Positions 1 to 64,000 of a stretch of 64,000 bases of DNA are shown here, one piece after another (within the stretch, counting starts at the first letter, position 1; each line of letters begins with the position of its first letter). Location of the stretch: the NCBI GenBank assembly GCA_029260315.1, contig JAJDDM010000008.1, forward strand, positions 1-64,000, written 5' to 3'. This stretch comes from Phycisphaerales bacterium. GTDB taxonomy: Bacteria > Planctomycetota > Phycisphaerae > Phycisphaerales > UBA1924. The notes beneath the pieces were generated by a model, which had not been told where the DNA came from, did no database searches, and saw nothing but the letters and a program-made list of their open reading frames with translations. Both the position numbers and the translations under genes were made by a program.

Positions 1-198
1 TCGGTCGGTCGATGATTGCGATGCAACTCCCGGCACGGAAGCAGACGTGCCGCTCTCCGATACAGTCGTTGGTGCACCGCCTCCCGAGAAGAAGAGAGCT
101 TTCACGACGATGAGCAATGCACACGCACCCGTGACGTAGTAAAGAGCCTTTCGTCCTTGCCAGTTGGTCAATCCCTTTTTGGGTGCGTCTTCGCTCAT
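1..198 (-). CDS. Partial small protein with one predicted TM segment (truncated at window edge), immediately downstream of the coupling protein gene in the same operon
   Basis: Manual minus-strand translation from ATG at 198: MSEDAPKKGLTNWQGRKALYYVTGACALLIVVKALFFSGGGAPTT..., open to the window edge; hydrophobic segment then small/polar-rich tail. Possible T4SS component, not provable. Confidence 0.5.
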   Translation of the reverse strand, partial: MSEDAPKKGLTNWQGRKALYYVTGACALLIVVKALFFSGGGAPTTVSESGTSASVPGVASQSSTDR

Positions 199-204
199 GA
201 ATGC

Positions 205-2166
205 TTAGTCCTCGGGAACACGGAATCCGTGGTCTACGTTTTGGGGTTCGTGCTCGTCGCTCTCGTCTTCCGGGTCTTCAAGTTTGAGGCCAAGCCTCTC
301 AAGGTCCGCGTCCGTCCACTCACGCCCCTGCTGCTGAGTCGGGTCTTTCCGTTTGATGAAGTCTGGGTAGTCGCTCGAAGTCGGGCATGTCAACGCCATG
401 ATCGACGGCCAAGCCAACTGCGTCGCCCACCACCCCGGCATCTCTGGAGCGATGTAGAATCCTGACATCCCGTTGGTGGGGTTTGTCGCCGGTAAGGTCT
501 GGAACTCAGAGGCCATCACCGCTTCTCTTGCCTGGATCGACTCGTTGAACGAGTGGCTCACGCCGTCGCGTCCTTGCGTTGTACCGTGCGTTGGACTCCA
601 CGCCTCGAATCGCCCGAACGCGTGGGACAACCACTCTGCGGTCGTGTGACTTCGGACCTGGAGAGCCGCTAGGTGCCCGCACTGACCAAGCAATCCGTTC
701 GCCTCGTCTTCCCCGTAGAGCGAATGGAAGAGTTCGATTGCCTGGATACCCAGTGCGACGTGAACGTTCTTGGATCGGCCCATCGTCAAGAGCGAATCAA
801 GATTCGGAAGCTTGCCAGCCTTGTATGCCTCATCCAAGAAGAACCACGTGTGCATCGCGGGATACTCGGGCTGTTCAATCAAGTGTTCCGCGACCTGCTG
901 GAACACCACTCGGTAGATCGCGTGCAATGCCTCGTTGATGGTCTCGGTGCTGCCGGTTTGCATGACAAGGATGGACGGCTCGGGGTCTTTCATCCAGCCG
1001 CTGATGCTCAACTCCCGGCCAGCGTGCTCCCAGAGTGCCGACACGATCCGGTACGGTTCGAGCTCGGTTCCTAGCGTGGCATACACACTGTCCTCTCGCC
1101 TGTCTCCAGACAGTGAGCCACCGTCCTTGAGCAGCTCTGTGAAGACGTAGCGGATTCGCTTCCGCGACTCGGCATTCGACTCAGCGATTCCCCGAATGAC
1201 TTCGGGGTGGGATAGGGCCTCGATCGCGTCATAAAGCGTCCAGTGCTTCGCGTCCTGATTGAACGCAATCAACACCGCATTGAGAAGCAGACGGACCGCC
1301 TTCTGGAAGTACTGCTCGCCTTCTTCTGAATCTGGGAACATCGTCTTTGCGGCGTGGCTGCAAAGTGCGGGCTCATTGATATCACTTGCGATATCCCATC
1401 GCGTTGAACGTTCGTCGAAGGGATTGAGAACATGGATTCGCTCGGCGGGGACTCCCATGCCGCCGAGGATGCTGAGCATGTCGCCCTTGGGGTCGTAAAT
1501 CACAGCACGATGAGCGAGCCTGCCGTTCGCATCAAGCAACGCCGACTTCATCAGCATCCGAAGCGTGAGAGTCTTGCCGCTGCCCGTCATTCCAACAACC
1601 GCATAATGAGCCGCCGCACTATGTGCGACGGACGCGGGAAAGGAGACACCACCCCATTCAATAGCCCGCTCGGCATGGGGCTGTTGTGCCAAGTCCGACG
1701 ATGAGCGTCTCGATGCATGTGCCATTTGGCGTAGAACGTCAAGCTGCCTGGGACCGCGAACGTGCTTGTCAGGGTCGTCTGGTCGCTCTCGAAAGAAGTA
1801 GAACAGCACGAGCGTGCCTATCCACGCAAACATCGTCATCGTCGGTGTGTTCGGAAAGAGGAACGACGCGAAGAACACCATCACGACCAGGCCGGATGCA
1901 CACGCAATGATGACATACAGGAGCTTTGGAAAGAGGCCGTCACGCTCGTCGAAGTCGTTGTCGAAGAACGGGCCACCAACCGCGATGATTCGCCAGCACA
2001 CCACACCGATTACCGCTGCGTAGATGTACGCGAGGTCTGGGCTGCCACCTGCGAAAGCCAGTGCCAGACGAGTGATGATGTAGAACACAACGGCAATCAC
2101 AAAGGTGATTACGGCGGGAACCGCGTAGACACGGATCGACTCGTCAAAGGTCCAGCGTTGTGTCAT
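205..2166 (-). CDS. TraD/TrwB/VirD4-like conjugative coupling ATPase
   Basis: N-terminal TM segments; Walker A VVGMTGSGKTLTLRML; Walker B-like TWFFLDEAYKAGKLPNL; next to a MobF relaxase. Confidence 0.88.
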   Translation of the reverse strand: MTQRWTFDESIRVYAVPAVITFVIAVVFYIITRLALAFAGGSPDLAYIYAAVIGVVCWRIIAVGGPFFDNDFDERDGLFPKLLYVIIACASGLVVMVFFASFLFPNTPTMTMFAWIGTLVLFYFFRERPDDPDKHVRGPRQLDVLRQMAHASRRSSSDLAQQPHAERAIEWGGVSFPASVAHSAAAHYAVVGMTGSGKTLTLRMLMKSALLDANGRLAHRAVIYDPKGDMLSILGGMGVPAERIHVLNPFDERSTRWDIASDINEPALCSHAAKTMFPDSEEGEQYFQKAVRLLLNAVLIAFNQDAKHWTLYDAIEALSHPEVIRGIAESNAESRKRIRYVFTELLKDGGSLSGDRREDSVYATLGTELEPYRIVSALWEHAGRELSISGWMKDPEPSILVMQTGSTETINEALHAIYRVVFQQVAEHLIEQPEYPAMHTWFFLDEAYKAGKLPNLDSLLTMGRSKNVHVALGIQAIELFHSLYGEDEANGLLGQCGHLAALQVRSHTTAEWLSHAFGRFEAWSPTHGTTQGRDGVSHSFNESIQAREAVMASEFQTLPATNPTNGMSGFYIAPEMPGWWATQLAWPSIMALTCPTSSDYPDFIKRKDPTQQQGREWTDADLERLGLKLEDPEDESDEHEPQNVDHGFRVPED

Positions 2167-4796
2167 CGAATCTGGTACTCCACTCCAAGCCGCTCCAACT
2201 GCTTGAGTTGTTGGTGCTCAACGTCGTGAGCAAGCAGCTTCATGCGGGACCGACTCATCTGTCGCCCAAGCTCGGCGAGATCCTCGCCTGCTTCGACTTC
2301 GCTGACGTAGACCATCGTATCCTCAATTCCCCTCGACATCTGCACGTACGCAAGCTCGCGGTCGTTCATCCAACCGCCCGCGAGGACATATGTCGCAAGA
2401 GCACTCGCACCCTGTCCCTTGTGAGTGGTAACGGCGTACCCGAGCTGAAGGTGGTCGTAGTCTCCAATCGCGACCGTGACTTGTCGCCCGCCAGTGCGTC
2501 CGTCGTCAACAAGCAGAGTGAGCGAGCCTCGCTCCCGCAGGTGCTTCCGGGGATGGACCTTTATGACTGTTGCCAGGTCGCCATTGGATATGTCGTAAAC
2601 CGCTGAGTTCTTGGTGATAAGCACGCGGTCGCCTTCGTGGAATCGAGACTCACCAACGGAGAGACTCCGCTTCCCGAGTTCGCCCTCCTTGAGTCGATGT
2701 GCTTGGGCGAGCGTGTTGAGTTGCTCGGTGTCGTCCCGCGTACCGGTAAGGATGAGCGTGTCGTTGATGCCGTGATGCCGAGAGCCCGCCCAGTCCTGGA
2801 TGAGCTGTTCGATGGCCAATGGTCGAGTCGGAGAGACTTTGAGCTTTCCTTCTACCGCGAAGTCACTCAAGGCACTTCGCACGTCACCCTCAGCGAACTT
2901 TCTGACCGCCTCGTTCATCCACACGAGTGCTTGGCGACGGATGTCCTTGAGTTGGAAGCCTCCGAGCCGTGCGAACAACGTGTGAAACGGCGACCCGGCT
3001 TCAATTGACTGGAGCTGAGCGGAATCACCCACAAGCACGAGCTTCGCCCCGGCACGTTCGATATGCCGAACAAGCCTGGCGAGGGCACGGGTTCCCACCA
3101 TTGAGGCCTCATCGACCACTACCACCGTCTTTGGAGTAAGCGTCATGCCGCGTCGAATCGGCTTGAGCTGTTTGTCGAAGAGGGGCTTGTTGCGAATAGC
3201 ACGACGTGTGGGATGAAAGAGGTTGTCGAGCGACACGTGCCGCTTGAGCCCATCCATCGACAGGTTGTGCTTGATCTGATTGAGCAACGTGTTGTCGAGT
3301 AGCCAGAGTGTCTTGGCGAGTGTCCGGCTCTTGATCCCGCTCCCAGTCTCTAGCTCGCGAGCAGCCTTGCCCGCAATCGCACAGCCGATGACCGTGTGGC
3401 CACTCTTTTCCCAAACCTTCCGTGCCGCCTCAAGAGAACGCGTCTTTCCTGAGCCCGCGTAGCCAGAAACACACTGCACCGCACCAGTCCTGCCAGTGAC
3501 ATGACGCACCGCCTCCGCTTGCTCGTCTGAGAGCGACGAGCAGGCCCTCGACCGGAGAACCCTCTCAACCGATTGCGAGTCGATCACGTGGCGGGAATCG
3601 GACCTCGACTGCTCCGCGAGTTCCAGCAACTCCGACTCGACTGAGTAGAGCTCGGCAGTGGTGTACTGGGCATAGCCCTCGTCCTCCCCGAGCGACACGA
3701 TGTCTGACGAATCGACTGCTTGAGACACAGCGGCACGTATCTCGTTTGCCGAAACGCCGCCATCCTGCAAGGACTCAGCTACCTGGCGGACTATGTCTCG
3801 CTCGGTGAAGTGACTGAGTTGGTCTGCAATCCGCTCTGCACGCTTCATGCCTTCCTTCAAGGAACGCGGCGTGCCTCCAAGACGAGGCGAAAGCACCTCG
3901 TGCATGTCAAACTTGTGGTCGGCACCCTCACCGCTCCATTTCTCTAACAGTTCGCCTCGGGCCACGTGTCGTTTCACTTCGCGACTGGTCAGGGCAAACG
4001 CCTCGGAAGCTACCGCTCCCGATACGCCGTGCTCTTCAAGCAGCGATTCGATCTCCGCTCGCCGCTTCGAGAAATGTTCGCAGAGTGAGTCGGACACGCC
4101 GTTGACTTCGAACCAGGAATTCTCACGACGGAGGGAGAGCCCAATCGCTCGGAGCTGACTCGCAAGCTCGGCCCGGTACAGAGCTCCGGCTGCCATCTTG
4201 TGGCGATAGAGATCGCGGCTGTCGAGTGAGCCCCAAGTCTTGTCTTTTCGATAGGCCGTGTTCAGGATCAGTGTGTGGGTGTGCAGGTGAGGGTCCTGAG
4301 CCCTGCTGGTCCCGTGCTCGAACGCAGCGACGACGACCTTGGCACGTTCCTTCTGAAGACCACCGTGCCCGCGTCGACTGAATGCCGCCGAGTCTTCGAG
4401 GTATTCCACGGCGGCCTGAACCGCCTTGAAGTGGCTCCTCTGGATATCCGTCCGCAGCTCAGATGACGCCTGACTCCAGAGAACCGAGACGCTCTTGGGT
4501 GCCGAGAACGTGTGGTCCCAGCCCGGCCTTCGATGCTTGCGTCCGGCGATCTGCCCCAGGGCCTCGCCGGTCGGCGAGAAGCCCTGGAAAAGTGAGCGGA
4601 GCTCGTCCTTTTGAACGACTCCTTTGAGACCCAGAACTGCCGCTCCCTTGCCGAGCCATACACCCTCGGGCTCTCCGCCTTCCAGGTAGTAGTCCTCCCG
4701 AGCGAGGTCGAGGTAGTACTGTTCCTGGCCGGATGACATTCTGGAGATTGAGAGCATGTGACCCGGCCTTTCTAGCGGAGCTTGCTGTCCACCCAA
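2163..4796 (-). CDS. MobF family (TrwC/TraI-like) conjugative relaxase-helicase
   Basis: N-terminal relaxase domain (YYLDLAREDYYLEGGEPEGVWLG; three-His motif GTSRAQDPHLHTHTL), then RecD-like helicase with VSGYAGSGKT and VVVDEASMVGT. Stop overlaps start of the coupling protein. Confidence 0.92.
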   Translation of the reverse strand: MGGQQAPLERPGHMLSISRMSSGQEQYYLDLAREDYYLEGGEPEGVWLGKGAAVLGLKGVVQKDELRSLFQGFSPTGEALGQIAGRKHRRPGWDHTFSAPKSVSVLWSQASSELRTDIQRSHFKAVQAAVEYLEDSAAFSRRGHGGLQKERAKVVVAAFEHGTSRAQDPHLHTHTLILNTAYRKDKTWGSLDSRDLYRHKMAAGALYRAELASQLRAIGLSLRRENSWFEVNGVSDSLCEHFSKRRAEIESLLEEHGVSGAVASEAFALTSREVKRHVARGELLEKWSGEGADHKFDMHEVLSPRLGGTPRSLKEGMKRAERIADQLSHFTERDIVRQVAESLQDGGVSANEIRAAVSQAVDSSDIVSLGEDEGYAQYTTAELYSVESELLELAEQSRSDSRHVIDSQSVERVLRSRACSSLSDEQAEAVRHVTGRTGAVQCVSGYAGSGKTRSLEAARKVWEKSGHTVIGCAIAGKAARELETGSGIKSRTLAKTLWLLDNTLLNQIKHNLSMDGLKRHVSLDNLFHPTRRAIRNKPLFDKQLKPIRRGMTLTPKTVVVVDEASMVGTRALARLVRHIERAGAKLVLVGDSAQLQSIEAGSPFHTLFARLGGFQLKDIRRQALVWMNEAVRKFAEGDVRSALSDFAVEGKLKVSPTRPLAIEQLIQDWAGSRHHGINDTLILTGTRDDTEQLNTLAQAHRLKEGELGKRSLSVGESRFHEGDRVLITKNSAVYDISNGDLATVIKVHPRKHLRERGSLTLLVDDGRTGGRQVTVAIGDYDHLQLGYAVTTHKGQGASALATYVLAGGWMNDRELAYVQMSRGIEDTMVYVSEVEAGEDLAELGRQMSRSRMKLLAHDVEHQQLKQLERLGVEYQIR

Positions 4797-5101
4797 GCCT
4801 TGATCTCTTCAGCAGGAACCTGAGCACCGCTTGGGTCACGTACCGTGTTGAGCAGCACGGCCTCAAACCCAGTCGCCACGCCCCGACGGAGTGCCTGCAC
4901 CTCGTCGTACAGCTCGTCGAGCTTGTTCTTGACCTCGATCAACTCACGGTCGCCGTCGAGGGTCTCCATGACCATCCGGCACACCAGCCGACTTACCGAA
5001 ACTCCCTCCTCGGCTGCAAGCTCGGTGAGGCGGTTCTTGTACTCGCTGCCGATGCGAAAGCTGAGCGGGTCTGGGGATTTGGATTGTCTCGGAGCTGCCA
5101 T
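4772..5101 (-). CDS. Ribbon-helix-helix-type mobilization accessory protein
   Basis: MAAPRQSKSPDPLSFRIGSEYKNRLTELAAEEGVSVSRLVCRMVMETLDG...: RHH-like N-terminus; directly upstream of relaxase. ORF track begins at 5116 (GTG) but the ATG at 5101 is more plausible. Confidence 0.7.
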   Translation of the reverse strand: MAAPRQSKSPDPLSFRIGSEYKNRLTELAAEEGVSVSRLVCRMVMETLDGDRELIEVKNKLDELYDEVQALRRGVATGFEAVLLNTVRDPSGAQVPAEEIKAWVDSKLR

Positions 5102-5433
5102 CTTCGACCTCCGCACCGTATACGGGTAAACGGGCCTGACAGTTGCTCAAGAGCCCTTTTTAGGCTCATCGTATACGGATTGTGTACAGCGTCAACACGA
5201 GTGTATTCAGGCGCTTACGTGGCAGCAAAATACTTGGCAGTAAACACACTGTGGTGCATCGGGTGTGTCTCTTTGTCAATACTTTTTTTGTACTCGTTGT
5301 TCTTCCTTCGCACAGCCACTTCATGAGGGGTAATTGCCGGGAGTCATGGGCCACAGGTTCATTCTCCTTCCGTACCCGTTCAGCGATTTCTGACTCTGAG
5401 GCAGAGGGCTCTCATATGCCGCAGACCAGCGCT
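5102..5433. promoter_or_regulatory. Candidate oriT / promoter region of the mobile element
   Basis: AT-richer intergenic DNA with CCGTATACGG (5116-5125) and CGTATACG (5170-5177) flanking GAGCC-cttttta-GGCTC hairpin (5151-5167), upstream of RHH and MobF genes. Confidence 0.45.
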
Positions 5434-6171
5434 TCACTGCTTCTCGAACACCAGGCAAGTCTCGTGCATGATGCGAGGGTCGGGCAGGCTGGAATATCCG
5501 ACCCTGTCTGAGCCGCAGGCGTGCTGAGCCTTGATGATGACCGAGGCGAGGCGACCGAGCCCGGGCGGTCCACCGGCCCAAATCTCCCAAGCTGGATTGA
5601 AGTAGTTCCCTCTTCTCCTGATGTCACCAAGCAGGACCGCGAGGTGTCCGCCAGGGCGGACTGCCTTGGCGGCCTGTGCGAGTGACTCAAACAGCCTGCT
5701 GAGATACTGCACGTACGACACCCTGGCACTGAGGTCTCGGGGGTCATCCGAGTAGGTGATGATGTCCCAGTAAGGCGGATGTAGCCAGACCAGGTCGTAC
5801 TCTCCTGGCGGGCTCTCGGCGGTTGCGTTGAATCCGGACGAGAGGTCGCCGCCCCAGTACTCGATGCAGCCTCTGTATTGAGCGTTGAGCCAGTTCACCC
5901 CGTCCTTGGTCGTCCCGGAGCCCATCATCGGGTCTGCGACGCTCAGTGCTTTGTAGTGCCAGACCAGGCTCAAGAACAAACGGCCATCGCAGTTTCCCCG
6001 GAAACGACCGTCTCCGAACAGCGGACATCGTTCGGGGTAGGACACGAACGAGGTCAGCGGCTGCTCCAGTTCTGTCCGGACAACTCGATTCCAGTCTTTC
6101 GCTTCCGCCTGATACTGATTAGCCTCCCTCAGCTCCCCGTTCGTGTACTCCGCCAACTCAGTCTCTCTCAT
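5434..6171 (-). CDS. Orphan DNA methyltransferase (N4/N6 amino-methylase type)
   Basis: PMMGSGTT (FxGxG-like) followed by DLVWLHPPYWDIITYS (DPPY-like catalytic motif); no adjacent endonuclease recognised. Confidence 0.72.
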   Translation of the reverse strand: MRETELAEYTNGELREANQYQAEAKDWNRVVRTELEQPLTSFVSYPERCPLFGDGRFRGNCDGRLFLSLVWHYKALSVADPMMGSGTTKDGVNWLNAQYRGCIEYWGGDLSSGFNATAESPPGEYDLVWLHPPYWDIITYSDDPRDLSARVSYVQYLSRLFESLAQAAKAVRPGGHLAVLLGDIRRRGNYFNPAWEIWAGGPPGLGRLASVIIKAQHACGSDRVGYSSLPDPRIMHETCLVFEKQ

Positions 6172-6185
6172 TCTTCCCCCCTCCT

Positions 6186-6503
6186 CTACAAGAGGCCGTA
6201 GAGCTCAGGAGCGATACGGCCTTGCACTTCTGTCCCCGGCGATTGAAGCCGCCGCTCTTCCCACGCCAGCACATCGGCGAAGCGAGCGAAGCGGCTTCGC
6301 CCTCGCTGCTCAAACGGCAACTCGCCCGACAACATCGCTTCGACCACCGTCTCTCGTCGCATCCGCTGCATTTTGCGAATCTGGTCAACACTGAGCCAGC
6401 GAGAAAATGGCCTGCTGGCTGCGGCGTGTTCTCCAGGAGCACCGAGCGTTGTATCGAGCACGTTCTCCGGTTCGCGAGAAGGCTCACGGTCAACGGCTCT
6501 CAT
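6186..6503 (-). CDS. Small HTH-like DNA-binding protein of mobile element
   Basis: RWLSVDQIRKMQRMRRETVVEAMLSGELPFEQRGRSRFARFADVLAWEER: excisionase/HTH_17-like pattern. Confidence 0.5.
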   Translation of the reverse strand: MRAVDREPSREPENVLDTTLGAPGEHAAASRPFSRWLSVDQIRKMQRMRRETVVEAMLSGELPFEQRGRSRFARFADVLAWEERRLQSPGTEVQGRIAPELYGLL

Positions 6504-6850
6504 CTGGCTGCGTACGTTGGCTTGACGGCTTCATGATGAGCCGTCTCTTGCTCCTGTACTTGCTGCGAAGCGGTTTCGGGACTCTTGGGCCTCACGTCGT
6601 ACTGGTCGCGAATCCAACTGCACGCCTCGTCCATGCACTGGGCGACTGCTTGTGCGTCTCTCTCGCGGAACGATGAGCTGTAGCAGAACTTCTCGGAGTC
6701 CGGCTGCTTGAAGCACCGGCTGATTGTGAACTCCCAATACAACCCGCGATTCCCTTTTCTGCTCCATATCGAAGCTGCCACAGCTCCGCTTCTGATTACT
6801 TTTTCTGGTTTCTTCTTCTCTTCCATGTTTGCCTCCAGGCTTTGTTTCAC
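6500..6850 (-). CDS. Conserved-looking hypothetical protein of mobile element
   Basis: ORF overlapping downstream gene start; EKVIRSGAVAASIWSRKGNRGLYWEFTISRCFKQPDSEKF... Confidence 0.5.
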   Translation of the reverse strand: MKQSLEANMEEKKKPEKVIRSGAVAASIWSRKGNRGLYWEFTISRCFKQPDSEKFCYSSSFRERDAQAVAQCMDEACSWIRDQYDVRPKSPETASQQVQEQETAHHEAVKPTYAAR

Positions 6851-6991
6851 ACTTGGGCATCACGATGCATCAGGTGTGCCCCCATGCATTTCGTCTTGAC
6901 GACAATGCCCATGCCGGTAGTCACGCGGAAGGTTCCCTTCCGAGAGCTCGCACCGGTGGGCTCTCTACCGCCACTCCGAGGGCTCTCGTGT

Positions 6992-7444
6992 TCACTTGAG
7001 TTGGGAGCGGAAGAACTGGAGCATCTCGCTCTCTGAGTTCAGTGGAGGGAGGCTGCCGATATCAAGGCGTTCCAAGAAGACTTGGATAGCAACGCGATAA
7101 ACAGAGTTTGGAGTCACGCGTGTCGAACGGATAGTGCGGTTGTTGCTGATGGCTCTGGCGGCTGCCTCACCTTGCATTCTCAACTGAGCGGTCATTGGAA
7201 GCGACACGGTTTCCGTAAACTGCGGCGGCTCTGCTCTGGCTTGAATTTGCGAGGGTTCGGCAACGCGGCGTGGGACCATGCCGTCCGCTCTTGCCGTCTT
7301 CGTGGGCGGACCGAGCGGACCGTCCGCCTGGGTTGCTCGCGATGCCACAGAACGGAACGTCCCCAGCCCGCCATTCTGAGCAAGGCTCGTAGCAACAGAC
7401 GGCTGGGTCGGGCTCTTAGCCATTTGCTGCGGCCTCATCACCAC
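6992..7444 (-). CDS. Hypothetical protein downstream of ParA (possible partition partner)
   Basis: Overlaps parA 3' end; C-terminus RVTPNSVYRVAIQVFLERLD. Confidence 0.5.
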   Translation of the reverse strand: MVMRPQQMAKSPTQPSVATSLAQNGGLGTFRSVASRATQADGPLGPPTKTARADGMVPRRVAEPSQIQARAEPPQFTETVSLPMTAQLRMQGEAAARAISNNRTIRSTRVTPNSVYRVAIQVFLERLDIGSLPPLNSESEMLQFFRSQLK

Positions 7445-8240
7445 GAGCAGCGGCTGCTATCCGTTCCAGGAACTCCTCGGCGAGTTGCGAGTAGTCCTCG
7501 GTGCCTCGCCCTCGTTCGGAACGCTCGAACTCGAAGACCGTTTGCTGCACGCTCGGTGCGGTCTTGGCTTTCGTGTTCACACGAATGCGTGTGTCAAACA
7601 ACAGGTCGCCCAGCTCTCGAACAAGCTCACGTTCAACCTCGCGACAGATCCGCTCGCTGCGGTGGTAGAGCGTGATCACGACACCGAGCGAAGCGAGATT
7701 CGGGGCGAGCTTTCGCTGGATATCACCGATCGATTCGCCCAACATCAACAGCCCGGTTAGCGGCAGATATTCGGCTGCGACTGGCACCAGAAACCAGTCA
7801 CTGACCGCGAGTGCGTTGACCGTGACAAGGGAGAGCGATGGCGAGTTGTCAATGATCACGAAGTCGTATTGGTCGAGTCGCCGAGTCTTTTCAAGGCACC
7901 GACGAAGCACATATTCACGGGCCTGAACTGGAGCGAGACTCAGCTCGGCGTGGAAGAAATCTTCGGCGGAGGGAACAAGGTCAAGTCCCTTGGTTCCCGT
8001 CTTGATGATGAGACCATCAAGGCTCTCTTCGGCGATGAGTGCGTCATAGAGAGTCGGAGTGCTTGAGTCATACTGAAGGCGACCGACGAGACTGGCGGTG
8101 AGATTCTGCTGCGGGTCAAAGTCGCACACGAGCACCCGCTTGCCCGCACGGGCGAGTGCGGCCCCAAGGTTGGCGGTGGTCGTAGTCTTGAGCACACCGC
8201 CCTTGTGATTGACAATGCTGACAACCGCTGGTCTACCCAA
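7416..8240 (-). CDS. parA: ParA/Soj-family partition ATPase
   Basis: VSIVNHKGGVLKTTTTANLGAALARAGKRVLVCDFDPQQNLT deviant Walker A; FVIIDNSPSLSLVTVNAL. Confidence 0.92.
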   Translation of the reverse strand: MGRPAVVSIVNHKGGVLKTTTTANLGAALARAGKRVLVCDFDPQQNLTASLVGRLQYDSSTPTLYDALIAEESLDGLIIKTGTKGLDLVPSAEDFFHAELSLAPVQAREYVLRRCLEKTRRLDQYDFVIIDNSPSLSLVTVNALAVSDWFLVPVAAEYLPLTGLLMLGESIGDIQRKLAPNLASLGVVITLYHRSERICREVERELVRELGDLLFDTRIRVNTKAKTAPSVQQTVFEFERSERGRGTEDYSQLAEEFLERIAAAARGDEAAANG

Positions 8241-8478
8241 GCATCCTCCTGGCTTGTTTCGCGTCGATCCACTCGACGAGTTCGCTCCGCTTGAACCGCC
8301 ATCGTCCGCCTCTGACCAATCGAAACGCCGGGATGTCGCCGGAGCGAATCAGGCTGTAGAGCGTGTTTCGATGCACTCGGAGCAGCCGACACGCCTCTTC
8401 GGTTTCGATGAGGTCCATGTCAGTCGCGGCGTCTGCCTTTCGCTTTCGAGTCTGTGGGTGTTGTCGGCTGTTCATCAC
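8233..8478 (-). CDS. AlpA/excisionase-type HTH_17 DNA-binding protein
   Basis: MDLIETEEACRLLRVHRNTLYSLIRSGDIPAFRLVRGGRWRFKRSELVEWI. Confidence 0.8.
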   Translation of the reverse strand: MMNSRQHPQTRKRKADAATDMDLIETEEACRLLRVHRNTLYSLIRSGDIPAFRLVRGGRWRFKRSELVEWIDAKQARRMLG

Positions 8479-8575
8479 CTCTCGACCGTATCACTGATGA
8501 AAGTGGCACACCAGTGGCTATTCGTCCACAACGACGCACGGCCGTCCTGAGCAACAGAACGCTGTCTCAAGGTGT

Positions 8576-8640
8576 GAACTTCGCATGTTGCGAACTCCGC
8601 ATGTTCACAACTTCGCAACTTGCGATCTTCGCAACTCGCG
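8576..8640. promoter_or_regulatory. Iteron-like TTCGCA array in divergent intergenic region
   Basis: TTCGCA-TGT-TGCGAA (8580-8594), TCGCAA-C-TTGCGA (8613-8625), direct repeat TTCGCAACT (8612-8620 and 8628-8636). Confidence 0.6.
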
Positions 8641-8720
8641 GGGCTCACTGAGAATTTTCGTCTTGCCAGCTCATACGACAATGGGCGATGGTCGTGTCAA
8701 GACTCAGATCGAGAGGGACT

Positions 8721-10010
8721 ATGGCACAAACAAATAGCGTTCACGCGTCCCAGAGAGTTGTAGCGTTGCCAGGGGCAACAACACTCAACGCCGAACATGC
8801 ACTTCGATTCGCGATTGACTCACAGGTGTTTGCCGCGATGCACGAGCTCGCTTCGCTGCCCGGCGGAAGAGCAGTCCAAGCGGTCTACGTTGGATTGCTT
8901 CGCAGGCTGCCCAATGTGCGACCTGACCGAAAGCGTCTTGCGATCGACACAGGGCACTCCGAGAGTTCCGTCAAGCGAGCCATCGGTCTTCTCGAACGGA
9001 TCGGAGTCATCGAGGTAGAGCGTCGAAGCGGGAAACGGTCCGAGTACCGTGTGGCTGACTTGCGATACTCCGAGATTTCCAGCCGATGCCACTCTTCGAT
9101 ACGAACGCTGCTCCGCAAGGAGAGGCAGAGTCGGACCACATGTGACCCGACTCAACGCGAGGGTCGGGTCAGAACTGGTCCGGCTACCCGGGTCACATGT
9201 GACCCAGGAGTCGGGTCACTCGTGACCCATAAAGAGACAAAGAAGAAAACAAGCAAGCAGCAAGGGGCTGCTGCTGATGAGAACATGAGCGGGAAGCCCG
9301 CCGATGGCAACCGGCGGCTGGCGGAAACCGCACTGAAACGGCACGGGCTCTCTGACGCGGCGTATTTGGTAGATCCAAGACATCCGAAAGCGATTCCGGA
9401 GCTGGTTGATGCCGGTGATCAGGTTGCTGACTTGATTGACGCTGCGATGAAGCGGGCGAGCTGGTCTCCTGGTGCAGGGACGGGTGCTCGGGTTGAGTAT
9501 CTTCGCAAGCACGCGAGCGAGACTGCTGAAGTGCTCCAGAAACGGAATCTGCATCGCAAGGCCGCCGCAAGGAATGCGGCTGAGAGGGCGCAGGCGGTCG
9601 CTGACGGGCTGAAAGTCCCTCAACGTATGCCGTCGGTTCCGTGCGATGAAAACACCCGTCTCACGCTCGTCGAGGAAGCTCTTGCAGAGCTGGGAGAGTC
9701 TGCCGAGGTCGTCAATGAAGTTCGGCGAGACGAGCTGGCGTGCGAGAAACTCTACCGTCGAGCCCAGTATCGGCGAACGCTGACGCAGAAGGTCGAGGCA
9801 TCAAGCGACAGCGAGTTTGACGAGCTGACTCGGCGACTCTTCGAGGCCAAGCCGCAACTGCGACACGTGCTCGGTAGTGCGACGCGAAAGAGCACCGCTC
9901 TTTGCTCCATGCTTGTCGAGATGCTTGAACAGCATGCGGCTGAAGAACCGAAGCCGAAGCTGAGGAAAGTCATTTGTACGGGAGTCGCTTCTTTGACAGC
10001 GACTTCCTGA
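8721..10010 (+). CDS. Winged-helix/replication-initiator-like protein of mobile element
   Basis: MAQTNSVHASQRVV...; KRLAIDTGHSESSVKRAIGLLERIGVIEVERRSGKRSEYRV winged-helix pattern. ATG at 8721 preferred over ORF-track start 8688. Confidence 0.65.
   Translation: MAQTNSVHASQRVVALPGATTLNAEHALRFAIDSQVFAAMHELASLPGGRAVQAVYVGLLRRLPNVRPDRKRLAIDTGHSESSVKRAIGLLERIGVIEVERRSGKRSEYRVADLRYSEISSRCHSSIRTLLRKERQSRTTCDPTQREGRVRTGPATRVTCDPGVGSLVTHKETKKKTSKQQGAAADENMSGKPADGNRRLAETALKRHGLSDAAYLVDPRHPKAIPELVDAGDQVADLIDAAMKRASWSPGAGTGARVEYLRKHASETAEVLQKRNLHRKAAARNAAERAQAVADGLKVPQRMPSVPCDENTRLTLVEEALAELGESAEVVNEVRRDELACEKLYRRAQYRRTLTQKVEASSDSEFDELTRRLFEAKPQLRHVLGSATRKSTALCSMLVEMLEQHAAEEPKPKLRKVICTGVASLTATS
9133..9228. 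promoter_or_regulatory. Three GTCAC(N)GTGAC-type palindromes inside the winged-helix gene
   Basis: GGACCACATGTGACCC (9133-9148, imperfect), GGGTCACATGTGACCC (9190-9205, perfect 16-bp palindrome), GGGTCACTCGTGACCC (9213-9228, 7-bp arms). Confidence 0.5.
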
Positions 10011-11304
10011 CCCACTTGATGGCCTCGCGGTACTCGGGTGAGACTGGCTTCATGTACACGTCCGCGATAGCGGAACTCGCCGTGTGGCCGAGCCACCGTT
10101 TCACCTCGCTGATTGACGTGCCTGGACGAGATCCGAACTCGGTCGCCCCGAGGTGCCGGAGCGTATAGAAACCGCCGAGCGTTTTGGGTGTGTGTCCGAT
10201 TCGCTTCCGCAGGCTCGACCACCAAAGCATGACAGCATCGCTTCGTTGATGAACCAGCGGCAAGCCGTTTCTCGTCACGAACAGAAGATCGCCTTTGGCC
10301 CGCTCTTCTGCCGCGATGTATGCCCGTACGTGCGACCACACGAATGGCGGGGTATCGCCGTAGCGTTCGATTCCGGTCTTCCCGCGTCTCAGGTCGTAAG
10401 CGTCCTCTGCTATCTGCCCGACCCGGATAGCGGCAAGGTCACGAGGGCCGAAGCCGAGACCGATTCCGAGCCAAATGAATGCACGACCACGAAGGTCGGT
10501 CGCATCAAGCAGTGCTTGGAGCTGCTCAACAGAGGGGAGCACCCGCTCGCGTGTCGGCTTCCCATGCCGAACATCGCGTGATTCCCAGTTCCAGGTTAGC
10601 ACTTGTTCGCCGTGCTCCGGGCGACCGGCCCGGTCGATGATGGCCTTGACGAGCTGCATTCGCTTGGACACCTGCGAAGACGAGTAGCCGCTTGCCACCA
10701 CGTGCTCGTTGTACGCCTCAACGTCAGCCATGCTGAGGTCTTGAATCCGCATCCGACCAACGGCACGCTCACCATGTCGCTCGTTGAGGTAGACGAGAAA
10801 GTCCCGAATCTGCTTGCTGCGATCCGTGAAGACAGCCTTTGCAATCGTGCCTCGCCGCTTTCGCTCGCCGTCCTTGCGGACACGCCCACGCTCGGCCTCA
10901 ATCAGCCCGCTGGCAATCTGAATGATGCTGCCGGACAACACTTCGACGTTCGGGCTTGCTGGGCGAGTTGAACGTCGTTTGCCGTTCGGTGGAGCAGGGG
11001 TCTCACCGTGCAAGTGCTTGCCAACCCAGTCGTGGTACAGCCGCTCCGCCTCAGCTCTTCGCTCCCGCTCTTTGACGCCGAAGCAGTGCCGCTTGGGCAC
11101 GCCGGTCTTCGGGTCACGAAACGAAACGTGCCAGCCGTAGCCCCGGTTCGTGGTGAACGAGAGCTTCGGGACGCGGGGCTTCCGTTGGGGACTGGAATCG
11201 GGCAATTGGGTATACTCATACGTGCTTGAACTGCGAACGCCGACTGACTGGCAACGGGCAATTGTAGTGCAAGCACGGCGAGTTTTGTAGTGCAAGGCAC
11301 GCAA
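9970..11304 (-). CDS. Tyrosine recombinase/integrase
   Basis: C-terminal catalytic region ending GGFYTLRHLGATEFGSRPGTSISEVKRWLGHTASSAIADVYMKP; start adjacent to tRNA-Gly. True start is probably downstream of 11304. Confidence 0.87.
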   Translation of the reverse strand: MRALHYKTRRACTTIARCQSVGVRSSSTYEYTQLPDSSPQRKPRVPKLSFTTNRGYGWHVSFRDPKTGVPKRHCFGVKERERRAEAERLYHDWVGKHLHGETPAPPNGKRRSTRPASPNVEVLSGSIIQIASGLIEAERGRVRKDGERKRRGTIAKAVFTDRSKQIRDFLVYLNERHGERAVGRMRIQDLSMADVEAYNEHVVASGYSSSQVSKRMQLVKAIIDRAGRPEHGEQVLTWNWESRDVRHGKPTRERVLPSVEQLQALLDATDLRGRAFIWLGIGLGFGPRDLAAIRVGQIAEDAYDLRRGKTGIERYGDTPPFVWSHVRAYIAAEERAKGDLLFVTRNGLPLVHQRSDAVMLWWSSLRKRIGHTPKTLGGFYTLRHLGATEFGSRPGTSISEVKRWLGHTASSAIADVYMKPVSPEYREAIKWVRKSLSKKRLPYK

Positions 11305-11314
11305 AATCGCCCCT

Positions 11315-11386
11315 GCGGGTGTAGCTCAATTGGTAGAGCGTCAGCCTTCCAAGCTGAATGTTGACGGTTCGATCCCGTTCGCCCGC
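11315..11386 (+). tRNA. tRNA-Gly (anticodon TCC)
   Basis: Cloverleaf GCGGGTGTAGCTCAATTGGTAGAGCGTCAGCCTTCCAAGCTGAATGTTGACGGTTCGATCCCGTTCGCCCGC; 7-bp acceptor stem. Confidence 0.95.
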
Positions 11387-11574
11387 TTTTTCGCGTCCGA
11401 CCCTGAGCATGCTCGCCCGCCGATCGCACGCCCAATGGCGCGGGCGTCGCCGGGCCCGCCGGATTGCTTCAATGAGTGGATGCGCAAGCGGCGTTCAGCC
11501 CAATGCGATCTCCGCATATCTCTTGGTCGTCCCTCGACGGCCGCAGCGCTGCCTCATTACCTGGGCTTTCACGC

Positions 11575-13335
11575 TCACCCGATGATCCGCCGCCGATTGC
11601 GCACATAGTCCCACAGCACGAACCGGTCCACGTCGCTCCCGCCCGTGAAAAACACCCGCCCCCGCGTCGTCTCGGCCATCCGGTGCGCAAACGCGATGTC
11701 GTCCTCATCCTGCGACCAGCTCGGCAACAGAAACACGTTGATCGTGATCCCCTCCCGCGCGCACTGCTGGGCCTCGCGCATCGTCGCCCGCTCGGTCAGA
11801 GGATCCGGCGGGTACAGCAGCATCAGGTCCGTCCCCTCGAAGTGCGCCGTCGGTAACCCGTCGGTCAGCAACAACACCTGGCGATTCGGCGTGTCCTGCG
11901 CGCCCAGCATCTGCCTGGCCAGCCGCAGCCCGTGCTGAATATTCGTGAAGTGCGGCGGCAGGTGCATCTCCGTGATCCGATCGTCCGACATATCCGCCCG
12001 CAGCCGCACCACCGGATCCCGGATCGTCACCGGCTTGGGCATCAGCTGCGCCAGCTCCGACACATGGCGACGCTTGGCGATCGAGTAGATCTCGATGAAC
12101 TCCAGCATGTCGCTCGGATACTCGCTGCGGATCAGCGCATCGAACGCCAGCGCCATCCGCTTGGTCGCGACGTACTGGCCCATGTACTGCATCGATCCGG
12201 ACATATCCATCAAGACCGCCGTCGCGCACCGCGGCGTGTTCCGCGTTTCATGGATCTCGATGTCGTCCATCGAGAATCCAACAGCTCCCTCTCCCCCTTC
12301 TTCCCCGTTTCCTCTCTGTGCCTCTGTGCCTCTGTGGTGAATCCCCTTCCCCCTCCTCGCCGCTGCGTTCAAGACCGTCTGCCCCACGTCCATGTTCGCC
12401 GGCGAATCCCCGAACGCATACTGCCTCGTCCGGGGCAGCTCGACCGCTCCCTCGCCGATCACCGGCCCCTGATGCCCCCCGCTCCGCGCCGCCTCCAGCT
12501 CGCTGAAGATCTCATCCAGCAGCTTGCCCTGATACAGCTTGTACGCCTTCGGCGTCAGGCGATACCCCTCTGCGGTCTGCTCGATCCCCTGCGCCTCGGC
12601 TTGCTGGCGCACCAACTCCTCGACCTGCCGGCGCATCCGCTCCAACTGCTCGATATCCGCCCGCTCGGCGAACCGCGCCAGCTCCCCCATATCGATCACC
12701 GCGATCTGCGCGTTCTCCATCGCCTCGCGCAACTGCTCGAGCAACCGATCGATCGCCTCCAGCTCCTCCTTGATCGCCAGCGCCTTCGGCACGTCCATCT
12801 CCTGACGCCCCGTGAACTCGTACGCGCTCGCAAGCTCCTCGATCTGGTACACCTCCGCCATCCGCTCGCGCAACTGCAAGAGCCCGGACGCGAACTTCGA
12901 GTCCCGGCGCTCGGCCGAGTACCACAGCCGGTCCAGCTCGCGGATCTGCATCATCCGCAGCGCGTCGCGAAGCCGCCCCGCCAACTCCCGCGGCGGGTTC
13001 AACTCTCCCGCCGACGCCCGCATCGCCTCGCGCGCCGACCGCTCGACCGCCTCGGTCTCATACGTCCCGAGAATCCGCCGCTTGCGCTCCTCGAGCATCG
13101 CGATCAGCGCTTCCAGACTCGGCCCCAGCCCCGCGATCTGCGACGGATCGAGCTTGATCGCGTTGGCCAGCTCCTCGTCGGTCAGCCCCCGCGTCGAGCC
13201 GTACCGGAGCATGTGCTCCATCGCCGCCGACGCCACGTCCGGCGGCGCCTGCGTCGGCGAGGGCAGGTTCCTCGGGTCGTACTTCTGGTACGCGTGGACA
13301 ATGCCGCCGGCGATTCTTCTGGGATCGCGAGTCAT
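11575..13335 (-). CDS. VWA-domain protein (MoxR-associated)
   Basis: C-terminal VWA: TAVLMDMSGSMQYMGQYVATKRMALAFDALI and VLLLTDGLPT. MTRDPRRIAGGIVHAYQKYDPRNLPSP is the likely N-terminus. Confidence 0.87.
   Translation of the reverse strand: MTRDPRRIAGGIVHAYQKYDPRNLPSPTQAPPDVASAAMEHMLRYGSTRGLTDEELANAIKLDPSQIAGLGPSLEALIAMLEERKRRILGTYETEAVERSAREAMRASAGELNPPRELAGRLRDALRMMQIRELDRLWYSAERRDSKFASGLLQLRERMAEVYQIEELASAYEFTGRQEMDVPKALAIKEELEAIDRLLEQLREAMENAQIAVIDMGELARFAERADIEQLERMRRQVEELVRQQAEAQGIEQTAEGYRLTPKAYKLYQGKLLDEIFSELEAARSGGHQGPVIGEGAVELPRTRQYAFGDSPANMDVGQTVLNAAARRGKGIHHRGTEAQRGNGEEGGEGAVGFSMDDIEIHETRNTPRCATAVLMDMSGSMQYMGQYVATKRMALAFDALIRSEYPSDMLEFIEIYSIAKRRHVSELAQLMPKPVTIRDPVVRLRADMSDDRITEMHLPPHFTNIQHGLRLARQMLGAQDTPNRQVLLLTDGLPTAHFEGTDLMLLYPPDPLTERATMREAQQCAREGITINVFLLPSWSQDEDDIAFAHRMAETTRGRVFFTGGSDVDRFVLWDYVRNRRRIIG
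12314..12337. repeat. CTCTGTGC octamer x3 inside the VWA coding sequence
   Basis: CTCTGTGC-CTCTGTGC-CTCTGTGG; minus-strand peptide GIHHRGTEAQRG in the linker before the VWA domain. Confidence 0.8.
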
Positions 13336-13444
13336 CGACTGATTGTTCGCAGCAAATACGGGCGAGTCGGCGCGTGCCAGCGAGGGGCCCCTCTTCCGCA
13401 CCCACGCCAGGGGCGCGTGATATTCTGCAACGCCAAGGGCGTGA

Positions 13445-13515
13445 CTCAGCCACAGCCCAGGGGGCAGCCCTGGGTAACCGGGAGCAACAGATCCGAGCCC
13501 TGAAGGGGCGACACA
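13445..13515 (+). repeat. REP-like unit upstream of RAYT
   Basis: CCCAGGG-ggcag-CCCTGGG followed by GAGCCCTGAAGGGGCGAC; inverted copy at 13990-14080. Confidence 0.75.
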
Positions 13516-13538
13516 GGATTCTTGCAAGAGGGCACGCA

Positions 13539-13987
13539 ATGCCGCAATCATTGGCGCGAATACACATCCATCTCGTCTACAGCACCAAGCACAGGGAGCC
13601 TCTGCTAACCGATGGCGTCCGCGAGGCGTTACACCGCTATCAGGCCACGGTCCTGAAGAACATCGGATGCCCGCCGGTGCTCATCAACTCGATAGAGGAT
13701 CATATGTGCACGCGCTGTTCGAGTTGTCGCGGACGATGACGATCGCCAGCGCCGTGGAAGAGGTCAAGAAGTCGTCATCCAAGTGGATCAAGACGCAGGG
13801 TGTCGCGCCGTTCGCGTGGCAGGCAGGCTACGGGGCGTTCGCGGTTTCCGAGTCGAACGTGGATCAGGTGAGACGATACATCGACGGGCAGCGCGAGCAT
13901 CATCGGACGATGTCGTTCCAGGACGAATACCGGGGGTTGTTGCGGCGACACAATGTCGAGTTCGACGAGCAGTATGTGTGGGATTGA
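13539..13987 (+). pseudogene. REP-associated tyrosine transposase (RAYT/TnpA_REP, IS200-like), frameshifted
   Basis: Two abutting frames: MPQSLARIHIHLVYSTKHREPLLTD...LINSIEDH then VHALFELSRTMTIASAVEEVKKSSSKWIKTQG...FAWQAGYGAFAVSESNVDQVRRYIDGQREHH. Apparent 2-nt AT insertion at ~13704 (catATgtgcac). Confidence 0.82.
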
Positions 13988-13989
13988 GG

Positions 13990-14080
13990 GACATGGAGCG
14001 CCCTTTCAGGGCTCTGAATCGTTGAGCTCTGGTGCCCAGGGCGATGCCCTGGGCTGAGGCTGTCCGGCCCCTTTGGGGCA
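13990..14080 (-). repeat. REP-like unit downstream of RAYT, inverted relative to the upstream unit
   Basis: CGCCCTTTCAGGGCTC ... GCCCAGGGCGATGCCCTGGGC; reverse complement aligns to 13445-13515. Confidence 0.75.
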
Positions 14081-14120
14081 ATGTCGTGAGCCCTCTCACA
14101 CTCGCCCGACTTGCTGCTGC

Positions 14121-15533
14121 TCAGGTCTCGTATTCGATACGTCCAAACCGCTCCGCCCGGCTGATCCGCTCGCTCGCCCAGAGCCCCGCCAAGACGAACT
14201 CCACGCAGCTCGCCCGCACCGCCGGATCCTCGCTCGCGTTCACCTCGAACGCCTTATCCCACACCGGCGGCACCCGCTTCAAGAGCTCCGCATAGTGCGC
14301 GCTCGCCAGCATATCCCCCACCTCCACCCGCACGCCCTCAGCGAAGATCTCCGCGATGTTCCCGAGACCGTGCTCATCCACATACTCCTCGAACACCACC
14401 TTGATTGCCTCGGCCAGGATCGCATCCAGCACCCGGCGCTCGGTCATCTGGTGCGCCCCCATCGTGTCCAGCTCCAGCTTGCCGATCGCACTGGAATGGA
14501 AATGCGCCAGATCGCTGATCCGCGGCGCCGCCGGCGTCAGCTCCCCCTCGACCACGATCGCCCGCCGTCGCGCACTCGCGATCATGGTTCGATAGTTCGC
14601 GATACTGAATCGAGCGCTCACTCCTGAAGTCTGATCCACATACTTGCTCTTGCGAGCCTGGCGAGACATCTCTTCGACCAGCTCGCTCATAAACCGCGGC
14701 ACCAGTACCGGATACGCGCCCCCAAGCTCCACCCCAGACTCCGCCTGCATGATCGCGATGCCGAGATCCCGCTCGCGCGGATAGTGCGTCTGGATCGTCG
14801 CCCCGATCCGATCCTTGAGCTGCGGGATCACCTTCCCCGAGCGGTTGTACGTCGTCGGGTTCGCGCTGAACAGGACCAGCACGTCCAGATCGAAGCTGAT
14901 CGGATACCCCCGGATCTGCACGTCCCGCTCTTCCAGGATATTGAACAGCCCCACCTGCACCAGATCATCCAGATCCGGCAGCTCGTTCATCGCAAACAAA
15001 CCCCGGTGCATCCGCGGGATCAATCCGAAGTGCAGCGCCTCCTCCGCGCTCATGCTCGATCCCGAGAGCAGCCTCGCCGGGTCGATCTCCCCGATGATGT
15101 CCGCAAACTTCGTCCCCGGCGCCAGCCGCTCGGCGTACCGCTCCTCCCGCCCCCACCACGCGATCGGAACCTCCTCCGCCGCCAACTCCGCCACCATCTC
15201 CCTCCCCGCCCGCGTGATCGGCCGCTCCGGATCCTCGTGCACCGGCGACCCCGGAATATCCAGATACGGCACCGCCTCATCCAGAAACCGCGTCAACAGC
15301 CGCATGATCTTGCTCTTGGCCTGCCCCTTCTCGCCCAGAAACAGCATGTCGTGCCCCGCGAGCACCGCGTGCACGATCTCCGGCACCACCGTGTCGTCAT
15401 ACCCCAGAATCCCCGGAAACAGCTCCTCGCCATCGCGAAGCATCCGCGAGAGATTCTCCTCCATCTCCCGCTTCACGCTCCGAGAGCGCCAGCCGGATTC
15501 CCGCACCTCCGCCAACGTCGTCGCTCGACTCAT
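14121..15533 (-). CDS. MoxR-family AAA ATPase / magnesium chelatase-like
   Basis: [80 protein letters not shown]. Encoded upstream of the VWA gene on the same strand. Confidence 0.88.
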
Positions 15534-15831
15534 GCCAACTCCATCCAATCGCTCCGGCGCATATCTGGACTCCCTTGACTCAACTCACTCGGTGCTCGAA
15601 GCCAAACCTCTTCACCACGCCGTACCACGGCGTATCACGGAGATCGAGACTGGAGTCTCAATCCTCTTCCCTGTCCTACTCCGTGTCACTCCGTGCAACT
15701 CCGTGGTGGATTCCTCTGTGCCCATTGTGCCCTCTGTGGTGAAACTTCCCCAGTCGATGCACCCGGGAACGGTATCCCACGACTCAACCCATTCGACCCC
15801 GGCCCCTATTCAGACGCACATACACTCTCCC

Positions 15832-17829
15832 GTGCCCATCCTCACCGCCACCAACATCCGCCACGCCTTCGGCGACCGCCTCATCCTCGATTCGGTCTCC
15901 CTCAGCATCGAGCCCGACGAACGCGTCGGCGTCGTCGGACGCAACGGCACCGGCAAATCCACCCTCCTGCGCGCCATGGGCGGCCTGCTCAAGCCCGACG
16001 CCGGCGACATCTCGCTTCGCAAGGGCGCCCGCGTCGGATTCCTCCACCAGGACCCCCAGTTCCCCAAGGGCACGACTCTCCGCGACGCCGCCGCCGAGGG
16101 CTTCGCAGAACTCGTCGACCTCCACCACCAGCTCGACGCCGTCTTTTACGACATGGAGGGCGCACAGGGCGACGCCCTCGAAAAACTCCTCCACCGCCAG
16201 AGCAACCTCGAACGCAGGATCCAGGCCGCCGGCGGCTACGCCATCGACCACAAGATCGACGCCGTTCTCCACGGTCTCGGCTTCAGCGACCCCCAGTTCT
16301 CCCTTCCCGTTGAGAAACTCTCCGGCGGGCAGCGCTCGCGCGTCGCCCTCGCCAAGCTCCTCATCGAGGACCCCGACGTCATCCTCCTCGACGAGCCCAC
16401 CAACCACCTCGACATCGACGGGCGCATCTGGCTCGAGAACTTCCTCGCAGACGAGTTCAAGGGCGCCGTCGTCCTCATCAGCCACGACCGCTACCTGCTC
16501 GACCGCGTCGTCGATCGCATCGTCGAGGTCGAACGCACCCGCCTGATCGACTACCCCGGCAACTACTCGGCGTTCCGGCGCCTCCGCGCAGAACGCAGGG
16601 AGGCCCACGGGCGCGCCTGGGAGGCAGAGCAACGCCAGTTCAAGCGCGAAGAGGCCTTCATCCGCAAGTACAAGGCCGGCCAACGCGCCAAGCAGGCCCG
16701 AGGCCGCGAGTCACGCCTCGACCGCGCACGGGCCGGCAGCGAGCTCGAAAAACCCCTCGAACGCGGCACCTTCACCTTCAACCTCCCCAAGGCCGAACGC
16801 CCCGGCGATCTCATCTTCGTCGCCCGCGACCTCGCCAAACGCTACACCCGCGACGACGGCTCCACACTCACCCTCTTCGAAGGCCTCACCGTCACCATCG
16901 AACGCGGCAAGCGCTGGGGCATCGTCGGCCCCAACGGCGCGGGCAAGACCACGCTCGTCCGCACGCTCCTCAAGCAGATCGAGCCCGACGCGGGCCGCGT
17001 CACCCTCGGCACCCGCCTCAGCGTCGGCGAGTTCAAGCAGATCGCAGACGACATCGACCCCGAGCTCACCGTCGTCCGCTACCTCCAGCGCGTCATCATG
17101 AAGGAGAACCCCGACCGCCCGCTCTCAGAACAAGAGGCCCGCGACCTCGCCGGGCAGTTCCTCTTCAGCGGTCGCGACCAGGAGAAAGAAATCGGCGTCA
17201 TGTCCGGCGGCGAGCGCGCCCGCGCCCGCCTCGCCGCCCTGCTCGCCAGCGCCAAAAACGTGCTCATCCTCGACGAACCGACCAATCACCTCGATATCCC
17301 GTCCGCCGAGCGCCTCGAGGACGCCATCGCCAACGCCTTCGACGGCACACTCATCCTCATCAGCCACGACCGCGCCCTCATCGACGCCACCTGCGACCAC
17401 CTCCTGGTCCTCGACGGCCAAGGCAACGCCCGCGTCTCCCACGGCAACTACTCCGAATGCGTAGATCGGCTCTCCGAGCCGATACCCGGTAGCACCGGCT
17501 TCCAGCCGGTCGATCAAAGCCGCGTGCGCCAGCACGCCGACCCCAGAGCATCCAACGCCCCATCACCGCCCGCATCTCCCGCCCCCTCCGACACCACCCA
17601 CAACGGCGCCGAGAAAAACCGCAAGTCCCGCCACTCCTGGATGCCCACCGACAAGCTCGAATCCCGCATCAGCGAGCTCGAAGGCCAGATCGCCCGCCTC
17701 GACGAGACCATGAACGACCCAGCGTTCTGGACCAACGCGATCAACGCCGCCGAGACCAACGCCAAACGCGACGAACTCAAAGCCCAACTCGACGAGTTCG
17801 AAGAAGAGTGGCTCACCCGCATGGACTAA
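15832..17829 (+). CDS. ABC-F family ATP-binding protein (Uup-like)
   Basis: Two ABC domains: VGRNGTGKSTLLRAMGG / LSGGQRSRVALAKLL...LLDEPTNHLDI and VGPNGAGKTTLVRTLL / MSGGERARARLAALL...LDEPTNHLDI; C-terminal coiled coil. GTG start at 15832; upstream part of ORF-track entry is spurious. Confidence 0.93.
   Translation: MPILTATNIRHAFGDRLILDSVSLSIEPDERVGVVGRNGTGKSTLLRAMGGLLKPDAGDISLRKGARVGFLHQDPQFPKGTTLRDAAAEGFAELVDLHHQLDAVFYDMEGAQGDALEKLLHRQSNLERRIQAAGGYAIDHKIDAVLHGLGFSDPQFSLPVEKLSGGQRSRVALAKLLIEDPDVILLDEPTNHLDIDGRIWLENFLADEFKGAVVLISHDRYLLDRVVDRIVEVERTRLIDYPGNYSAFRRLRAERREAHGRAWEAEQRQFKREEAFIRKYKAGQRAKQARGRESRLDRARAGSELEKPLERGTFTFNLPKAERPGDLIFVARDLAKRYTRDDGSTLTLFEGLTVTIERGKRWGIVGPNGAGKTTLVRTLLKQIEPDAGRVTLGTRLSVGEFKQIADDIDPELTVVRYLQRVIMKENPDRPLSEQEARDLAGQFLFSGRDQEKEIGVMSGGERARARLAALLASAKNVLILDEPTNHLDIPSAERLEDAIANAFDGTLILISHDRALIDATCDHLLVLDGQGNARVSHGNYSECVDRLSEPIPGSTGFQPVDQSRVRQHADPRASNAPSPPASPAPSDTTHNGAEKNRKSRHSWMPTDKLESRISELEGQIARLDETMNDPAFWTNAINAAETNAKRDELKAQLDEFEEEWLTRMD
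17461..17510 (+). repeat. Two TCC-loop palindromes inside the ABC-F gene
   Basis: GTAG-ATCGGCTC-TCC-GAGCCGAT (17461-17483) and GTAGC-ACCGGCT-TCC-AGCCGGT (17489-17510). Confidence 0.9.
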
Positions 17830-17877
17830 CACACCCAAGGAGGCCCCGGCGCAAGCCTGGGCTCTCCCCCAAGGTAG

Positions 17878-17897
17878 GACCGGCATCCCTGCCGGTC
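17878..17897 (+). repeat. TCCC-loop palindrome downstream of ABC-F
   Basis: GACCGGCA-TCCC-TGCCGGTC, preceded by GTAG. Confidence 0.85.
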
Positions 17898-18023
17898 ATC
17901 GCGCAGCGATACGACTCCTCCCACGGATTCAAGAAACCAAGAAAAGCCCAGGCTCGCGAGCCCTTTGCGTCATTGGGCATAACAGTCTTTGCCAGAGGTG
18001 TTTGCGGATCCTCCTGGGCTGAT

Positions 18024-18111
18024 GTGCCACCAGCCGCTGCTTTGAGCGGCTGGTGTTTTCCCGGCTCTGTCGGCAAAGACACCAGCCATGCAAAGCCATG
18101 GCTGGTGGCAC
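18024..18111. repeat. REPIN-like inverted pair of GCTTTG-loop hairpins
   Basis: GTGC-CACCAGCCGCT-GCTTTG-AGCGGCTGGTG (18024-18055) and inverted CACCAGCCATG-CAAAGC-CATGGCTGGTG-GCAC (18080-18111). Confidence 0.92.
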
Positions 18112-18172
18112 AGTCGCTGATTGACGCAAGAGGCTCTCGCGCCAGGGCCTCCCATCACCCAATCTCAAATCC

Positions 18173-19135
18173 TCACGCCGCCTTCGAGATCCCGCCCGAG
18201 ACCAGCGACCGCACGATCCGGTTCCGCCCCGACTCCTTCGCCTGGTACAGGTTCCGGTCCGCCTGGGCGAGCCACGCCTGCGAATCCGCCGAATGCTCGC
18301 CGTCGGAGCCCACCAGCCCCACCGACATCGTCACCCGGCGTTCCGGATGCAACGGCCAGATCACCTCGCTCAGCGCCTCGCGCACCCGATCGCAGACGTG
18401 GTCCGCCTCCTCCGGCGTCGTGTCCGGCATGATCACGCAGAACTCCTCGCCGCCGTATCGGCACGCAAGGTCCGACGCGCGGATCTCCCGGCGCAGCACG
18501 CGGGCGATGCCTCTCAGCACGGCGTCGCCCGCCGGATGCCCGTAGGTATCGTTGACCGATTTAAACCTGTCGATGTCGATGATCGCCAGCGACAGCTTGT
18601 GGCCATGACGCTGACAGCGAGAGACCTCCTCACGCCATCGCGCATCAAAGTGCGCCCGGTTGAACAGGCCCGTCAGCCCGTCGATCTGGGCCCGCTGGCT
18701 CAGCATCTGGAGCAGCACGCTCAGCCGCACCGCCGAGCGCATCCGGACACGCAGCTCGACCAGGTCGAACGGCTTGCAGATGTAATCGGTCGCGCCCAGA
18801 TCGAACGCCGTCACCTTGTCCTGACGGCTCTGCATCGCAGACAGCGCCATCACCGGGATATGCATCGTCGCCGAATCGTCCTTCAGCTCGCGCAGCACCT
18901 CGAACCCGTCCATCCCCTGCATGTCCAGGTCGAGCAGGATGACCGCGGGCTTCTCGTGCTTGGCGACCGCGATGCCCTCGGCACCCCCCTGCTCGCCAAC
19001 GAGCGAGAACTCCTCGCCCTGCAGACGCGCTGACAGCAGACGATACACGTCGATCGAGTCGTCGATCACCAGCACGACCTGGCTCACCTCACCGAACTGA
19101 TCGATCTCGGCATGCACCGGCGCAGGCTCCGTCAT
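18173..19135 (-). CDS. Response regulator with REC and GGDEF (diguanylate cyclase) domains
   Basis: VVLVIDDSIDVYRLL...AVILLDLDMQGMDGFEVL; GGDEF active-site variant RYGGEEFCVIM. Confidence 0.92.
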   Translation of the reverse strand: MTEPAPVHAEIDQFGEVSQVVLVIDDSIDVYRLLSARLQGEEFSLVGEQGGAEGIAVAKHEKPAVILLDLDMQGMDGFEVLRELKDDSATMHIPVMALSAMQSRQDKVTAFDLGATDYICKPFDLVELRVRMRSAVRLSVLLQMLSQRAQIDGLTGLFNRAHFDARWREEVSRCQRHGHKLSLAIIDIDRFKSVNDTYGHPAGDAVLRGIARVLRREIRASDLACRYGGEEFCVIMPDTTPEEADHVCDRVREALSEVIWPLHPERRVTMSVGLVGSDGEHSADSQAWLAQADRNLYQAKESGRNRIVRSLVSGGISKAA

Positions 19136-19491
19136 CCGCCCGACTCGTCTTCGACACACGTCGCACGCTCGCACAGATCGATGAGCTCCTCGAATCGCTC
19201 GCGGATCTCACCGGACTGGCGCGAGGCCTTCTCGTCGATCGCGAGCCGGATCGACGCCTCGAGCTCCGCCGCTCGCCCGGTGATTTCGCCGAATCCCGAT
19301 GCCTGGCCCAGCGAACGAAGCTCGGTGGACGCACGCAGCAGATCGGCGTCGCCCCCCTGAGCCCACGCCCGGCGCAGATTCTCAACACGCTGCGGCAGCT
19401 CGCTCACGAACTCCTCAACGATCTTGTGCATCGCGGGCTCACCAGCAAAACCGCCCGCCTTACCACACGATTTCGGGTCATCCGCTGCCAT
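19132..19491 (-). CDS. Hpt-like four-helix protein lacking the canonical phosphoacceptor His
   Basis: IVEEFVSELPQRVENLRRAWAQGGDADLLRASTELRSLGQASGFGEITGRAAELE resembles Hpt (HQLKGxxxxxGF) but has T at the His position. Start uncertain (ORF opens at 19563). Confidence 0.68.
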   Translation of the reverse strand: MAADDPKSCGKAGGFAGEPAMHKIVEEFVSELPQRVENLRRAWAQGGDADLLRASTELRSLGQASGFGEITGRAAELEASIRLAIDEKASRQSGEIRERFEELIDLCERATCVEDESGG

Positions 19492-19621
19492 GTCTGAGGC
19501 ACCCCTATCGCTCGACAGTCCCACATCGACGCGAACCGCGCTCAGATTTGGCGACGTAGGCAATTCCGCCCGGTCACGGACCGGATCCGACGGACGACCC
19601 GGTTATCGCCCCTGCGACTAC

Positions 19622-19653
19622 AGAAAAACGCCCGCCAATCGGCGGGCGTCTTC
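19622..19653 (-). terminator. Rho-independent terminator of tRNA-Glu
   Basis: CGCCCGCC-aatc-GGCGGGCG (19629-19648) followed on the minus strand by a T run. Confidence 0.85.
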
Positions 19654-19655
19654 AG

Positions 19656-19730
19656 TGACCCCACGGGGATTCGAACCCCGGTTTCCAGGATGAGAACCTG
19701 GCGTCCTGGACCAGGCTAGACGATGGGGCC
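19656..19730 (-). tRNA. tRNA-Glu (anticodon CTC)
   Basis: Reverse complement GGCCCCATCGTCTAGCCTGGTCCAGGACGCCAGGTTCTCATCCTGGAAACCGGGGTTCGAATCCCCGTGGGGTCA. Confidence 0.94.
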
Positions 19731-19805
19731 ATCGCTCGGCCCGAAATAATCTCGGACCGAATCGAGAACTGTCCAATATAGACCGCCAAACGCGATCTTC
19801 AAGCG

Positions 19806-20108
19806 TCACACGCCCGCGCCCACCGCACTTCGACGCATCTGGCTCAATGCGTACACCGCGGTCTCGGCCTCGGACTGCCCGACGACCGCGCCGACCGTAT
19901 TCACCGACACGCCCGTCCACTCTGCCCGATAACAGTCGAACAACTGAATGTGCCGGATCGCCAGGTCGTAGCCCAGCTCGCTCGCCTCACGCTTGGCGCG
20001 ATCCACGATCGGATAGCACCTGCCGTCGTCGTACCGGTCGCACTGCGACTCGTCCGGCGAGCTCCAGCCGGTGGCGTACAACTCATCAATTGCGACGTCC
20101 AGACCCAT
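19806..20108 (-). CDS. Hypothetical protein
   Basis: MGLDVAIDELYATGWSSPDESQCDRYDDGRCYPIVDRAKREASELGYDLAIRHIQLFDCYRAEWTG...; start internal to ORF-track entry. Confidence 0.5.
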   Translation of the reverse strand: MGLDVAIDELYATGWSSPDESQCDRYDDGRCYPIVDRAKREASELGYDLAIRHIQLFDCYRAEWTGVSVNTVGAVVGQSEAETAVYALSQMRRSAVGAGV

Positions 20109-20285
20109 CAGCCGACTCCTTTGTCCGAATCGCGATGAACTCCTTCTCGCCCCTCGCCGCCACGCCGTCGGCCGCTGTTGCAGGATTGTAGCCGCCCGCA
20201 CGCCAGCCTGCTTGGCGACATCGGCTCGCAAACACCAAACACACTTCGAACTTCGCCGAGAATATCGCCCCTGTGCTCACGTTCC

Positions 20286-21008
20286 TCACGCGAGTGCGGC
20301 GATGTCGTAGAGCACATGGGCCCCCACGGCGATGCCCAAGCCCCGCGTCGCAAACAGCACGCCGAAGTAGCTCGCCGCGGCGAAGTAGAAAAAACGCACA
20401 GTCAGGGCACTCTCGGCAAACTCGGCGGGCACGCTATGCGCCATCGCAAAGATCGCCGCCGAGACCAGAACGGAAATCGCCCACCCCATCGCGTCCTTCA
20501 GCTTCAGCACGTCGACCACGAGCATGTGGAGCACGGTGATCAGAATCAGCCGGTACAGCGTCTCCTCGAACAGCCCCGCGCCGATCGCCAGCGTCATCCG
20601 CGCGCCCAGACCGAGCGCCTGCGGATCGCCATCGGCCAGCGCCCCGCCGAACGCGAGCGCCCGGCTCAGCACGAGCAGCGGCAGCACCCACGCCGCGGAC
20701 TCGACCAGCATCAGCGGAAACGTCGGGAGCGTCAGCTTCCACGGATCCCGCCGGATCATGTGCTGCACCAGCAACACGGCGATCAGCGCCAGACTCGGCA
20801 GGTGCATCCCCACCACGCCGAACACGCCGAAGATCGCCCCGATCGTCCGCTCCGCGGCGGGCGCAACGCCGGACGCAAACACGATCGACCCGACCGCGTA
20901 CAACACGATCGCCGGCAGCAGAAACGCCAGGATGTGCAAGGGGCGGCGAGACTGGTGGAGATACGTCTCGCGGCTCGCCTCGCGCGTCGTTGCCGCGTCC
21001 TTGGGCAT
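20286..21008 (-). CDS. CPBP family intramembrane metalloprotease
   Basis: Multi-TM protein with GAGLFEETLYRLILI (EExxxR motif) and AMAHSVP. Confidence 0.8.
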   Translation of the reverse strand: MPKDAATTREASRETYLHQSRRPLHILAFLLPAIVLYAVGSIVFASGVAPAAERTIGAIFGVFGVVGMHLPSLALIAVLLVQHMIRRDPWKLTLPTFPLMLVESAAWVLPLLVLSRALAFGGALADGDPQALGLGARMTLAIGAGLFEETLYRLILITVLHMLVVDVLKLKDAMGWAISVLVSAAIFAMAHSVPAEFAESALTVRFFYFAAASYFGVLFATRGLGIAVGAHVLYDIAALA

Positions 21009-21123
21009 GGGATCAGCTCAGTTGGCGGGGACGAGCGGGCGGTTGGGCGGAGCGGGCGGGAAAACCTGATCTGTCAGCGAGCGTCATCGGGCACGTCGGC
21101 CCGCTGCGGCGAACGCGAAGAAC

Positions 21124-21399
21124 TCAGGCCTTGGCCTGCTCCATCGCGTTGAGCTTCGCCGCCATCCGCCCCAACCGGCGCGACGCCTGATTCCGGTGGA
21201 TCACGCCCTTCTGGGCCGTCCGATCGATCACCTTCTGCGCGGCGAGCAGCGCCTCGCGCGTCTCCTCAACGGTGCCGTGGGCCAGGCGATCCTGAAACGT
21301 CTTGATCGACTCGCGCATGGCCTTGAGCCGCCAGCGGTTGCGCGAGCGTGCCGAGGCGTTCTGACGGATCCTCTTGCGAGCGGAGTTGGAATGGGCCAT
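21124..21399 (-). CDS. rpsT: 30S ribosomal protein S20
   Basis: MAHSNSARKRIRQNASARSRNRWRLKAMRESIKTF...GVIHRNQASRRLGRMAAKLNA. Confidence 0.95.
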   Translation of the reverse strand: MAHSNSARKRIRQNASARSRNRWRLKAMRESIKTFQDRLAHGTVEETREALLAAQKVIDRTAQKGVIHRNQASRRLGRMAAKLNAMEQAKA

Positions 21400-21505
21400 C
21401 GAGCGAAATCTCCCAGCGGCCCCGGACCAATCGGGGCAGGAGGGAATCTTTACCCCCCCACCCGCCGAATCAAGCCGGCTCGCCCGGGTCGCCCCGGGGG
21501 GCGAT

Positions 21506-21565
21506 GGGTCTGGGGTCTGGGGTCTGGGGTCTGGGGTCGAGAATCCTACTGCCTACTGCCTACTG
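21506..21565. repeat. Two adjacent heptamer microrepeat arrays
   Basis: (GGGTCTG)x4 at 21506-21538 and (CCTACTG)x3 at 21545-21565. Confidence 0.92.
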
Positions 21566-21656
21566 CCTTCCCCGACCCTCTACCCCCGACCCGCGACCCG
21601 CCGCGCCCCGCGGCCTTGCCGCCCCGCGCCGGCGGCCCTAACCTACCGCCTGACAC

Positions 21657-21730
21657 GCGGGCGTAGCTCAACTGGATAGAGCACCTGACTACGGATCAGG
21701 AGGTTGAGGGTTCGAATCCTTCCGCCCGTG
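21657..21730 (+). tRNA. tRNA-Arg (anticodon ACG)
   Basis: GCGGGCGTAGCTCAACTGGATAGAGCACCTGACTACGGATCAGGAGGTTGAGGGTTCGAATCCTTCCGCCCGTG. Confidence 0.93.
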
Positions 21731-21813
21731 CTTCTGGCGCCCCGTGATGGGCGTTCTTCTAAACCTCAGGCTGTTGTGTTCGGGGGTGCGCCGGTTCGAC
21801 ACCGAACAGGCAA

Positions 21814-22092
21814 TCACGCCGTCGAGACTGATAACTTTCCAGCGTCGAGTTCGAGCGTGTATCGGGACTGATCCTCGCCGAGCGAGCGTGTCGCAGTCGG
21901 CCCGACGGAGATCCTCCGGTACTTCCAGTCCACCCGACGCTCGCCAAGGGACTGCCCATTCAGGATCACGTCGATTCGCTCTCGCTCGGCGAGCAACTCG
22001 CGGAGTTCCGAATCTGACTGCTTCGGCCAGATAACATAGCCATACTGCCTGGCGCGGTTCGTGATTCCAAACTCTACAGGTCGATCGCTCAT
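21814..22092 (-). CDS. Small hypothetical protein co-encoded with R-M genes
   Basis: MSDRPVEFGITNRARQYGYVIWPKQSDSELRELLAERERIDVILNGQ...; start overlaps stop of HNH endonuclease gene. Confidence 0.6.
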   Translation of the reverse strand: MSDRPVEFGITNRARQYGYVIWPKQSDSELRELLAERERIDVILNGQSLGERRVDWKYRRISVGPTATRSLGEDQSRYTLELDAGKLSVSTA

Positions 22093-23123
22093 GAGGCCCT
22101 CTTGATTTCGTCGTCTGTCCAGCCGCGTGCGCGGAGCCCACGCCGGAGGTAGTCGTCTGGCGGAACGAATTCCAGTGAAGTGGGCATGGTCATCTCGCCG
22201 GGGACGAGACCACGAATGAGGTCGAGCCCGGCGTCGAGCTTCTGCTTGCGGAGGTTCGCGAGGAGCCGCTCATTCAGTGAGGTCTTTCCGCCCGGAAGCA
22301 GCCCCAGGAGCCCGGCGTCGTAGGCGCGGTGGAGGAGTGGGTTTAGTGCAACGCCGTTCCTTGGCTCGTCGGTGCTCGTCGGATCGGACACGGGCACGAC
22401 GTGCGCGGCGTCCACCAGCCGGAGCGCGACCCCGGTCAGGCAGCATCGGTAGCTGTAAGCACGGAGGACCAAGGGGCGGAACCGTGCGTCTCTGAAGTTC
22501 CGAACGACCTCTACCAACTGGTGACGTCGGGACGCGGCATGCTCATCATCGCCTGAGTCGATAAACTCGCGCTCGTCCTCCGGCTTCGCCTCGATCAGCT
22601 TCCCAGCGTCGCCGACCTCGCCCGCCACGTCGTAGATGCGCTCGTACTCGCGGACGTACCAGAGCAGGTAGTCCGGTTGGACCGCGATCGCGACTTCCTC
22701 ACCCTCTGCGAGGTTGCGGTACTCCGTCGCGAGCCCACGTGACGACGCCGCCTCGAGAGTGTCGAGCGAGATCTGGGAGCTCGGCGACTTCGCCTTGGTC
22801 AGATGGCGTCGGACATCCCAAAATGCGAACGTCCCCGTCTCCTCGTGCCAGCCGCCCATGATCGTCCGGACTCCGGCACGAAGGACGAACGGATCCGCCG
22901 AAGTGCGCTGGATCCGGTATTCGCGCGGTCGCCCCCGCCCCTTCCCGCCTTGGGTTACCGTCCAGAGGTAGACCTCCAGGCGGTACGTCGCGTCTCCGAC
23001 AACGACGCCAAGCGTGAGCGGACGTTTGTCGGTGCCGGATAGGACGAGCACGGTCGCCCCAGCCATCTCCAGCGCGGTGATGAACTTTTCCGCGAGTTGA
23101 GGAAAGCGGATCCCAGGCATCAC
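22089..23123 (-). CDS. HNH restriction endonuclease (type II-like)
   Basis: HNH core CCLTGVALRLVDAAHVVPVSDPTSTDEPRNGVALNPLLHRAYDAGLLGL; adjacent methyltransferase. Confidence 0.82.
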   Translation of the reverse strand: MMPGIRFPQLAEKFITALEMAGATVLVLSGTDKRPLTLGVVVGDATYRLEVYLWTVTQGGKGRGRPREYRIQRTSADPFVLRAGVRTIMGGWHEETGTFAFWDVRRHLTKAKSPSSQISLDTLEAASSRGLATEYRNLAEGEEVAIAVQPDYLLWYVREYERIYDVAGEVGDAGKLIEAKPEDEREFIDSGDDEHAASRRHQLVEVVRNFRDARFRPLVLRAYSYRCCLTGVALRLVDAAHVVPVSDPTSTDEPRNGVALNPLLHRAYDAGLLGLLPGGKTSLNERLLANLRKQKLDAGLDLIRGLVPGEMTMPTSLEFVPPDDYLRRGLRARGWTDDEIKRAS

Positions 23124-23124
23124 C

Positions 23125-24117
23125 TCATCCTCGCGGCGCGGACTCGCCAGTGATAACGGAACGGACGCGAGGATCGGTGAACAACGGACCCTCCAGGAAG
23201 CGGAGCATGGAGCCGCGCATGTATTCGTCCTCCTGCTCGAACGAGAGCCAGCGGTGCCCCTTCGCCTCGGCGACCGAACCCGTGACGTTGCTTCCCCCGA
23301 ACGGGTCGAGGATCAGCGATTCATATTCGGGGTTGAGGAGGTAGTCCACAAAGAACTCGACGAGCTTTGCGGGATAGCGCGCGGGGTGGGCCTTGATGCC
23401 GAACTCCCGACAGAGGCGGAGGTATGCGGAGTTCGACTCGGTGTTGGCGATCGTGAGGAGGTTCGAGGGGATCGCACCGCCGTTGTCCTTCCCAAACTTG
23501 TCGGAGATGTCGTGACCGCTCGGACGCTTCTTGGCTTTGTAGCCGTTCTTGATGAGAGACTTCATCGAGTCGCTGTAGGGAACAAGGACGCGACGGTTGT
23601 CGGCATCTGGGTGCTCAGTCTTGCTAAACCACCAAACCGTGTTGATCGCGTCCTTCACACGGACGCGGCGTACCGTGACCCACTCGGCTGGTGTGGGGAG
23701 CTTCGATGGGTTGTACCAGTAGAAATCCTGCGCGAGGTGGAACATCTTCGAGAGGTGGATTGCTACCTCGAAATGATACATGCTCCGGACGGGCGCGCCA
23801 GGAATCCAGGAGCCCCCGATGTCGAGGACAAACGAACCCTCGGGAGTGAGAATTCGCTTGATCTCCTCGCAGAATGGGATGAACCACTCCAAGTACCTCT
23901 CGATCGGCTCATTCCCGTACTCCTTCTTGCGCGTCAGCGCGAAGGGCGGGCTGGTGAACACGAGGTCCACCGACTCCGAGGGGATCTTCTTCATGCCAGC
24001 AAGTGAGTCGCCCAAAAAGGCCGCTCCGAGCTTTGTGTGGTAGTACGGCTTCGTCTTGCCTAGGCCGACCTCGTCGAGCCAAGGCAGGTCAGTCTTTGGC
24101 CTCGTTAGTGAAATCAT
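23125..24117 (-). CDS. Site-specific DNA methyltransferase (N4/N6-type) of R-M system
   Basis: DLVFTSPPFALTRKKEYG (DPPY-like) and SLILDPFGGSNVTGSVAE (FxGxG). MISLTRPKTDLPW at 24117 is the likely start. Confidence 0.87.
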   Translation of the reverse strand: MISLTRPKTDLPWLDEVGLGKTKPYYHTKLGAAFLGDSLAGMKKIPSESVDLVFTSPPFALTRKKEYGNEPIERYLEWFIPFCEEIKRILTPEGSFVLDIGGSWIPGAPVRSMYHFEVAIHLSKMFHLAQDFYWYNPSKLPTPAEWVTVRRVRVKDAINTVWWFSKTEHPDADNRRVLVPYSDSMKSLIKNGYKAKKRPSGHDISDKFGKDNGGAIPSNLLTIANTESNSAYLRLCREFGIKAHPARYPAKLVEFFVDYLLNPEYESLILDPFGGSNVTGSVAEAKGHRWLSFEQEDEYMRGSMLRFLEGPLFTDPRVRSVITGESAPRG

Positions 24118-24174
24118 CGGCGGGTCCTCCTGACCTGTGAGGTCATGGTATCCGACGCCGCAAAACCCCGCCGA

Positions 24175-24203
24175 GTGCCATAGCCGCGGCTTTGCGCGGC
24201 TAT
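24175..24203 (+). repeat. GCTTTG-loop hairpin (9-bp arms)
   Basis: GTGCC-ATAGCCGCG-GCTTTG-CGCGGCTAT. Confidence 0.9.
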
Positions 24204-24556
24204 TCGATCGCGCCCGCGGCGCATGGCCCCTCAAAGCCAGCGGCGAGCCAGTCCGCCGCGTACCGAATCTACGTCCACTCTCTCCCCCGAACCCCCTCGC
24301 ACCCCAACAACCCAACCCCCGACCGCTCCTGCCCCTCCTCACCCCCATACACCACCACCGACTCCACACGCCCCACCCCCGCGAGCTGCCCCCGCACCCG
24401 CGCCGCCCCATCGAACAAACTCCGCGACGCCTTCGCCGCGGCTCGCGCCTCCACTACCAGCCGATCCGCGTGCTCGAGTCCCGGCTATTTCAAAATCCAA
24501 ATTTGAATCAGCCGATCCAACCCCCACTCACGCCGCCCCAGGCCAGATTCCTCCGC

Positions 24557-24586
24557 GTGCCATGGCCACGGCTTTGAGTGGCTATG
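24557..24586 (+). repeat. GCTTTG-loop hairpin (imperfect arms)
   Basis: GTGCC-ATGGCCACG-GCTTTG-AGTGGCTAT-G. Confidence 0.8.
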
Positions 24587-24786
24587 CGAACGCACCCGAA
24601 ACCCCCAGATCACCCCACACCTACCACAACCGAGCGCGCGCCCCGGCTCCCCCAATCCCAAATCTCAAGATTTCTCAAAATCACCTAACCCATTGATTTC
24701 CAGCGACTTCCGCGCACCCGCCCTCGCACGACGGACGCCCCTGCGCGCCCGAACATGGCACACCCGCCCCTTTATGGAGGCCCACC

Positions 24787-25698
24787 ATGTTCTGCACCGA
24801 CACCGTCCCGCTCGATCCCACTGCCACGACCCCCGAATCCCCGAATGCCGCCCCCGCTCCCCCGAATCCCGACTCCCCCTCCGACTTTGCTGCTTCTCGG
24901 TCTGCTGGTTTTCCGCTTTCTTCCCCCGACCCTCTACCCGCGACCCTCGACCCCTCGGCCCTCCTCCGCGACATCCACTCCGACACCGACATTTTCGACC
25001 TCCTCGACCTCTACGAGATGACCATCACCCAGCTCGACGCCTGGCTCCGCTCACCTCCCATCCAGAGCGCTCTCGCCGCCCTGAAACGCATCGCCCACAC
25101 CCGCCAAAACGCCATTACCACCAGCGCCCGCCCCGCGGCGATCAAACGCCTCGACCATATCGCCGCCACCAACCCCGAAACCCTCGACCCCAAGGCCCGC
25201 ACCGCCCAGGAAACCGCCCGCAAAGCCGCAACAACAATCCTCCAACGCCCCGCCGCGCAGCGCCCCCACCCCTCCTCGCCCACATCCCCCTCCCCGGCTG
25301 CCGCCCGACCGGGCTCCGCCTCCTCCCACGCCTCCATCGCCGACCGGGGGCGGGCGGGGGAGGGCGGCGGCCTACCGCCCCTCCCAATCCTCGACCACAT
25401 CCGCCGCGCACCCAAGACCGAGCGCTTTCCGCTCGCGCCCGATGATCACAAGCCCTCAGTGACGCAAGAGATCACGGCTCGAAGCGCCGATGGCACGCGC
25501 ATCCGAAACACCGACTCCAATTCCCCGCACGCCGACTGCCGAATCCCGAATCCCGCAACACATACCCCGCATGCCGTCCCTGCATCCGACACGCAACCCA
25601 TAGCCGCGCAAAGCCGCGGCCATGCCACCCGCCATCCCCTGAATCCCGACTCCCCTTCCACGAATGCCGACTGCCGAACCCCGGCTGCCGCCCTCGCC
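24787..25698 (+). CDS. Hypothetical protein; 3' end unclear (ORF runs on antisense to the DUF1579 gene)
   Basis: Core SALLRDIHSDTDIFDLLDLYEMTITQLDAWLRSPPIQSALAALKRIAHTRQNAITTSARPAAIKRLDHIAA looks protein-like; both ends rich in microrepeats; no in-frame stop until 26355. Confidence 0.5.
25600..25628 (-). repeat. GCTTTG-loop hairpin (reverse orientation)
   Basis: ATAGCCGCG-CAAAGC-CGCGGCCAT-GCCAC; reverse complement GTGGC-ATGGCCGCG-GCTTTG-CGCGGCTAT. Confidence 0.88.
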
Positions 25699-26178
25699 TC
25701 ACTTCACCCGCAAAAACTCCCCCTTCATAAACTCCACCCACTCCCCATCCTCCCCCAGACACCGCGACCGCAGCAGCCGCCGATCATCCCCCACCAGCTC
25801 CACCACGTCCTGGTACTTCGCCTGCTTCGTCGGATCAGCAAAGCTCGGCCCGGTCGTGTGCAGCGTCAGCGTATTGCCCTCCAGCTCGCCGTCGTAGACG
25901 AACATGCACGTCATCGGCGAGCCGACCCACGTTCCCGGGAATCGCCCCGTGGCGGGGTCATACCCGATCGTCATCAGCGCGACCATCGGGCTGCCGTCGG
26001 GCATGGTGGAGGTCATCTCGCCGACGACCCAGAGATCGCCGAGCGCCCGGACGACCTCCTTCCCCTCGCTGATCATGTTCTCGCCCTCGGGCCCGCCGGG
26101 GCACTCGCTCTGGAAGGTCCACTCGCCGAGCAGGCGCATGAGCCACTTGTGCTGTTCGGTCGGTTCGATCTTTTCCAT
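25699..26178 (-). CDS. DUF1579 family protein
   Basis: HKWLMRLLGEWTFQSECPGGPEGENMISEGKEVVRALGDLWVVGEMTSTMPDGSPMVALMTIGYDPATGRFPGTWVGSPM. Confidence 0.78.
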   Translation of the reverse strand: MEKIEPTEQHKWLMRLLGEWTFQSECPGGPEGENMISEGKEVVRALGDLWVVGEMTSTMPDGSPMVALMTIGYDPATGRFPGTWVGSPMTCMFVYDGELEGNTLTLHTTGPSFADPTKQAKYQDVVELVGDDRRLLRSRCLGEDGEWVEFMKGEFLRVK

Positions 26179-26294
26179 GGCGGGCTCCCTGTGTCGAGTT
26201 GCGCGATTTCGACGTGGCCAGGCCGGTCGCGGCGACCGTTCCCGCCGCTCCTGCCTCCGCCTCAGAATATGTTGTCCGGACGCTCGGCGACGGA

Positions 26295-27401
26295 CTATTT
26301 CCTGGGCGAGCAGACGACGAAGTGGAACACGTCCCGCTCGCCGCGCTCGCTGTAGCTCCAGTGATCGTGCAGCTCGTGGAAGCGGATCTCGTAGCCGTGG
26401 CGGACGATCATGTCGGCGAGGGCGGTTTTCGACGGGAACCAGCGGGATTGGCCGTCGAGGTTGACCCAGACGTCCGGGCGATAGAGCGGCACGCCCTGCC
26501 CGTCCCAGATGCTGGCGTGTCCCTTGATGCCGAAGGCGAAGAGGCCGACGCCGGGCTCGAGGATTCTGCGGGCGAGGTCGAAGATCTCGCGGAGTTCGCC
26601 GGAGTTGAAGTAGTGGAGGCTGGAGTAGGAGTAGGCGACGTTGAAGCGGTCTTGGACGGGCTGGGAGCGCAGGACGCTGACGAGATCGCCCCGGGTCAGG
26701 TCGTGGTGGAGTTCGGGGCGGGCGGCCAGGACGGGCTTCATGCGCTGGCGATGTGAATCGAGCGCTGATTCGGAGATGTCGATGCCGCGGTAGGCGACGA
26801 CGCGTTCGCTGGAGACCAGGCCGAGGGCGTCGTTGCCGGTGCCGCAGCCGAGTTCGAGGATGCGGACCTGGTCGAGGCCGCGCTCGGCGGTCTCGTTCAC
26901 GCGGCGCTCGATGTACTTGAGCAGCTCCCAGACGAGCGGGTTGGGCTCGCGGGCCTTGAAGAACTCATAGGCGACGCCGGGCTGCTGGTAGAGATCGCCC
27001 CAGTCGAACTCGACCTCGACGAGGAAGCGCAGCAACGCCGCGGCTTCGCGCTCGCGCCCGCTTGTGAACAGGCGGTGGGCGATGGTGAAGGCGATCCCGC
27101 CGAGGTGGCAGGGGTGGTTGTCGGAGGCGAGTCGGCGGGCGTGCCAGAGGATCGTCGCGAGATCGCCGCCGCGATCGAAGAGCCATTCGGAGGCGTCGGC
27201 GAGCAGGCGGTCGAGGACGGGGCCGAGCAGGTCGCTGCGGGCGTGTTGGGTCGCGCGGAGCTTGTCGGCGATGGTGCTCGCGTCGCCGTCGGCCAGGCCG
27301 ATCGCGTCGGCGTCCTCGCGGATCTGCGCGATCGCGGCTTCGGGGTCGTCGAGGCCGGCGTCGAGGAAGAGGTCGCGTCGGCGTGTGAAGTTCGCGGGCA
27401 T
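26295..27401 (-). CDS. SAM-dependent methyltransferase
   Basis: QVRILELGCGTGNDALGLVSSERVVAYRGIDISESAL; start MPANFTRRRDLFLDAGLDDPEAAIAQI at 27401. Confidence 0.85.
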   Translation of the reverse strand: MPANFTRRRDLFLDAGLDDPEAAIAQIREDADAIGLADGDASTIADKLRATQHARSDLLGPVLDRLLADASEWLFDRGGDLATILWHARRLASDNHPCHLGGIAFTIAHRLFTSGREREAAALLRFLVEVEFDWGDLYQQPGVAYEFFKAREPNPLVWELLKYIERRVNETAERGLDQVRILELGCGTGNDALGLVSSERVVAYRGIDISESALDSHRQRMKPVLAARPELHHDLTRGDLVSVLRSQPVQDRFNVAYSYSSLHYFNSGELREIFDLARRILEPGVGLFAFGIKGHASIWDGQGVPLYRPDVWVNLDGQSRWFPSKTALADMIVRHGYEIRFHELHDHWSYSERGERDVFHFVVCSPRK

Positions 27402-27466
27402 GGGATCACTGTAAGCCCGATCCCGGTGGGGCTGGCGACTGTGATGACGTTCGATTGTGAGAGGAC

Positions 27467-27985
27467 TCAGCGACGCCGACGGGTCAGCCCGAGCCCCGCG
27501 CCCAGAAACAGCGCGATCGTTGCGGGCGCGGGCACGAGATCGCCCTGCACATCCAGCGAGGCAAACCCGCTGTCTGCTTGCTGGAAGAAGTGAGATCCCG
27601 AGAGCGTCCCATCGCCGACCAAGCCGTCGTAGATCCCGGTCCCGTCGGTCACGTCCCACGAGCCGGCGTACGAGAAGAACCCGTCCTCGGCGTCGACCGA
27701 GCCGAGGAACTGGATCGTCAGCGCGTCGCCGCCCCCGGGGCCGTTGAGTTCGAGCTGGCCGGAGATCTCGCCGCCGTCGACCAGCTCGGCGTTGAAGACG
27801 CCGCTGACATCCTGGAAGTCGAACCCGCCGAACTGGGTGTCAACGGTCGTCGCGATATTCGCGTCGATGACGTCGGCGTTGCGATCGGTGACGTCGAACG
27901 TCCCCTCGGTGCCGATGAAAAAGAAGTCGGCCTGGGCCGCTGTCGCGACGCCAAACACCAACACAGTTGCGGCCTTGTGAATCAC
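27467..27985 (-). CDS. PEP-CTERM-like secreted protein (paralog 1)
   Basis: Signal peptide; C-terminal LVPAPATIALFLGAGLGLTRRRR. Confidence 0.78.
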   Translation of the reverse strand: MIHKAATVLVFGVATAAQADFFFIGTEGTFDVTDRNADVIDANIATTVDTQFGGFDFQDVSGVFNAELVDGGEISGQLELNGPGGGDALTIQFLGSVDAEDGFFSYAGSWDVTDGTGIYDGLVGDGTLSGSHFFQQADSGFASLDVQGDLVPAPATIALFLGAGLGLTRRRR

Positions 27986-28025
27986 CTCAGCGCTCCTCTC
28001 TCTCGCTCCCTCGAGCGCACCAATC

Positions 28026-28553
28026 TCAATCTACGAAGGGGCGCTTGCGCCTCGCAGCGAACAACGCCCCGAGTCCGATCAGCCCGAGCGTCCCCGGCGT
28101 AGGCACCAGATCGCCCTGGATCGCCAGGCTCAAAATGCCGCTATCGGGCTCGGTGAAGAAGTGCGAACCGGACAGATCGCCCGACCCAACGAGGCCCTCA
28201 TAAACTCCGTCGGCATCGACAACCGTCCAGTTGGCGGCGTACGAGAATGTCGCGCCGCCGCCGAAGACCGTGCCGTCGTAGTCGATCACGATTGTCCCGT
28301 CGTCGTTGCCGCTCACAATGCGGAGGATGCCCGAGATCGGCCCGGGATCTGTCAGTTCCCCGTCGAACCCGCCGACGACCGAGCCGAACCCGAACGGCCC
28401 AGCCTGCGTGCCGACGGTCGTCTCGAGGGTTCCGGTGATCTCGTCGCCGTTGCGATCGGTGACGACGAACTCGCCCTCGGTCGCGATGAAGAACAGATCG
28501 CCCTGGGCGACGCCCGCCAGGGTTGCCGTCGCCAGGATGGTCATGAGCCGCAT
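28026..28553 (-). CDS. PEP-CTERM-like secreted protein (paralog 2)
   Basis: MRLMTILATATLAGVAQGDLFFIATEGEF...LVPTPGTLGLIGLGALFAARRKR; similar to paralog 1 across its length. Confidence 0.78.
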   Translation of the reverse strand: MRLMTILATATLAGVAQGDLFFIATEGEFVVTDRNGDEITGTLETTVGTQAGPFGFGSVVGGFDGELTDPGPISGILRIVSGNDDGTIVIDYDGTVFGGGATFSYAANWTVVDADGVYEGLVGSGDLSGSHFFTEPDSGILSLAIQGDLVPTPGTLGLIGLGALFAARRKRPFVD

Positions 28554-28783
28554 CAAGATCCCCCTTCTCGTGACGCCCCCCAGGGACGCCGACCGGGCGC
28601 ATTCACCCCGCCCGAACACACAGAACGCCATGCGCCCATGGCGAGCGCATCGCTTCCTCCGCGTGGAAGATGCCACATGATCGGACCCACGCCAGCCGAT
28701 CCGGAGATTTCCTTTCCCAGCCCGCCCGACCGCACCAGACCGCCCATGAGCTAGGCTTTGGCCCTCTCTCACACGGAGCCGGC

Positions 28784-30691
28784 ATGGGTCAGAAGCAGTC
28801 AGCGAAGGACAACTGGCAGGATCTCGTGGCGACTTTTCTCGCAGAGCAGCAGCGGATCCGCGCCGGCGGCGGGACCAAGGCCATCGACCGCCAGCACGCC
28901 AAGAACCGCCTCACCGCCCGCGAACGGATTGTCCGCGTGGTCGACCCCCGGGTAGATCGGCTCTCCGAGCCGATGCGCACCGCAGCCGAATCCTCCCCAA
29001 CGCCTGATCCCCACCGCGACGAGATCCCCAACTTCCAGGAACTCGCCCTCTGGTCCGCGCACGGCATGTACGCAGAGCACGGCGGCGCCCCCGCCGCGGG
29101 CGTCGTCACCGGCATCGGCCTCGTCCACGACCGCCCGCACATGGTCATCGCCAACGACGCGACGGTGAAGGCCGGCGCGTTCTTCCCGATGACCTGCAAG
29201 AAGATCATCCGGGCGCAGCACATCGCGCGGATGGCCCGCCTGCCCCTGATCTATCTCGTGGACTCGGCGGGCGTGTTCCTGCCCATGCAAGAAGACGTCT
29301 TCCCCGACACCGACGACTTCGGGCGGATCTTCTACCTCAACAGCGTCCTCTCCGCCGAGGGCGTCCCCCAGCTCGCGGCGATCATGGGCTATTGCGTCGC
29401 TGGCGGGGGGTATCTGCCCGTCCTCTGCGACACCTTACTGATGACCGAGGGCTCGGGGTTGTATCTCGCGGGACAGGCGCTCGTGAAGGCCGCGATCGGG
29501 CAGGAGGTCACCGACGAGGAGCTCGGCGGCGCGATGATGCACGCCGAGATCTCCGGCACGATCGACTTCAAGGAGCCCGACGACGAGGCCTGCATCGCGC
29601 GGATCCGGGAGTTGGTTCAGAAGCGGGCCGAAGCGACGGAGCGACGAAGCGACGGAGGGAGGGAGGAAGAGACGACGAGACGACCAGACGAAGAGACGAA
29701 GTCGGATTCCTCAGTCACTCATTCGCTCACTCGCTCATTCGCTCCGCCCTACCGCGACGCCTCCGACATCTATTCGACCTTCACCTCCACACCCGGCTCG
29801 CAATACGACATCAACGACATCCTGGCCTGCATCGTCGATTCCCGGGTAGATCGGCTCTCCGAGCCGATGCGCAATGCGCCGACGAACGCGCCATCGCACG
29901 TTTCCAAAGGCAATATCGGCTCGGAGAGCCGATCTACTCACGAGCGCCTCGCCCCGGACTTCGACGAGTACAAGGCCGACTTCGGTCGCTCGATCGTCTG
30001 CGGCTACGCCAGTCTCGGCGGGATCCCCGTCGGCATCGTCGCCAACCAGGGCAAGCTCACCCAGCAAGCCAAGGCGGGCGGCAAGGCGGGGCCCGGCAAG
30101 TCCACCAACATGCCGCGGGTGATCTATGTCGAGGCGGCGGACAAGGCCGCGCGGTTCATCATGGACTGCAACCAGCGCAAGATCCCGCTGCTGTTCCTGC
30201 ACGACACGACGGGGTTCATGGTCGGGCGCGACAGCGAGCAGGCGGGGATCATCCGTGCCGGGGCGAAGATGGTCAACGCGATGAGCAACTCGATCGTGCC
30301 GAAGATCGTGCTGATCATGGGCGGCAGCTACGGCGCGGGCAACTACGCGATGTGCGGGCGGGCGTTCGAGCCGTTCCTCACGTTCGCCTGGCCCGGGAGC
30401 AACTGCGCCGTCATGGGCGCGGCCCAGGCGACCGGCACCCTCGCCATGATCGAGGAACGCTCCCGCCAGCGCAAGGGCGAAGAGATCGACGACCAGACGC
30501 ACAAGCAGATTCTAGACGCCGTGCGCGCGAGTTATAACGAGCAGCAGGACATTCGGTACGGGGCGGCGCGGGGGTGGGTCGATCGGATCATCGAGCCGCA
30601 CAGGACGCGCGAGGAGCTGATCGCGGCACTGGACGCGGCGCGGAACTGGGATCGGTCGCGCGAGTTCAGGACGGGCGTGTTGCAGACGTGA
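28784..30691 (+). CDS. Acyl-CoA (methylcrotonyl/propionyl-type) carboxylase beta (carboxyltransferase) subunit with in-frame repeat insertions
   Basis: MVIANDATVKAGAFFPMTCKKIIRAQHIARMARLPLIYLVDSAGVFLP; LLFLHDTTGFMVGRDSEQAGIIRAGAKMVNAMSNSIVPKIVLIMGGSYGAGNYAMCGRAFEP. Confidence 0.93.
   Translation: MGQKQSAKDNWQDLVATFLAEQQRIRAGGGTKAIDRQHAKNRLTARERIVRVVDPRVDRLSEPMRTAAESSPTPDPHRDEIPNFQELALWSAHGMYAEHGGAPAAGVVTGIGLVHDRPHMVIANDATVKAGAFFPMTCKKIIRAQHIARMARLPLIYLVDSAGVFLPMQEDVFPDTDDFGRIFYLNSVLSAEGVPQLAAIMGYCVAGGGYLPVLCDTLLMTEGSGLYLAGQALVKAAIGQEVTDEELGGAMMHAEISGTIDFKEPDDEACIARIRELVQKRAEATERRSDGGREEETTRRPDEETKSDSSVTHSLTRSFAPPYRDASDIYSTFTSTPGSQYDINDILACIVDSRVDRLSEPMRNAPTNAPSHVSKGNIGSESRSTHERLAPDFDEYKADFGRSIVCGYASLGGIPVGIVANQGKLTQQAKAGGKAGPGKSTNMPRVIYVEAADKAARFIMDCNQRKIPLLFLHDTTGFMVGRDSEQAGIIRAGAKMVNAMSNSIVPKIVLIMGGSYGAGNYAMCGRAFEPFLTFAWPGSNCAVMGAAQATGTLAMIEERSRQRKGEEIDDQTHKQILDAVRASYNEQQDIRYGAARGWVDRIIEPHRTREELIAALDAARNWDRSREFRTGVLQT
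28952..28974 (+). repeat. TCC-loop GTAG palindrome inside carboxylase gene (copy 1)
   Basis: GTAGATCGGCTCTCCGAGCCGAT, identical to 17461-17483; encodes VDRLSEP. Confidence 0.95.
29629..29742. repeat. Octamer microrepeat arrays inside carboxylase gene
   Basis: cgaagcga-cggagcga-cgaagcga-cggaggga-gggaggaa-gagacgac-gagacgac-cagacgaa-gagacgaa (29629-29700), then tcagtcac-tcattcgc-tcactcgc-tcattcgc (29711-29742). Confidence 0.92.
29846..29937. repeat. REPIN-like inverted pair of TCC-loop palindromes inside carboxylase gene
   Basis: GTAGATCGGCTCTCCGAGCCGAT (29846-29868) and its exact 23-nt reverse complement ATCGGCTCGGAGAGCCGATCTAC (29915-29937). Confidence 0.96.
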
Positions 30692-30894
30692 TCGCAAAAC
30701 TGGGACGCCGGACCAACGCAGGCACGAAGCTCTCTGACAGGACCTATTGGCGCACGCACCAGATGTCCGACCATCCGCCGATGTGGGTGAAGTTTATGAT
30801 CGATTACTCGGATGAGTATCTGGAGCGCAAGAGCCATTTGCGTCGTTTGTCACAGGTGCTTCGCGGCAGGATGCTTGCTCGGGCGTCTCGCGTC

Positions 30895-30980
30895 GTGCCA
30901 CCAACCGCTGCTTTGAGCGGTTGGTGTTTCATGGCGCGACCCCAGAAGCACCAGCCGTGCAAAGCCACGGCTGGTGGCGC
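30895..30980. repeat. REPIN-like inverted pair of GCTTTG-loop hairpins
   Basis: GTGC-CACCAACCGCT-GCTTTG-AGCGGTTGGTG (30895-30926) and CACCAGCCGTG-CAAAGC-CACGGCTGGTG-GCGC (30949-30980). Confidence 0.94.
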
Positions 30981-31094
30981 GTCGCTCGGTCATCCGCATT
31001 CGTTTGAGTTCTCCGCCTGTTGACGCAAAGCGCTCGGAAGCTCGCGGGCGACGCGTGAGCCGTCGCCAAACTGCGTGACCGCACGCTGCGCATG

Positions 31095-32258
31095 TCACTC
31101 GATATTCTGCAGCACCCGCGTGACGTTGGACCGCGCGAAGTTGAGCGAGGCTCTATTCACGTCACTCTCTTCGGTTGTCAGCGCCTCGCCGAGCATGTCG
31201 TCCAGATCGACGAGCATCCGTCGGATCCAGCGGGGCGTCGAGCCCTTCTGCGTGCGGCGTGCCCAGGCGTTCTCGACGATCTTGCCCGCCGCGAACGCCG
31301 CCTGGTAGCGAACGTCGCTGCTCGGATCGCGCAGCGCCACCTCCAGCACCTCCAGAATCCGTGCCGACGGAACACTCGTCGTGAACTCTCTGAACGACAT
31401 CTGCACGAGCGATCGCACGCAATCTGCCCGCAGATCCGCCTCGGGGCGATCCAGCTCTCTTCGCAGGAGCATGACCGCCTTGTCCTCGTGCCTTCCCATG
31501 TAGAGCAGCGTGCCGGCGACGATCGGCTCCAACCAGGTTTCCCGATCCGCGCAGGAGAGCACGGCACGAGCCTCCCGGGGCGTGCCCTCGCCCTTCTGCC
31601 GCAGCCACCGCATGAGCCCGACGCACACATCGCGGCTCGTCCGCCTGTTCTCCAACACCGCGCAGATGGGGCCGGAATGCAGATCGCGACTCGGCCAGGA
31701 CTCCACGGTCGTCGCCAGAGACGACCCCAGATACCAGTTCTCCATGCGCATGGAGAGCGTCAGCCACCAGCGTGAGTATTGGAGTTCGGCGCCACCGTCC
31801 AGTCGCCCGGTCTCCAGATCCTCCAGAATCTGGCGATTGAGGACGACGGCGTCCTGTGCCCAATCCCATCGCGTCGGCGTCTGTGTGGTCCGCCAAACCG
31901 TGACCAGACTCGCGTCTTCCGACATCGACGCCGCCCAGTACAGCACGCGCATCGGCACGAACTCCGACCAGTGCTCCCCGCGCACCGCGGGCCACGCGCT
32001 GATCGACGTGCCCGCGAGCATGATCGCGACGCCCAGGGCGGCGCGCCGCCACCGCCGGCGGGTTCGCCGCAGCGCCGCCTCGCTCGCAGCCTTGCGTCCG
32101 CACTCCGGACAGCACAGCGACGCCACCTCGCCGATCTCGTACCAGCAGCGCGGACACCGCCGCCGGTCGCGCGCTCGATCACGGAAAACTGCGCGCATCG
32201 CCATCGCCGCGCCCGTGAGCGCGATCAGCACGCCGAATGCGATCCAGATCCACGACAA
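31095..32258 (-). CDS. Membrane-anchored zinc-ribbon / HEAT-like repeat protein
   Basis: TM segment; CPRCWYEIGEVASLCCPECGRKA zinc ribbon; C-terminal helical repeats (SSDVRYQAAFAAGKIVENA). Confidence 0.65.
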   Translation of the reverse strand: MSWIWIAFGVLIALTGAAMAMRAVFRDRARDRRRCPRCWYEIGEVASLCCPECGRKAASEAALRRTRRRWRRAALGVAIMLAGTSISAWPAVRGEHWSEFVPMRVLYWAASMSEDASLVTVWRTTQTPTRWDWAQDAVVLNRQILEDLETGRLDGGAELQYSRWWLTLSMRMENWYLGSSLATTVESWPSRDLHSGPICAVLENRRTSRDVCVGLMRWLRQKGEGTPREARAVLSCADRETWLEPIVAGTLLYMGRHEDKAVMLLRRELDRPEADLRADCVRSLVQMSFREFTTSVPSARILEVLEVALRDPSSDVRYQAAFAAGKIVENAWARRTQKGSTPRWIRRMLVDLDDMLGEALTTEESDVNRASLNFARSNVTRVLQNIE

Positions 32259-32294
32259 AGCCGACCTCGCGATAGCCCCAGCCTACCGTGCCAA

Positions 32295-32729
32295 ATGAGA
32301 TCACTCAACAGAATCATTGTTTGCACCGCGTCCGCCGCGCTCCTGCCCGGCTGCATCGTCGGCGAGATCCGCGACAACCTGGTCTTGGCCAACGAGAAGC
32401 TAGCCCACGTCGAGGTCCAGCTCGAGCAGGTGACCGAGACCAACACCCAGCTCGTCGAGCTCCAGGAGAGCCTCAAACGCCTCGCCTCCATCGACGCCTC
32501 GCTGAAGAGCGTCGACACCGACCTCGACGGCGTCGCCGAGAGCCTCAAACGCCTCGACGACCACATGGTCAGCCTCCGCCGAACGCTCCAGAGCATCGAC
32601 TCCACCATCCCATTCCTCAAGATCGCCGACGACGAGGAGATCACCGAGCGCCCGCCCGATGCGCCCGCGGAAGCGTCCGAGGGTCCGGACGACCCGCCTC
32701 TCGCGGATGAAAAGACCGCCGGCGGCTGA
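32295..32729 (+). CDS. Small coiled-coil lipoprotein
   Basis: MRSLNRIIVCTASAALLPGCIVGEIRDNLVLANEKLAHVEVQLEQVTETN... lipobox-like LLPGC. Confidence 0.7.
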   Translation: MRSLNRIIVCTASAALLPGCIVGEIRDNLVLANEKLAHVEVQLEQVTETNTQLVELQESLKRLASIDASLKSVDTDLDGVAESLKRLDDHMVSLRRTLQSIDSTIPFLKIADDEEITERPPDAPAEASEGPDDPPLADEKTAGG

Positions 32730-32786
32730 GCGCCAGCTTTGTCCAACGCTTTGGACCGCCTCGCTTCGCCGCCCTACTACTTCCCC

Positions 32787-33734
32787 ATGCCCGAGATGGT
32801 CCGCATTACGGACGTATCGCCCCGGGACGGCCTCCAGAACGAGCCCGGGTCGATTCCTACCAACGACAAGGCCCGCCTGGTGGAGCTGCTGGTCGATGCG
32901 CTGGTCGATGAGGTCGAGCTGACGAGCTTTGTGAGCCCCAAGCGGGTGCCGCAGCTCGCAGACGCCGACGACGTGCTCGAGAACGTGCTGCCGTTCAAGC
33001 GCCCGGACGTGCTCTATAGCGCGCTGGTGCCGAACGAGAAGGGCCTCGGTCGCCTGCTCTCGGCGAGCGAGCGCGCAGGCATGCCCCTCGTGGACAAGAT
33101 CGCCCTGTTCACCGCCGCGAGCGAAGAGTTCAATCAGCAGAACACCGGCGCGAGCATCGCCGAGTCAATTGAGCGGTTCGCCCTCGTCGTGCGCAAGGCC
33201 CGCGACAACGGCCTGAAGGTGCGGGCATACATCTCCTGCGTCGTCCGCTGCCCGTATCAGGGCGACATCGCCCCCGAGAAGGTCGCGGAGGTTGTGCAGA
33301 AACTCAGCGAACTCGAACCCGACGAGATTGATCTCGGCGACACGATCGGCGCAGCGACACCCGAGACGATCGTCGCCGCCCTCGACGCGGCCCGCGGTGC
33401 CAATGCCTGGGCGGAGAGCCAGGACGCCGAGACGTGGGTCGTCCACCTGCACGACACCCACGGCAGGGCCGGCGACTGCGTGGAAGCGGCGCTCGACGCG
33501 GGGATCCGCTCCTTCGACGGCTCGGCGGGCGGGCTCGGCGGGTGCCCCTTCGCCGCCGGCCCAGGCGAGCGAGCCCCGGGCAACATCGCCACCCGGACCC
33601 TCATCGAATACATCCACGCCAAAGGCTACGAGACCCGCGTCAACACCGACCGCCTCGAGCGCGCAAGCCTCTTCGCGCAGGAGCTCGTCGAGCAGGCCCA
33701 GGACCAGCACTTCGGCGGCACGGGCCTCGGATGA
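32787..33734 (+). CDS. Hydroxymethylglutaryl-CoA lyase
   Basis: VRITDVSPRDGLQNEPGSIPTNDKARLVELLVDALVDEVELTSFVSPKRVPQLADA; GGLGGCPFAAGPGERAPGNIATRTLIEYIHAKG. Confidence 0.9.
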   Translation: MPEMVRITDVSPRDGLQNEPGSIPTNDKARLVELLVDALVDEVELTSFVSPKRVPQLADADDVLENVLPFKRPDVLYSALVPNEKGLGRLLSASERAGMPLVDKIALFTAASEEFNQQNTGASIAESIERFALVVRKARDNGLKVRAYISCVVRCPYQGDIAPEKVAEVVQKLSELEPDEIDLGDTIGAATPETIVAALDAARGANAWAESQDAETWVVHLHDTHGRAGDCVEAALDAGIRSFDGSAGGLGGCPFAAGPGERAPGNIATRTLIEYIHAKGYETRVNTDRLERASLFAQELVEQAQDQHFGGTGLG

Positions 33735-34471
33735 TCCGCCTGGAGCCCGGCACCGTCGCCGCGATCGTTCTCGACCGCCCCAACCAACGCAACGCCCTGA
33801 CCCCCGCCATGCTCCGGGCGATCCCCGAGCTTGCCGACGAAGCGGTCGCTCAGGGCGCTCGGGCCATCGTCCTGCGAGGCGAAGGACGAATCTTCTGTGC
33901 CGGGTTCGACCTCAAGGGCTGCGTCGAGGATCCCAGAATGATGCGCGATCTGCTGCTCGCCCTCGCCGAGGCGATCCGCGCACTGCGCCAGTGTCCCGTC
34001 CCGAGCGTCGTCGCCTGCCACGGCGCGGCGATCGCCGGCGGGTGCGCGCTCCTGGGCGGCGCGGATGTCGTCGTCGCGAACGCTGATGCGAAGCTGGGCT
34101 ATCCCGTGGTACGTCTAGGGGTTTCCCCAGCGGTATCAGGGCCATACCTCCGGCAAAGCATCGGCGATGGCCCCGCACGCGCCCGCATGCTCGATACCGA
34201 GATCATCACAGGGCGACGAGCGAACGAGCTCGGGCTGGTGCACGAGGTCGTGGGGAACGTTGAGGAAGTAGGTATGCGGGCGATGCAGATCGCCCAAGAG
34301 CTGGCGGATAAACCCCAATCGGCGCTCGCCGCGACGCGCGGCTGGCTCACGGAGATCGCCGGCCCAGGCAAACCCGAGAGCGAACGCGCCCTGGCGGTGT
34401 CGCTGGAGTTGGTCGGATCCAGCGAGGAGCGGGAGCGGCTGGAGGCGATTTGGGGAGCTTCGGATGGGTAA
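33731..34471 (+). CDS. Enoyl-CoA hydratase/isomerase family protein
   Basis: VLDRPNQRNALTPAML...GRIFCAGFDLKG...ACHGAAIAGGCALLGGADVVVANADAKLGYP. Confidence 0.9.
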   Translation: MIRLEPGTVAAIVLDRPNQRNALTPAMLRAIPELADEAVAQGARAIVLRGEGRIFCAGFDLKGCVEDPRMMRDLLLALAEAIRALRQCPVPSVVACHGAAIAGGCALLGGADVVVANADAKLGYPVVRLGVSPAVSGPYLRQSIGDGPARARMLDTEIITGRRANELGLVHEVVGNVEEVGMRAMQIAQELADKPQSALAATRGWLTEIAGPGKPESERALAVSLELVGSSEERERLEAIWGASDG

Positions 34472-34730
34472 TGTGCGGACCGGAGATTCCCCCGGACACG
34501 CGGAATTTCTGGCGAAGATCCGGCCTGGGGAACCATTCTGCGACCGTGATCGGATACTATGATGTCGCGCGAGGTGCCCACCGCCGGAGCACGGGCCCTC
34601 GGGGCTTGATAAAGTCACGACCCGCCAGGGCGTGGGCAGGCCCCTTCGCACGAGACCAACGCCAGCCCAAGGATGAGGGGCCGCTGGAGCGGCCCTGCGA
34701 GAGGGCGAGTAGACCCGGGAGAATGTGGCC

Positions 34731-37700
34731 ATGAACGATTCGCGTGATCGTCGTCCCGCGAGCGAGACGCCCAGCTTCGAGAATCTGGAGCAACGGATGC
34801 TCCTCAGCGGCGATGGCCCGAGCGTCGGCTCGGTCATGTGGCGGGGCAGCGAGATCGAGGCCGTCCGCGACTCCTTCGTCGTGACATTCAGCCAGGCGTT
34901 CGAGGACACCCGGGCCGAGGCCGCGGTCGAGTTCCTCTCGTCCCGCCTGGGCGTCGAGTTGACCAACTTCGAGCGTCTGGGCCTGGGCTTCAGCGCGCAG
35001 ATGGATGTCGAGGGTCGGGTCCGCCCCAAGCGGGTCGATCGCCTGATGGACGACCTCGCATGGCTTCGCGGCATCGATCCCAACATCACCTACGAACCGG
35101 AGGTGGTCCCCAATGACCCGCGGTTCACCGAGCAATGGCAGCTGGAGAACACCGGCCAGATCGTCGGCGGACAGCCGGGCGTTGTCGGCGCCGATTCCAA
35201 TCTCCTGTCGGCATGGGACGTGACGACCGGCTCGATCGACACGATCGTCGCCGTCATCGATACCGGGGTAGATCTGGACCATCCCGACCTCGAAGCGAAC
35301 ATCTACGTCAACCCGGGGGAAACTCCTGGTAACGGTGTGGACGATGACGGCAACGGGTTCGTCGACGACGTCAACGGCTGGGACTTCGGCGAAAACGACA
35401 ACAACCCCAACGACGCCGCGGGCCACGGCACCCTGGTCGCCGGCACGATCGCGGCGGTCGGCAACAACGGCTTCGGCGTATCGGGCGTGATGTGGACCGG
35501 CTCGATCATGCCGATGAAGATCGCCGATCGGTTCGGCTTCCTCAGCCTCGCCGCGATCGTCGGCGCACACGACTATCTCACGATGATGCGAGGTCGCGGC
35601 GTGAACATCGTCGCCAGCAACAACAGCTACGGAACATTCTCTCCCGTGTTCTTCGAGGACCAGGAGGGCGGATTCCCCGCCGAACGCGACGCGATCCAGC
35701 GCTTCATCGACTCCGGCGGCGTGTTCGTCGCCTCGGCGGGCAACGACGCCAACGACAACGATGGCGATTTCACGTCCTTCCCCGCGGCGTACGACCTGCC
35801 CGGCATCGTCGCGGTCGCCGCGACCGACAACACCGATTCGCTCTCGACCTTCAGCAGCTTCGGCGCAGAGACGGTCGATCTGGCCGCACCCGGAACACTG
35901 GTCCGCACGACCCAGATCGACGGCGGATTCGCGTCGGTCAGCGGCACATCGTTCTCGGCGCCGATGGTCGCCGGGGCGGTCGGCCTGCTCAAGACGCTTC
36001 GCCCCCAGTCTTCCGGCGCAGAGATCCGCCAGGTGCTCATCGACTCGTCCCGCCCGGTCGCGAGCCTCCAGAACCGGGTCCAGTCCGGCGGCGTGCTCGA
36101 CGTCGCCGAGGCCCTGCGCATCATCGATCTGGACGGACCGGTCATCACGGCGGTCGATCCCGGCCCCGTGACAGGGCAGCTCGATGGCAATGGTGATCCG
36201 CGCAATGAACTCGTCGTGATCTTCAACAAGGACATCGACCCCGCGTTCCTCGACACCGGCTTCGTCTCACTCATCGGCAGCGGCAACGACGACACGTTCG
36301 GCACGGGTGATGATCGCGATATCCCGATTGACTCGATCGCGCTCGAAGGAACACGCACCGTCCGCATCCAGCTCAATCTGCTCGGATTCCTGCAGCAGCG
36401 ACTCCCGATCGACAACTACCAGCTCACCCTCAACGACGCCGGATTCCGCGACCTCGACGGGAACTTCCTCAACGGCAACGGCGACGCGGGCGAGGACGAG
36501 GTGTACGACTTCGAGATCGTGCCCAGCACAGGCACCCTCGAACCCAACGACACCCTCGGCACCGCCGAGCCGCTCACCTTCGCCGCCAGCGGCAGCGCCG
36601 AGTTCACCGGCCTGACGCTCGGCGACGGCGCACGCGCCGGCCTGGACGTCGATCTATTCGCCATCAACATTCCCCGAGGCGGCCTGATCAACGCCGAGGT
36701 CGTAGCCCAGAATCGTCCCGGCGGCTCCAACCTCGATTCCTACCTCCGCCTCTTCGACGGGCTCGGCAACGAGATCGCCGCCAACGATCAGTTCAACGGG
36801 CGAGACTCCCTCATCGACTTCTTCGTCTCCACAGGCGGAACCTACTACCTCGGCGTCAGCGGCTTCCCCAACTCTCAGTACAACCCCAATATCGCCGGCT
36901 CGGGCGTCAGCCAAGCCACCGGCGTCTACGACCTCTCGATCGATGTCGAACTGGTCCAGAACGATCGCGTGACCGCCACGGAGAATCTCGCGGCGAATCC
37001 CGCGCGAATCCCGCCGCAGGGCAGCCAGGGCATCTTCTCGACAACGATCAACTTCGCCGACACCCGCGAGATCCGCGACCTCAACGTCCGCCTCGACATC
37101 CTGCACGAGTTCGACAGCGATCTGCGGATCAGCCTCATCAGCCCCTCGGGCACGGTGGCGACACTGGTGAACCGTCGCGGCGCGTCCGGCGACAACTTCG
37201 ATTCCACCCTCCTCGACGACGAGGCGTCGGTCCCGATCAGCTCCGGCAGCGCCCCGTTCGATCGCCAGGGCGGCTATCGCCCCGACGACGCGCTCAGCAC
37301 GTTCGACGGCGAGTCCGCCGGCGGCACCTGGACCCTGGTCATCAACGACACCAAGAGCCTCGACACCGGGTTCCTGCTGAACTGGTCGCTCGACTTCACT
37401 CTGCTCAACAACATCTTCGGTGCGTTCGAGAGCAACGACACCATCCCCACCGCGACGCCATTGCAGGGCATCAACGGCTCGGGCGCTGTCCAGCTCCAGG
37501 CTTCGGTCGGCGACGGAGGCTTCGGCGGGCTCGATCGCGACATCTACGAGTTCGACGCCTTCGAGGGCAGCACGCTCAACGCGACCGCCGCCTCGTTCGG
37601 CTCGCTCAACAGCGCGCTCCAGCTCTTCGACGAGGACGGCAACAGGCTGCGCCTCGCGAACCCCAACGGCTCGCTCGACGCCACTATCAGCAACTTCGTC

Positions 37701-40067
37701 TTCAACGCCGGCGGCACATTCTACATCGCCGTCAGCGAGGCCAACAACGTCAACTATTCCCCGTTCGACGTCACCACAGGCAACCCCTCGCAGACCACCG
37801 GCGCGTACATACTCGACCTCACGCTCTCGGCGGGCGTCTCCGATGACCCGCGCATTCTCGATGGCGTCGGCGTCGATCTCGGCATCGGCGCCAACGGCAC
37901 CTTCCTCGCCGGCGCAGGCGCCAACCGCACCGGGCTGAGCTTCAACGGCGTCGAGTTCCTCTTCAGCGAGGCCGCGCAGGGCTTCCCGATGCACTTCTAC
38001 GGCGGCTCGGCGGGCGGCTCGGTCTTCCGCAACGGTGGCGGCACCGGCAGCAGCCTGCCCGTCTCGCTCACCGATCAGTCCGACCTCCAGAACCAGCGAC
38101 TCGTCGGAGAGTCGACCTTCAACGGCCTGGCCATCGATCGCGCGACCTCCTTCGGCATCGGTGACAACTTCGTTGCCGTCGATGTCATCATCACCAACAC
38201 CACCGGCCAGCGCATCGACAACATCCAGTGGATGGAGGCGTTCAATCCCGAGCAGGGCCTGAACTTCCTCCAGGGGACCACCGCCAACACCTCCAATGAC
38301 ATTCTCGCCGATGGCGGCGGCACCCTGCCCGCCGGCATCGCCTCGTTCTCCAACAACCTCTTCCCCAACGGCCTGAGCGTCATGCTCGCCGCACCGGCGG
38401 CCGACAGCAGGGCCCAGCTCACCTTCTTCGATCCCACCCGTGACATCCGCGACCCCTCGGTCCTGATGGGCCTGGGCGTCAACGACCCCAACGGCACGTC
38501 CGCCGACCAGGCGATGGGCCTTTCCTACGAGCTCGGCAACCTCAACGCGGGCCAGACGACGACGCTGCGATACTTCGTGCTCCTGGGCGAGTCCGAGGCC
38601 GACGCCCTGGCGATGTACGACGCCATCAACGACGGCACCGGGCGAGGCCACCTCACGGCCAACCCCGCCACTCCAGCGACCGAGCAGCTCATCACCGCGC
38701 CGGGCGATGACAACGACGAGGCCGCGACGCTGCCCTATCGCGTCTACTACCCCGAGGGCTTCGCCAACGGCAAGACCAGCACGTTCGTGCCCATCCTCAA
38801 CCCCCACGGCGTCTCCAACCGCGTCCAGATCATCGCACGCTACGAGTTCGGCGATCGCGACCAGATCATCTCCGAGGAGGTCATCCCCGCCGGCCAGCGT
38901 GGCGGCGTGACCATCACCACGCCCGAGCTCTTCGCCGCCGGCAACCAGCTCGTCCGCGCTCGCACGCCCTACGCCATCGAGATCCGCTCGCAGCTTCCCG
39001 TTGCCGCGAACTTCAGCCACTACGACCTGTTCCTGCTGACCGACGGCCCGGCCGCCGTCGGCGAGGCGTTCACCAACCAGCTCAACGAGGTCTTCACCTT
39101 CGCCGGCGCGACCAAGAACGCCAGCGTCAGCGACTTCCTGCTCTACATGAATACCTCCGATGAGGTCACCAAGGTCACCACGACCTTCTTCCCCACCGGC
39201 GGCGGGCAGGCGATCCAGATCACCCAGACCTTCCAGCCCTTCCGCCGAGGCGGGCTCAGCCTCAAGGCCCTCAACCAACTCCCCGCGGGCAGCTACGGCG
39301 TCCTCGTCGACGCCGACACGCCCATCATCGCATCGCTCACACACTTCGATCGCGGCGCCGGCACCGCCTACGGCGTCGTCGGAACGCCCGGCGGGGGCGA
39401 TGTCCGCGGCGCAATCCCCGAGGGCCAGATCGGCCTCAACTCCGTCGGCGAGGTCATCGGCGTGCTCAACGCAAACAGCCAGCGGGCCGAGGTGCTCTTC
39501 TCGTTCATCTTCCAGAACGGCACGACATTCCGCACGAATCTGAGCGTCAACGCCCAGAGCCGCGCCGAGCTCGATGTCGCCGCCCTCCGCAACTTCCCTT
39601 CCGGCCAGCCCTACTCGGTCCTCTACGAGGTCCAGAACGGCGACCTGCCGGTCAGCCTCGTCCTGCCCACCAAGGTCTTCGGCGATGAGTTCGCCTCCAG
39701 CTTCTCCGACAAGGCGTTCACCCTCTGGGGCTTCGGCGAGGGCTTCAGGCCCAAGCGCGAGGGCAACGTCACCGAGTTCCTCCGCCTGTTCAACCCCGCC
39801 GACACCGACGTCGCCGTCGAGATCACGATCCACTTCGACGGCGGGCTGGGCTCGGAGACCTTCCGCGCCGTGCTCCCAGGACGCCGCGTCCAGGAGTTTG
39901 ACGTCCACGACTTCGTCACCGGCGATCGGCGCAACCAGCAGACCTTCTACGGCCTGACCGTCAAGGCCGCCGACCCGATCGTCGCCTACATGGGCCACTT
40001 CGACGGCTTCTTCCCGGGCGGCTTCGGCACCCTCGGCACCCCGCTCGGCGCGAGCCAGAACGTCTGA
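34731..40067 (+). CDS. Large multidomain S8 (subtilisin-like) protease with P/Homo B and PPC-type domains and LEPR-XLL-like N-terminus
   Basis: FENLEQRMLLSGDGP; catalytic motifs VIDTGVDLDHPDLEANI, GHGTLVAGTIAA, GTSFSAPMVAGAVGLLK; proprotein-convertase P-like segment DLNVRLDILHEFDSDLRISLISPSGT. Confidence 0.9.
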   Translation: MNDSRDRRPASETPSFENLEQRMLLSGDGPSVGSVMWRGSEIEAVRDSFVVTFSQAFEDTRAEAAVEFLSSRLGVELTNFERLGLGFSAQMDVEGRVRPKRVDRLMDDLAWLRGIDPNITYEPEVVPNDPRFTEQWQLENTGQIVGGQPGVVGADSNLLSAWDVTTGSIDTIVAVIDTGVDLDHPDLEANIYVNPGETPGNGVDDDGNGFVDDVNGWDFGENDNNPNDAAGHGTLVAGTIAAVGNNGFGVSGVMWTGSIMPMKIADRFGFLSLAAIVGAHDYLTMMRGRGVNIVASNNSYGTFSPVFFEDQEGGFPAERDAIQRFIDSGGVFVASAGNDANDNDGDFTSFPAAYDLPGIVAVAATDNTDSLSTFSSFGAETVDLAAPGTLVRTTQIDGGFASVSGTSFSAPMVAGAVGLLKTLRPQSSGAEIRQVLIDSSRPVASLQNRVQSGGVLDVAEALRIIDLDGPVITAVDPGPVTGQLDGNGDPRNELVVIFNKDIDPAFLDTGFVSLIGSGNDDTFGTGDDRDIPIDSIALEGTRTVRIQLNLLGFLQQRLPIDNYQLTLNDAGFRDLDGNFLNGNGDAGEDEVYDFEIVPSTGTLEPNDTLGTAEPLTFAASGSAEFTGLTLGDGARAGLDVDLFAINIPRGGLINAEVVAQNRPGGSNLDSYLRLFDGLGNEIAANDQFNGRDSLIDFFVSTGGTYYLGVSGFPNSQYNPNIAGSGVSQATGVYDLSIDVELVQNDRVTATENLAANPARIPPQGSQGIFSTTINFADTREIRDLNVRLDILHEFDSDLRISLISPSGTVATLVNRRGASGDNFDSTLLDDEASVPISSGSAPFDRQGGYRPDDALSTFDGESAGGTWTLVINDTKSLDTGFLLNWSLDFTLLNNIFGAFESNDTIPTATPLQGINGSGAVQLQASVGDGGFGGLDRDIYEFDAFEGSTLNATAASFGSLNSALQLFDEDGNRLRLANPNGSLDATISNFVFNAGGTFYIAVSEANNVNYSPFDVTTGNPSQTTGAYILDLTLSAGVSDDPRILDGVGVDLGIGANGTFLAGAGANRTGLSFNGVEFLFSEAAQGFPMHFYGGSAGGSVFRNGGGTGSSLPVSLTDQSDLQNQRLVGESTFNGLAIDRATSFGIGDNFVAVDVIITNTTGQRIDNIQWMEAFNPEQGLNFLQGTTANTSNDILADGGGTLPAGIASFSNNLFPNGLSVMLAAPAADSRAQLTFFDPTRDIRDPSVLMGLGVNDPNGTSADQAMGLSYELGNLNAGQTTTLRYFVLLGESEADALAMYDAINDGTGRGHLTANPATPATEQLITAPGDDNDEAATLPYRVYYPEGFANGKTSTFVPILNPHGVSNRVQIIARYEFGDRDQIISEEVIPAGQRGGVTITTPELFAAGNQLVRARTPYAIEIRSQLPVAANFSHYDLFLLTDGPAAVGEAFTNQLNEVFTFAGATKNASVSDFLLYMNTSDEVTKVTTTFFPTGGGQAIQITQTFQPFRRGGLSLKALNQLPAGSYGVLVDADTPIIASLTHFDRGAGTAYGVVGTPGGGDVRGAIPEGQIGLNSVGEVIGVLNANSQRAEVLFSFIFQNGTTFRTNLSVNAQSRAELDVAALRNFPSGQPYSVLYEVQNGDLPVSLVLPTKVFGDEFASSFSDKAFTLWGFGEGFRPKREGNVTEFLRLFNPADTDVAVEITIHFDGGLGSETFRAVLPGRRVQEFDVHDFVTGDRRNQQTFYGLTVKAADPIVAYMGHFDGFFPGGFGTLGTPLGASQNV

Positions 40068-40091
40068 GACCCATCCTGATCCTTGCTCCGA

Positions 40092-40119
40092 GGGGCCGGC
40101 GCATCAGCGCCGGCCCCTT
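40092..40119 (+). terminator. Strong hairpin / terminator after S8 protease
   Basis: GGGGCCGGCGC-atca-GCGCCGGCCCC-TTGTCTCTT; perfect 11-bp stem. Confidence 0.75.
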
Positions 40120-40158
40120 GTCTCTTCAGTGCGATCGTCCGCGACTACGCTCATGGCC

Positions 40159-40911
40159 ATGCCCGAGCTTGCCACACTTTCGACCGACGGACCGATCGCG
40201 CAGCTCCGCCTGAACCGCCCCGACAGCCGAAACGCCCTCTCGATCGAGCTGATCCAGGCACTGCGCGATCGCGTCGCCGAGCTTCGCGGGAACTCGGACA
40301 TCACCGTCGTCGTGCTCACTGGCCAAGGCCCCTCCTTCTGCGCCGGCATGGACCTCAAGCAGGTGCAGGCAGGAGGCGACACACCGGAAATGCTTCTGCG
40401 ATCGCTCGCCGAGTTCACGCTCGAGCTGCGCGCACTCGAAGCCGTCGTGCTCGCGTCGGTCAACGGCGCGGCGATCGGCGGCGGCTGTGGGCTCGCGTGC
40501 ATCTGCGATGTCGCGATCACCCACGCCGACGCCAAGCTCGGGTTCCCCGAGGTCGATCTGGGCCTCTGCCCCGCGGTGGTCGCACCGTGGGTCGTGAAGC
40601 GGATCGGCGCAGGCCGCGCCCGGGCTCTGCTGCTGCGCGGCGGGCTCATCTCCGGTCGCGACGCCGCGGACATCGCCCTGGTCGATCAATGCGCCGATAC
40701 CCGCGACGCGTTCGAGTCGTTGACCGAATCGACCGCCCGGCGTCTTGCCGAGGGCGGGCCGCAGGCGCTGCGCGCCACCAAGTCGCTGCTCAACGAGATC
40801 GACGGCTCGAATGACGCAGAGCTGCTGCTGCGCGGCGCGGCACTCTCGGCAAGCGTCATCGCCGGCGAAGAGGCCCAGACGGCGCTGCGCGCGAGGTTTG
40901 GTGACCGCTAG
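40159..40911 (+). CDS. Enoyl-CoA hydratase/isomerase family protein
   Basis: MPELATLSTDGPIAQLRLNRPDSRNALSIELIQAL...GPSFCAGMDLKQ...GAAIGGGCGLACICDVAITHADAKLGFPEVDLGL. Confidence 0.9.
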   Translation: MPELATLSTDGPIAQLRLNRPDSRNALSIELIQALRDRVAELRGNSDITVVVLTGQGPSFCAGMDLKQVQAGGDTPEMLLRSLAEFTLELRALEAVVLASVNGAAIGGGCGLACICDVAITHADAKLGFPEVDLGLCPAVVAPWVVKRIGAGRARALLLRGGLISGRDAADIALVDQCADTRDAFESLTESTARRLAEGGPQALRATKSLLNEIDGSNDAELLLRGAALSASVIAGEEAQTALRARFGDR

Positions 40912-41029
40912 CTTCGCACCTCGTCGCCCGCCCGCTACTCGTTCTCGGACCGATGCAGCGGGCCTTCGGCGCATATACTGAGCTGTTCGACCGACCGCCC
41001 GATTCCGGGTGATTTCCCGAGCCAGATCC

Positions 41030-41923
41030 ATGACCACCGAACCGCTCCGCATCGAGATGGACGAGAACGCCCCCCACGCGGGCTGCTGCACGCTGTGGCT
41101 CGACGCCGGCGACTCGCCGATGATCGTCCTCGACCGCCCGCTGATCGAGCGTCTGGAGGACGCGCTGGAGGCCGTGCCGCGCGACGCCAAGGGGCTCGTC
41201 CTCGCGTCCGAGAGCGATCGGGTCTTCGTCGCCGGGGCGGACCTCAAAACCATCCACGGCGCGGCTGACAGCGAGTTGCTGGCATACCTGGCCTACGCGT
41301 CTGAGGTCTACGCCATGCTCGCGCAGTTCCCGGTCCCCACCGCCGCGGCGATCGGCGGCGCGGCGCTCGGCGGCGGGCTGGAACTCGCCATGCACTGCGA
41401 CGGGCTCATCGGCGGGCCAAATCCCTCCGCCAAGCCATACCCCGTGGGCCTGCCCGAAGCCGGCCTGGCGCTCTGCCCGGGCTGGGGCGGCACCAACATG
41501 CTCCCCGCGCGCATCGACCCGAAAGACGCCATCGAGCGCACCGCCACCGGCCGCACCATGACCTATCCCGAGGCCGTCGACATCGGCCTCTTCGACGCCA
41601 CGAGCGACTCGCCCGAGACGCTGCTCGACACCGCAAAGGCCTGGGTTCTCAGCGCCGATCTGCCCGAGCGCAACGGCGCGCCCTCCCGATGGATCGGACG
41701 CCCGGACAGGGCCGGGGCGGTGCGCGACGCGATCCACTCACTCTCGGGCGACACCTTCGAGTCGCCCTCGGGCCTCGCCGTGATGGAGGCGATCCACGCC
41801 GGGCTCAGCGACGACTGGGACGCGGCCCTGCGCGTCGAACAGAACAACCTGGTGCGCCTCCGATCCACGCCCGAGGGGCGCTCGGCGATCGAGGCGTTCT
41901 TCGCCAAGTCCGCCAAGCGATAA
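41030..41923 (+). CDS. Enoyl-CoA hydratase/isomerase-like (divergent crotonase) protein
   Basis: VLASESDRVFVAGADLKTIHG...AAAIGGAALGGGLELAMHCDGLIG. Confidence 0.82.
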   Translation: MTTEPLRIEMDENAPHAGCCTLWLDAGDSPMIVLDRPLIERLEDALEAVPRDAKGLVLASESDRVFVAGADLKTIHGAADSELLAYLAYASEVYAMLAQFPVPTAAAIGGAALGGGLELAMHCDGLIGGPNPSAKPYPVGLPEAGLALCPGWGGTNMLPARIDPKDAIERTATGRTMTYPEAVDIGLFDATSDSPETLLDTAKAWVLSADLPERNGAPSRWIGRPDRAGAVRDAIHSLSGDTFESPSGLAVMEAIHAGLSDDWDAALRVEQNNLVRLRSTPEGRSAIEAFFAKSAKR

Positions 41924-42009
41924 CGCATCGACCTCCGCGGCATCAGACAACAAACGCCGCACCGGCCTCGCCCCAGGCGATCCCGGCGCGACGATGAAGG
42001 GAGACGACC

Positions 42010-43983
42010 ATGGCCGACCTCAAGAACATGAAAGGCATCTCCGAGCAAGACCGCAAGGAGCTCGAGGAGGCCGAGAGCCTGCTGGGACCCGAGCCCGAGG
42101 CGATGGGCCTGGTCAAGAACTACTTCTGGGGTCGCGTCCGCGAGGATCTGCTGTTTCCTTATCCCGAGATCGTCAGCGCCGAGGAAACCGCCCGCTGCGA
42201 CCAACTGTTGGCTGAGCTTGAGGACTACCTGCGCGACGAGCACCCCTCGGTGCAGATCGATCAGGAGCAGGAAATCCCCCAAGAGAACCTCGACCGCCTG
42301 TTCAAGATGGGCGTGCTGGGCATGACCATCCCGACCGAGTTCGGTGGGCTTGGCATGGGCATCACCAGCTACAACCGCGTCCTGGAGATGCTGGGCAAAT
42401 ACTGCGGCTCGACCGCCGTGGTCGTCAGCGCCCACCTCTCGATCGGCTGCGGCGCTATTAAACTCTTCGGGACCGACGAGCAGAAGAAGCAATGGCTGCC
42501 ACACCTGGCCAGCGAGTGGCTCAGCGCGTTCTGTTTGTCCGAGCCCAACGTCGGCTGCGACGCCGGCGGGCAGGAAACCCACTGCGAGCTGTCCGAGGAT
42601 GGCGAGTACTACATCCTCAACGGCGAGAAGAAGTGGGCCACCAGCGGTGCCCTCTCCCGCCTCTTCACCGTCATGGCCAAGCAGAAGATGCCCGATGGCA
42701 AGGAGAAGGTCACCGCCCTGGTCTGCACGCCCGACATGGAAGGCATCGACATCTTCCAGAAGAACCGCGCCAAGTGCGGCATCCGCGGCACTTGGCAGGC
42801 CCGCATCCGGTTCACAAACGTCCGCGTCCCCAAGTTCAACCGCCTGCACGGCGAGGGCAAGGGCCTCAACGTCGCGCTCACCTGCCTGAACTACGGGCGC
42901 TGCACGCTCAGCGCCGGCATGCTGGGCGGTGCACACCGCGCGACGGACCAGGCCATCAAATGGGCCCAGACCCGCCACCAGTTCGGGCGTCCGATCAGCG
43001 ACTTCGAGCTCATGCGAAAGAAAATCGCCCGCATGAGCGCGCTCAACTACGCCATGGACGCCGTGCTCTACGCGACCACCGGCTTCCTCGATCGCCACGA
43101 CGACGACATCATGGTCGAGACCGCCATCTGCAAGGTCTTCTGCTCGGAGATGGGCTGGATCGTCGTCAACGACGCCATGCAGATCATGGGCGGCGAGGGC
43201 TACATGACAGAGAACGAGGTCGAGCGGATCTTCCGCGACTCGCGCATCAATCTCATTGTCGAGGGCGCGAACGAGGTCATGCAGCGCTTCATCTTCGGCT
43301 ACGGCGGCAAGCAGCTCGCAGAGCACATGCTGCCCATCAAGGAGGCCGTCGGCTGGGACAAGGACGAGGGCTTCGGCGCGAACCTCTCTCGCATCAGCAA
43401 GAACATGATGAAGCGTAACGTCCGCAAGGCCGCCATCCCGCTTGGCATGGAGGTCTTCCTGCACGTCCGCCCGCGGATGGATCGCATCGAGAAGGTGCAT
43501 TCCTCGCTGCGCCCCCACGCCCGCCGACTCGCCCGTCTGACCCGCGAGCTGAGCCACCAGTTCAAGCAGGCCTCGGCGAAGTTCGAGGAGCGCATCCTCG
43601 AGCGCCAGGTCATCCAGGCCCGCCTCGGCGACGCCGCGATGTACGTCCACGCCTTCGCCTGCACGCTCAGCAAGCTCGATTCGCAGGTGCGAGCGGGCGT
43701 CAACGGGCCCGAGGGCGAGCGCGATCACGCCGCCGCCGAGCACTTCATGGATATCGCCGAGCTCGAAACTGAGAACTGCTTCGGCGCGATCTATCGCAAC
43801 ACCGACGAGACGATGCTCGAGGCCGCGAGCGCCGCGCTCACGCTCAGCGACACGCTGCCCAACGACCTGTTCATCATCCCCGAACGGGCCCCCGAGGCCC
43901 AGGGAACGGGCCGCAAGCCCGTCAATCGCGGCGTCAAGCAGTTCCCGGGCGACAAGCACGTCACCAGCGACACCAACGCCTGA
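42010..43983 (+). CDS. Acyl-CoA dehydrogenase
   Basis: AFCLSEPNVGCDAGGQETHCELSEDGEYYILNGEKKWATSG; YGRCTLSAGMLGGAHRATDQAIKWAQTRHQFGRPI; DAMQIMGGEGYMTENEVERIFRDSRI. Confidence 0.92.
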   Translation: MADLKNMKGISEQDRKELEEAESLLGPEPEAMGLVKNYFWGRVREDLLFPYPEIVSAEETARCDQLLAELEDYLRDEHPSVQIDQEQEIPQENLDRLFKMGVLGMTIPTEFGGLGMGITSYNRVLEMLGKYCGSTAVVVSAHLSIGCGAIKLFGTDEQKKQWLPHLASEWLSAFCLSEPNVGCDAGGQETHCELSEDGEYYILNGEKKWATSGALSRLFTVMAKQKMPDGKEKVTALVCTPDMEGIDIFQKNRAKCGIRGTWQARIRFTNVRVPKFNRLHGEGKGLNVALTCLNYGRCTLSAGMLGGAHRATDQAIKWAQTRHQFGRPISDFELMRKKIARMSALNYAMDAVLYATTGFLDRHDDDIMVETAICKVFCSEMGWIVVNDAMQIMGGEGYMTENEVERIFRDSRINLIVEGANEVMQRFIFGYGGKQLAEHMLPIKEAVGWDKDEGFGANLSRISKNMMKRNVRKAAIPLGMEVFLHVRPRMDRIEKVHSSLRPHARRLARLTRELSHQFKQASAKFEERILERQVIQARLGDAAMYVHAFACTLSKLDSQVRAGVNGPEGERDHAAAEHFMDIAELETENCFGAIYRNTDETMLEAASAALTLSDTLPNDLFIIPERAPEAQGTGRKPVNRGVKQFPGDKHVTSDTNA

Positions 43984-44068
43984 GCCGGGGCCTGAGAGCA
44001 GGGCTTTGGACCGCTGAATCCCCCGAGAACCCGCTACGATCGGGCGGACCCGACCGAACGGAGATCGC

Positions 44069-45196
44069 ATGCCGCAACGGACCGTGTACGAGACCAAGAT
44101 CGAGTACCTGCAGATCCTCGACGAGGACGCCAGACTCGATACCAAGCTCGCAAAGAACACGCTGACCGACGAGGAGGTCCGCGACCTGTTCGAGAAGATG
44201 GTGATCTATCGCCATTACGACGAGGTCGCCTTCAAGCTCCAGCGTTCGGGGCGCATGGGAACCTATCCCCAGAACAAGGGCCAGGAGGCCGCGGCCCTCG
44301 GCTCGGGCTACGCCGCCAAGAAGGGCACCGACTTCCTCGTGCCGTGCTATCGCGAGAACGCGGCGCTCTTCCTGCACGGCCTGCCGCTGCACTACATCCT
44401 CTTGCACTGGATGGGCGACGAACGAGGCAACCAGATCCCCGACGGCTGCCACATGACCCCGCTGTCGATCCCGATCGGCACGCAGATGCTCCACGCCGCG
44501 GGCATCGCCTGGGCGTACAAGATCCGCAAGGAGCCGCGCTGCGTCATCACCTACTTCGGCGACGGCGCAACGTCCGAGGGCGACTTCCACGAGGCGATGA
44601 ACTTCGCCGGCACGCTCCAAGCCCCGTGCGTGTTCTTCTGCCAGAACAACCAATGGGCGATCAGCGTGCCGCGCGAGACCCAGACCGCCAGCGAGACGAT
44701 CGCCCAGAAGGCCATCGCCTACGGCATGCCGACGATCCAGGTCGACGGCAACGACATGTTCGCGGTCTTCAAGGCCACGCGCGAGGCGCTCGATCGCGCC
44801 CGCGCCGGTGGCGGACCCAGCTTCATCGAGGCCGTGACCTATCGCCTCGCCGACCACACCACCGCCGACGACGCCCGCCGGTATCGCGACACTGAGGAGC
44901 TTGAGGCCTGGCAGGCCAAGGATCCGATCATCCGCCACCGCAAGTATCTCGAGGAAAAGGGCTTGTGGGACGACGAGAAGCAGGCCGAGACCGAGGCCCG
45001 CGCCAAGAAGATCGTGCAGGAGGTCGTCAAGGCCGCCGAGGGCATCGAGAAGCCGAGCTTCGAGGACATCTTCAACTTCACATTCGCGGAGATCCCCGAG
45101 TCGATCGCCCGCCAGCGCAACACCGGCCGGACGAGTTCGCTGGGTCAGGATCCAGAGCAGGCGGGCCTGAAGGCCGAGGCGCAGCGGGTTGGCTGA
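44069..45196 (+). CDS. 2-oxo acid (pyruvate/branched-chain) dehydrogenase E1 alpha subunit
   Basis: GRMGTYPQNKGQEAAALGSGYA; TPP motif YFGDGATSEGDFHEAMNFAGTLQAPCVFFCQNNQWAIS. Confidence 0.93.
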   Translation: MPQRTVYETKIEYLQILDEDARLDTKLAKNTLTDEEVRDLFEKMVIYRHYDEVAFKLQRSGRMGTYPQNKGQEAAALGSGYAAKKGTDFLVPCYRENAALFLHGLPLHYILLHWMGDERGNQIPDGCHMTPLSIPIGTQMLHAAGIAWAYKIRKEPRCVITYFGDGATSEGDFHEAMNFAGTLQAPCVFFCQNNQWAISVPRETQTASETIAQKAIAYGMPTIQVDGNDMFAVFKATREALDRARAGGGPSFIEAVTYRLADHTTADDARRYRDTEELEAWQAKDPIIRHRKYLEEKGLWDDEKQAETEARAKKIVQEVVKAAEGIEKPSFEDIFNFTFAEIPESIARQRNTGRTSSLGQDPEQAGLKAEAQRVG

Positions 45197-45207
45197 GGAG
45201 TTGGATC

Positions 45208-45510
45208 ATGATCGCCGAGGACATCCGACGATTGCTGCGAGAGGAGCCCTTTGAACCATTCGAGATCCATCTCGTGAACGGTCGGAGCCTGCGCGTGCCG
45301 CACCGCGATTTCGTGTGGATCCCGCCGAAGCACGTCCGCACGGTGTATGTGATCGACGAGGACGGTTACGTTGAGTTGGTGAACACAATCCTGATCGTGA
45401 GCATCAGCCCGCTCCGGGGGCCTGACAACTCCAATGGCGATAGCTCCTGGCCCGCGAGCGGCGGCCCGGGTTCACAAGACGACAACGGCGATCGCAACGG
45501 GACCGGCTGA
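45208..45510 (+). CDS. Small hypothetical protein (paralog of 46257-46508)
   Basis: MIAEDIRRLLREEPFEPFEIHLVNGRSLRVPHRDFVWIPPKHVRTVYVIDEDGYVELVNTILIVSI; stop overlaps next ATG. Confidence 0.65.
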   Translation: MIAEDIRRLLREEPFEPFEIHLVNGRSLRVPHRDFVWIPPKHVRTVYVIDEDGYVELVNTILIVSISPLRGPDNSNGDSSWPASGGPGSQDDNGDRNGTG

Positions 45511-45785
45511 TGCTCGTGCGTTTCGAGGACACCAAGGGAAAGCCCGCGTGGATCAACCCGATCCACGTCAAGATGCTGAGGCAGAAGAAGGAGATCACCG
45601 AGATGTACGTCTCCGGCACGCCCGGCTGGAACTCGCCCTACCTCAAGGTCCGCATGCCGATGGACGAGGTCGCCGACATCCTCAACGCCGCGATGCCCGA
45701 CATGGCCTTCGTGCCCGACGACGATGCCGCGGCGGCGCAGCAACAGGCTGCCGGAACCGTCGCCGCGACAAGCCTCCTGGGATGA
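45510..45785 (+). CDS. Small hypothetical protein (FlbD-like size and pattern)
   Basis: MLVRFEDTKGKPAWINPIHVKMLRQKKEITEMYVSGTPGWNSPYLKVRMPMDEVADILNAA. Confidence 0.6.
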   Translation: MLVRFEDTKGKPAWINPIHVKMLRQKKEITEMYVSGTPGWNSPYLKVRMPMDEVADILNAAMPDMAFVPDDDAAAAQQQAAGTVAATSLLG

Positions 45786-45881
45786 GCCGATGACCGCGAC
45801 GTTCCCAAATGAGACCCGCCCGAGCCCTGCCGCGACCGACACGACCGAGAGTCCCATGCACGCCTTGCAAGGAGCCACACG

Positions 45882-46223
45882 ATGACCCTGGTCTTCGACG
45901 CAAACTGGCTGAGCGGTGCAGCGAGCCACTCGCTCAACTCCCAGACCGCCATCCTGGCACTGTTTCAGCAGTCCCTTGCCAGCGACCTGCGCGGCAACCG
46001 CACCCACGCCGAAGCCGTCCGCAGCGCCGCCATCAGCGACTCCGACACCCTCAACATCTACAAAGGCGTCCACCAGGACAAGTTCGGCACCAACACCGCC
46101 CGCGACCAGATCCGCATCGACCAGGCCCACTTCAACGTCGTCTTCGGCGGCAAGGCTTGCCACGTCTACGCCCAGCCCAATCTCGCCCAGAAGTGGGAGA
46201 TCACCGAGATCACCGGCGGCTGA
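45882..46223 (+). CDS. Small hypothetical protein
   Basis: MTLVFDANWLSGAASHSLNSQTAILALFQQSLASDLRGNRTHAEAVRSAAIS... co-directional, tightly packed. Confidence 0.55.
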   Translation: MTLVFDANWLSGAASHSLNSQTAILALFQQSLASDLRGNRTHAEAVRSAAISDSDTLNIYKGVHQDKFGTNTARDQIRIDQAHFNVVFGGKACHVYAQPNLAQKWEITEITGG

Positions 46224-46256
46224 GCACGAGTCAGAAGACGCATTGGAGGACGGCCG

Positions 46257-46508
46257 ATGATTCCTGACAAACTCAAAGAGGTTCATTCGGCCCGCCCGTT
46301 CCGGCCATTCCAGATCCGCCTGGCCCACGGCGAGACGTATACGGTTGACCACCCCGAGTTCCTCGCCATCTCTCGCGCTGGCCGCACCGCGTACTTCGTG
46401 GACCCGGACGACCGCGGCCACCACATCGACGTCTTCCTCATCATCGAACTGATCGAACTCCCGGATCTGCCGGGTGACAGCACGGCCAACGGAACCCACA
46501 ATGCCTGA
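46257..46508 (+). CDS. Small hypothetical protein (paralog of 45208-45510)
   Basis: MIPDKLKEVHSARPFRPFQIRLAHGETYTVDHPEFLAISRAGRTAYFVDPDDRGHHIDVFLIIELIEL; overlaps E1 beta start. Confidence 0.65.
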   Translation: MIPDKLKEVHSARPFRPFQIRLAHGETYTVDHPEFLAISRAGRTAYFVDPDDRGHHIDVFLIIELIELPDLPGDSTANGTHNA

Positions 46509-47475
46509 ACGCAACCTCGTCCAAGCTATCAACCACGCCCTCGTCGTCGAGATGGAAGCAGACGAACGCGTCGTCGTTCTCGGCGAGGACATCGGCCTCA
46601 ACGGCGGCGTCTTCCGCGTCACCGAGGGCCTCCAGCAGACCTTCGGCCCAGACCGCGTCGTCGACACCCCCCTCGCAGAATCCGGCATCATGGGCTCTGC
46701 TATAGGCCTCGCCATGGCAGGCATGCGACCCGTCCCCGAGATCCAGTTCGAGGGATTCATGGGCCCGGCCTACGACCAGCTCGTCAACCACGCCGCACGA
46801 TATCGCACACGCACACGCGGCGCGATCACCATCCCCCTCACCGTCCGCGTCCCCGTCGGCGGCGGCATCCACGCCCCCGAACTCCACTCCGACAGCCCCG
46901 AAGCCATCTACGCCCACCACCCCGGCCTCAAGGTCGTCATGCCGACGACGCCCTACGACGCCAAGGGCCTGCTCATCAGCGCCATCCGCGACCCCGACCC
47001 CGTCGTCTACTTCGAGCCCAAACGCGTCTACCGCTCCTTTAAGGAAGAAGTCCCCGACGAGTCGTACGAGATCCCGATCGGCGAGGCCAAGGTCGTCTCC
47101 GAGGGCGACGACATCACCGTCATCACCTGGGGCGCACCCGTCTTCCAGTGCCTCGACGCGATGGACAAGCTCCCCGAGGATCTCTCGGTCGAACTCATCG
47201 ACCTGCGCACCATCTTCCCCATCGACATCGACACGATCGCCCAGTCCGTCGAGAAGACCGGGCGCTGCGTCATCGTCCATGAGGCCCCCAGAACCTGCGG
47301 CATGGGCGCCGAGATCAGCAGCCTCATCCAGGAACGCTGCTTCCTGCACCTCGAAGCGCCGGTCCAGCGCGTCACCGGCTTCGACACCGTGATGCCCTAC
47401 TACAAACTCGAACTCGAGTACCTGCCCGAGAGCCCCAGAATTGAAAAGGGCATCCGCGAGTGCGTGGCGTATTAG
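46501..47475 (+). CDS. 2-oxo acid dehydrogenase E1 beta subunit
   Basis: MPERNLVQAINHALVVEMEADERVVVLGEDIGLNGGVFRVTEGLQQTFGPDRVVDTPLAESGIMGSAIGLAMAG. Confidence 0.94.
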   Translation: MPERNLVQAINHALVVEMEADERVVVLGEDIGLNGGVFRVTEGLQQTFGPDRVVDTPLAESGIMGSAIGLAMAGMRPVPEIQFEGFMGPAYDQLVNHAARYRTRTRGAITIPLTVRVPVGGGIHAPELHSDSPEAIYAHHPGLKVVMPTTPYDAKGLLISAIRDPDPVVYFEPKRVYRSFKEEVPDESYEIPIGEAKVVSEGDDITVITWGAPVFQCLDAMDKLPEDLSVELIDLRTIFPIDIDTIAQSVEKTGRCVIVHEAPRTCGMGAEISSLIQERCFLHLEAPVQRVTGFDTVMPYYKLELEYLPESPRIEKGIRECVAY

Positions 47476-47489
47476 TGAAAGATACTTGA

Positions 47490-47507
47490 GATTTGAGATC
47501 TCAAATC
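47490..47507. repeat. 18-bp perfect palindrome of the CTCAAAT/ATTTGAG family
   Basis: GATTTGAGATCTCAAATC between E1 beta and E2 genes. Confidence 0.9.
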
Positions 47508-47525
47508 TGAGATTGAAGGAACTCC

Positions 47526-48911
47526 ATGGCCGGCAAAGTCTCATCCGATCCCAACGTCTTCCTCCTCCCTGACATCGGCGAGGGCCTCCAGGAAGCAGAA
47601 GTCATCAAGTGGCTCGTCAAGCCCGGCGACACCGTCGAGGAGAACCAGCCCCTCGCCGAGGTCCAGACCGACAAGGCCCTCACCGAGATCCCCTCGCCCC
47701 GCGACGGCGTCATCGCTGAACTCCACGGCCAAGACGGCGATGTCATGAAGGTCCACGAACCCTTCGTCACATACAAAGGATCCGGCGGCGGCGCAAAGTC
47801 TGAATCCAAGCCAAAGCCCGACGCCAAGGCCAAGTCCGAATCCAAGGCGCCCGAACCCGCAAACAACGGCGCAGAGCACCGCGAGGACGCCGGCACCGTC
47901 GTCGGCCAGATGTCCGACGGCCTCGCCGGCATGAACCGAGAGGCCGGCAAGGCCCTGGCCACCCCGGCCGTCCGCCGCCTCGCCCGCGATCTCGGCGTCG
48001 ACATCAACGCCCTCCAAGGCTCCGGCATCGGCGGACGCGTCATGGAACGCGACGTCCGCGCCGCCGCAGAAGGCGGCTCATCCGGCGCGACAGGCGCACC
48101 CGCCGCGCGCCAGACCTACCGCGATTCATCGGTGGCGCGTGCGGCCTCGACTTCCGCCCCCGCAACACCCCGCGTCGCCTCGCCCCCTAAGAAAGTCGAA
48201 ATCCCCGCGGGCGCAGACTCCCATCGCGTGCCCATCCGCGACGTCCGGCGCATCATCGCCCAGCGCCTCCGCCAGAGCGTCGACACCGCCGTCCACTTCA
48301 CCGTCATGGACGAGGCCGACGCGACCAACCTCGACGCCCTGCGCAAGCGCCTCGCCGCCGCCAGCGGCGAAAGAGTCAGTTTCCTCCCCTTCGTCTGCTC
48401 CGCGGTCACCCGCGTGCTCACCGGCGCATACGGCGCAATGAACGCCGTCGTCGACGACGACAACAACGAGATCGTCCAGCACCGCTCGGTCCACCTCGGC
48501 ATCGCCGCCGACACCGACAACGGCCTCATGGTCCCGGTCGTCCGCGACGCCGACCGCCTGGGCGTCCTCGAACTCTCGCGCCACGTCGCCCACGTCGCCG
48601 AGGCCGCGCGCAACCGCACCGCCAGCCGCGAGGACCTCTCCGGCAGCACGTTCACGATCAGCAACGTCGGCTCCCACGCCGGGCGCTTCGCGACGCCGAT
48701 CATCAACTACCCCGAGGTCGGCATCCTGGCCGTCGGCCGCACGCGCGAGGGCATGGTCGTCAAGGACGGCTGTTTCCGCGTCGGCAAGCTCATGCCGCTG
48801 AGCCTGGCGTGCGATCATCGGGTGGTGGATGGTGCCACCGCGGCGTTGGCACTCGCCGAGATCGTGCGGCTGCTGGAGGATCCGGAGCAGTTGATGGCGC
48901 CGGCGAGGTAG
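47526..48911 (+). CDS. 2-oxo acid dehydrogenase E2 (dihydrolipoyl acyltransferase)
   Basis: Lipoyl domain VETDKAL-like VQTDKALTEIPSPRDGVI; peripheral-subunit-binding TPAVRRLARDLGVDINALQGSGIGGRV; catalytic LACDHRVVDGATAALALAEI. Confidence 0.94.
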   Translation: MAGKVSSDPNVFLLPDIGEGLQEAEVIKWLVKPGDTVEENQPLAEVQTDKALTEIPSPRDGVIAELHGQDGDVMKVHEPFVTYKGSGGGAKSESKPKPDAKAKSESKAPEPANNGAEHREDAGTVVGQMSDGLAGMNREAGKALATPAVRRLARDLGVDINALQGSGIGGRVMERDVRAAAEGGSSGATGAPAARQTYRDSSVARAASTSAPATPRVASPPKKVEIPAGADSHRVPIRDVRRIIAQRLRQSVDTAVHFTVMDEADATNLDALRKRLAAASGERVSFLPFVCSAVTRVLTGAYGAMNAVVDDDNNEIVQHRSVHLGIAADTDNGLMVPVVRDADRLGVLELSRHVAHVAEAARNRTASREDLSGSTFTISNVGSHAGRFATPIINYPEVGILAVGRTREGMVVKDGCFRVGKLMPLSLACDHRVVDGATAALALAEIVRLLEDPEQLMAPAR

Positions 48912-48993
48912 TGGTCATGACTTGAGATCTCAAATTTGCAATCGCAAGAACGAGATCGCAAGGCTGAAATCGCAGCAACTCAATGTTCTGAGA

Positions 48994-49551
48994 TTACGGC
49001 CGGAATCCACGCATTGCCGCTCCCCCCCTCTCCTCCGGCTTCGTCGGCTCTTCCATCCAATCCTCACTCCAAGCTTCCCGCCCCTCCCTCACCGCCTGCA
49101 ACTTTCCCAGAAACCGCTCCCGCCGACGCTCGCGGTCGTACCGCTCGCGCGATGCGTTGTTCAGATACCGCTGCCCCTTGATCTCCGAGTTCTGCAGCGA
49201 ATCCGCCCAGCCGCGAATCTGCTTGCCGATCGACTCACTCTTCGATCTCAGAGCTGAAATCTGAGATTTGAGATGCTGATACCGCGCCGATCCCGACATC
49301 ACCGTCAGCATGGATCGCACCTCGCCTGCGCTGCCGCGCGCAATATATAGAAACGAGAGCAACTCCTTGGTCGTCCCCCGCTCGAACCCCTCGGCGATAT
49401 TGTTGCTCACCGACAATGCAGCACGCAACAACTGGCTCTTCAGATCGCCGTGGTACTTGAAGCACTGATCGTCAACAAGACTCTCGATCGCAACATACAA
49501 CCTCGCCGCGTCCTTCCAGACAGGCAGATCCTCGAAGCGATTGTACTTCAT
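48994..49551 (-). CDS. Four helix bundle protein (23S rRNA intervening-sequence protein family)
   Basis: MKYNRFEDLPVWKDAARLYVAIESLVDDQCFKYHGDLKSQLLRAALSVSNNIAEGFERGTTKELLSFLYIARGSAGEVRSML. Confidence 0.82.
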   Translation of the reverse strand: MKYNRFEDLPVWKDAARLYVAIESLVDDQCFKYHGDLKSQLLRAALSVSNNIAEGFERGTTKELLSFLYIARGSAGEVRSMLTVMSGSARYQHLKSQISALRSKSESIGKQIRGWADSLQNSEIKGQRYLNNASRERYDRERRRERFLGKLQAVREGREAWSEDWMEEPTKPEERGGAAMRGFRP

Positions 49552-49684
49552 GGCCCGCAGATTACCGGCCGAGCGCCCTCGACGCAAGCCGGGACCGTGA
49601 AATCTGCCGCTCGGGACTCTCGCCAGGAAGACCTGCACCGGGAAACCAATGCACGCCCCAAGATCCAGATCTCAGATCCCGAGC

Positions 49685-49712
49685 CTCAAATCTCAAATCT
49701 CAAATCTCAAAT
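49685..49712. repeat. (CTCAAAT)x4 heptamer array
   Basis: CTCAAATCTCAAATCTCAAATCTCAAAT. Confidence 0.95.
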
Positions 49713-49880
49713 CCTCCAACTCTACACCAACCGCTCCAACTCCTCCCCCTCCATCACCATCACAACCTTCGCATACGCCAGAAAGAACCCCAGCCGCCCC
49801 GCACTCCACTCCGGCGTACCCGTCGTGCCAGATAGAACCACCATCCCGCAGCACCTCTTCCGTTCCCCCTACCCTCCCCC

Positions 49881-50894
49881 ATGCACTACCGCTGGCAACT
49901 CCTCCGCGCCGGCCAGATCCGCCTCGACGGCGGCGGCATGTTCGGCATCATCCCCCGCGTCGTCTGGAACCGCGCCGTCGAGTGCGACGACAAACACCGC
50001 ATCACCCTCAGCCACAACTGCCTCTTTCTCGAATCCGCCGAGGCTGACCCCGAACTCAACCGCCCCCGGCGCATCATCATCGAGACCGGCACCGGCGACA
50101 AGCTCGACGACAAGATGTCCAGGATCTTCGCCCTCGACGGCACGACCATCCACTCCGCCCTTACAGCCATCAACATCGACCCCGCCACCATCGACGACGC
50201 CATCGTCACGCACCTGCACTTTGACCACGCCGGCGGCCTCACCCGACGCTGCCGCGACGACGAAACCCCCGATTGGACCGTCCCACCCGACCACCCCACC
50301 CACGCCTCCGGCGACGCCCGCGAAGTAAAACTCACCTTCCCCAACGCCCGCGTCCACACCCAACGCCGCGAGTGGCAGGACGCCATCGCCGGCGACTCGG
50401 TCATGACCCGCACCTACTACCGCGACCACCTCGACCCCCTCGAGATCCCCCTGCCCACCGGCGAGCCCCGCCTCGCCCTCGCCGACTCGCCCCCACCGTT
50501 CCCGCCCGGCGAGCGCATCCATCGCAACCACCTCCCCACCCTCTCAGCCGTCGAGCGCGCCACCGAGATCCTCCCCGGCATCCGCGTCTTCAACGTCCCC
50601 GGCCACACCTGGGGCCAACAGGCCATCCTCTTCCGCGACGCCTCTGGCAACGACATCGTCTTCACCCCAGACGCCATGCCCACCCGCCACCACGTCGCCA
50701 GCGCCTACAGCCTCGCCTACGACGTCGAACCCTACACCTCCATGCTGAGCCGCCACTGGCTCCTGCGCGACGCCGCCACCCACGCCTGGACCCTCGTCCT
50801 CGACCACGAACCGGACAACCCCGCGTTCCGCGTCGAGCCCGACGCCAAAGGCTGGTTCGAGCTCATCCAAGCCGACCCCCCGACCACGTCCTGA
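49881..50894 (+). CDS. MBL-fold metallo-hydrolase
   Basis: DAIVTHLHFDHAGGLTRR (HxHxDH), FNVPGHTWGQQAILF, VLDHEPDNP. Confidence 0.9.
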   Translation: MHYRWQLLRAGQIRLDGGGMFGIIPRVVWNRAVECDDKHRITLSHNCLFLESAEADPELNRPRRIIIETGTGDKLDDKMSRIFALDGTTIHSALTAINIDPATIDDAIVTHLHFDHAGGLTRRCRDDETPDWTVPPDHPTHASGDAREVKLTFPNARVHTQRREWQDAIAGDSVMTRTYYRDHLDPLEIPLPTGEPRLALADSPPPFPPGERIHRNHLPTLSAVERATEILPGIRVFNVPGHTWGQQAILFRDASGNDIVFTPDAMPTRHHVASAYSLAYDVEPYTSMLSRHWLLRDAATHAWTLVLDHEPDNPAFRVEPDAKGWFELIQADPPTTS

Positions 50895-50906
50895 CCGCCC
50901 ACACAC

Positions 50907-50923
50907 GATCGGCGCAGCCGATC
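50907..50923. repeat. Short palindrome after MBL gene
   Basis: GATCGGC-GCA-GCCGATC. Confidence 0.7.
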
Positions 50924-50962
50924 CACTCGCACCGGTTTCCATCTGCTCTGTAGAAATCCGGG

Positions 50963-51871
50963 TTGCGGTCGGGCGCCCAAGGCGCTCCACTGGTCGTCGT
51001 GACACAGGACGAGTTCTTCGAGGCGCCGGCCGAGGATGGGTATTGGGAGCGGGTCGCGGCGACGGCGCTCACGGCGGCCAGAGCCTGCATGGAACCCTAT
51101 GGCTCACGTTTCAGCCGCCAGGATTTCACCCGGCGTCAGCGGCCGGTGATCCTCGTGCTCAGGCAGTTGCAGAAGACCACCTACCGCGGCGTGTGCGCGT
51201 TCCTGCATTCGACACCAGGCGTGCGTGCGGCGAGCGGGCTCTCGCGCGTGCCGCACTTCACGACCGCCCAGGAGTCCGCGGATCGGGCCGACGTGCTCGC
51301 GGTGGCCGGCGCCATGCTCGGCGAGATCGCAGGACACATGGTTGACGGCCCGGTGGAGATGGCGACCGATGCGACCGGCATGGAGGTCACCTGCGGCGCC
51401 AGCCGCTCCTCCGCGAGCGAGCGCAGCTGCCGGGAATCCCGCTCTGTGAAGGCCTCTCCGGCGGTGCTGGGTGGATTATGTATCCCCTGCGCGCTGGTCG
51501 TGGACTGGGGTCCGGGCAGCGATCTGACCCCGGCGCTTATTGACAAAGCGATGGCGGTGCTGGCGCCGACGCGCGCGGACCCGGATCGCGGCTCCGACAG
51601 CGAGCGATTGCACGAGCAGCTCCGTCACGAGCACGGCGTCAAGAGCGTCATCCCGCCGGTCCCGCGCCGACCCCGGCAGGTGGTGCGCACGACGTCCCGA
51701 TCGATGATGCAAGAAGGCCCGCCGGGACGCTCCGGGCGGCGCTGGCACGCCGAGACGGCGATCAGCGGGATCAAACACCTGACCGGCTCGACCTCGCACT
51801 CTCGCGCCGCCCGCTCGTCGAGACCGCACGCAAAGTCCTCCGCCTACACCGTCCATTGCCAGCGGTCATAA
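50963..51871 (+). pseudogene. Degenerate IS5/IS4-like DDE transposase remnant
   Basis: TTYRGVCAFLHSTPGVRAASGLSRVPHFTTAQESADR; VKSVIPPVPRRP; RWHAETAISGIKHLTGSTSHSRAARS; central part appears frame-disrupted around 51400-51480. Confidence 0.65.
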
Positions 51872-52046
51872 GCAATGACCAGAGAGATGTCTACAAAGCA
51901 ACTGGAAGCCGGTTGCCAAGCCACAACGCCCCGGAACACGAGATCCCGCGCCGTGGATGGACCGAATCCTCGAGCACGGACCACGCAAACGACCAATGCT
52001 CAGCAAACTCGCGTCACCTTTGGTCCAAGAGGCCCGCCCACTCTTC

Positions 52047-52880
52047 CTAGCTCGCTCTCTTCCGCCCCAGCACCATCGCCGGCACCCCCGCCAGCGCCGC
52101 ACTCGGATCGCTCTGCGACCCCGCCCAGAGCTGGTCGTTCTCGTACACCACCCACCCGTCGAACCCCCGCTCGCGCAGCGACTCCACCACAGCATCCCCG
52201 TGCAGTTCGCCCTCGCCCAGCGCCGCCGGTTTGCCGCCCCGGATCTCCTTGACCTTCACCATCTGGATCCGATCGCCGAGGGCATCCAGGGCCGCCTCGA
52301 CTGACTCGCCCGCCGCGCGCCCGACCGCCGCCGAGTACGACACCCCGAGCAGCCCCTGAAGATCCGCCTTATCGATGATCGCCCGCAGGCTTTGGCCGGT
52401 CGAAAAGCTCCCGCCGTTCTCGAGCAGCACCCGCACGCCGGTGTTCCTGGAGTGATCGACAACCTTGAAAAGCCGCTCACCGATCCGCTTGGCGCACGCA
52501 TCCAGCTTCTCGCGCCTGTGCTTCTCGAACGCGAACACCCGCACGAACGGGCACCCCAGATCCCGCGCCAGATCGACCATCATCTTCCCCGCCCGCACCG
52601 GCCCTTCGAAGTCGCCGAACGCCCGCCCGATCACCGCCGGCTTTACCGGCTCATCGAACCGCAAACTCGTCGCCACGCTCGCGATCGCGCTCCCCGCCTC
52701 GTCGAACATCCGCGCGATCTTCGCCGGGTCGCTGTGCGCCGGGTCGCACGCGAGGTCCGAGTTGCCGTAGCCGAACGTCCGCAGCTCGACGCCGTCGTAC
52801 CGCAGCTCGCACGCTGTCTCGCACACGCGCGGCAGCGTCCACGCGGGGCAGGCGACTGTGCTGAACGCCGATCGCATCAT
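52047..52880 (-). CDS. TIM-barrel xylose isomerase-like / sugar phosphate isomerase-epimerase
   Basis: MMRSAFSTVACPAWTLPRVCETACELRYDGVELRTFG...VRVLLENGGSFSTGQSLRAIIDKAD. Confidence 0.8.
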   Translation of the reverse strand: MMRSAFSTVACPAWTLPRVCETACELRYDGVELRTFGYGNSDLACDPAHSDPAKIARMFDEAGSAIASVATSLRFDEPVKPAVIGRAFGDFEGPVRAGKMMVDLARDLGCPFVRVFAFEKHRREKLDACAKRIGERLFKVVDHSRNTGVRVLLENGGSFSTGQSLRAIIDKADLQGLLGVSYSAAVGRAAGESVEAALDALGDRIQMVKVKEIRGGKPAALGEGELHGDAVVESLRERGFDGWVVYENDQLWAGSQSDPSAALAGVPAMVLGRKRAS

Positions 52881-53168
52881 CCGGAACCTCCAGGGCCGCA
52901 ATCCTAGAGCGCCCTCCACCCCCTCGCGTCCTCCCGATCGCCCAAGCGCCGCCACGAGCCGCCCCGACGCCGAACCTGAGGCTCTGCGAAGGTCCGGATC
53001 GACGCCGGCAAGCGCGCCCGGGCCCACCTCGTCCGCGATCCTCCACGTCCGATTCGCTGGACGCTCACACTCTCCCAGCATCCCCAGACAGCACGCCCAT
53101 CGCCCGGCACGCCCCTCTGCCCCCATCCTGTGTGCTCCGGAGCCATCCCAATTGCACGCTTCATTAAC

Positions 53169-53378
53169 GTGCCCGCGCCCCGCGTCAAGCTCTCGGCCCT
53201 CGCCTTCGCCTCGCTCGCCCTCACCGGCTGCGCCACCGCCACCATGAGTCACGACCGCGCCCAGATCGACGCCATGGTCTTCCGCCCCACGAGCCCCGCC
53301 ATCTCTACCGCCGCCCGCCTCGACCCGCGTTCGCTCCAGCGTCCCTCTGTCGAGTTGGTCAACTCCCGCGCGCCCTGA
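53169..53378 (+). CDS. Small putative lipoprotein
   Basis: VPAPRVKLSALAFASLALTGCATATM lipobox LTGC. Confidence 0.5.
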   Translation: MPAPRVKLSALAFASLALTGCATATMSHDRAQIDAMVFRPTSPAISTAARLDPRSLQRPSVELVNSRAP

Positions 53379-53386
53379 TCCCGATG

Positions 53387-53407
53387 GCACGGGCGTCCCG
53401 TCCGTGC
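53387..53407. repeat. TCC-loop palindrome
   Basis: GCACGGGCG-TCC-CGTCCGTGC (one mismatch, G:T). Confidence 0.85.
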
Positions 53408-53447
53408 GCGATCCCGCTCGCGCTCCCGCCGCGCTCTACCCTGCCCG

Positions 53448-54284
53448 ATGCCCAGAAGAGACCTCGAGCCCGGCATCCACACCGACCTGTCCCATCGCCT
53501 CACCTACGCCGGCTATCTGGGCCTCGACAAGATCCTCGACGCCCAGCACCCGCTCAGCGACCCGGCGCACCACGACGAGATGCTCTTCATCATCCAGCAC
53601 CAGACCTCCGAGCTCTGGTTCAAGCTGCTCATCCACGAGCTGCGGGCCGCCATGGAATCCATCCGCAACGACAATCTCGAACCCTGCTTCAAGATCCTCG
53701 CCCGCGTCAAACACATCCAATCCCAGCTCACCAGCCAGTGGTCCGTCCTCGCCACGCTCACGCCCACCGAGTACCTCCAGTTCCGCTCATCCCTCGGCAG
53801 CGCCAGCGGCTTCCAGAGCCCCCAGTACCGCCTCGTCGAGTTCCTCCTCGGCAACAAGGACGACCAGCTCCTGCGCGTCCACGCCCACGACCCTTACTGG
53901 CACGCCCAGCTCCAAACCGCCCTGGCTGAACCCAGCCTCTACGACGAGTTCCTCCGCTACCTCGCCCGTCACGGCCACGACATCCCCGCCGACATCCTCG
54001 AACGCGACTTCACCCAGCCCCGCGAGTCCGACCCGCGCATCGTCGCCGCCTTCACCAGGATCTACCGCGACGTGAAAAACCACTGGGATGCCTACGAGAT
54101 GGCCGAGAAGCTCCTGGATGTCGACGAACAGTTCGCCCTCTGGCGCTTCCGCCACCTCAAGGTCGTCCAGCGCATCATCGGCATGAAAACCGGCACCGGC
54201 GGCTCCTCCGGCGCACCCTTCCTCCGCCGCCTCATCGACCACGTCTTCTTCCCCGAACTCTGGGCGGTCCGCACCGAGCTCTGA
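53448..54284 (+). CDS. kynA: Tryptophan 2,3-dioxygenase
   Basis: [19 protein letters not shown]...[80 protein letters not shown]. Confidence 0.95.
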
Positions 54285-54314
54285 ACCCACCCCCTTTTTC
54301 TGCCTCCCGCGGGG

Positions 54315-54401
54315 CGGCGGCATCCTGCCGCCGATCGCCGAAGGCGATACCGCACCGCACGAGCGCGACACCCAACCGGGTGGAACCGGCTTCCAACCGG
54401 T
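54315..54401. repeat. Cluster of short hairpins downstream of kynA
   Basis: CGGCGGCA-TCC-TGCCGCCG (54315-54333), ATCGCC-GAA-GGCGAT (54334-54348), GTGGA-ACCGGCT-TCC-AACCGGT (54380-54401). Confidence 0.85.
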
Positions 54402-54547
54402 CCCCAACGAGCCGCGAGCGCAAGCGACCGGTCCATTTACGCGATACGACGCCGGCACTTCAGGTTTCGCCGAGAATAAATAGTTCTCAAGTTTTCCCAC
54501 GCATTCCGCATACTCTATATACTGGGTATCAGATTGGGGGTGATCCG

Positions 54548-55246
54548 ATGGCAAGACCAGTGGAAGCGATGCTCGCGCTCTCAATTATCTGTGCGGTGCT
54601 CGGATGCAACACACAGTCGGAGGATGATCGAACCTCTCGCGACAGACCGAAACAGACCTACAAAGAGGAACTGCTGACTGCAAACGGTGCCGACTACACA
54701 ATTGTCAAGGACGAACATCTTCGCCGAGTTAAGCGCGTTGTGAACGTTTTGTTGCCAGCTCCAATCACGGAAACGGACTTGCGGAAAACCGCATTCGCGA
54801 TCCACAATCAGTATCCCGACTACGAACGAACGTTTATTCTGTACTGGCTTCCGAGCATGGAGGTAGAGGGCATGGCGTGGGCTACAACTCACTTCAACCC
54901 CTCACTCAAGGTGGTTATTCAGGGGATGTCCGTCGATGAGGAGGAGTCGGTCAAGCAAACTGCCTTGAAAGCCGACGCCGTCGGAAGGTGGCTCGACCAC
55001 ACACCCTATATCGGAGGCGCGATTGTCATCGAGAGTGAAGGCGACCGGCTCTTTCTTGTCCGCCGGTTCGCCGATGGGAGCGGCGAGCTTCGGTGGGAAG
55101 TCCGCGAGACCCAGTTCGATGGTCGTCGCGGGTTCGATCCGGTTGTGCCGCGCCCGGACAAGACGTTCTATGTCATTGCCGCTGACGGCAGCCTTGAAAT
55201 CTGGGACGAACAAGGGCTGTTCAGCAAAGCCTTGCCGATTCAATAG
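54548..55246 (+). CDS. Putative lipoprotein of unknown function
   Basis: MARPVEAMLALSIICAVLGCNTQSEDD... lipobox-like VLGC; lower GC than neighbours. Confidence 0.7.
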   Translation: MARPVEAMLALSIICAVLGCNTQSEDDRTSRDRPKQTYKEELLTANGADYTIVKDEHLRRVKRVVNVLLPAPITETDLRKTAFAIHNQYPDYERTFILYWLPSMEVEGMAWATTHFNPSLKVVIQGMSVDEEESVKQTALKADAVGRWLDHTPYIGGAIVIESEGDRLFLVRRFADGSGELRWEVRETQFDGRRGFDPVVPRPDKTFYVIAADGSLEIWDEQGLFSKALPIQ

Positions 55247-55440
55247 GCTCGACCGCTAGGCGACTCCGATTCCGATGCATGTCGAGTGCCACTCAGACAC
55301 GCACCCCGAGAATCTCACTCCTATCCACCCTCGTTGTGCGCCGTTTCGTGACCCTACCCACTCAAACCCTGGACCCCCACCGCCGACGCCGTAGCGTTAT
55401 CCCATGCTTGCACAACCGCACGCCGTCACCACCCCGTCCC

Positions 55441-55467
55441 GTGCCACTGGTGGCTCGCCCACCAGTG
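55441..55467. repeat. CTCGC-loop palindrome with 5' GTGC
   Basis: GTGC-CACTGGTGG-CTCGC-CCACCAGTG. Confidence 0.85.
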
Positions 55468-55556
55468 AAAGCGTGCGAGCACCGCGCTCCTGCGCGCACA
55501 CCGGCACTGCTGAAAAACCCCAATCAGCGAACGTCACTGGCAACGCACAATCCAAA

Positions 55557-55582
55557 GCCCCAGACCCAAGACCCCAGACCCA
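55557..55582. repeat. CCCAGAC-type heptamer array
   Basis: cccagac-ccaagac-cccagac-ccagg; same heptamer (reverse complement) as 21506-21538. Confidence 0.85.
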
Positions 55583-55618
55583 GGCACGAAGTGCCTTCTG
55601 TGCCATGCCGCAATCGCC

Positions 55619-56446
55619 TCACTCCCCCATCCCCAAAACCACCCGAAACCCCGTCCCCTTCCCGACCTCCGAATCGACCTCCAGATGCCCCCCATGCGCC
55701 TCGATGATCCGCCGCGTCGTCGCCAGCCCCAATCCCGTCCCCCCGGCCTTGGTCGTGAAGTACGGCTCATAAATCCGACCAAGCGTCTCGCTCCCAATTC
55801 CCGGCCCCGTATCGATCACATGGATGATCGCGCACGCCTCGCGAGACTCATCAACCCCGCGCTCGGTCCGCAGGATCAGCTCCCGCGTCTTCTCCTGCTC
55901 GCGCATCGCCTGCACCGCGTTGAGCATCAGGTTCAACACCGCCTGCTTCAGATGGGCCGCGTCGATCGGCGCGATCAGCTCTCCCGGAGCGAGCTGCGTC
56001 CGCACCCGCACGCCGTTGCGATCCGCCTGCGGCTGGAAGAAATCCACAAGCTCCTCGACCAGCTCATTGATATCGCCCGGGATCGGCTCGACGTGCAACT
56101 CGCCGGCGAACTGGAGGAAATCCTCCAGGATGCCGCGCAGTCGCTCGGTCTCGCGCCGCAGCGCATCGACCCGCCGCGAGATCCGCCCGCGCTCCTCCTC
56201 GGGGATCTCCAGATCCCCGATCCCCTCGCGCAGCAGCCCCGCGTTCAGCGCGATCGTGCTCAGCGGATTGCGGATCTCGTGGGCCAGCCCGCTGGTCATC
56301 GACCCGATCTCCGCCAGGCGCTCGGCGGCCCGCGCCCGGCGCTCCGCGGCACGCGTCCGCGCGATCGCCCCCCGCGCGATCGCCCAGCACAAGGCCCCCG
56401 CCAGCGCCAGACCGAAAACAAAGCCAATCGCCAGCCATCCGATCAC
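55619..56446 (-). CDS. Membrane sensor histidine kinase
   Basis: N-terminal TM; GLAHEIRNPLSTIALNAGLL (H box); AVLNLMLNAVQAM; DTGPGIGSETLGRIYEPYFTTKAGGTGLGLATTRRIIEAHGG. Confidence 0.93.
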   Translation of the reverse strand: MIGWLAIGFVFGLALAGALCWAIARGAIARTRAAERRARAAERLAEIGSMTSGLAHEIRNPLSTIALNAGLLREGIGDLEIPEEERGRISRRVDALRRETERLRGILEDFLQFAGELHVEPIPGDINELVEELVDFFQPQADRNGVRVRTQLAPGELIAPIDAAHLKQAVLNLMLNAVQAMREQEKTRELILRTERGVDESREACAIIHVIDTGPGIGSETLGRIYEPYFTTKAGGTGLGLATTRRIIEAHGGHLEVDSEVGKGTGFRVVLGMGE

Positions 56447-56721
56447 ATGCGTCTCGGCGACCGCGAGTGCGGCTTGGGCACCACCACGACCTCCGGCGGA
56501 TCCAATCGCTCCACCCGCGTCGCCTTCCAGCGGTCATCCACCATCTCGGCGTCGTACCGCACCCGCGATTCATCGCGCAGCGCGCGAAACCCTTCGCCCT
56601 CGATCGCCGTGTAATGGACGAACACGTCCTGGCCCTCGGGTCCGATGATGAATCCGAAGCCCTTGCGTGAATCGAACCACTTGACGACGCCTTCGGCGTT
56701 CTCGATCGCCTGGTCGCCCAT
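56443..56721 (-). CDS. Cold shock domain protein with C-terminal extension
   Basis: GVVKWFDSRKGFGFIIGPEGQDVFVHYTAIEGEGFRAL; stop overlaps start of histidine kinase. Confidence 0.88.
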   Translation of the reverse strand: MGDQAIENAEGVVKWFDSRKGFGFIIGPEGQDVFVHYTAIEGEGFRALRDESRVRYDAEMVDDRWKATRVERLDPPEVVVVPKPHSRSPRRM

Positions 56722-56912
56722 GTCACGCTCCCGGCTCGGCCGGTCCGCCGATCGTCCGACCATCCAACGGATGCACGTCGGGACACATGCTCGTCCGCTC
56801 TCTTCTCCTTGCCTAGATTACCAGAACGAAAGCGCACGTCAAGCCCGATCGTGCGGACTCGGAAAGAATCCGGACCGGCCCGTCCAAATCGTTGGACCGC
56901 ATCGGGTTACGC

Positions 56913-59105
<2,193 letters not shown>

Positions 59106-59300
59106 GATTGCTCCTTGGGTGCGCCCGGCGCTATCTGCGCTTGGGGCGGTGATGCGAATGTCGGGCCGATCGCCCTGGAGGCGGGCGTGCCCGTGTGCAT
59201 CGCGGGGAGCGTTGAGCAACCGAGGCAGGGGGCAGAACGCACCGCGGTGCGCTGTGCCTGCTGCCACCGAGGCTCGCCGATGCTTCCCGCGAACCGGTGA

Positions 59301-59340
59301 CAAAGAAAAGAACCCGCGGGCGTGCGTGCCGGCGGGTTCA
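59301..59340 (-). terminator. Hairpin / terminator between rpsO and pnp
   Basis: GAACCCGC...GCGGGTTC followed on the minus strand by TTTTCTTTG. Confidence 0.7.
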
Positions 59341-59350
59341 GGGGTTGGGT

Positions 59351-59617
59351 CTACTTGCGGAGTCCGAGCTTCTTGATCGTGTCGAGGTAGGCGTCGCGCC
59401 TGGTGTTGCGGAGGTAGCGGAGCAGGCGGTTGCGTTTGGCGACCATCTGGACAAGGCCGCGACGGCTGTGGAAGTCCTGCTTGTGCTCGCGCATGTGCTC
59501 AGCGACTTCCTTGATGCGCGCGGTGAGGATGGCGATCTGGACCTCGGGGGAGCCGCTGTCGTTGCCGTGGCGTCGGTGATCGGCCATCGCCTGGTTCTTG
59601 TCGGTCGCTGCGATCAT
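59351..59617 (-). CDS. rpsO: 30S ribosomal protein S15
   Basis: [72 protein letters not shown]; conserved rpsO-pnp order. Confidence 0.96.
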
Positions 59618-59821
59618 GCGGTCGGCTCGCTTTCGTTCGCTGTTCGTTCGGATTCGCGGTCTGTCTGACTGGAACGATAGGGAGAGTGCCCGGGCCTAAT
59701 CAAGGGAGGTGGGCGCGGGCGAGTCGGCATGGTAGGTCTCGTGGGGCTGGGAGGGGCGGTTGGTCGGGGCGGTTCGCGGGTGGATTTCCACTGGATGGGA
59801 GCGCGAGCCGATGGTGGGGCC

Positions 59822-61129
59822 ATGACGGCACACTTGACGGCAAAGCGGGCGGCGGCGCTATCCTCACCGACGATGGCAGGTCCAGATATTTCTCGGCGTG
59901 TCGGGGGGCTCAAGCCGTCGGTGACGGTGGCGGTCGCGGCGACGGCGCGGGCGATGAAGGCTGCGGGCGAGGACGTGATCGGGTTCACGCTCGGGGAGCC
60001 GGATTTCGACACGCCGGGGTTCATCAAGGACGCGGCGATCGAGGCGCTGCGAGAGGGGCAGACCAAGTACATCGCGACGCTGGGTGATACCGAGACGCGC
60101 GGGGCGATCGCGCAGAAGCTGACCGAAGAGAACGGGATTCCGGGGCTGACCTGGGAGCATGTGGCGGTGAGCGCGGGGGCGAAGCAGGCGCTGTTCGTGC
60201 TGATGCACTGTCTGTTCGATCAGCCCGCGCCGGGTGAGCCGACGGGGCAGTTGGTGATGCCGACGCCGACGTGGGTGAGTTATGAGCCGATCGCGGAGCT
60301 TGCGGGGGCGGAGGTGGTTTCGCTTGCGACGCGAGCGGAGGACGGGTTCCGGATATCGCCAGAGCGGCTCGGGGAGGCGATCACGGAGCGGACGCGGGCG
60401 ATCGTGCTGTGCTCGCCGAGCAATCCGTGCGGGACGATGTACGCTGAGGAGGACCTGCTCGCGATCGGGCGGGTGATCGAGGGGGTCGTCGAGCGTGCGC
60501 CGGGTCTGGTGGTGATTGTCGACGAGATCTACGAGAAGCTGGTGTACGGCGGGGCTCGGCATTTTTCGTTGGGGTCGATTCCCGCGATCGCCGAGCGGGT
60601 CATCACGATCAACGGGATGAGCAAGGCCTACGCGATGACGGGGTGGCGTGCGGGGTACTGCGCGTGCCCGGGCGCGTTCGGCAAGCGGCTGATGAAGGCG
60701 ATGGGGACGCTGCAGGGGCAGATCTCGACGAATACGACGAGCTTCATTATGCCGGCGATTCGCGCGGCGCTTCGCGATGGACACGACGAAGTCGAAAAGA
60801 TGCGCAGCGCGTTCGAATCGCGTTCGCACGTCTTGGGCGAGCGGCTGCGGGCGATCCCGGGGCTGAGGATGGGTGCGATCGAGGGGGCGATCTACGCGTT
60901 CCCGGATGTGTCGGCGCACTTCGGCAAGGTGAGCCCCAAGGGGGCCAGGATCGAGTCGTCGCTGACGTTCTGCGAGGCGATGCTGCGGGAGCAGAAGCTG
61001 GCGGTGATTCCGGGTGAGGACTTCGGGTCGCCGGGGGAGAAGCACGTCCGGCTGTCGTTCGCGTGCGACGAGCAGACGATCGATCGCGGGACCGAGCGGC
61101 TCGCGGCGTTCGTGGACTCGCTGACGTAG
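59822..61129 (+). CDS. Class I/II aminotransferase (aspartate aminotransferase-like)
   Basis: VIGFTLGEPDFDTPGFIKDAAIEALREGQTKYIATLG; CSPSNPCGTMY; VDEIYEKLVYGG; ITINGMSKAYAMTGWRAGY. Confidence 0.93.
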   Translation: MTAHLTAKRAAALSSPTMAGPDISRRVGGLKPSVTVAVAATARAMKAAGEDVIGFTLGEPDFDTPGFIKDAAIEALREGQTKYIATLGDTETRGAIAQKLTEENGIPGLTWEHVAVSAGAKQALFVLMHCLFDQPAPGEPTGQLVMPTPTWVSYEPIAELAGAEVVSLATRAEDGFRISPERLGEAITERTRAIVLCSPSNPCGTMYAEEDLLAIGRVIEGVVERAPGLVVIVDEIYEKLVYGGARHFSLGSIPAIAERVITINGMSKAYAMTGWRAGYCACPGAFGKRLMKAMGTLQGQISTNTTSFIMPAIRAALRDGHDEVEKMRSAFESRSHVLGERLRAIPGLRMGAIEGAIYAFPDVSAHFGKVSPKGARIESSLTFCEAMLREQKLAVIPGEDFGSPGEKHVRLSFACDEQTIDRGTERLAAFVDSLT

Positions 61130-61165
61130 GGCGAGCAAGGGCGATGGGCCCGGAGGGAGCACGCG

Positions 61166-63019
61166 TTGGGATCGGTGGAAGAACGGATCCACTCGGCGAT
61201 GGCGATGCAGCGGGCGAGTGATCTGGCGGGCGCCGAGCGCGAGTTGCGCGCCGTGCTGGCGGAATCTCCCGGGATGCCGATGGTGTGCGCGCTGCTGGGC
61301 CGGATTTTGAACGAGACGGATCGTGCGGAGGAGACGGTTGCGATGCTGGGGCCGATCGCCGAGCGCGAGCCGGGGCGTCCGCTGGTGCGGCTGTCGCTGG
61401 GGATGGGGCTCAACAAGCTGGGGCGATACGAGGAGGCGCTGGGGCACCTGGAAGCGGTGTGCGAGATCCGGCCCGCTGATATGCAGGGCTTCTTCTGGCG
61501 GGGCGCGACGCTGACGCGGCTGGGGAGGTATGAGGAGGGGGACGCGCTGTTCCGCAGGACGATCGACGCGGCGCGGGGGGATCCGATGGAGCTGGGGCAG
61601 CTCGGGCGGCGCTTGTTCGTGCTGGGGCGGTACGAGGTCTCCGCCGAGGCGTATGAGCGGGCGATCGAGGACGGGGCGACCGACGCGTCGATGCTCCTGC
61701 GGCTGGCGTCGAGCTATTACTCGCAGCGGCGGTACGGCGATGCGCTGGATCGCGCCAGGCGGGCGATGGCGAAGGACCCGAAGAATCCGTCGGCATACAT
61801 GGTCGTCGCGGAGGTGCATGAGAAGACGCACGAGCTGGAGAAAGCCGCGGCGTCGGCGCGCGAGGGGCTGCGACTGGAGCCGACGCACACCGTGCTTGCG
61901 CGGGTGCTGGCGCGGCTGGAGCGGCGGCTGGGCAGGGGCGAACGCGCGGCGGAGATCACGGCGCGGGCGCTGGAGGCGGGCGTCGAGGATCCGCGGTTGC
62001 GAAGCCCGCTGCTGATGGAGCGCGGGCAGGCGCTGGACGCGACGGGCAGGCACGACGAGGCGTTCGAGGCCTTCCGCGAGGGCAAGGCGGTGTGGCTGGA
62101 ATCGACCGGTGGCCGGTATGGGTTCGAGGCGTTTCCATCGCGGGTCGGCGACCGGCGCGAGGCGGTGCGGCGGATGCGCGGCATGGATTCGGGCGTGCGA
62201 TCGGGCGCTGCATCGGGCGTGGATTCGGGCGTTGGCGACGCCGGCGAGATCGCCCCGGTGTTCTTCATCGGGTTTCCGCGCTCGGGCACGACGCTGATGG
62301 AACAGGTGCTGCGGGCGCATCCGGGGATCGTGACGCTCGATGAGGTGGAACTGCTCGACGGCGTGGTGGCCAAGCGGGCGAGGGAACTGACGGGCGCCTC
62401 GGCGGATAGCGAGATCGTGTCGGCTGTCGGGGATGGACAGATCCCGGAGATTCGGCGGGCGTACCTCGAGGAGAGCGAGAGGCAGCTCGGCGAGGCGTTG
62501 GGCGGGCGGCTGCTGGTCGACAAGCTGCCGTTGAACATCACGCGGATCGGGCTGATCCGGCGGGTGTTTCCCGGAGCACGATTGCTCGTTGCGCTGCGGG
62601 ATCCGCGGGACTGTTGCCTGTCGGGGTTCATGCAGTCGTTCGAGGCGAACGAGGCGATGGTGCATTTTCATTCGGTCGCGTCGGCGGCGCGGTTGTATGC
62701 GGCGGTGATGGATCTGTGGCTCGAGGCTCGCGAGGCGATCGGCGAGCCGTATCTGGAGTATCGGTACGAGGATCTGACGGCGGACTTCGAGGGGACGGTG
62801 CGGGAGGTGCTGGCGTTTCTTGGGCAGGAGTGGGACGAGGGCGTGCTGCGGTTTCAGGAGGGGGCGAGGAAGCGGGCGATCAGCACGCCGAGCTATGAGC
62901 GGGTGGTGTCGGCGATCGATCGCAAGGCGGTTGCGCGTTGGCGGAAGTATGAAGCGCACATGGGCGAGGCGCTCGCGATTCTCAGGCCGTATGTCGAGGC
63001 GTTCGGGTACGACGACTGA
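61166..63019 (+). CDS. TPR-repeat sulfotransferase
   Basis: N-terminal TPRs; C-terminal PAPS-binding motif PVFFIGFPRSGTTLMEQVLRAHPGIVTLDEVE. Confidence 0.9.
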   Translation: MGSVEERIHSAMAMQRASDLAGAERELRAVLAESPGMPMVCALLGRILNETDRAEETVAMLGPIAEREPGRPLVRLSLGMGLNKLGRYEEALGHLEAVCEIRPADMQGFFWRGATLTRLGRYEEGDALFRRTIDAARGDPMELGQLGRRLFVLGRYEVSAEAYERAIEDGATDASMLLRLASSYYSQRRYGDALDRARRAMAKDPKNPSAYMVVAEVHEKTHELEKAAASAREGLRLEPTHTVLARVLARLERRLGRGERAAEITARALEAGVEDPRLRSPLLMERGQALDATGRHDEAFEAFREGKAVWLESTGGRYGFEAFPSRVGDRREAVRRMRGMDSGVRSGAASGVDSGVGDAGEIAPVFFIGFPRSGTTLMEQVLRAHPGIVTLDEVELLDGVVAKRARELTGASADSEIVSAVGDGQIPEIRRAYLEESERQLGEALGGRLLVDKLPLNITRIGLIRRVFPGARLLVALRDPRDCCLSGFMQSFEANEAMVHFHSVASAARLYAAVMDLWLEAREAIGEPYLEYRYEDLTADFEGTVREVLAFLGQEWDEGVLRFQEGARKRAISTPSYERVVSAIDRKAVARWRKYEAHMGEALAILRPYVEAFGYDD

Positions 63020-63057
63020 GTTGGGCTGCAATCGGGGGTGAGCGCGGAGGGTCGGCG

Positions 63058-64000
63058 GTGGCGGACGTGGCGGATCGGATGCGCGAGGCGACGGAGTTTC
63101 ATAAGGCGGGGAAGCTGCGCGAGGCGATCGCGGCGTATGAGAGCGTCGTTGAACAGGAGCCGGGCAACGCGCGGGCGTGGGCGGCGATGGGGCAGATCTG
63201 GAGCACGCGCCTGGTGTACGGGCGGGCGGTCGAATGCTTTGAGAAGGCTGTCGAGGCCGCGCCGGGGGAGTTCATTTTTCTGTATCTGCTGGCGTTGCCG
63301 CTGCGGCGGTTGGGGCGGCTGGAGGATTCGATCGCGGCGTTGACGCGGGCGACCGAGCTGCGGAGCGACCACTGGGAGAGCCATCTGGATCGGATCGCGG
63401 CGCTGGAGCGGATGGGACGCGATGCGGGCGAGGCGAGGGCGGCGTTGGAGGAGGCGCTGCCGGGGGATGTCGGGGCATTGGAGAGGCTGGGCGAGGAGTT
63501 GGCGGCGAGTCGTAAGCGGGCGGCGCTGGCGTGCTATCAGCGGGCGAATGCGCTGGACGGTTCGAGTGCGGCGCGGCTGGTGCGCCAGGGCGAGTTGGAA
63601 CGCGAGCTGGGGCTGCACGAGGCGGCGCTGGCGAGCTTTGAGCGCGCGGTGGAACTGGACGCGAGCGCGGAGGGGGCGCACGCGGGGCTGGCGTGGGTGT
63701 GCGAGCGGCTGGGGCGCAACGAGGAGGCGAGGTGGTACGCGGGGACGGCGCTGGGGCAGGACCCGCGGGATATCGAGCTGGGGCTCGCGGTGGCGCGGCT
63801 GGATCGCAAGGAGGGAGACCTGCGTGGGGCGGTGGCGCGGCTGCGGGCGATGAAGGGCGATCCGCGGATCGAGAGCAAGTGGACATACGCGAGCGTGTGC
63901 ATCGAGATGGGGCTCGCGCTGGATGCGGGGGGCGATGCGCAGGGAGCGTTTGCGCAGATCTCCGAGGGCAAGGCGGTGTTGAGCCAACGGCGGGCGGCGC
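63058..64000 (+). CDS. TPR protein, partial (probable TPR-sulfotransferase paralog)
   Basis: GTG start; VADVADRMREATEFHKAGKLREAIAAYESVVEQEPGNARAWAAMGQ...; open to window end; final segment ALDAGGDAQGAFAQISEGKAVL parallels the pre-sulfotransferase region of the upstream gene. Confidence 0.8.
   Translation, partial: MADVADRMREATEFHKAGKLREAIAAYESVVEQEPGNARAWAAMGQIWSTRLVYGRAVECFEKAVEAAPGEFIFLYLLALPLRRLGRLEDSIAALTRATELRSDHWESHLDRIAALERMGRDAGEARAALEEALPGDVGALERLGEELAASRKRAALACYQRANALDGSSAARLVRQGELERELGLHEAALASFERAVELDASAEGAHAGLAWVCERLGRNEEARWYAGTALGQDPRDIELGLAVARLDRKEGDLRGAVARLRAMKGDPRIESKWTYASVCIEMGLALDAGGDAQGAFAQISEGKAVLSQRRAA

Follow-up and report, generated by a model that had tools for sequence, protein, structure and literature searches.

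In this study, we found that the palindromic repeats of the analysed window (the whole stretch of 64,000 nucleotides from a Phycisphaerales bacterium) are copies of one REP/REPIN family, which lies mostly within genes and is probably mobilised by an autonomous RAYT transposase that is itself nested in leuS and may be protected by this host. As read from the sequence, the REP is dispersed in five stop-free phases, and the sole RAYT carrying the exact REP is fused into leuS between inverted REPs, which constitutes a REPtron within a gene.

REP copies in the window and the MccB-type gene

The 23-mer GTAGATCGGCTCTCCGAGCCGAT occurs as exact matches at positions 28952-28974 (+), 29846-29868 (+), 29915-29937 (-), and 17461-17483 (+), with a chance expectation of 0 (100 shuffles). 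It has the architecture of a GTAG REP, a short hairpin with stem ATCGGCTC/GAGCCGAT, loop TCC, and an unpaired GTAG foot at one end (GTAG + ATCGGCTC-TCC-GAGCCGAT). The first three copies, including an intact inverted REPIN-like pair, had been described in an earlier note as TCC-loop GTAG palindromes inserted in frame in an otherwise intact carboxylase gene, and all of this is borne out: positions 28784-30691 (+) form one open frame of 635 aa that contains all three REPs and encodes a methylcrotonyl-CoA carboxylase beta-type protein (Carboxyl_trans PF01039, E 1.4e-114; best PDB match MccB 3u9r). An HMG-CoA lyase-like ORF at 32739-33734, ~2 kb downstream, fits a leucine-degradation cluster by eye. 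The fourth exact copy, at 17461, which is absent from the earlier note as is the transposase nested in frame in leuS, lies in frame close to the C-terminal end of an ABC-F type ATPase (15052-17829, +; Pfam ABC_tran, ABC_tran_Xtn, and ABC_tran_CTD; modelled start uncertain). Immediately after it, at 17489-17511, is a second REP type, GTAGCACCGGCTTCCAGCCGGTC (peptide GSTGFQPV), and hairpins related to it encode 'GTGFQPV' or 'GTGVPPV' around nested RAYTs of relatives. A 169-aa ORF of the window also has a further Y1_Tnp (RAYT-like) stretch, at 13703-13891, without the 23-mer REP as flank.

The MccB-type protein was aligned with 29 relatives. Site 1 holds a REP monomer (28952-28974, +) read in the VDRLSEP phase within a shared CCCGG...GCGCA context, and corresponds to a loop of variable length (2-34 residues among the relatives). 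This loop has 29 residues here versus 17 in L130 of the same genus (net +12 aa), and the stretch 'DPHRDEIPNF' is conserved in relatives lacking the 23-mer (L130 and L133); the loop lengths and the stretch in common with L130 thus indicate that the true insert is ~12 aa. At site 2, a REPIN-like unit (29844-29939, +) consists of a left arm (29846-29868, +), a spacer, and an inverted right arm (29915-29937, -; IGSESRS phase). The loop there has 41 residues versus 17 in close relatives (net +24 aa), and the REPIN displaces the 'VPN.(D/E)G' stretch of the relatives. The earlier note claimed that neither stretch has a counterpart in the family. Both sites are insertions relative to P. aeruginosa MccB (3u9r), and at site 1 the insert is shorter than claimed. 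Equally long insertions in homologues without the 23-mer had been named in advance as evidence against the claim, and at the length-variable site 1 this is in part what was found, since L131 and L139 have loops of equal length and no palindrome. The protein has a third extra tract at aa ~283-320, which is repetitive, lacks the 23-mer, and falls within a variable linker; a repeat tract there (29630-29760) encodes RRSDGG..EETTRRPDEETKSDSSVTHSLTRS, and the linkers of relatives are short or unrelated.

At MccB site 2 of G004 there is a different REP-like palindrome, GCCCGGCTCGGAGAGCCGGGC, which resembles the REPs GCCCGGCACTCCGTGCCGGGC flanking G004's own RAYT nested in MiaA. Judged from sequence, it is an independent parallel to the MccB case described here.

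Genome-wide dispersal and the RAYT within leuS

The genome is a single metagenome-assembled genome (MAG) of 4.18 Mb in 195 contigs (92% complete). It contains 139 REP copies at ≤3 mismatches, 87 of them exact, whereas a reversed-pattern control gave 0, and many copies form head-to-head pairs, as is characteristic of REPINs with their tens to hundreds of copies often in inverted pairs. Using genes called by a hexamer model trained on stretches of the same genome, 128 of the 139 copies were examined: 88 are intragenic, 31 intergenic, and 9 at gene edges, where seven supply the TAG stop of the host gene with non-coding DNA beyond. As many as 79 of the 128 (62%) are 60 nt or more away from either gene end and have positive coding scores on both sides, so that the copies are neither purely intergenic, which the earlier note had proposed to check by a genome-wide count, nor mainly extragenic. 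Extragenic location is typical of REPs yet not a requirement, because intragenic copies have already been described. In the same-genus genomes G001 and G002 (incomplete, 70% and 87%) neither the REP nor the RAYT was found, versus 103 REP copies in the present genome by the same comparison.

All 79 of these copies keep the frame; none is in the TAG-reading phase and each of the other five is represented, bearing in mind that paired or tandem copies are not independent and that a copy in the stop phase would score as gene edge. Depending on phase they encode RSALRAD (27), IGSESRS (22), VDRLSEP (14), SARRADL (11), or RLGEPIY (5). Five phases giving five different peptides look like tolerated insertion rather than selection for one peptide, and the suggestion of a peptide-adding class of element is therefore not sustained. 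The intragenic REPs are distributed over 36 host genes, 34 of which have Pfam domains of conserved housekeeping proteins; as interpreted from these domains, the hosts include LeuRS, SerRS, AlaRS, ProRS, GluRS, DNA polymerase III alpha (DnaE), UvrB, PurL, CarB, two aconitases, ClpC-like, RlmN, LipA, and UppP/BacA. A single genome can thus have dozens of its proteins reshaped by a repeat family that is regarded as extragenic. The placement in variable loops and the five different peptides, together with the intragenic GTAG REPs described in several species (PMC3733652), would also suit ordinary, neutral debris of RAYT/REPIN activity, with the LeuRS fusion as one accident under no special retention; we regard this as a possible but unlikely explanation, and the evidence from relatives given below bears on it.

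Eleven Y1_Tnp stretches are present in the genome, and one alone has the 23-mer at both ends. This RAYT is located, in frame and without a stop, in the central part of a leucyl-tRNA synthetase of 1175 aa (G000:C80:13146-16670; L092:1647-5171), where it makes up aa ~629-848 with exact inverted 23-mers at each end. Thus, the RAYT-type signature that had been ascribed to the palindromes is substantiated by a RAYT of the same genome flanked by exactly this REP. At the other ten Y1 loci the REP is never the immediate flank; at the second stretch (L073), REP copies are ~1 kb off, within the adjacent AlaRS gene. In alignment with T. thermophilus LeuRS, the query jumps from residue 628 to 847 at a single point of the chain. 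The empty site in G001 is 'YWMDGGVDLYIGG', read ..EAEAYWMDGGVDLYIGG.. there, versus ..EAEAYWMG, the RAYT, and SVDLYIGG.. here, and the site is occupied by roughly 2-30 variable residues in other relatives. No second LeuRS was found in this 92% complete assembly. A further REP lies in the same LeuRS at aa ~1009. A second RAYT of this genome is in frame within a Ham1/RdgB-type gene (G000:C136:1-1104; L192) and has different flanking hairpins, and the 1283-aa LeuRS L183 of the same genus (G002:C284:5500-10895) carries insertions of a different, non-RAYT kind around residues 455-460 and 915-929.

The placement in conserved essential genes recalls inteins and IStrons, and the inverted REPs could pair into a hairpin, which raises the question of whether an intein-, intron-, or bypass-like process removes the inserts post-transcriptionally or post-translationally, leaving mature proteins without them. 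However, frames are open across nearly all inserts and 0 of 79 copies are in the stop phase, which would be needless for RNA removal or bypass. Furthermore, Pfam scans of the host genes revealed no Hint or other protein-splicing domain, and an Rfam scan, confined to the LeuRS locus, gave 0 matches to group I or group II introns or IStron RNA. The intein and intron readings were rejected on these grounds, and removal of any such kind appears very improbable.

We infer instead that the RAYT is retained in the protein, that it mobilises REPs in trans, and that it is protected by its essential host. The HUH/Tyr RAYT, either as an insert domain of LeuRS or translated from an internal start, would cut and move single-stranded REP/REPIN DNA, and an insertion would survive where it leaves the frame intact in a permissive loop, as at MccB sites 1 and 2. 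The MccB REPs would then be non-autonomous passengers that the protein tolerates as padding of its loops, and no function of the peptides would be required. The autonomous copy may persist by residing in an essential single-copy gene, since a frameshift or stop in the RAYT also ruins the host protein and a clean in-frame deletion alone removes it. RAYTs are usually single-copy and behave unlike normal insertion sequences, and survival inside an essential enzyme would be a direct and testable answer to how they persist, as well as a new way for mobile DNA to remain in a compact genome.

Nested RAYTs across the class

A comparison across 81 genomes of the family gave 38 best matches to the RAYT, of which 37 are in ORFs of 368-1689 aa and one is at a contig start; in Pfam analyses, housekeeping hosts are split around the nested RAYTs. 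LeuRS hosts a RAYT in 11 genomes, where two sites are used (residue ~320 and ~626), and ValRS does so in 15 genomes (14 of this family plus an order-level relative), always at the same place. Ham1 is the host in 11 genomes, and MiaA and an aminotransferase in one each. Other families of the class have nested RAYTs in LeuRS, IleRS, PurH, GcvP, helicases, ThiE, and ValRS, the last at another site, and of the 87 strong class-wide matches, 62 belong to ORFs of 350 aa or more. Across the wider phylum, relatives of the RAYT are mostly free genes. The host genes are single-copy in nearly all genomes, with an extra LeuRS fragment in G010 and G092. Aminoacyl-tRNA synthetases can apparently tolerate a ~220-residue transposase within the catalytic chain. 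In G055, the frame of ValRS hosting a RAYT (L240, G055:C9) is apparently broken downstream, with stops in the C-terminal part.

Almost every nested RAYT bears outer inverted hairpins of its own sequence, with loops of TCC/GGA type or similar and feet such as GTAG, GTAC, and GTGG; in a few (e.g. L227, L236, and L250) no hairpin was detected on one or both sides. The motifs of RAYT (TnpA-REP) proteins are retained, as HUH, the conserved W, and the Tyr of 'Y...NP' are invariant in 24 aligned nested RAYTs, and exceptions to these near-invariant motifs are L242, without the second His, and probably L186, without the Tyr. RAYTs are expected to be stand-alone genes, and those described here are REP-flanked though continuous with host ORFs, which is a matter of arrangement and not of homology. 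In a phylogenetic tree, all 39 nested RAYTs cluster together apart from free ones (support 92/79). This grouping, the Pfam-split housekeeping hosts, the recurrence, the conserved catalytic residues, and the constant ValRS site are unlike a single accident and argue against neutral debris.

Given that the data are from MAGs and that some REP copies are close to contig ends in the present one, repeat-driven assembly or binning chimeras should also be considered. Nested RAYTs nevertheless recur in dozens of independent assemblies, where their frames are clean and open and their REPs differ; these assemblies include the named records JAJTGZ, JAPKGU, and RHKP and the single-contig genomes G084 and G148. 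The chimera reading was rejected because of this recurrence and seems scarcely credible. One record, L264 (RHKP01000029.1), from a MAG titled 'Cyanobacteria bacterium CYA N2_1', has a planctomycete-type REP and a Ham1-nested RAYT, and its label or binning may be wrong.

Hosts are strongly clustered on the RAYT tree, yet ~7 changes of host label are needed. Host and RAYT distances, which are so large that the power of the Mantel test is low, agree weakly (r 0.30, p 0.03 for ValRS; 0.13 for LeuRS; -0.05 for Ham1), and the ValRS and RAYT trees are in partial agreement. Strictly vertical inheritance is unsupported by the Mantel test, low as its power is; the weak distance agreement along with the partial tree agreement suits vertical persistence mixed with host-to-host movement or same-site replacement. 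The nested RAYTs are under purifying selection, with a dN/dS of about 0.13-0.20 that is only approximate because dS is near saturation. Such selection, and the action of several hosts on tRNA (LeuRS, ValRS, IleRS, and MiaA), would be expected if the RAYT had been domesticated as a useful host domain, for example in nucleic-acid binding, with the REPs as relics. But the hosts also include Ham1, PurH, GcvP, an aminotransferase, helicases, and ThiE, the host label changes repeatedly on the tree, LeuRS has two sites, nearly every copy keeps matched flanking REPs and catalytic residues, and many relatives have no RAYT, so that domestication is rather improbable.

In its broadest form, our explanation is that there is a Phycisphaerae-type lineage of REP transposon whose transposase is a translated insert domain of essential single-copy enzymes (LeuRS, ValRS, IleRS, Ham1, PurH, and others), which ensures that losing it would be lethal, comes back to the same sites across genomes, and seeds REPINs in frame, including those of MccB, in an intein-like lifestyle without splicing. 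We consider the chances of this generalisation to be even.

Comparison with known systems

A literature search, with poor coverage of subscription papers, found no description of RAYTs nested in housekeeping genes. In Quentin 2018, "unexpectedly long" RAYTs were set aside as fusions or annotation errors, and annotation pipelines and RAYT surveys may have dropped such genes as fusion artefacts. GTAG REPs were defined, and seen in Planctomycetes, by Di Nocera 2013 (PMC3733652), who also described in-frame intragenic copies and REP-supplied TAG stops, with most intragenic copies in O. terrae. The present family resembles the REPs/REPINs that form REPtrons with a RAYT in Pseudomonas, E. coli, and Opitutus (PMC3733652, PMC3116915, PMC6006769) in its GTAG foot, short hairpin, and inverted pairs, and likewise in having a RAYT with HUH/Tyr between copies of the same REP. 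In contrast to those families, which are mostly intergenic with a free-standing RAYT, 62% of the examined copies here are well inside genes, and the RAYT forms one continuous frame, without a stop, with the essential genes around it.

Rickettsia palindromic elements (RPEs) are also palindromes in frame within protein genes at tolerated places; in R. conorii their end tag is CGTC, and no dedicated transposase is known for repeats of the CGTC type (PMC3733652). The palindromes described here end in GTAG, lack the end tag of RPEs, and belong to an unrelated lineage.

IStrons are removed by group I splicing, and TnpA of IS200-IS605 is a Y1 HUH transposase acting on elements with hairpin ends. No group I intron was found at the LeuRS locus, and the likeness to these systems consists of the Y1 HUH chemistry and the hairpin ends. 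In inteins and homing endonuclease genes, the gene for a mobile enzyme lies in frame in conserved housekeeping genes and recurs at the same site. The nested RAYT is alike in its in-frame housekeeping location and same-site recurrence, and differs in that no splicing domain was found, the insert is apparently retained, and the enzyme is an HUH/Tyr single-stranded DNA transposase and not a homing endonuclease. In summary, the REP/REPINs of the window are known in kind and unusual by their mainly intragenic location, and what is new is the in-frame REPtron in leuS together with its recurrence across the class.

Follow-up and report, generated by a model that had tools for sequence, protein, structure and literature searches.

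Octamer arrays inserted in frame in a planctomycete carboxylase gene are probable arms of S23/IVP elements

The window analysed here, a stretch of 64,000 nucleotides of contig JAJDDM010000008.1 (assembly GCA_029260315.1, Phycisphaerales; G000 below), carries a gene for an acyl-CoA carboxylase subunit, an S23/IVP gene, and several short-repeat arrays (Table 1). Within the carboxylase gene are three insertions, the third of which, at 29629-29744, is made of in-frame octamers and encodes the peptide EATERRSDGGREEETTRRPDEETKSDSSVTHSLTRSF. This agrees with the earlier note, which had described octamers at this place, in frame and with this peptide, inside a conserved enzyme that also holds two other insertions; those two are here found to be of the REP type.

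Table 1. Positions of the features in the window and what each assignment is based on
Feature	Position	Strand	Basis
Acyl-CoA carboxylase carboxyltransferase (beta) subunit gene, 635 aa, insertion host	28784..30691	+	PF01039 E=1.4e-114
In-frame REP, GTAG-tagged palindrome (GTAG + ATCGGCTC-TC-CGAGCCGAT)	28952..28974	+	sequence
Octamer arm 1, word RAGCGACG: AAGCGACG GAGCGACG AAGCGACG GAGGGAGG	29631..29662	+	word dispersed in own genome; other genera have it on IVP elements
Octamer arm 2, word RAGAGACG: AAGAGACG ACGAGACG ACCAGACG AAGAGACG	29667..29698	+	period-8 array
Octamer arm 3, inverted, word RAGCGA(A/G)T: GAGCGAAT GAGCGAGT GAGCGAAT GAGTGACT	29710..29744	-	hairpin partner of arm 1
In-frame inverted REP pair	29846..29937 (29846-29868 and 29915-29937)	+ and -	sequence
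(GGGTCTG)x4 heptamer array, word shared with the array beside IVP gene G000:C75:48209 (L398)	21506..21538	+	sequence
S23/IVP (PF05635) gene, one of three in own genome	48994..49551	-	PF05635 match 49213-49533 E=6e-22
Heptamer arm (ATTTGAG)x4, 134 bp upstream of the window's IVP gene	49685..49713	-	sequence

The closest solved structures to the carboxyltransferase are the beta subunits of MCC and PCC (3u9r, E=6e-105). In the alignment to MCC-beta (3u9r), from which, along with the orthologues, loop positions were taken, the three insertion sites correspond to 2, 17, and 0 intervening residues, and the octamers fall between the two main conserved blocks, a site that we take from the known fold of the carboxyltransferase family to be the linker joining the N and C domains. 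The idea of a decaying enzyme, raised in the earlier note, runs against the 73-83% identity of the catalytic blocks to a congener, the normal coding potential outside the inserts, and the Carboxyl_trans match (E=1e-114). The linker itself is hypervariable among orthologues of the same family. It is present without an array in the congener G001, and since L012 and other orthologues have variable linkers without 8-nt periodicity, it is older than the array. Just such orthologues had been named beforehand as evidence against the octamers being of note, and they do exist; however, in other genera the linker has octamers of different words, namely inverted RAGCGACG arms (L015), a CAAGGSAY-type word (L023), and RAGACG-type words (L027 and L029). 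In G095 (L018), the same linker has another, non-octamer repeat, which reads SPYQGEGRGEG ... SPQRGEGG.

The octamer stretch divides into a purine part (29629-29701) and an inverted pyrimidine part (29710-29744), with period-8 self-similarity scores of 35 and 17, respectively; at a threshold of 14, an order-4 Markov shuffle of 410 kb of the same genome gave no period-8 segments. Nine purine octamers had been seen as a single array. The octamers stand, but they make up two adjacent arrays of different words, and the pyrimidine octamers, likewise present, are more precisely an inverted array of a third word. Here, the carboxylase octamers are three short arrays of a family that is dispersed over this genome and its relatives, and not a local curiosity of slippage. 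In fact, BLAST placed octamer arrays at 27 other sites in the genome, and the word of arm 2 both recurs there (L127, L131, L136) and flanks the IVP genes L410 and L425. In the pattern search of the genome, the reversed-pattern control was not independent for periodic motifs. The format of the family in three genera is four RAG-N5 octamers followed by RAGGG, either solo or in convergent pairs, and non-bait words show the same format. By comparison, arms 2 and 3 in the carboxylase have four units, with ACGAGACG and ACCAGACG of arm 2 out of the RAG start, while arm 1 has three perfect units and then GAGGGAGG; these arms are typical but degenerate. Moreover, because the three arms bear three different words, 29631-29744 is a composite and not one deleted element. 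Arms 1 and 3 are predicted to pair in an RNA hairpin (-53.5 kcal/mol, z=-3.18, better than all 200 shuffles), and in this predicted fold they have the complementary, stem-forming termini of an intervening sequence (IVS). No ORF lies between the carboxylase arms, whose spacer is about 50 nt, and the locus is classed as arms only and not as a complete S23/IVP element.

Copy-number expansion and contraction, raised in the earlier note, would, as the driver, make the octamers a simple sequence repeat, produced by in-place replication slippage in a tolerant linker and persisting as neutral low-complexity coding sequence. The hypervariability of the linker in orthologues suits this reading, and a few long perfect arrays (8-25 units) do exist, so slippage acts on some. 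Yet unit number, instead of varying freely, is concentrated at four when genera are compared (19/30, 12/17, and 10/15 arrays in three genera), and among arrays of GTDB genomes that end in RAGGG and have four or more units, 99 of 115 have exactly four, with a search pattern that left out three-unit arrays. Further against slippage are the common RAGGG end in separate genera, the single degenerate position (R) among otherwise constant core positions, the linkage to IVP genes described below, and a strict convergent pairing: neighbouring arrays gave 34 convergent cases and no divergent pair closer than 700 nt. Some identical 37-mers with internal variants also recur at unlinked loci, so that much of the spread is not local slippage, which we regard as an unlikely origin of the arrays. 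Most arrays nonetheless differ from each other (20 distinct arrays of 26 in G023), and copying of whole arrays is thus shown only for a few. The spacers between paired arms were unrelated and non-conserved in a homology test, and the short pairs are therefore not simple deletion copies of one recent element, a notion that was rejected.

With coding sequences predicted by a purpose-made codon-usage model rather than a standard gene finder, 59 of 108 arrays fall within CDSs, 52 of these in the gene interior, whereas 83% of the sequence is coding. Arrays are rarer in genes than this fraction, as expected for selection against insertions, but are still very common there, and about half to two thirds of them are in frame within housekeeping genes (DnaE, UvrB, RlmN, IleRS, PGI, MeaB). 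For in-gene arrays, the purine strand is the coding strand in a ratio of 44:15. Ten further array-bearing genes of G000 (PGI, MeaB, Der, DnaE, FliI, IleRS, MqnE, RarA, MqnC, and Mrp; named by Pfam for those scanned and otherwise by sequence inspection) were aligned to orthologues, and the arrays all sit in loops that are length-variable in the orthologues and in which the congeners G001 and G002 have none. MqnE has three different words in G008, G023, and G000, and DnaE has octamers in G014 and G023 where G000 has a REP-derived stretch; different repeats reuse the same loops. Over the family, the RAGNNACG format is found in 17 of 120 genomes, with 58 in G081 and none in two congeners.

Alternatively, the tandem octamers might be regulatory sites that bind a chromosome-architecture protein or global regulator, as proposed for the class 1 and 2 sites of Geobacter metallireducens (IHF/HU). 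According to that description (PMC2700814), the Geobacter sites share the format, i.e., four tandem octanucleotides in opposite-strand pairs with variable spacing, and a single degenerate position between constant flanks points to protein recognition, possibly by the IVP itself. Nevertheless, over half of the arrays sit within unrelated housekeeping ORFs, each genome has its own words, and congeners lack arrays at the same genes, which makes a regulatory role quite unlikely as the explanation.

Given that GTAG-tagged REPs lie in the same gene, the arrays could instead have been mobilised by the Y1 transposases (RAYT) that would move the REPs of this genome. REPs, too, are found within ORFs and as head-to-head dimers (PMC3733652), and REP/REPIN and Rickettsia palindromic elements resemble the octamers as small dispersed repeats lying in frame, though they differ in being palindromic, in their GTAG/CGTC tags, and in their sequence logic (PMC3733652). 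The octamer arms are not palindromes and have no GTAG tag, unlike the separate REPs in the carboxylase, and the gene between full-length arms is an IVP and not a Y1_Tnp. A REP/RAYT origin was rejected on this anatomy and seems highly improbable to us. In-frame REP-like palindromes were also seen in PGI and DnaE of the same genome (L003, L045).

PF05635 is the family of the 23S rRNA intervening-sequence protein (S23/IVP), a four-helix bundle, and S23/IVP elements are known mainly as intervening sequences in rRNA genes. Here, convergent arrays 300-460 nt apart enclose an ORF of ~120 aa that matches PF05635 (E=1e-30 to 1e-37), such cargo being found between convergent octamer arrays in five cases plus L260 and L351. 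The family is represented in 75 of the 120 genomes. We inspected the flanks of 69 IVP genes without reference to octamers, at loci drawn mainly from the strongest PF05635 matches and with array detection restricted to periods not divisible by 3. For 64/69 IVP genes, at least one flank has a 7- or 8-mer array within 200 bp, compared with 4/53 control positions in the same loci (p=2e-23); arrays on both sides were found for 39/69 versus 1/53, and matching inverted words for 38/69 versus 0/53 (p=8e-13). The period is 7 in 71 of the IVP arms and 8 in 32. In six genomes reached via array-bearing loci labelled as other phyla, one of which is G034 of the planctomycete family, 19 of 23 IVP genes have an array on either side (7/42 controls) and 12 of 23 have matching inverted arrays (0/42 controls). 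Locus L258 (RHKP01000006.1), from a MAG titled 'Cyanobacteria bacterium CYA', has the same PF05635 coordinates and score as G034, and its title is probably wrong; being G034 of the same planctomycete family, it was rejected as cross-phylum evidence.

The words themselves follow the genes, in that dispersed arrays match the arms of the resident IVPs for the one word tested. As predicted, RGGCAYC arrays occur in all six genomes whose IVP arms bear RGGCAYC and in none of nine IVP-free genomes, with counts of 0, 2, and 3 in IVP genomes with other words. Over the 120 genomes, co-occurrence is modest (15/17 versus 60/103, p=0.03); G056 has arrays and no IVP match, and G103 is absent among the IVP-positive genomes listed. 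Conversely, IVP elements might simply prefer pre-existing tandem arrays, which would then be targets and not element parts. That arrays outnumber IVP genes in the same genomes, and that an array flanks just one side of some IVP genes, would fit such a preference. Insertion into one array, however, would leave halves in direct orientation, whereas two-sided words match as inverted repeats (the 38/69 above), often with the arms about 5-30 nt from the IVP ORF, and IVP-free genomes lack the tested word. We consider this reversed order of events very unlikely. The -1 frame is open through the whole element in 7/8 octamer-armed IVP elements but in only 8/93 other IVPs, as expected for elements that reside in, and are read through by, a host ORF. 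Octamer-armed IVP elements are in fact found inside DnaE2, an error-prone DNA polymerase, at about the same site in three genomes (L098, L339, and L260). There, the IVP gene is out of frame with its host, whose reading frame continues across it for roughly 130 residues.

In G000, the IVP genes have arms of RAGCGAGC-type octamers (C57), GGGTCTG heptamers (C75), and ATTTGAG heptamers (the gene in the window, for which no matching array was detected downstream). The GGGTCTG array of the window is one of two heptamer arrays, (GGGTCTG)4+ and (CCTACTG)3+, that lie next to each other at 21506-21568. None of the IVP genes found in G000, a MAG that is 92% complete in 195 contigs, bears the words of the carboxylase arms (RAGCGACG, RAGAGACG, RAGCGANT), while IVPs with RAGCGACG and RAGAGACG arms are present in sister genera. 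Loss, a missing contig, or action in trans may account for this.

Taken with the observed format, dispersal, array-IVP linkage, and in-frame presence within variable loops of numerous housekeeping proteins, the octamer arrays of the carboxylase are probably terminal arms of S23/IVP elements whose cargo was lost or never there. The full element is ~0.4-0.5 kb long and consists of about four 7- or 8-bp words in tandem, a PF05635 protein of ~120 aa, and the same array inverted. Arms are dispersed on their own as well, or in convergent pairs whose spacer is short and not conserved. Insertions may occur everywhere, with selection leaving those in intergenic DNA and permissive loops. An arm should be tolerated in any phase if it is stop-free and the length of the whole insert is divisible by 3, because a 7- or 8-nt word, not being a multiple of 3, reads as the same peptide in all frames. 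A tandem 7- or 8-nt word encodes, respectively, one heptapeptide or octapeptide in every frame, and RAGCGACG yields ATERRSD(G/E) in sense and a SLRRSVAP-like peptide in antisense. That the octamers are unusually stop-free was rejected as a special property, since random octamers of matched GC content, when repeated in tandem, lack stops on one strand in 81% of cases. As to the mover, we can only speculate. IVP is homologous to Avd, an accessory protein needed for the retrohoming of diversity-generating retroelements (PMC10053308), and this homology makes it a reasonable idea that IVP may help a host reverse transcriptase to copy arms in trans.

Among known systems, the 23S rRNA IVS with an S23p ORF in Leptospira and Coxiella (PMC4990558) has the same Pfam family, a size of ~0.4 kb, and complementary stem-forming arms, and is likewise sporadic in distribution and regarded as selfish. 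In contrast, the present elements lie in protein-coding and intergenic DNA (the carboxylase locus is not in an rRNA gene), their arms consist of about four tandem 7-8-mers, there are far more solo arms than copies with cargo, and elements located in ORFs keep the host frame open. A further mark of an IVS is its excision from the transcript by RNase III, with the fragments left unligated. Closer in format are the class 1 sites of G. metallireducens, which, as given in the main text of PMC2700814, are four tandem GTTGCTYN (reverse complement NRAGCAAC) with the same RAG phase and degenerate purine, arranged in opposite-strand pairs at variable distance, a layout also found here; four-heptamer elements within genes are described as well. 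There the sites are read as regulator sites, for which global-regulator binding is proposed but not demonstrated, and the main text makes no link to S23/IVP. In the arrays of G023 (L015, L095, L177, L178, and others), the first purine of the octamer is A or G about equally and the rest nearly constant, and this is the position that is degenerate in the Geobacter consensus.

GGGNATC heptamers of Xanthomonas and Nostoc (Rehm 2015, PMC4692102) have period 7 and share the four-unit preference and convergent pairs, 70-75 of which occur per Xanthomonas genome. They differ in being mostly non-coding and are explained by G-quadruplexes, S23 or intervening sequences going unmentioned there. The closest solved IVP structure is XCC0516 of Xanthomonas campestris (2gsc, E=5e-26). 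TAACTGA heptamers of Beggiatoaceae (PMC4679880) are also dispersed arrays (2-6 units) that are patchy across phyla, but they lie mainly just upstream of start codons with one word across lineages, and a translational role is proposed.

In our search of the open-access literature, no earlier statement of the IVP-array link was found. The link suggests what at least some bacterial 7-8-mer arrays are. It is conceivable, though we would at present lean against it, that much of the scattered 7-8-bp arrays of bacteria (planctomycete, Geobacter, Xanthomonas, and cyanobacterial) could be one phenomenon, namely S23/IVP arms that spread by Avd-like, reverse-transcriptase-assisted copying, with each lineage evolving a word of its own and planting in-frame, frame-agnostic peptides in housekeeping proteins. 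Both S23/IVP proteins and 7-8-mer arrays have been described for years without a known function, and the link between them, strong in both position and words, gives them a common, testable identity; it also carries intervening-sequence elements beyond rRNA into protein genes. Moreover, housekeeping proteins that repeatedly gain frame-independent peptide inserts at tolerant loops constitute a natural system, in which the arrays serve as natural maps of tolerant loops in essential enzymes.

As a separate observation, the minus-strand ORF of L100 (G014:C1:599133-603133), a leucyl-tRNA synthetase, appears to carry an in-frame IS200-like Y1_Tnp (RAYT-type) domain (PF01797, E=1.3e-5, above the cut-off) at residues 427-480, with the catalytic part on one side and the editing domain on the other, and an octamer array is also present.
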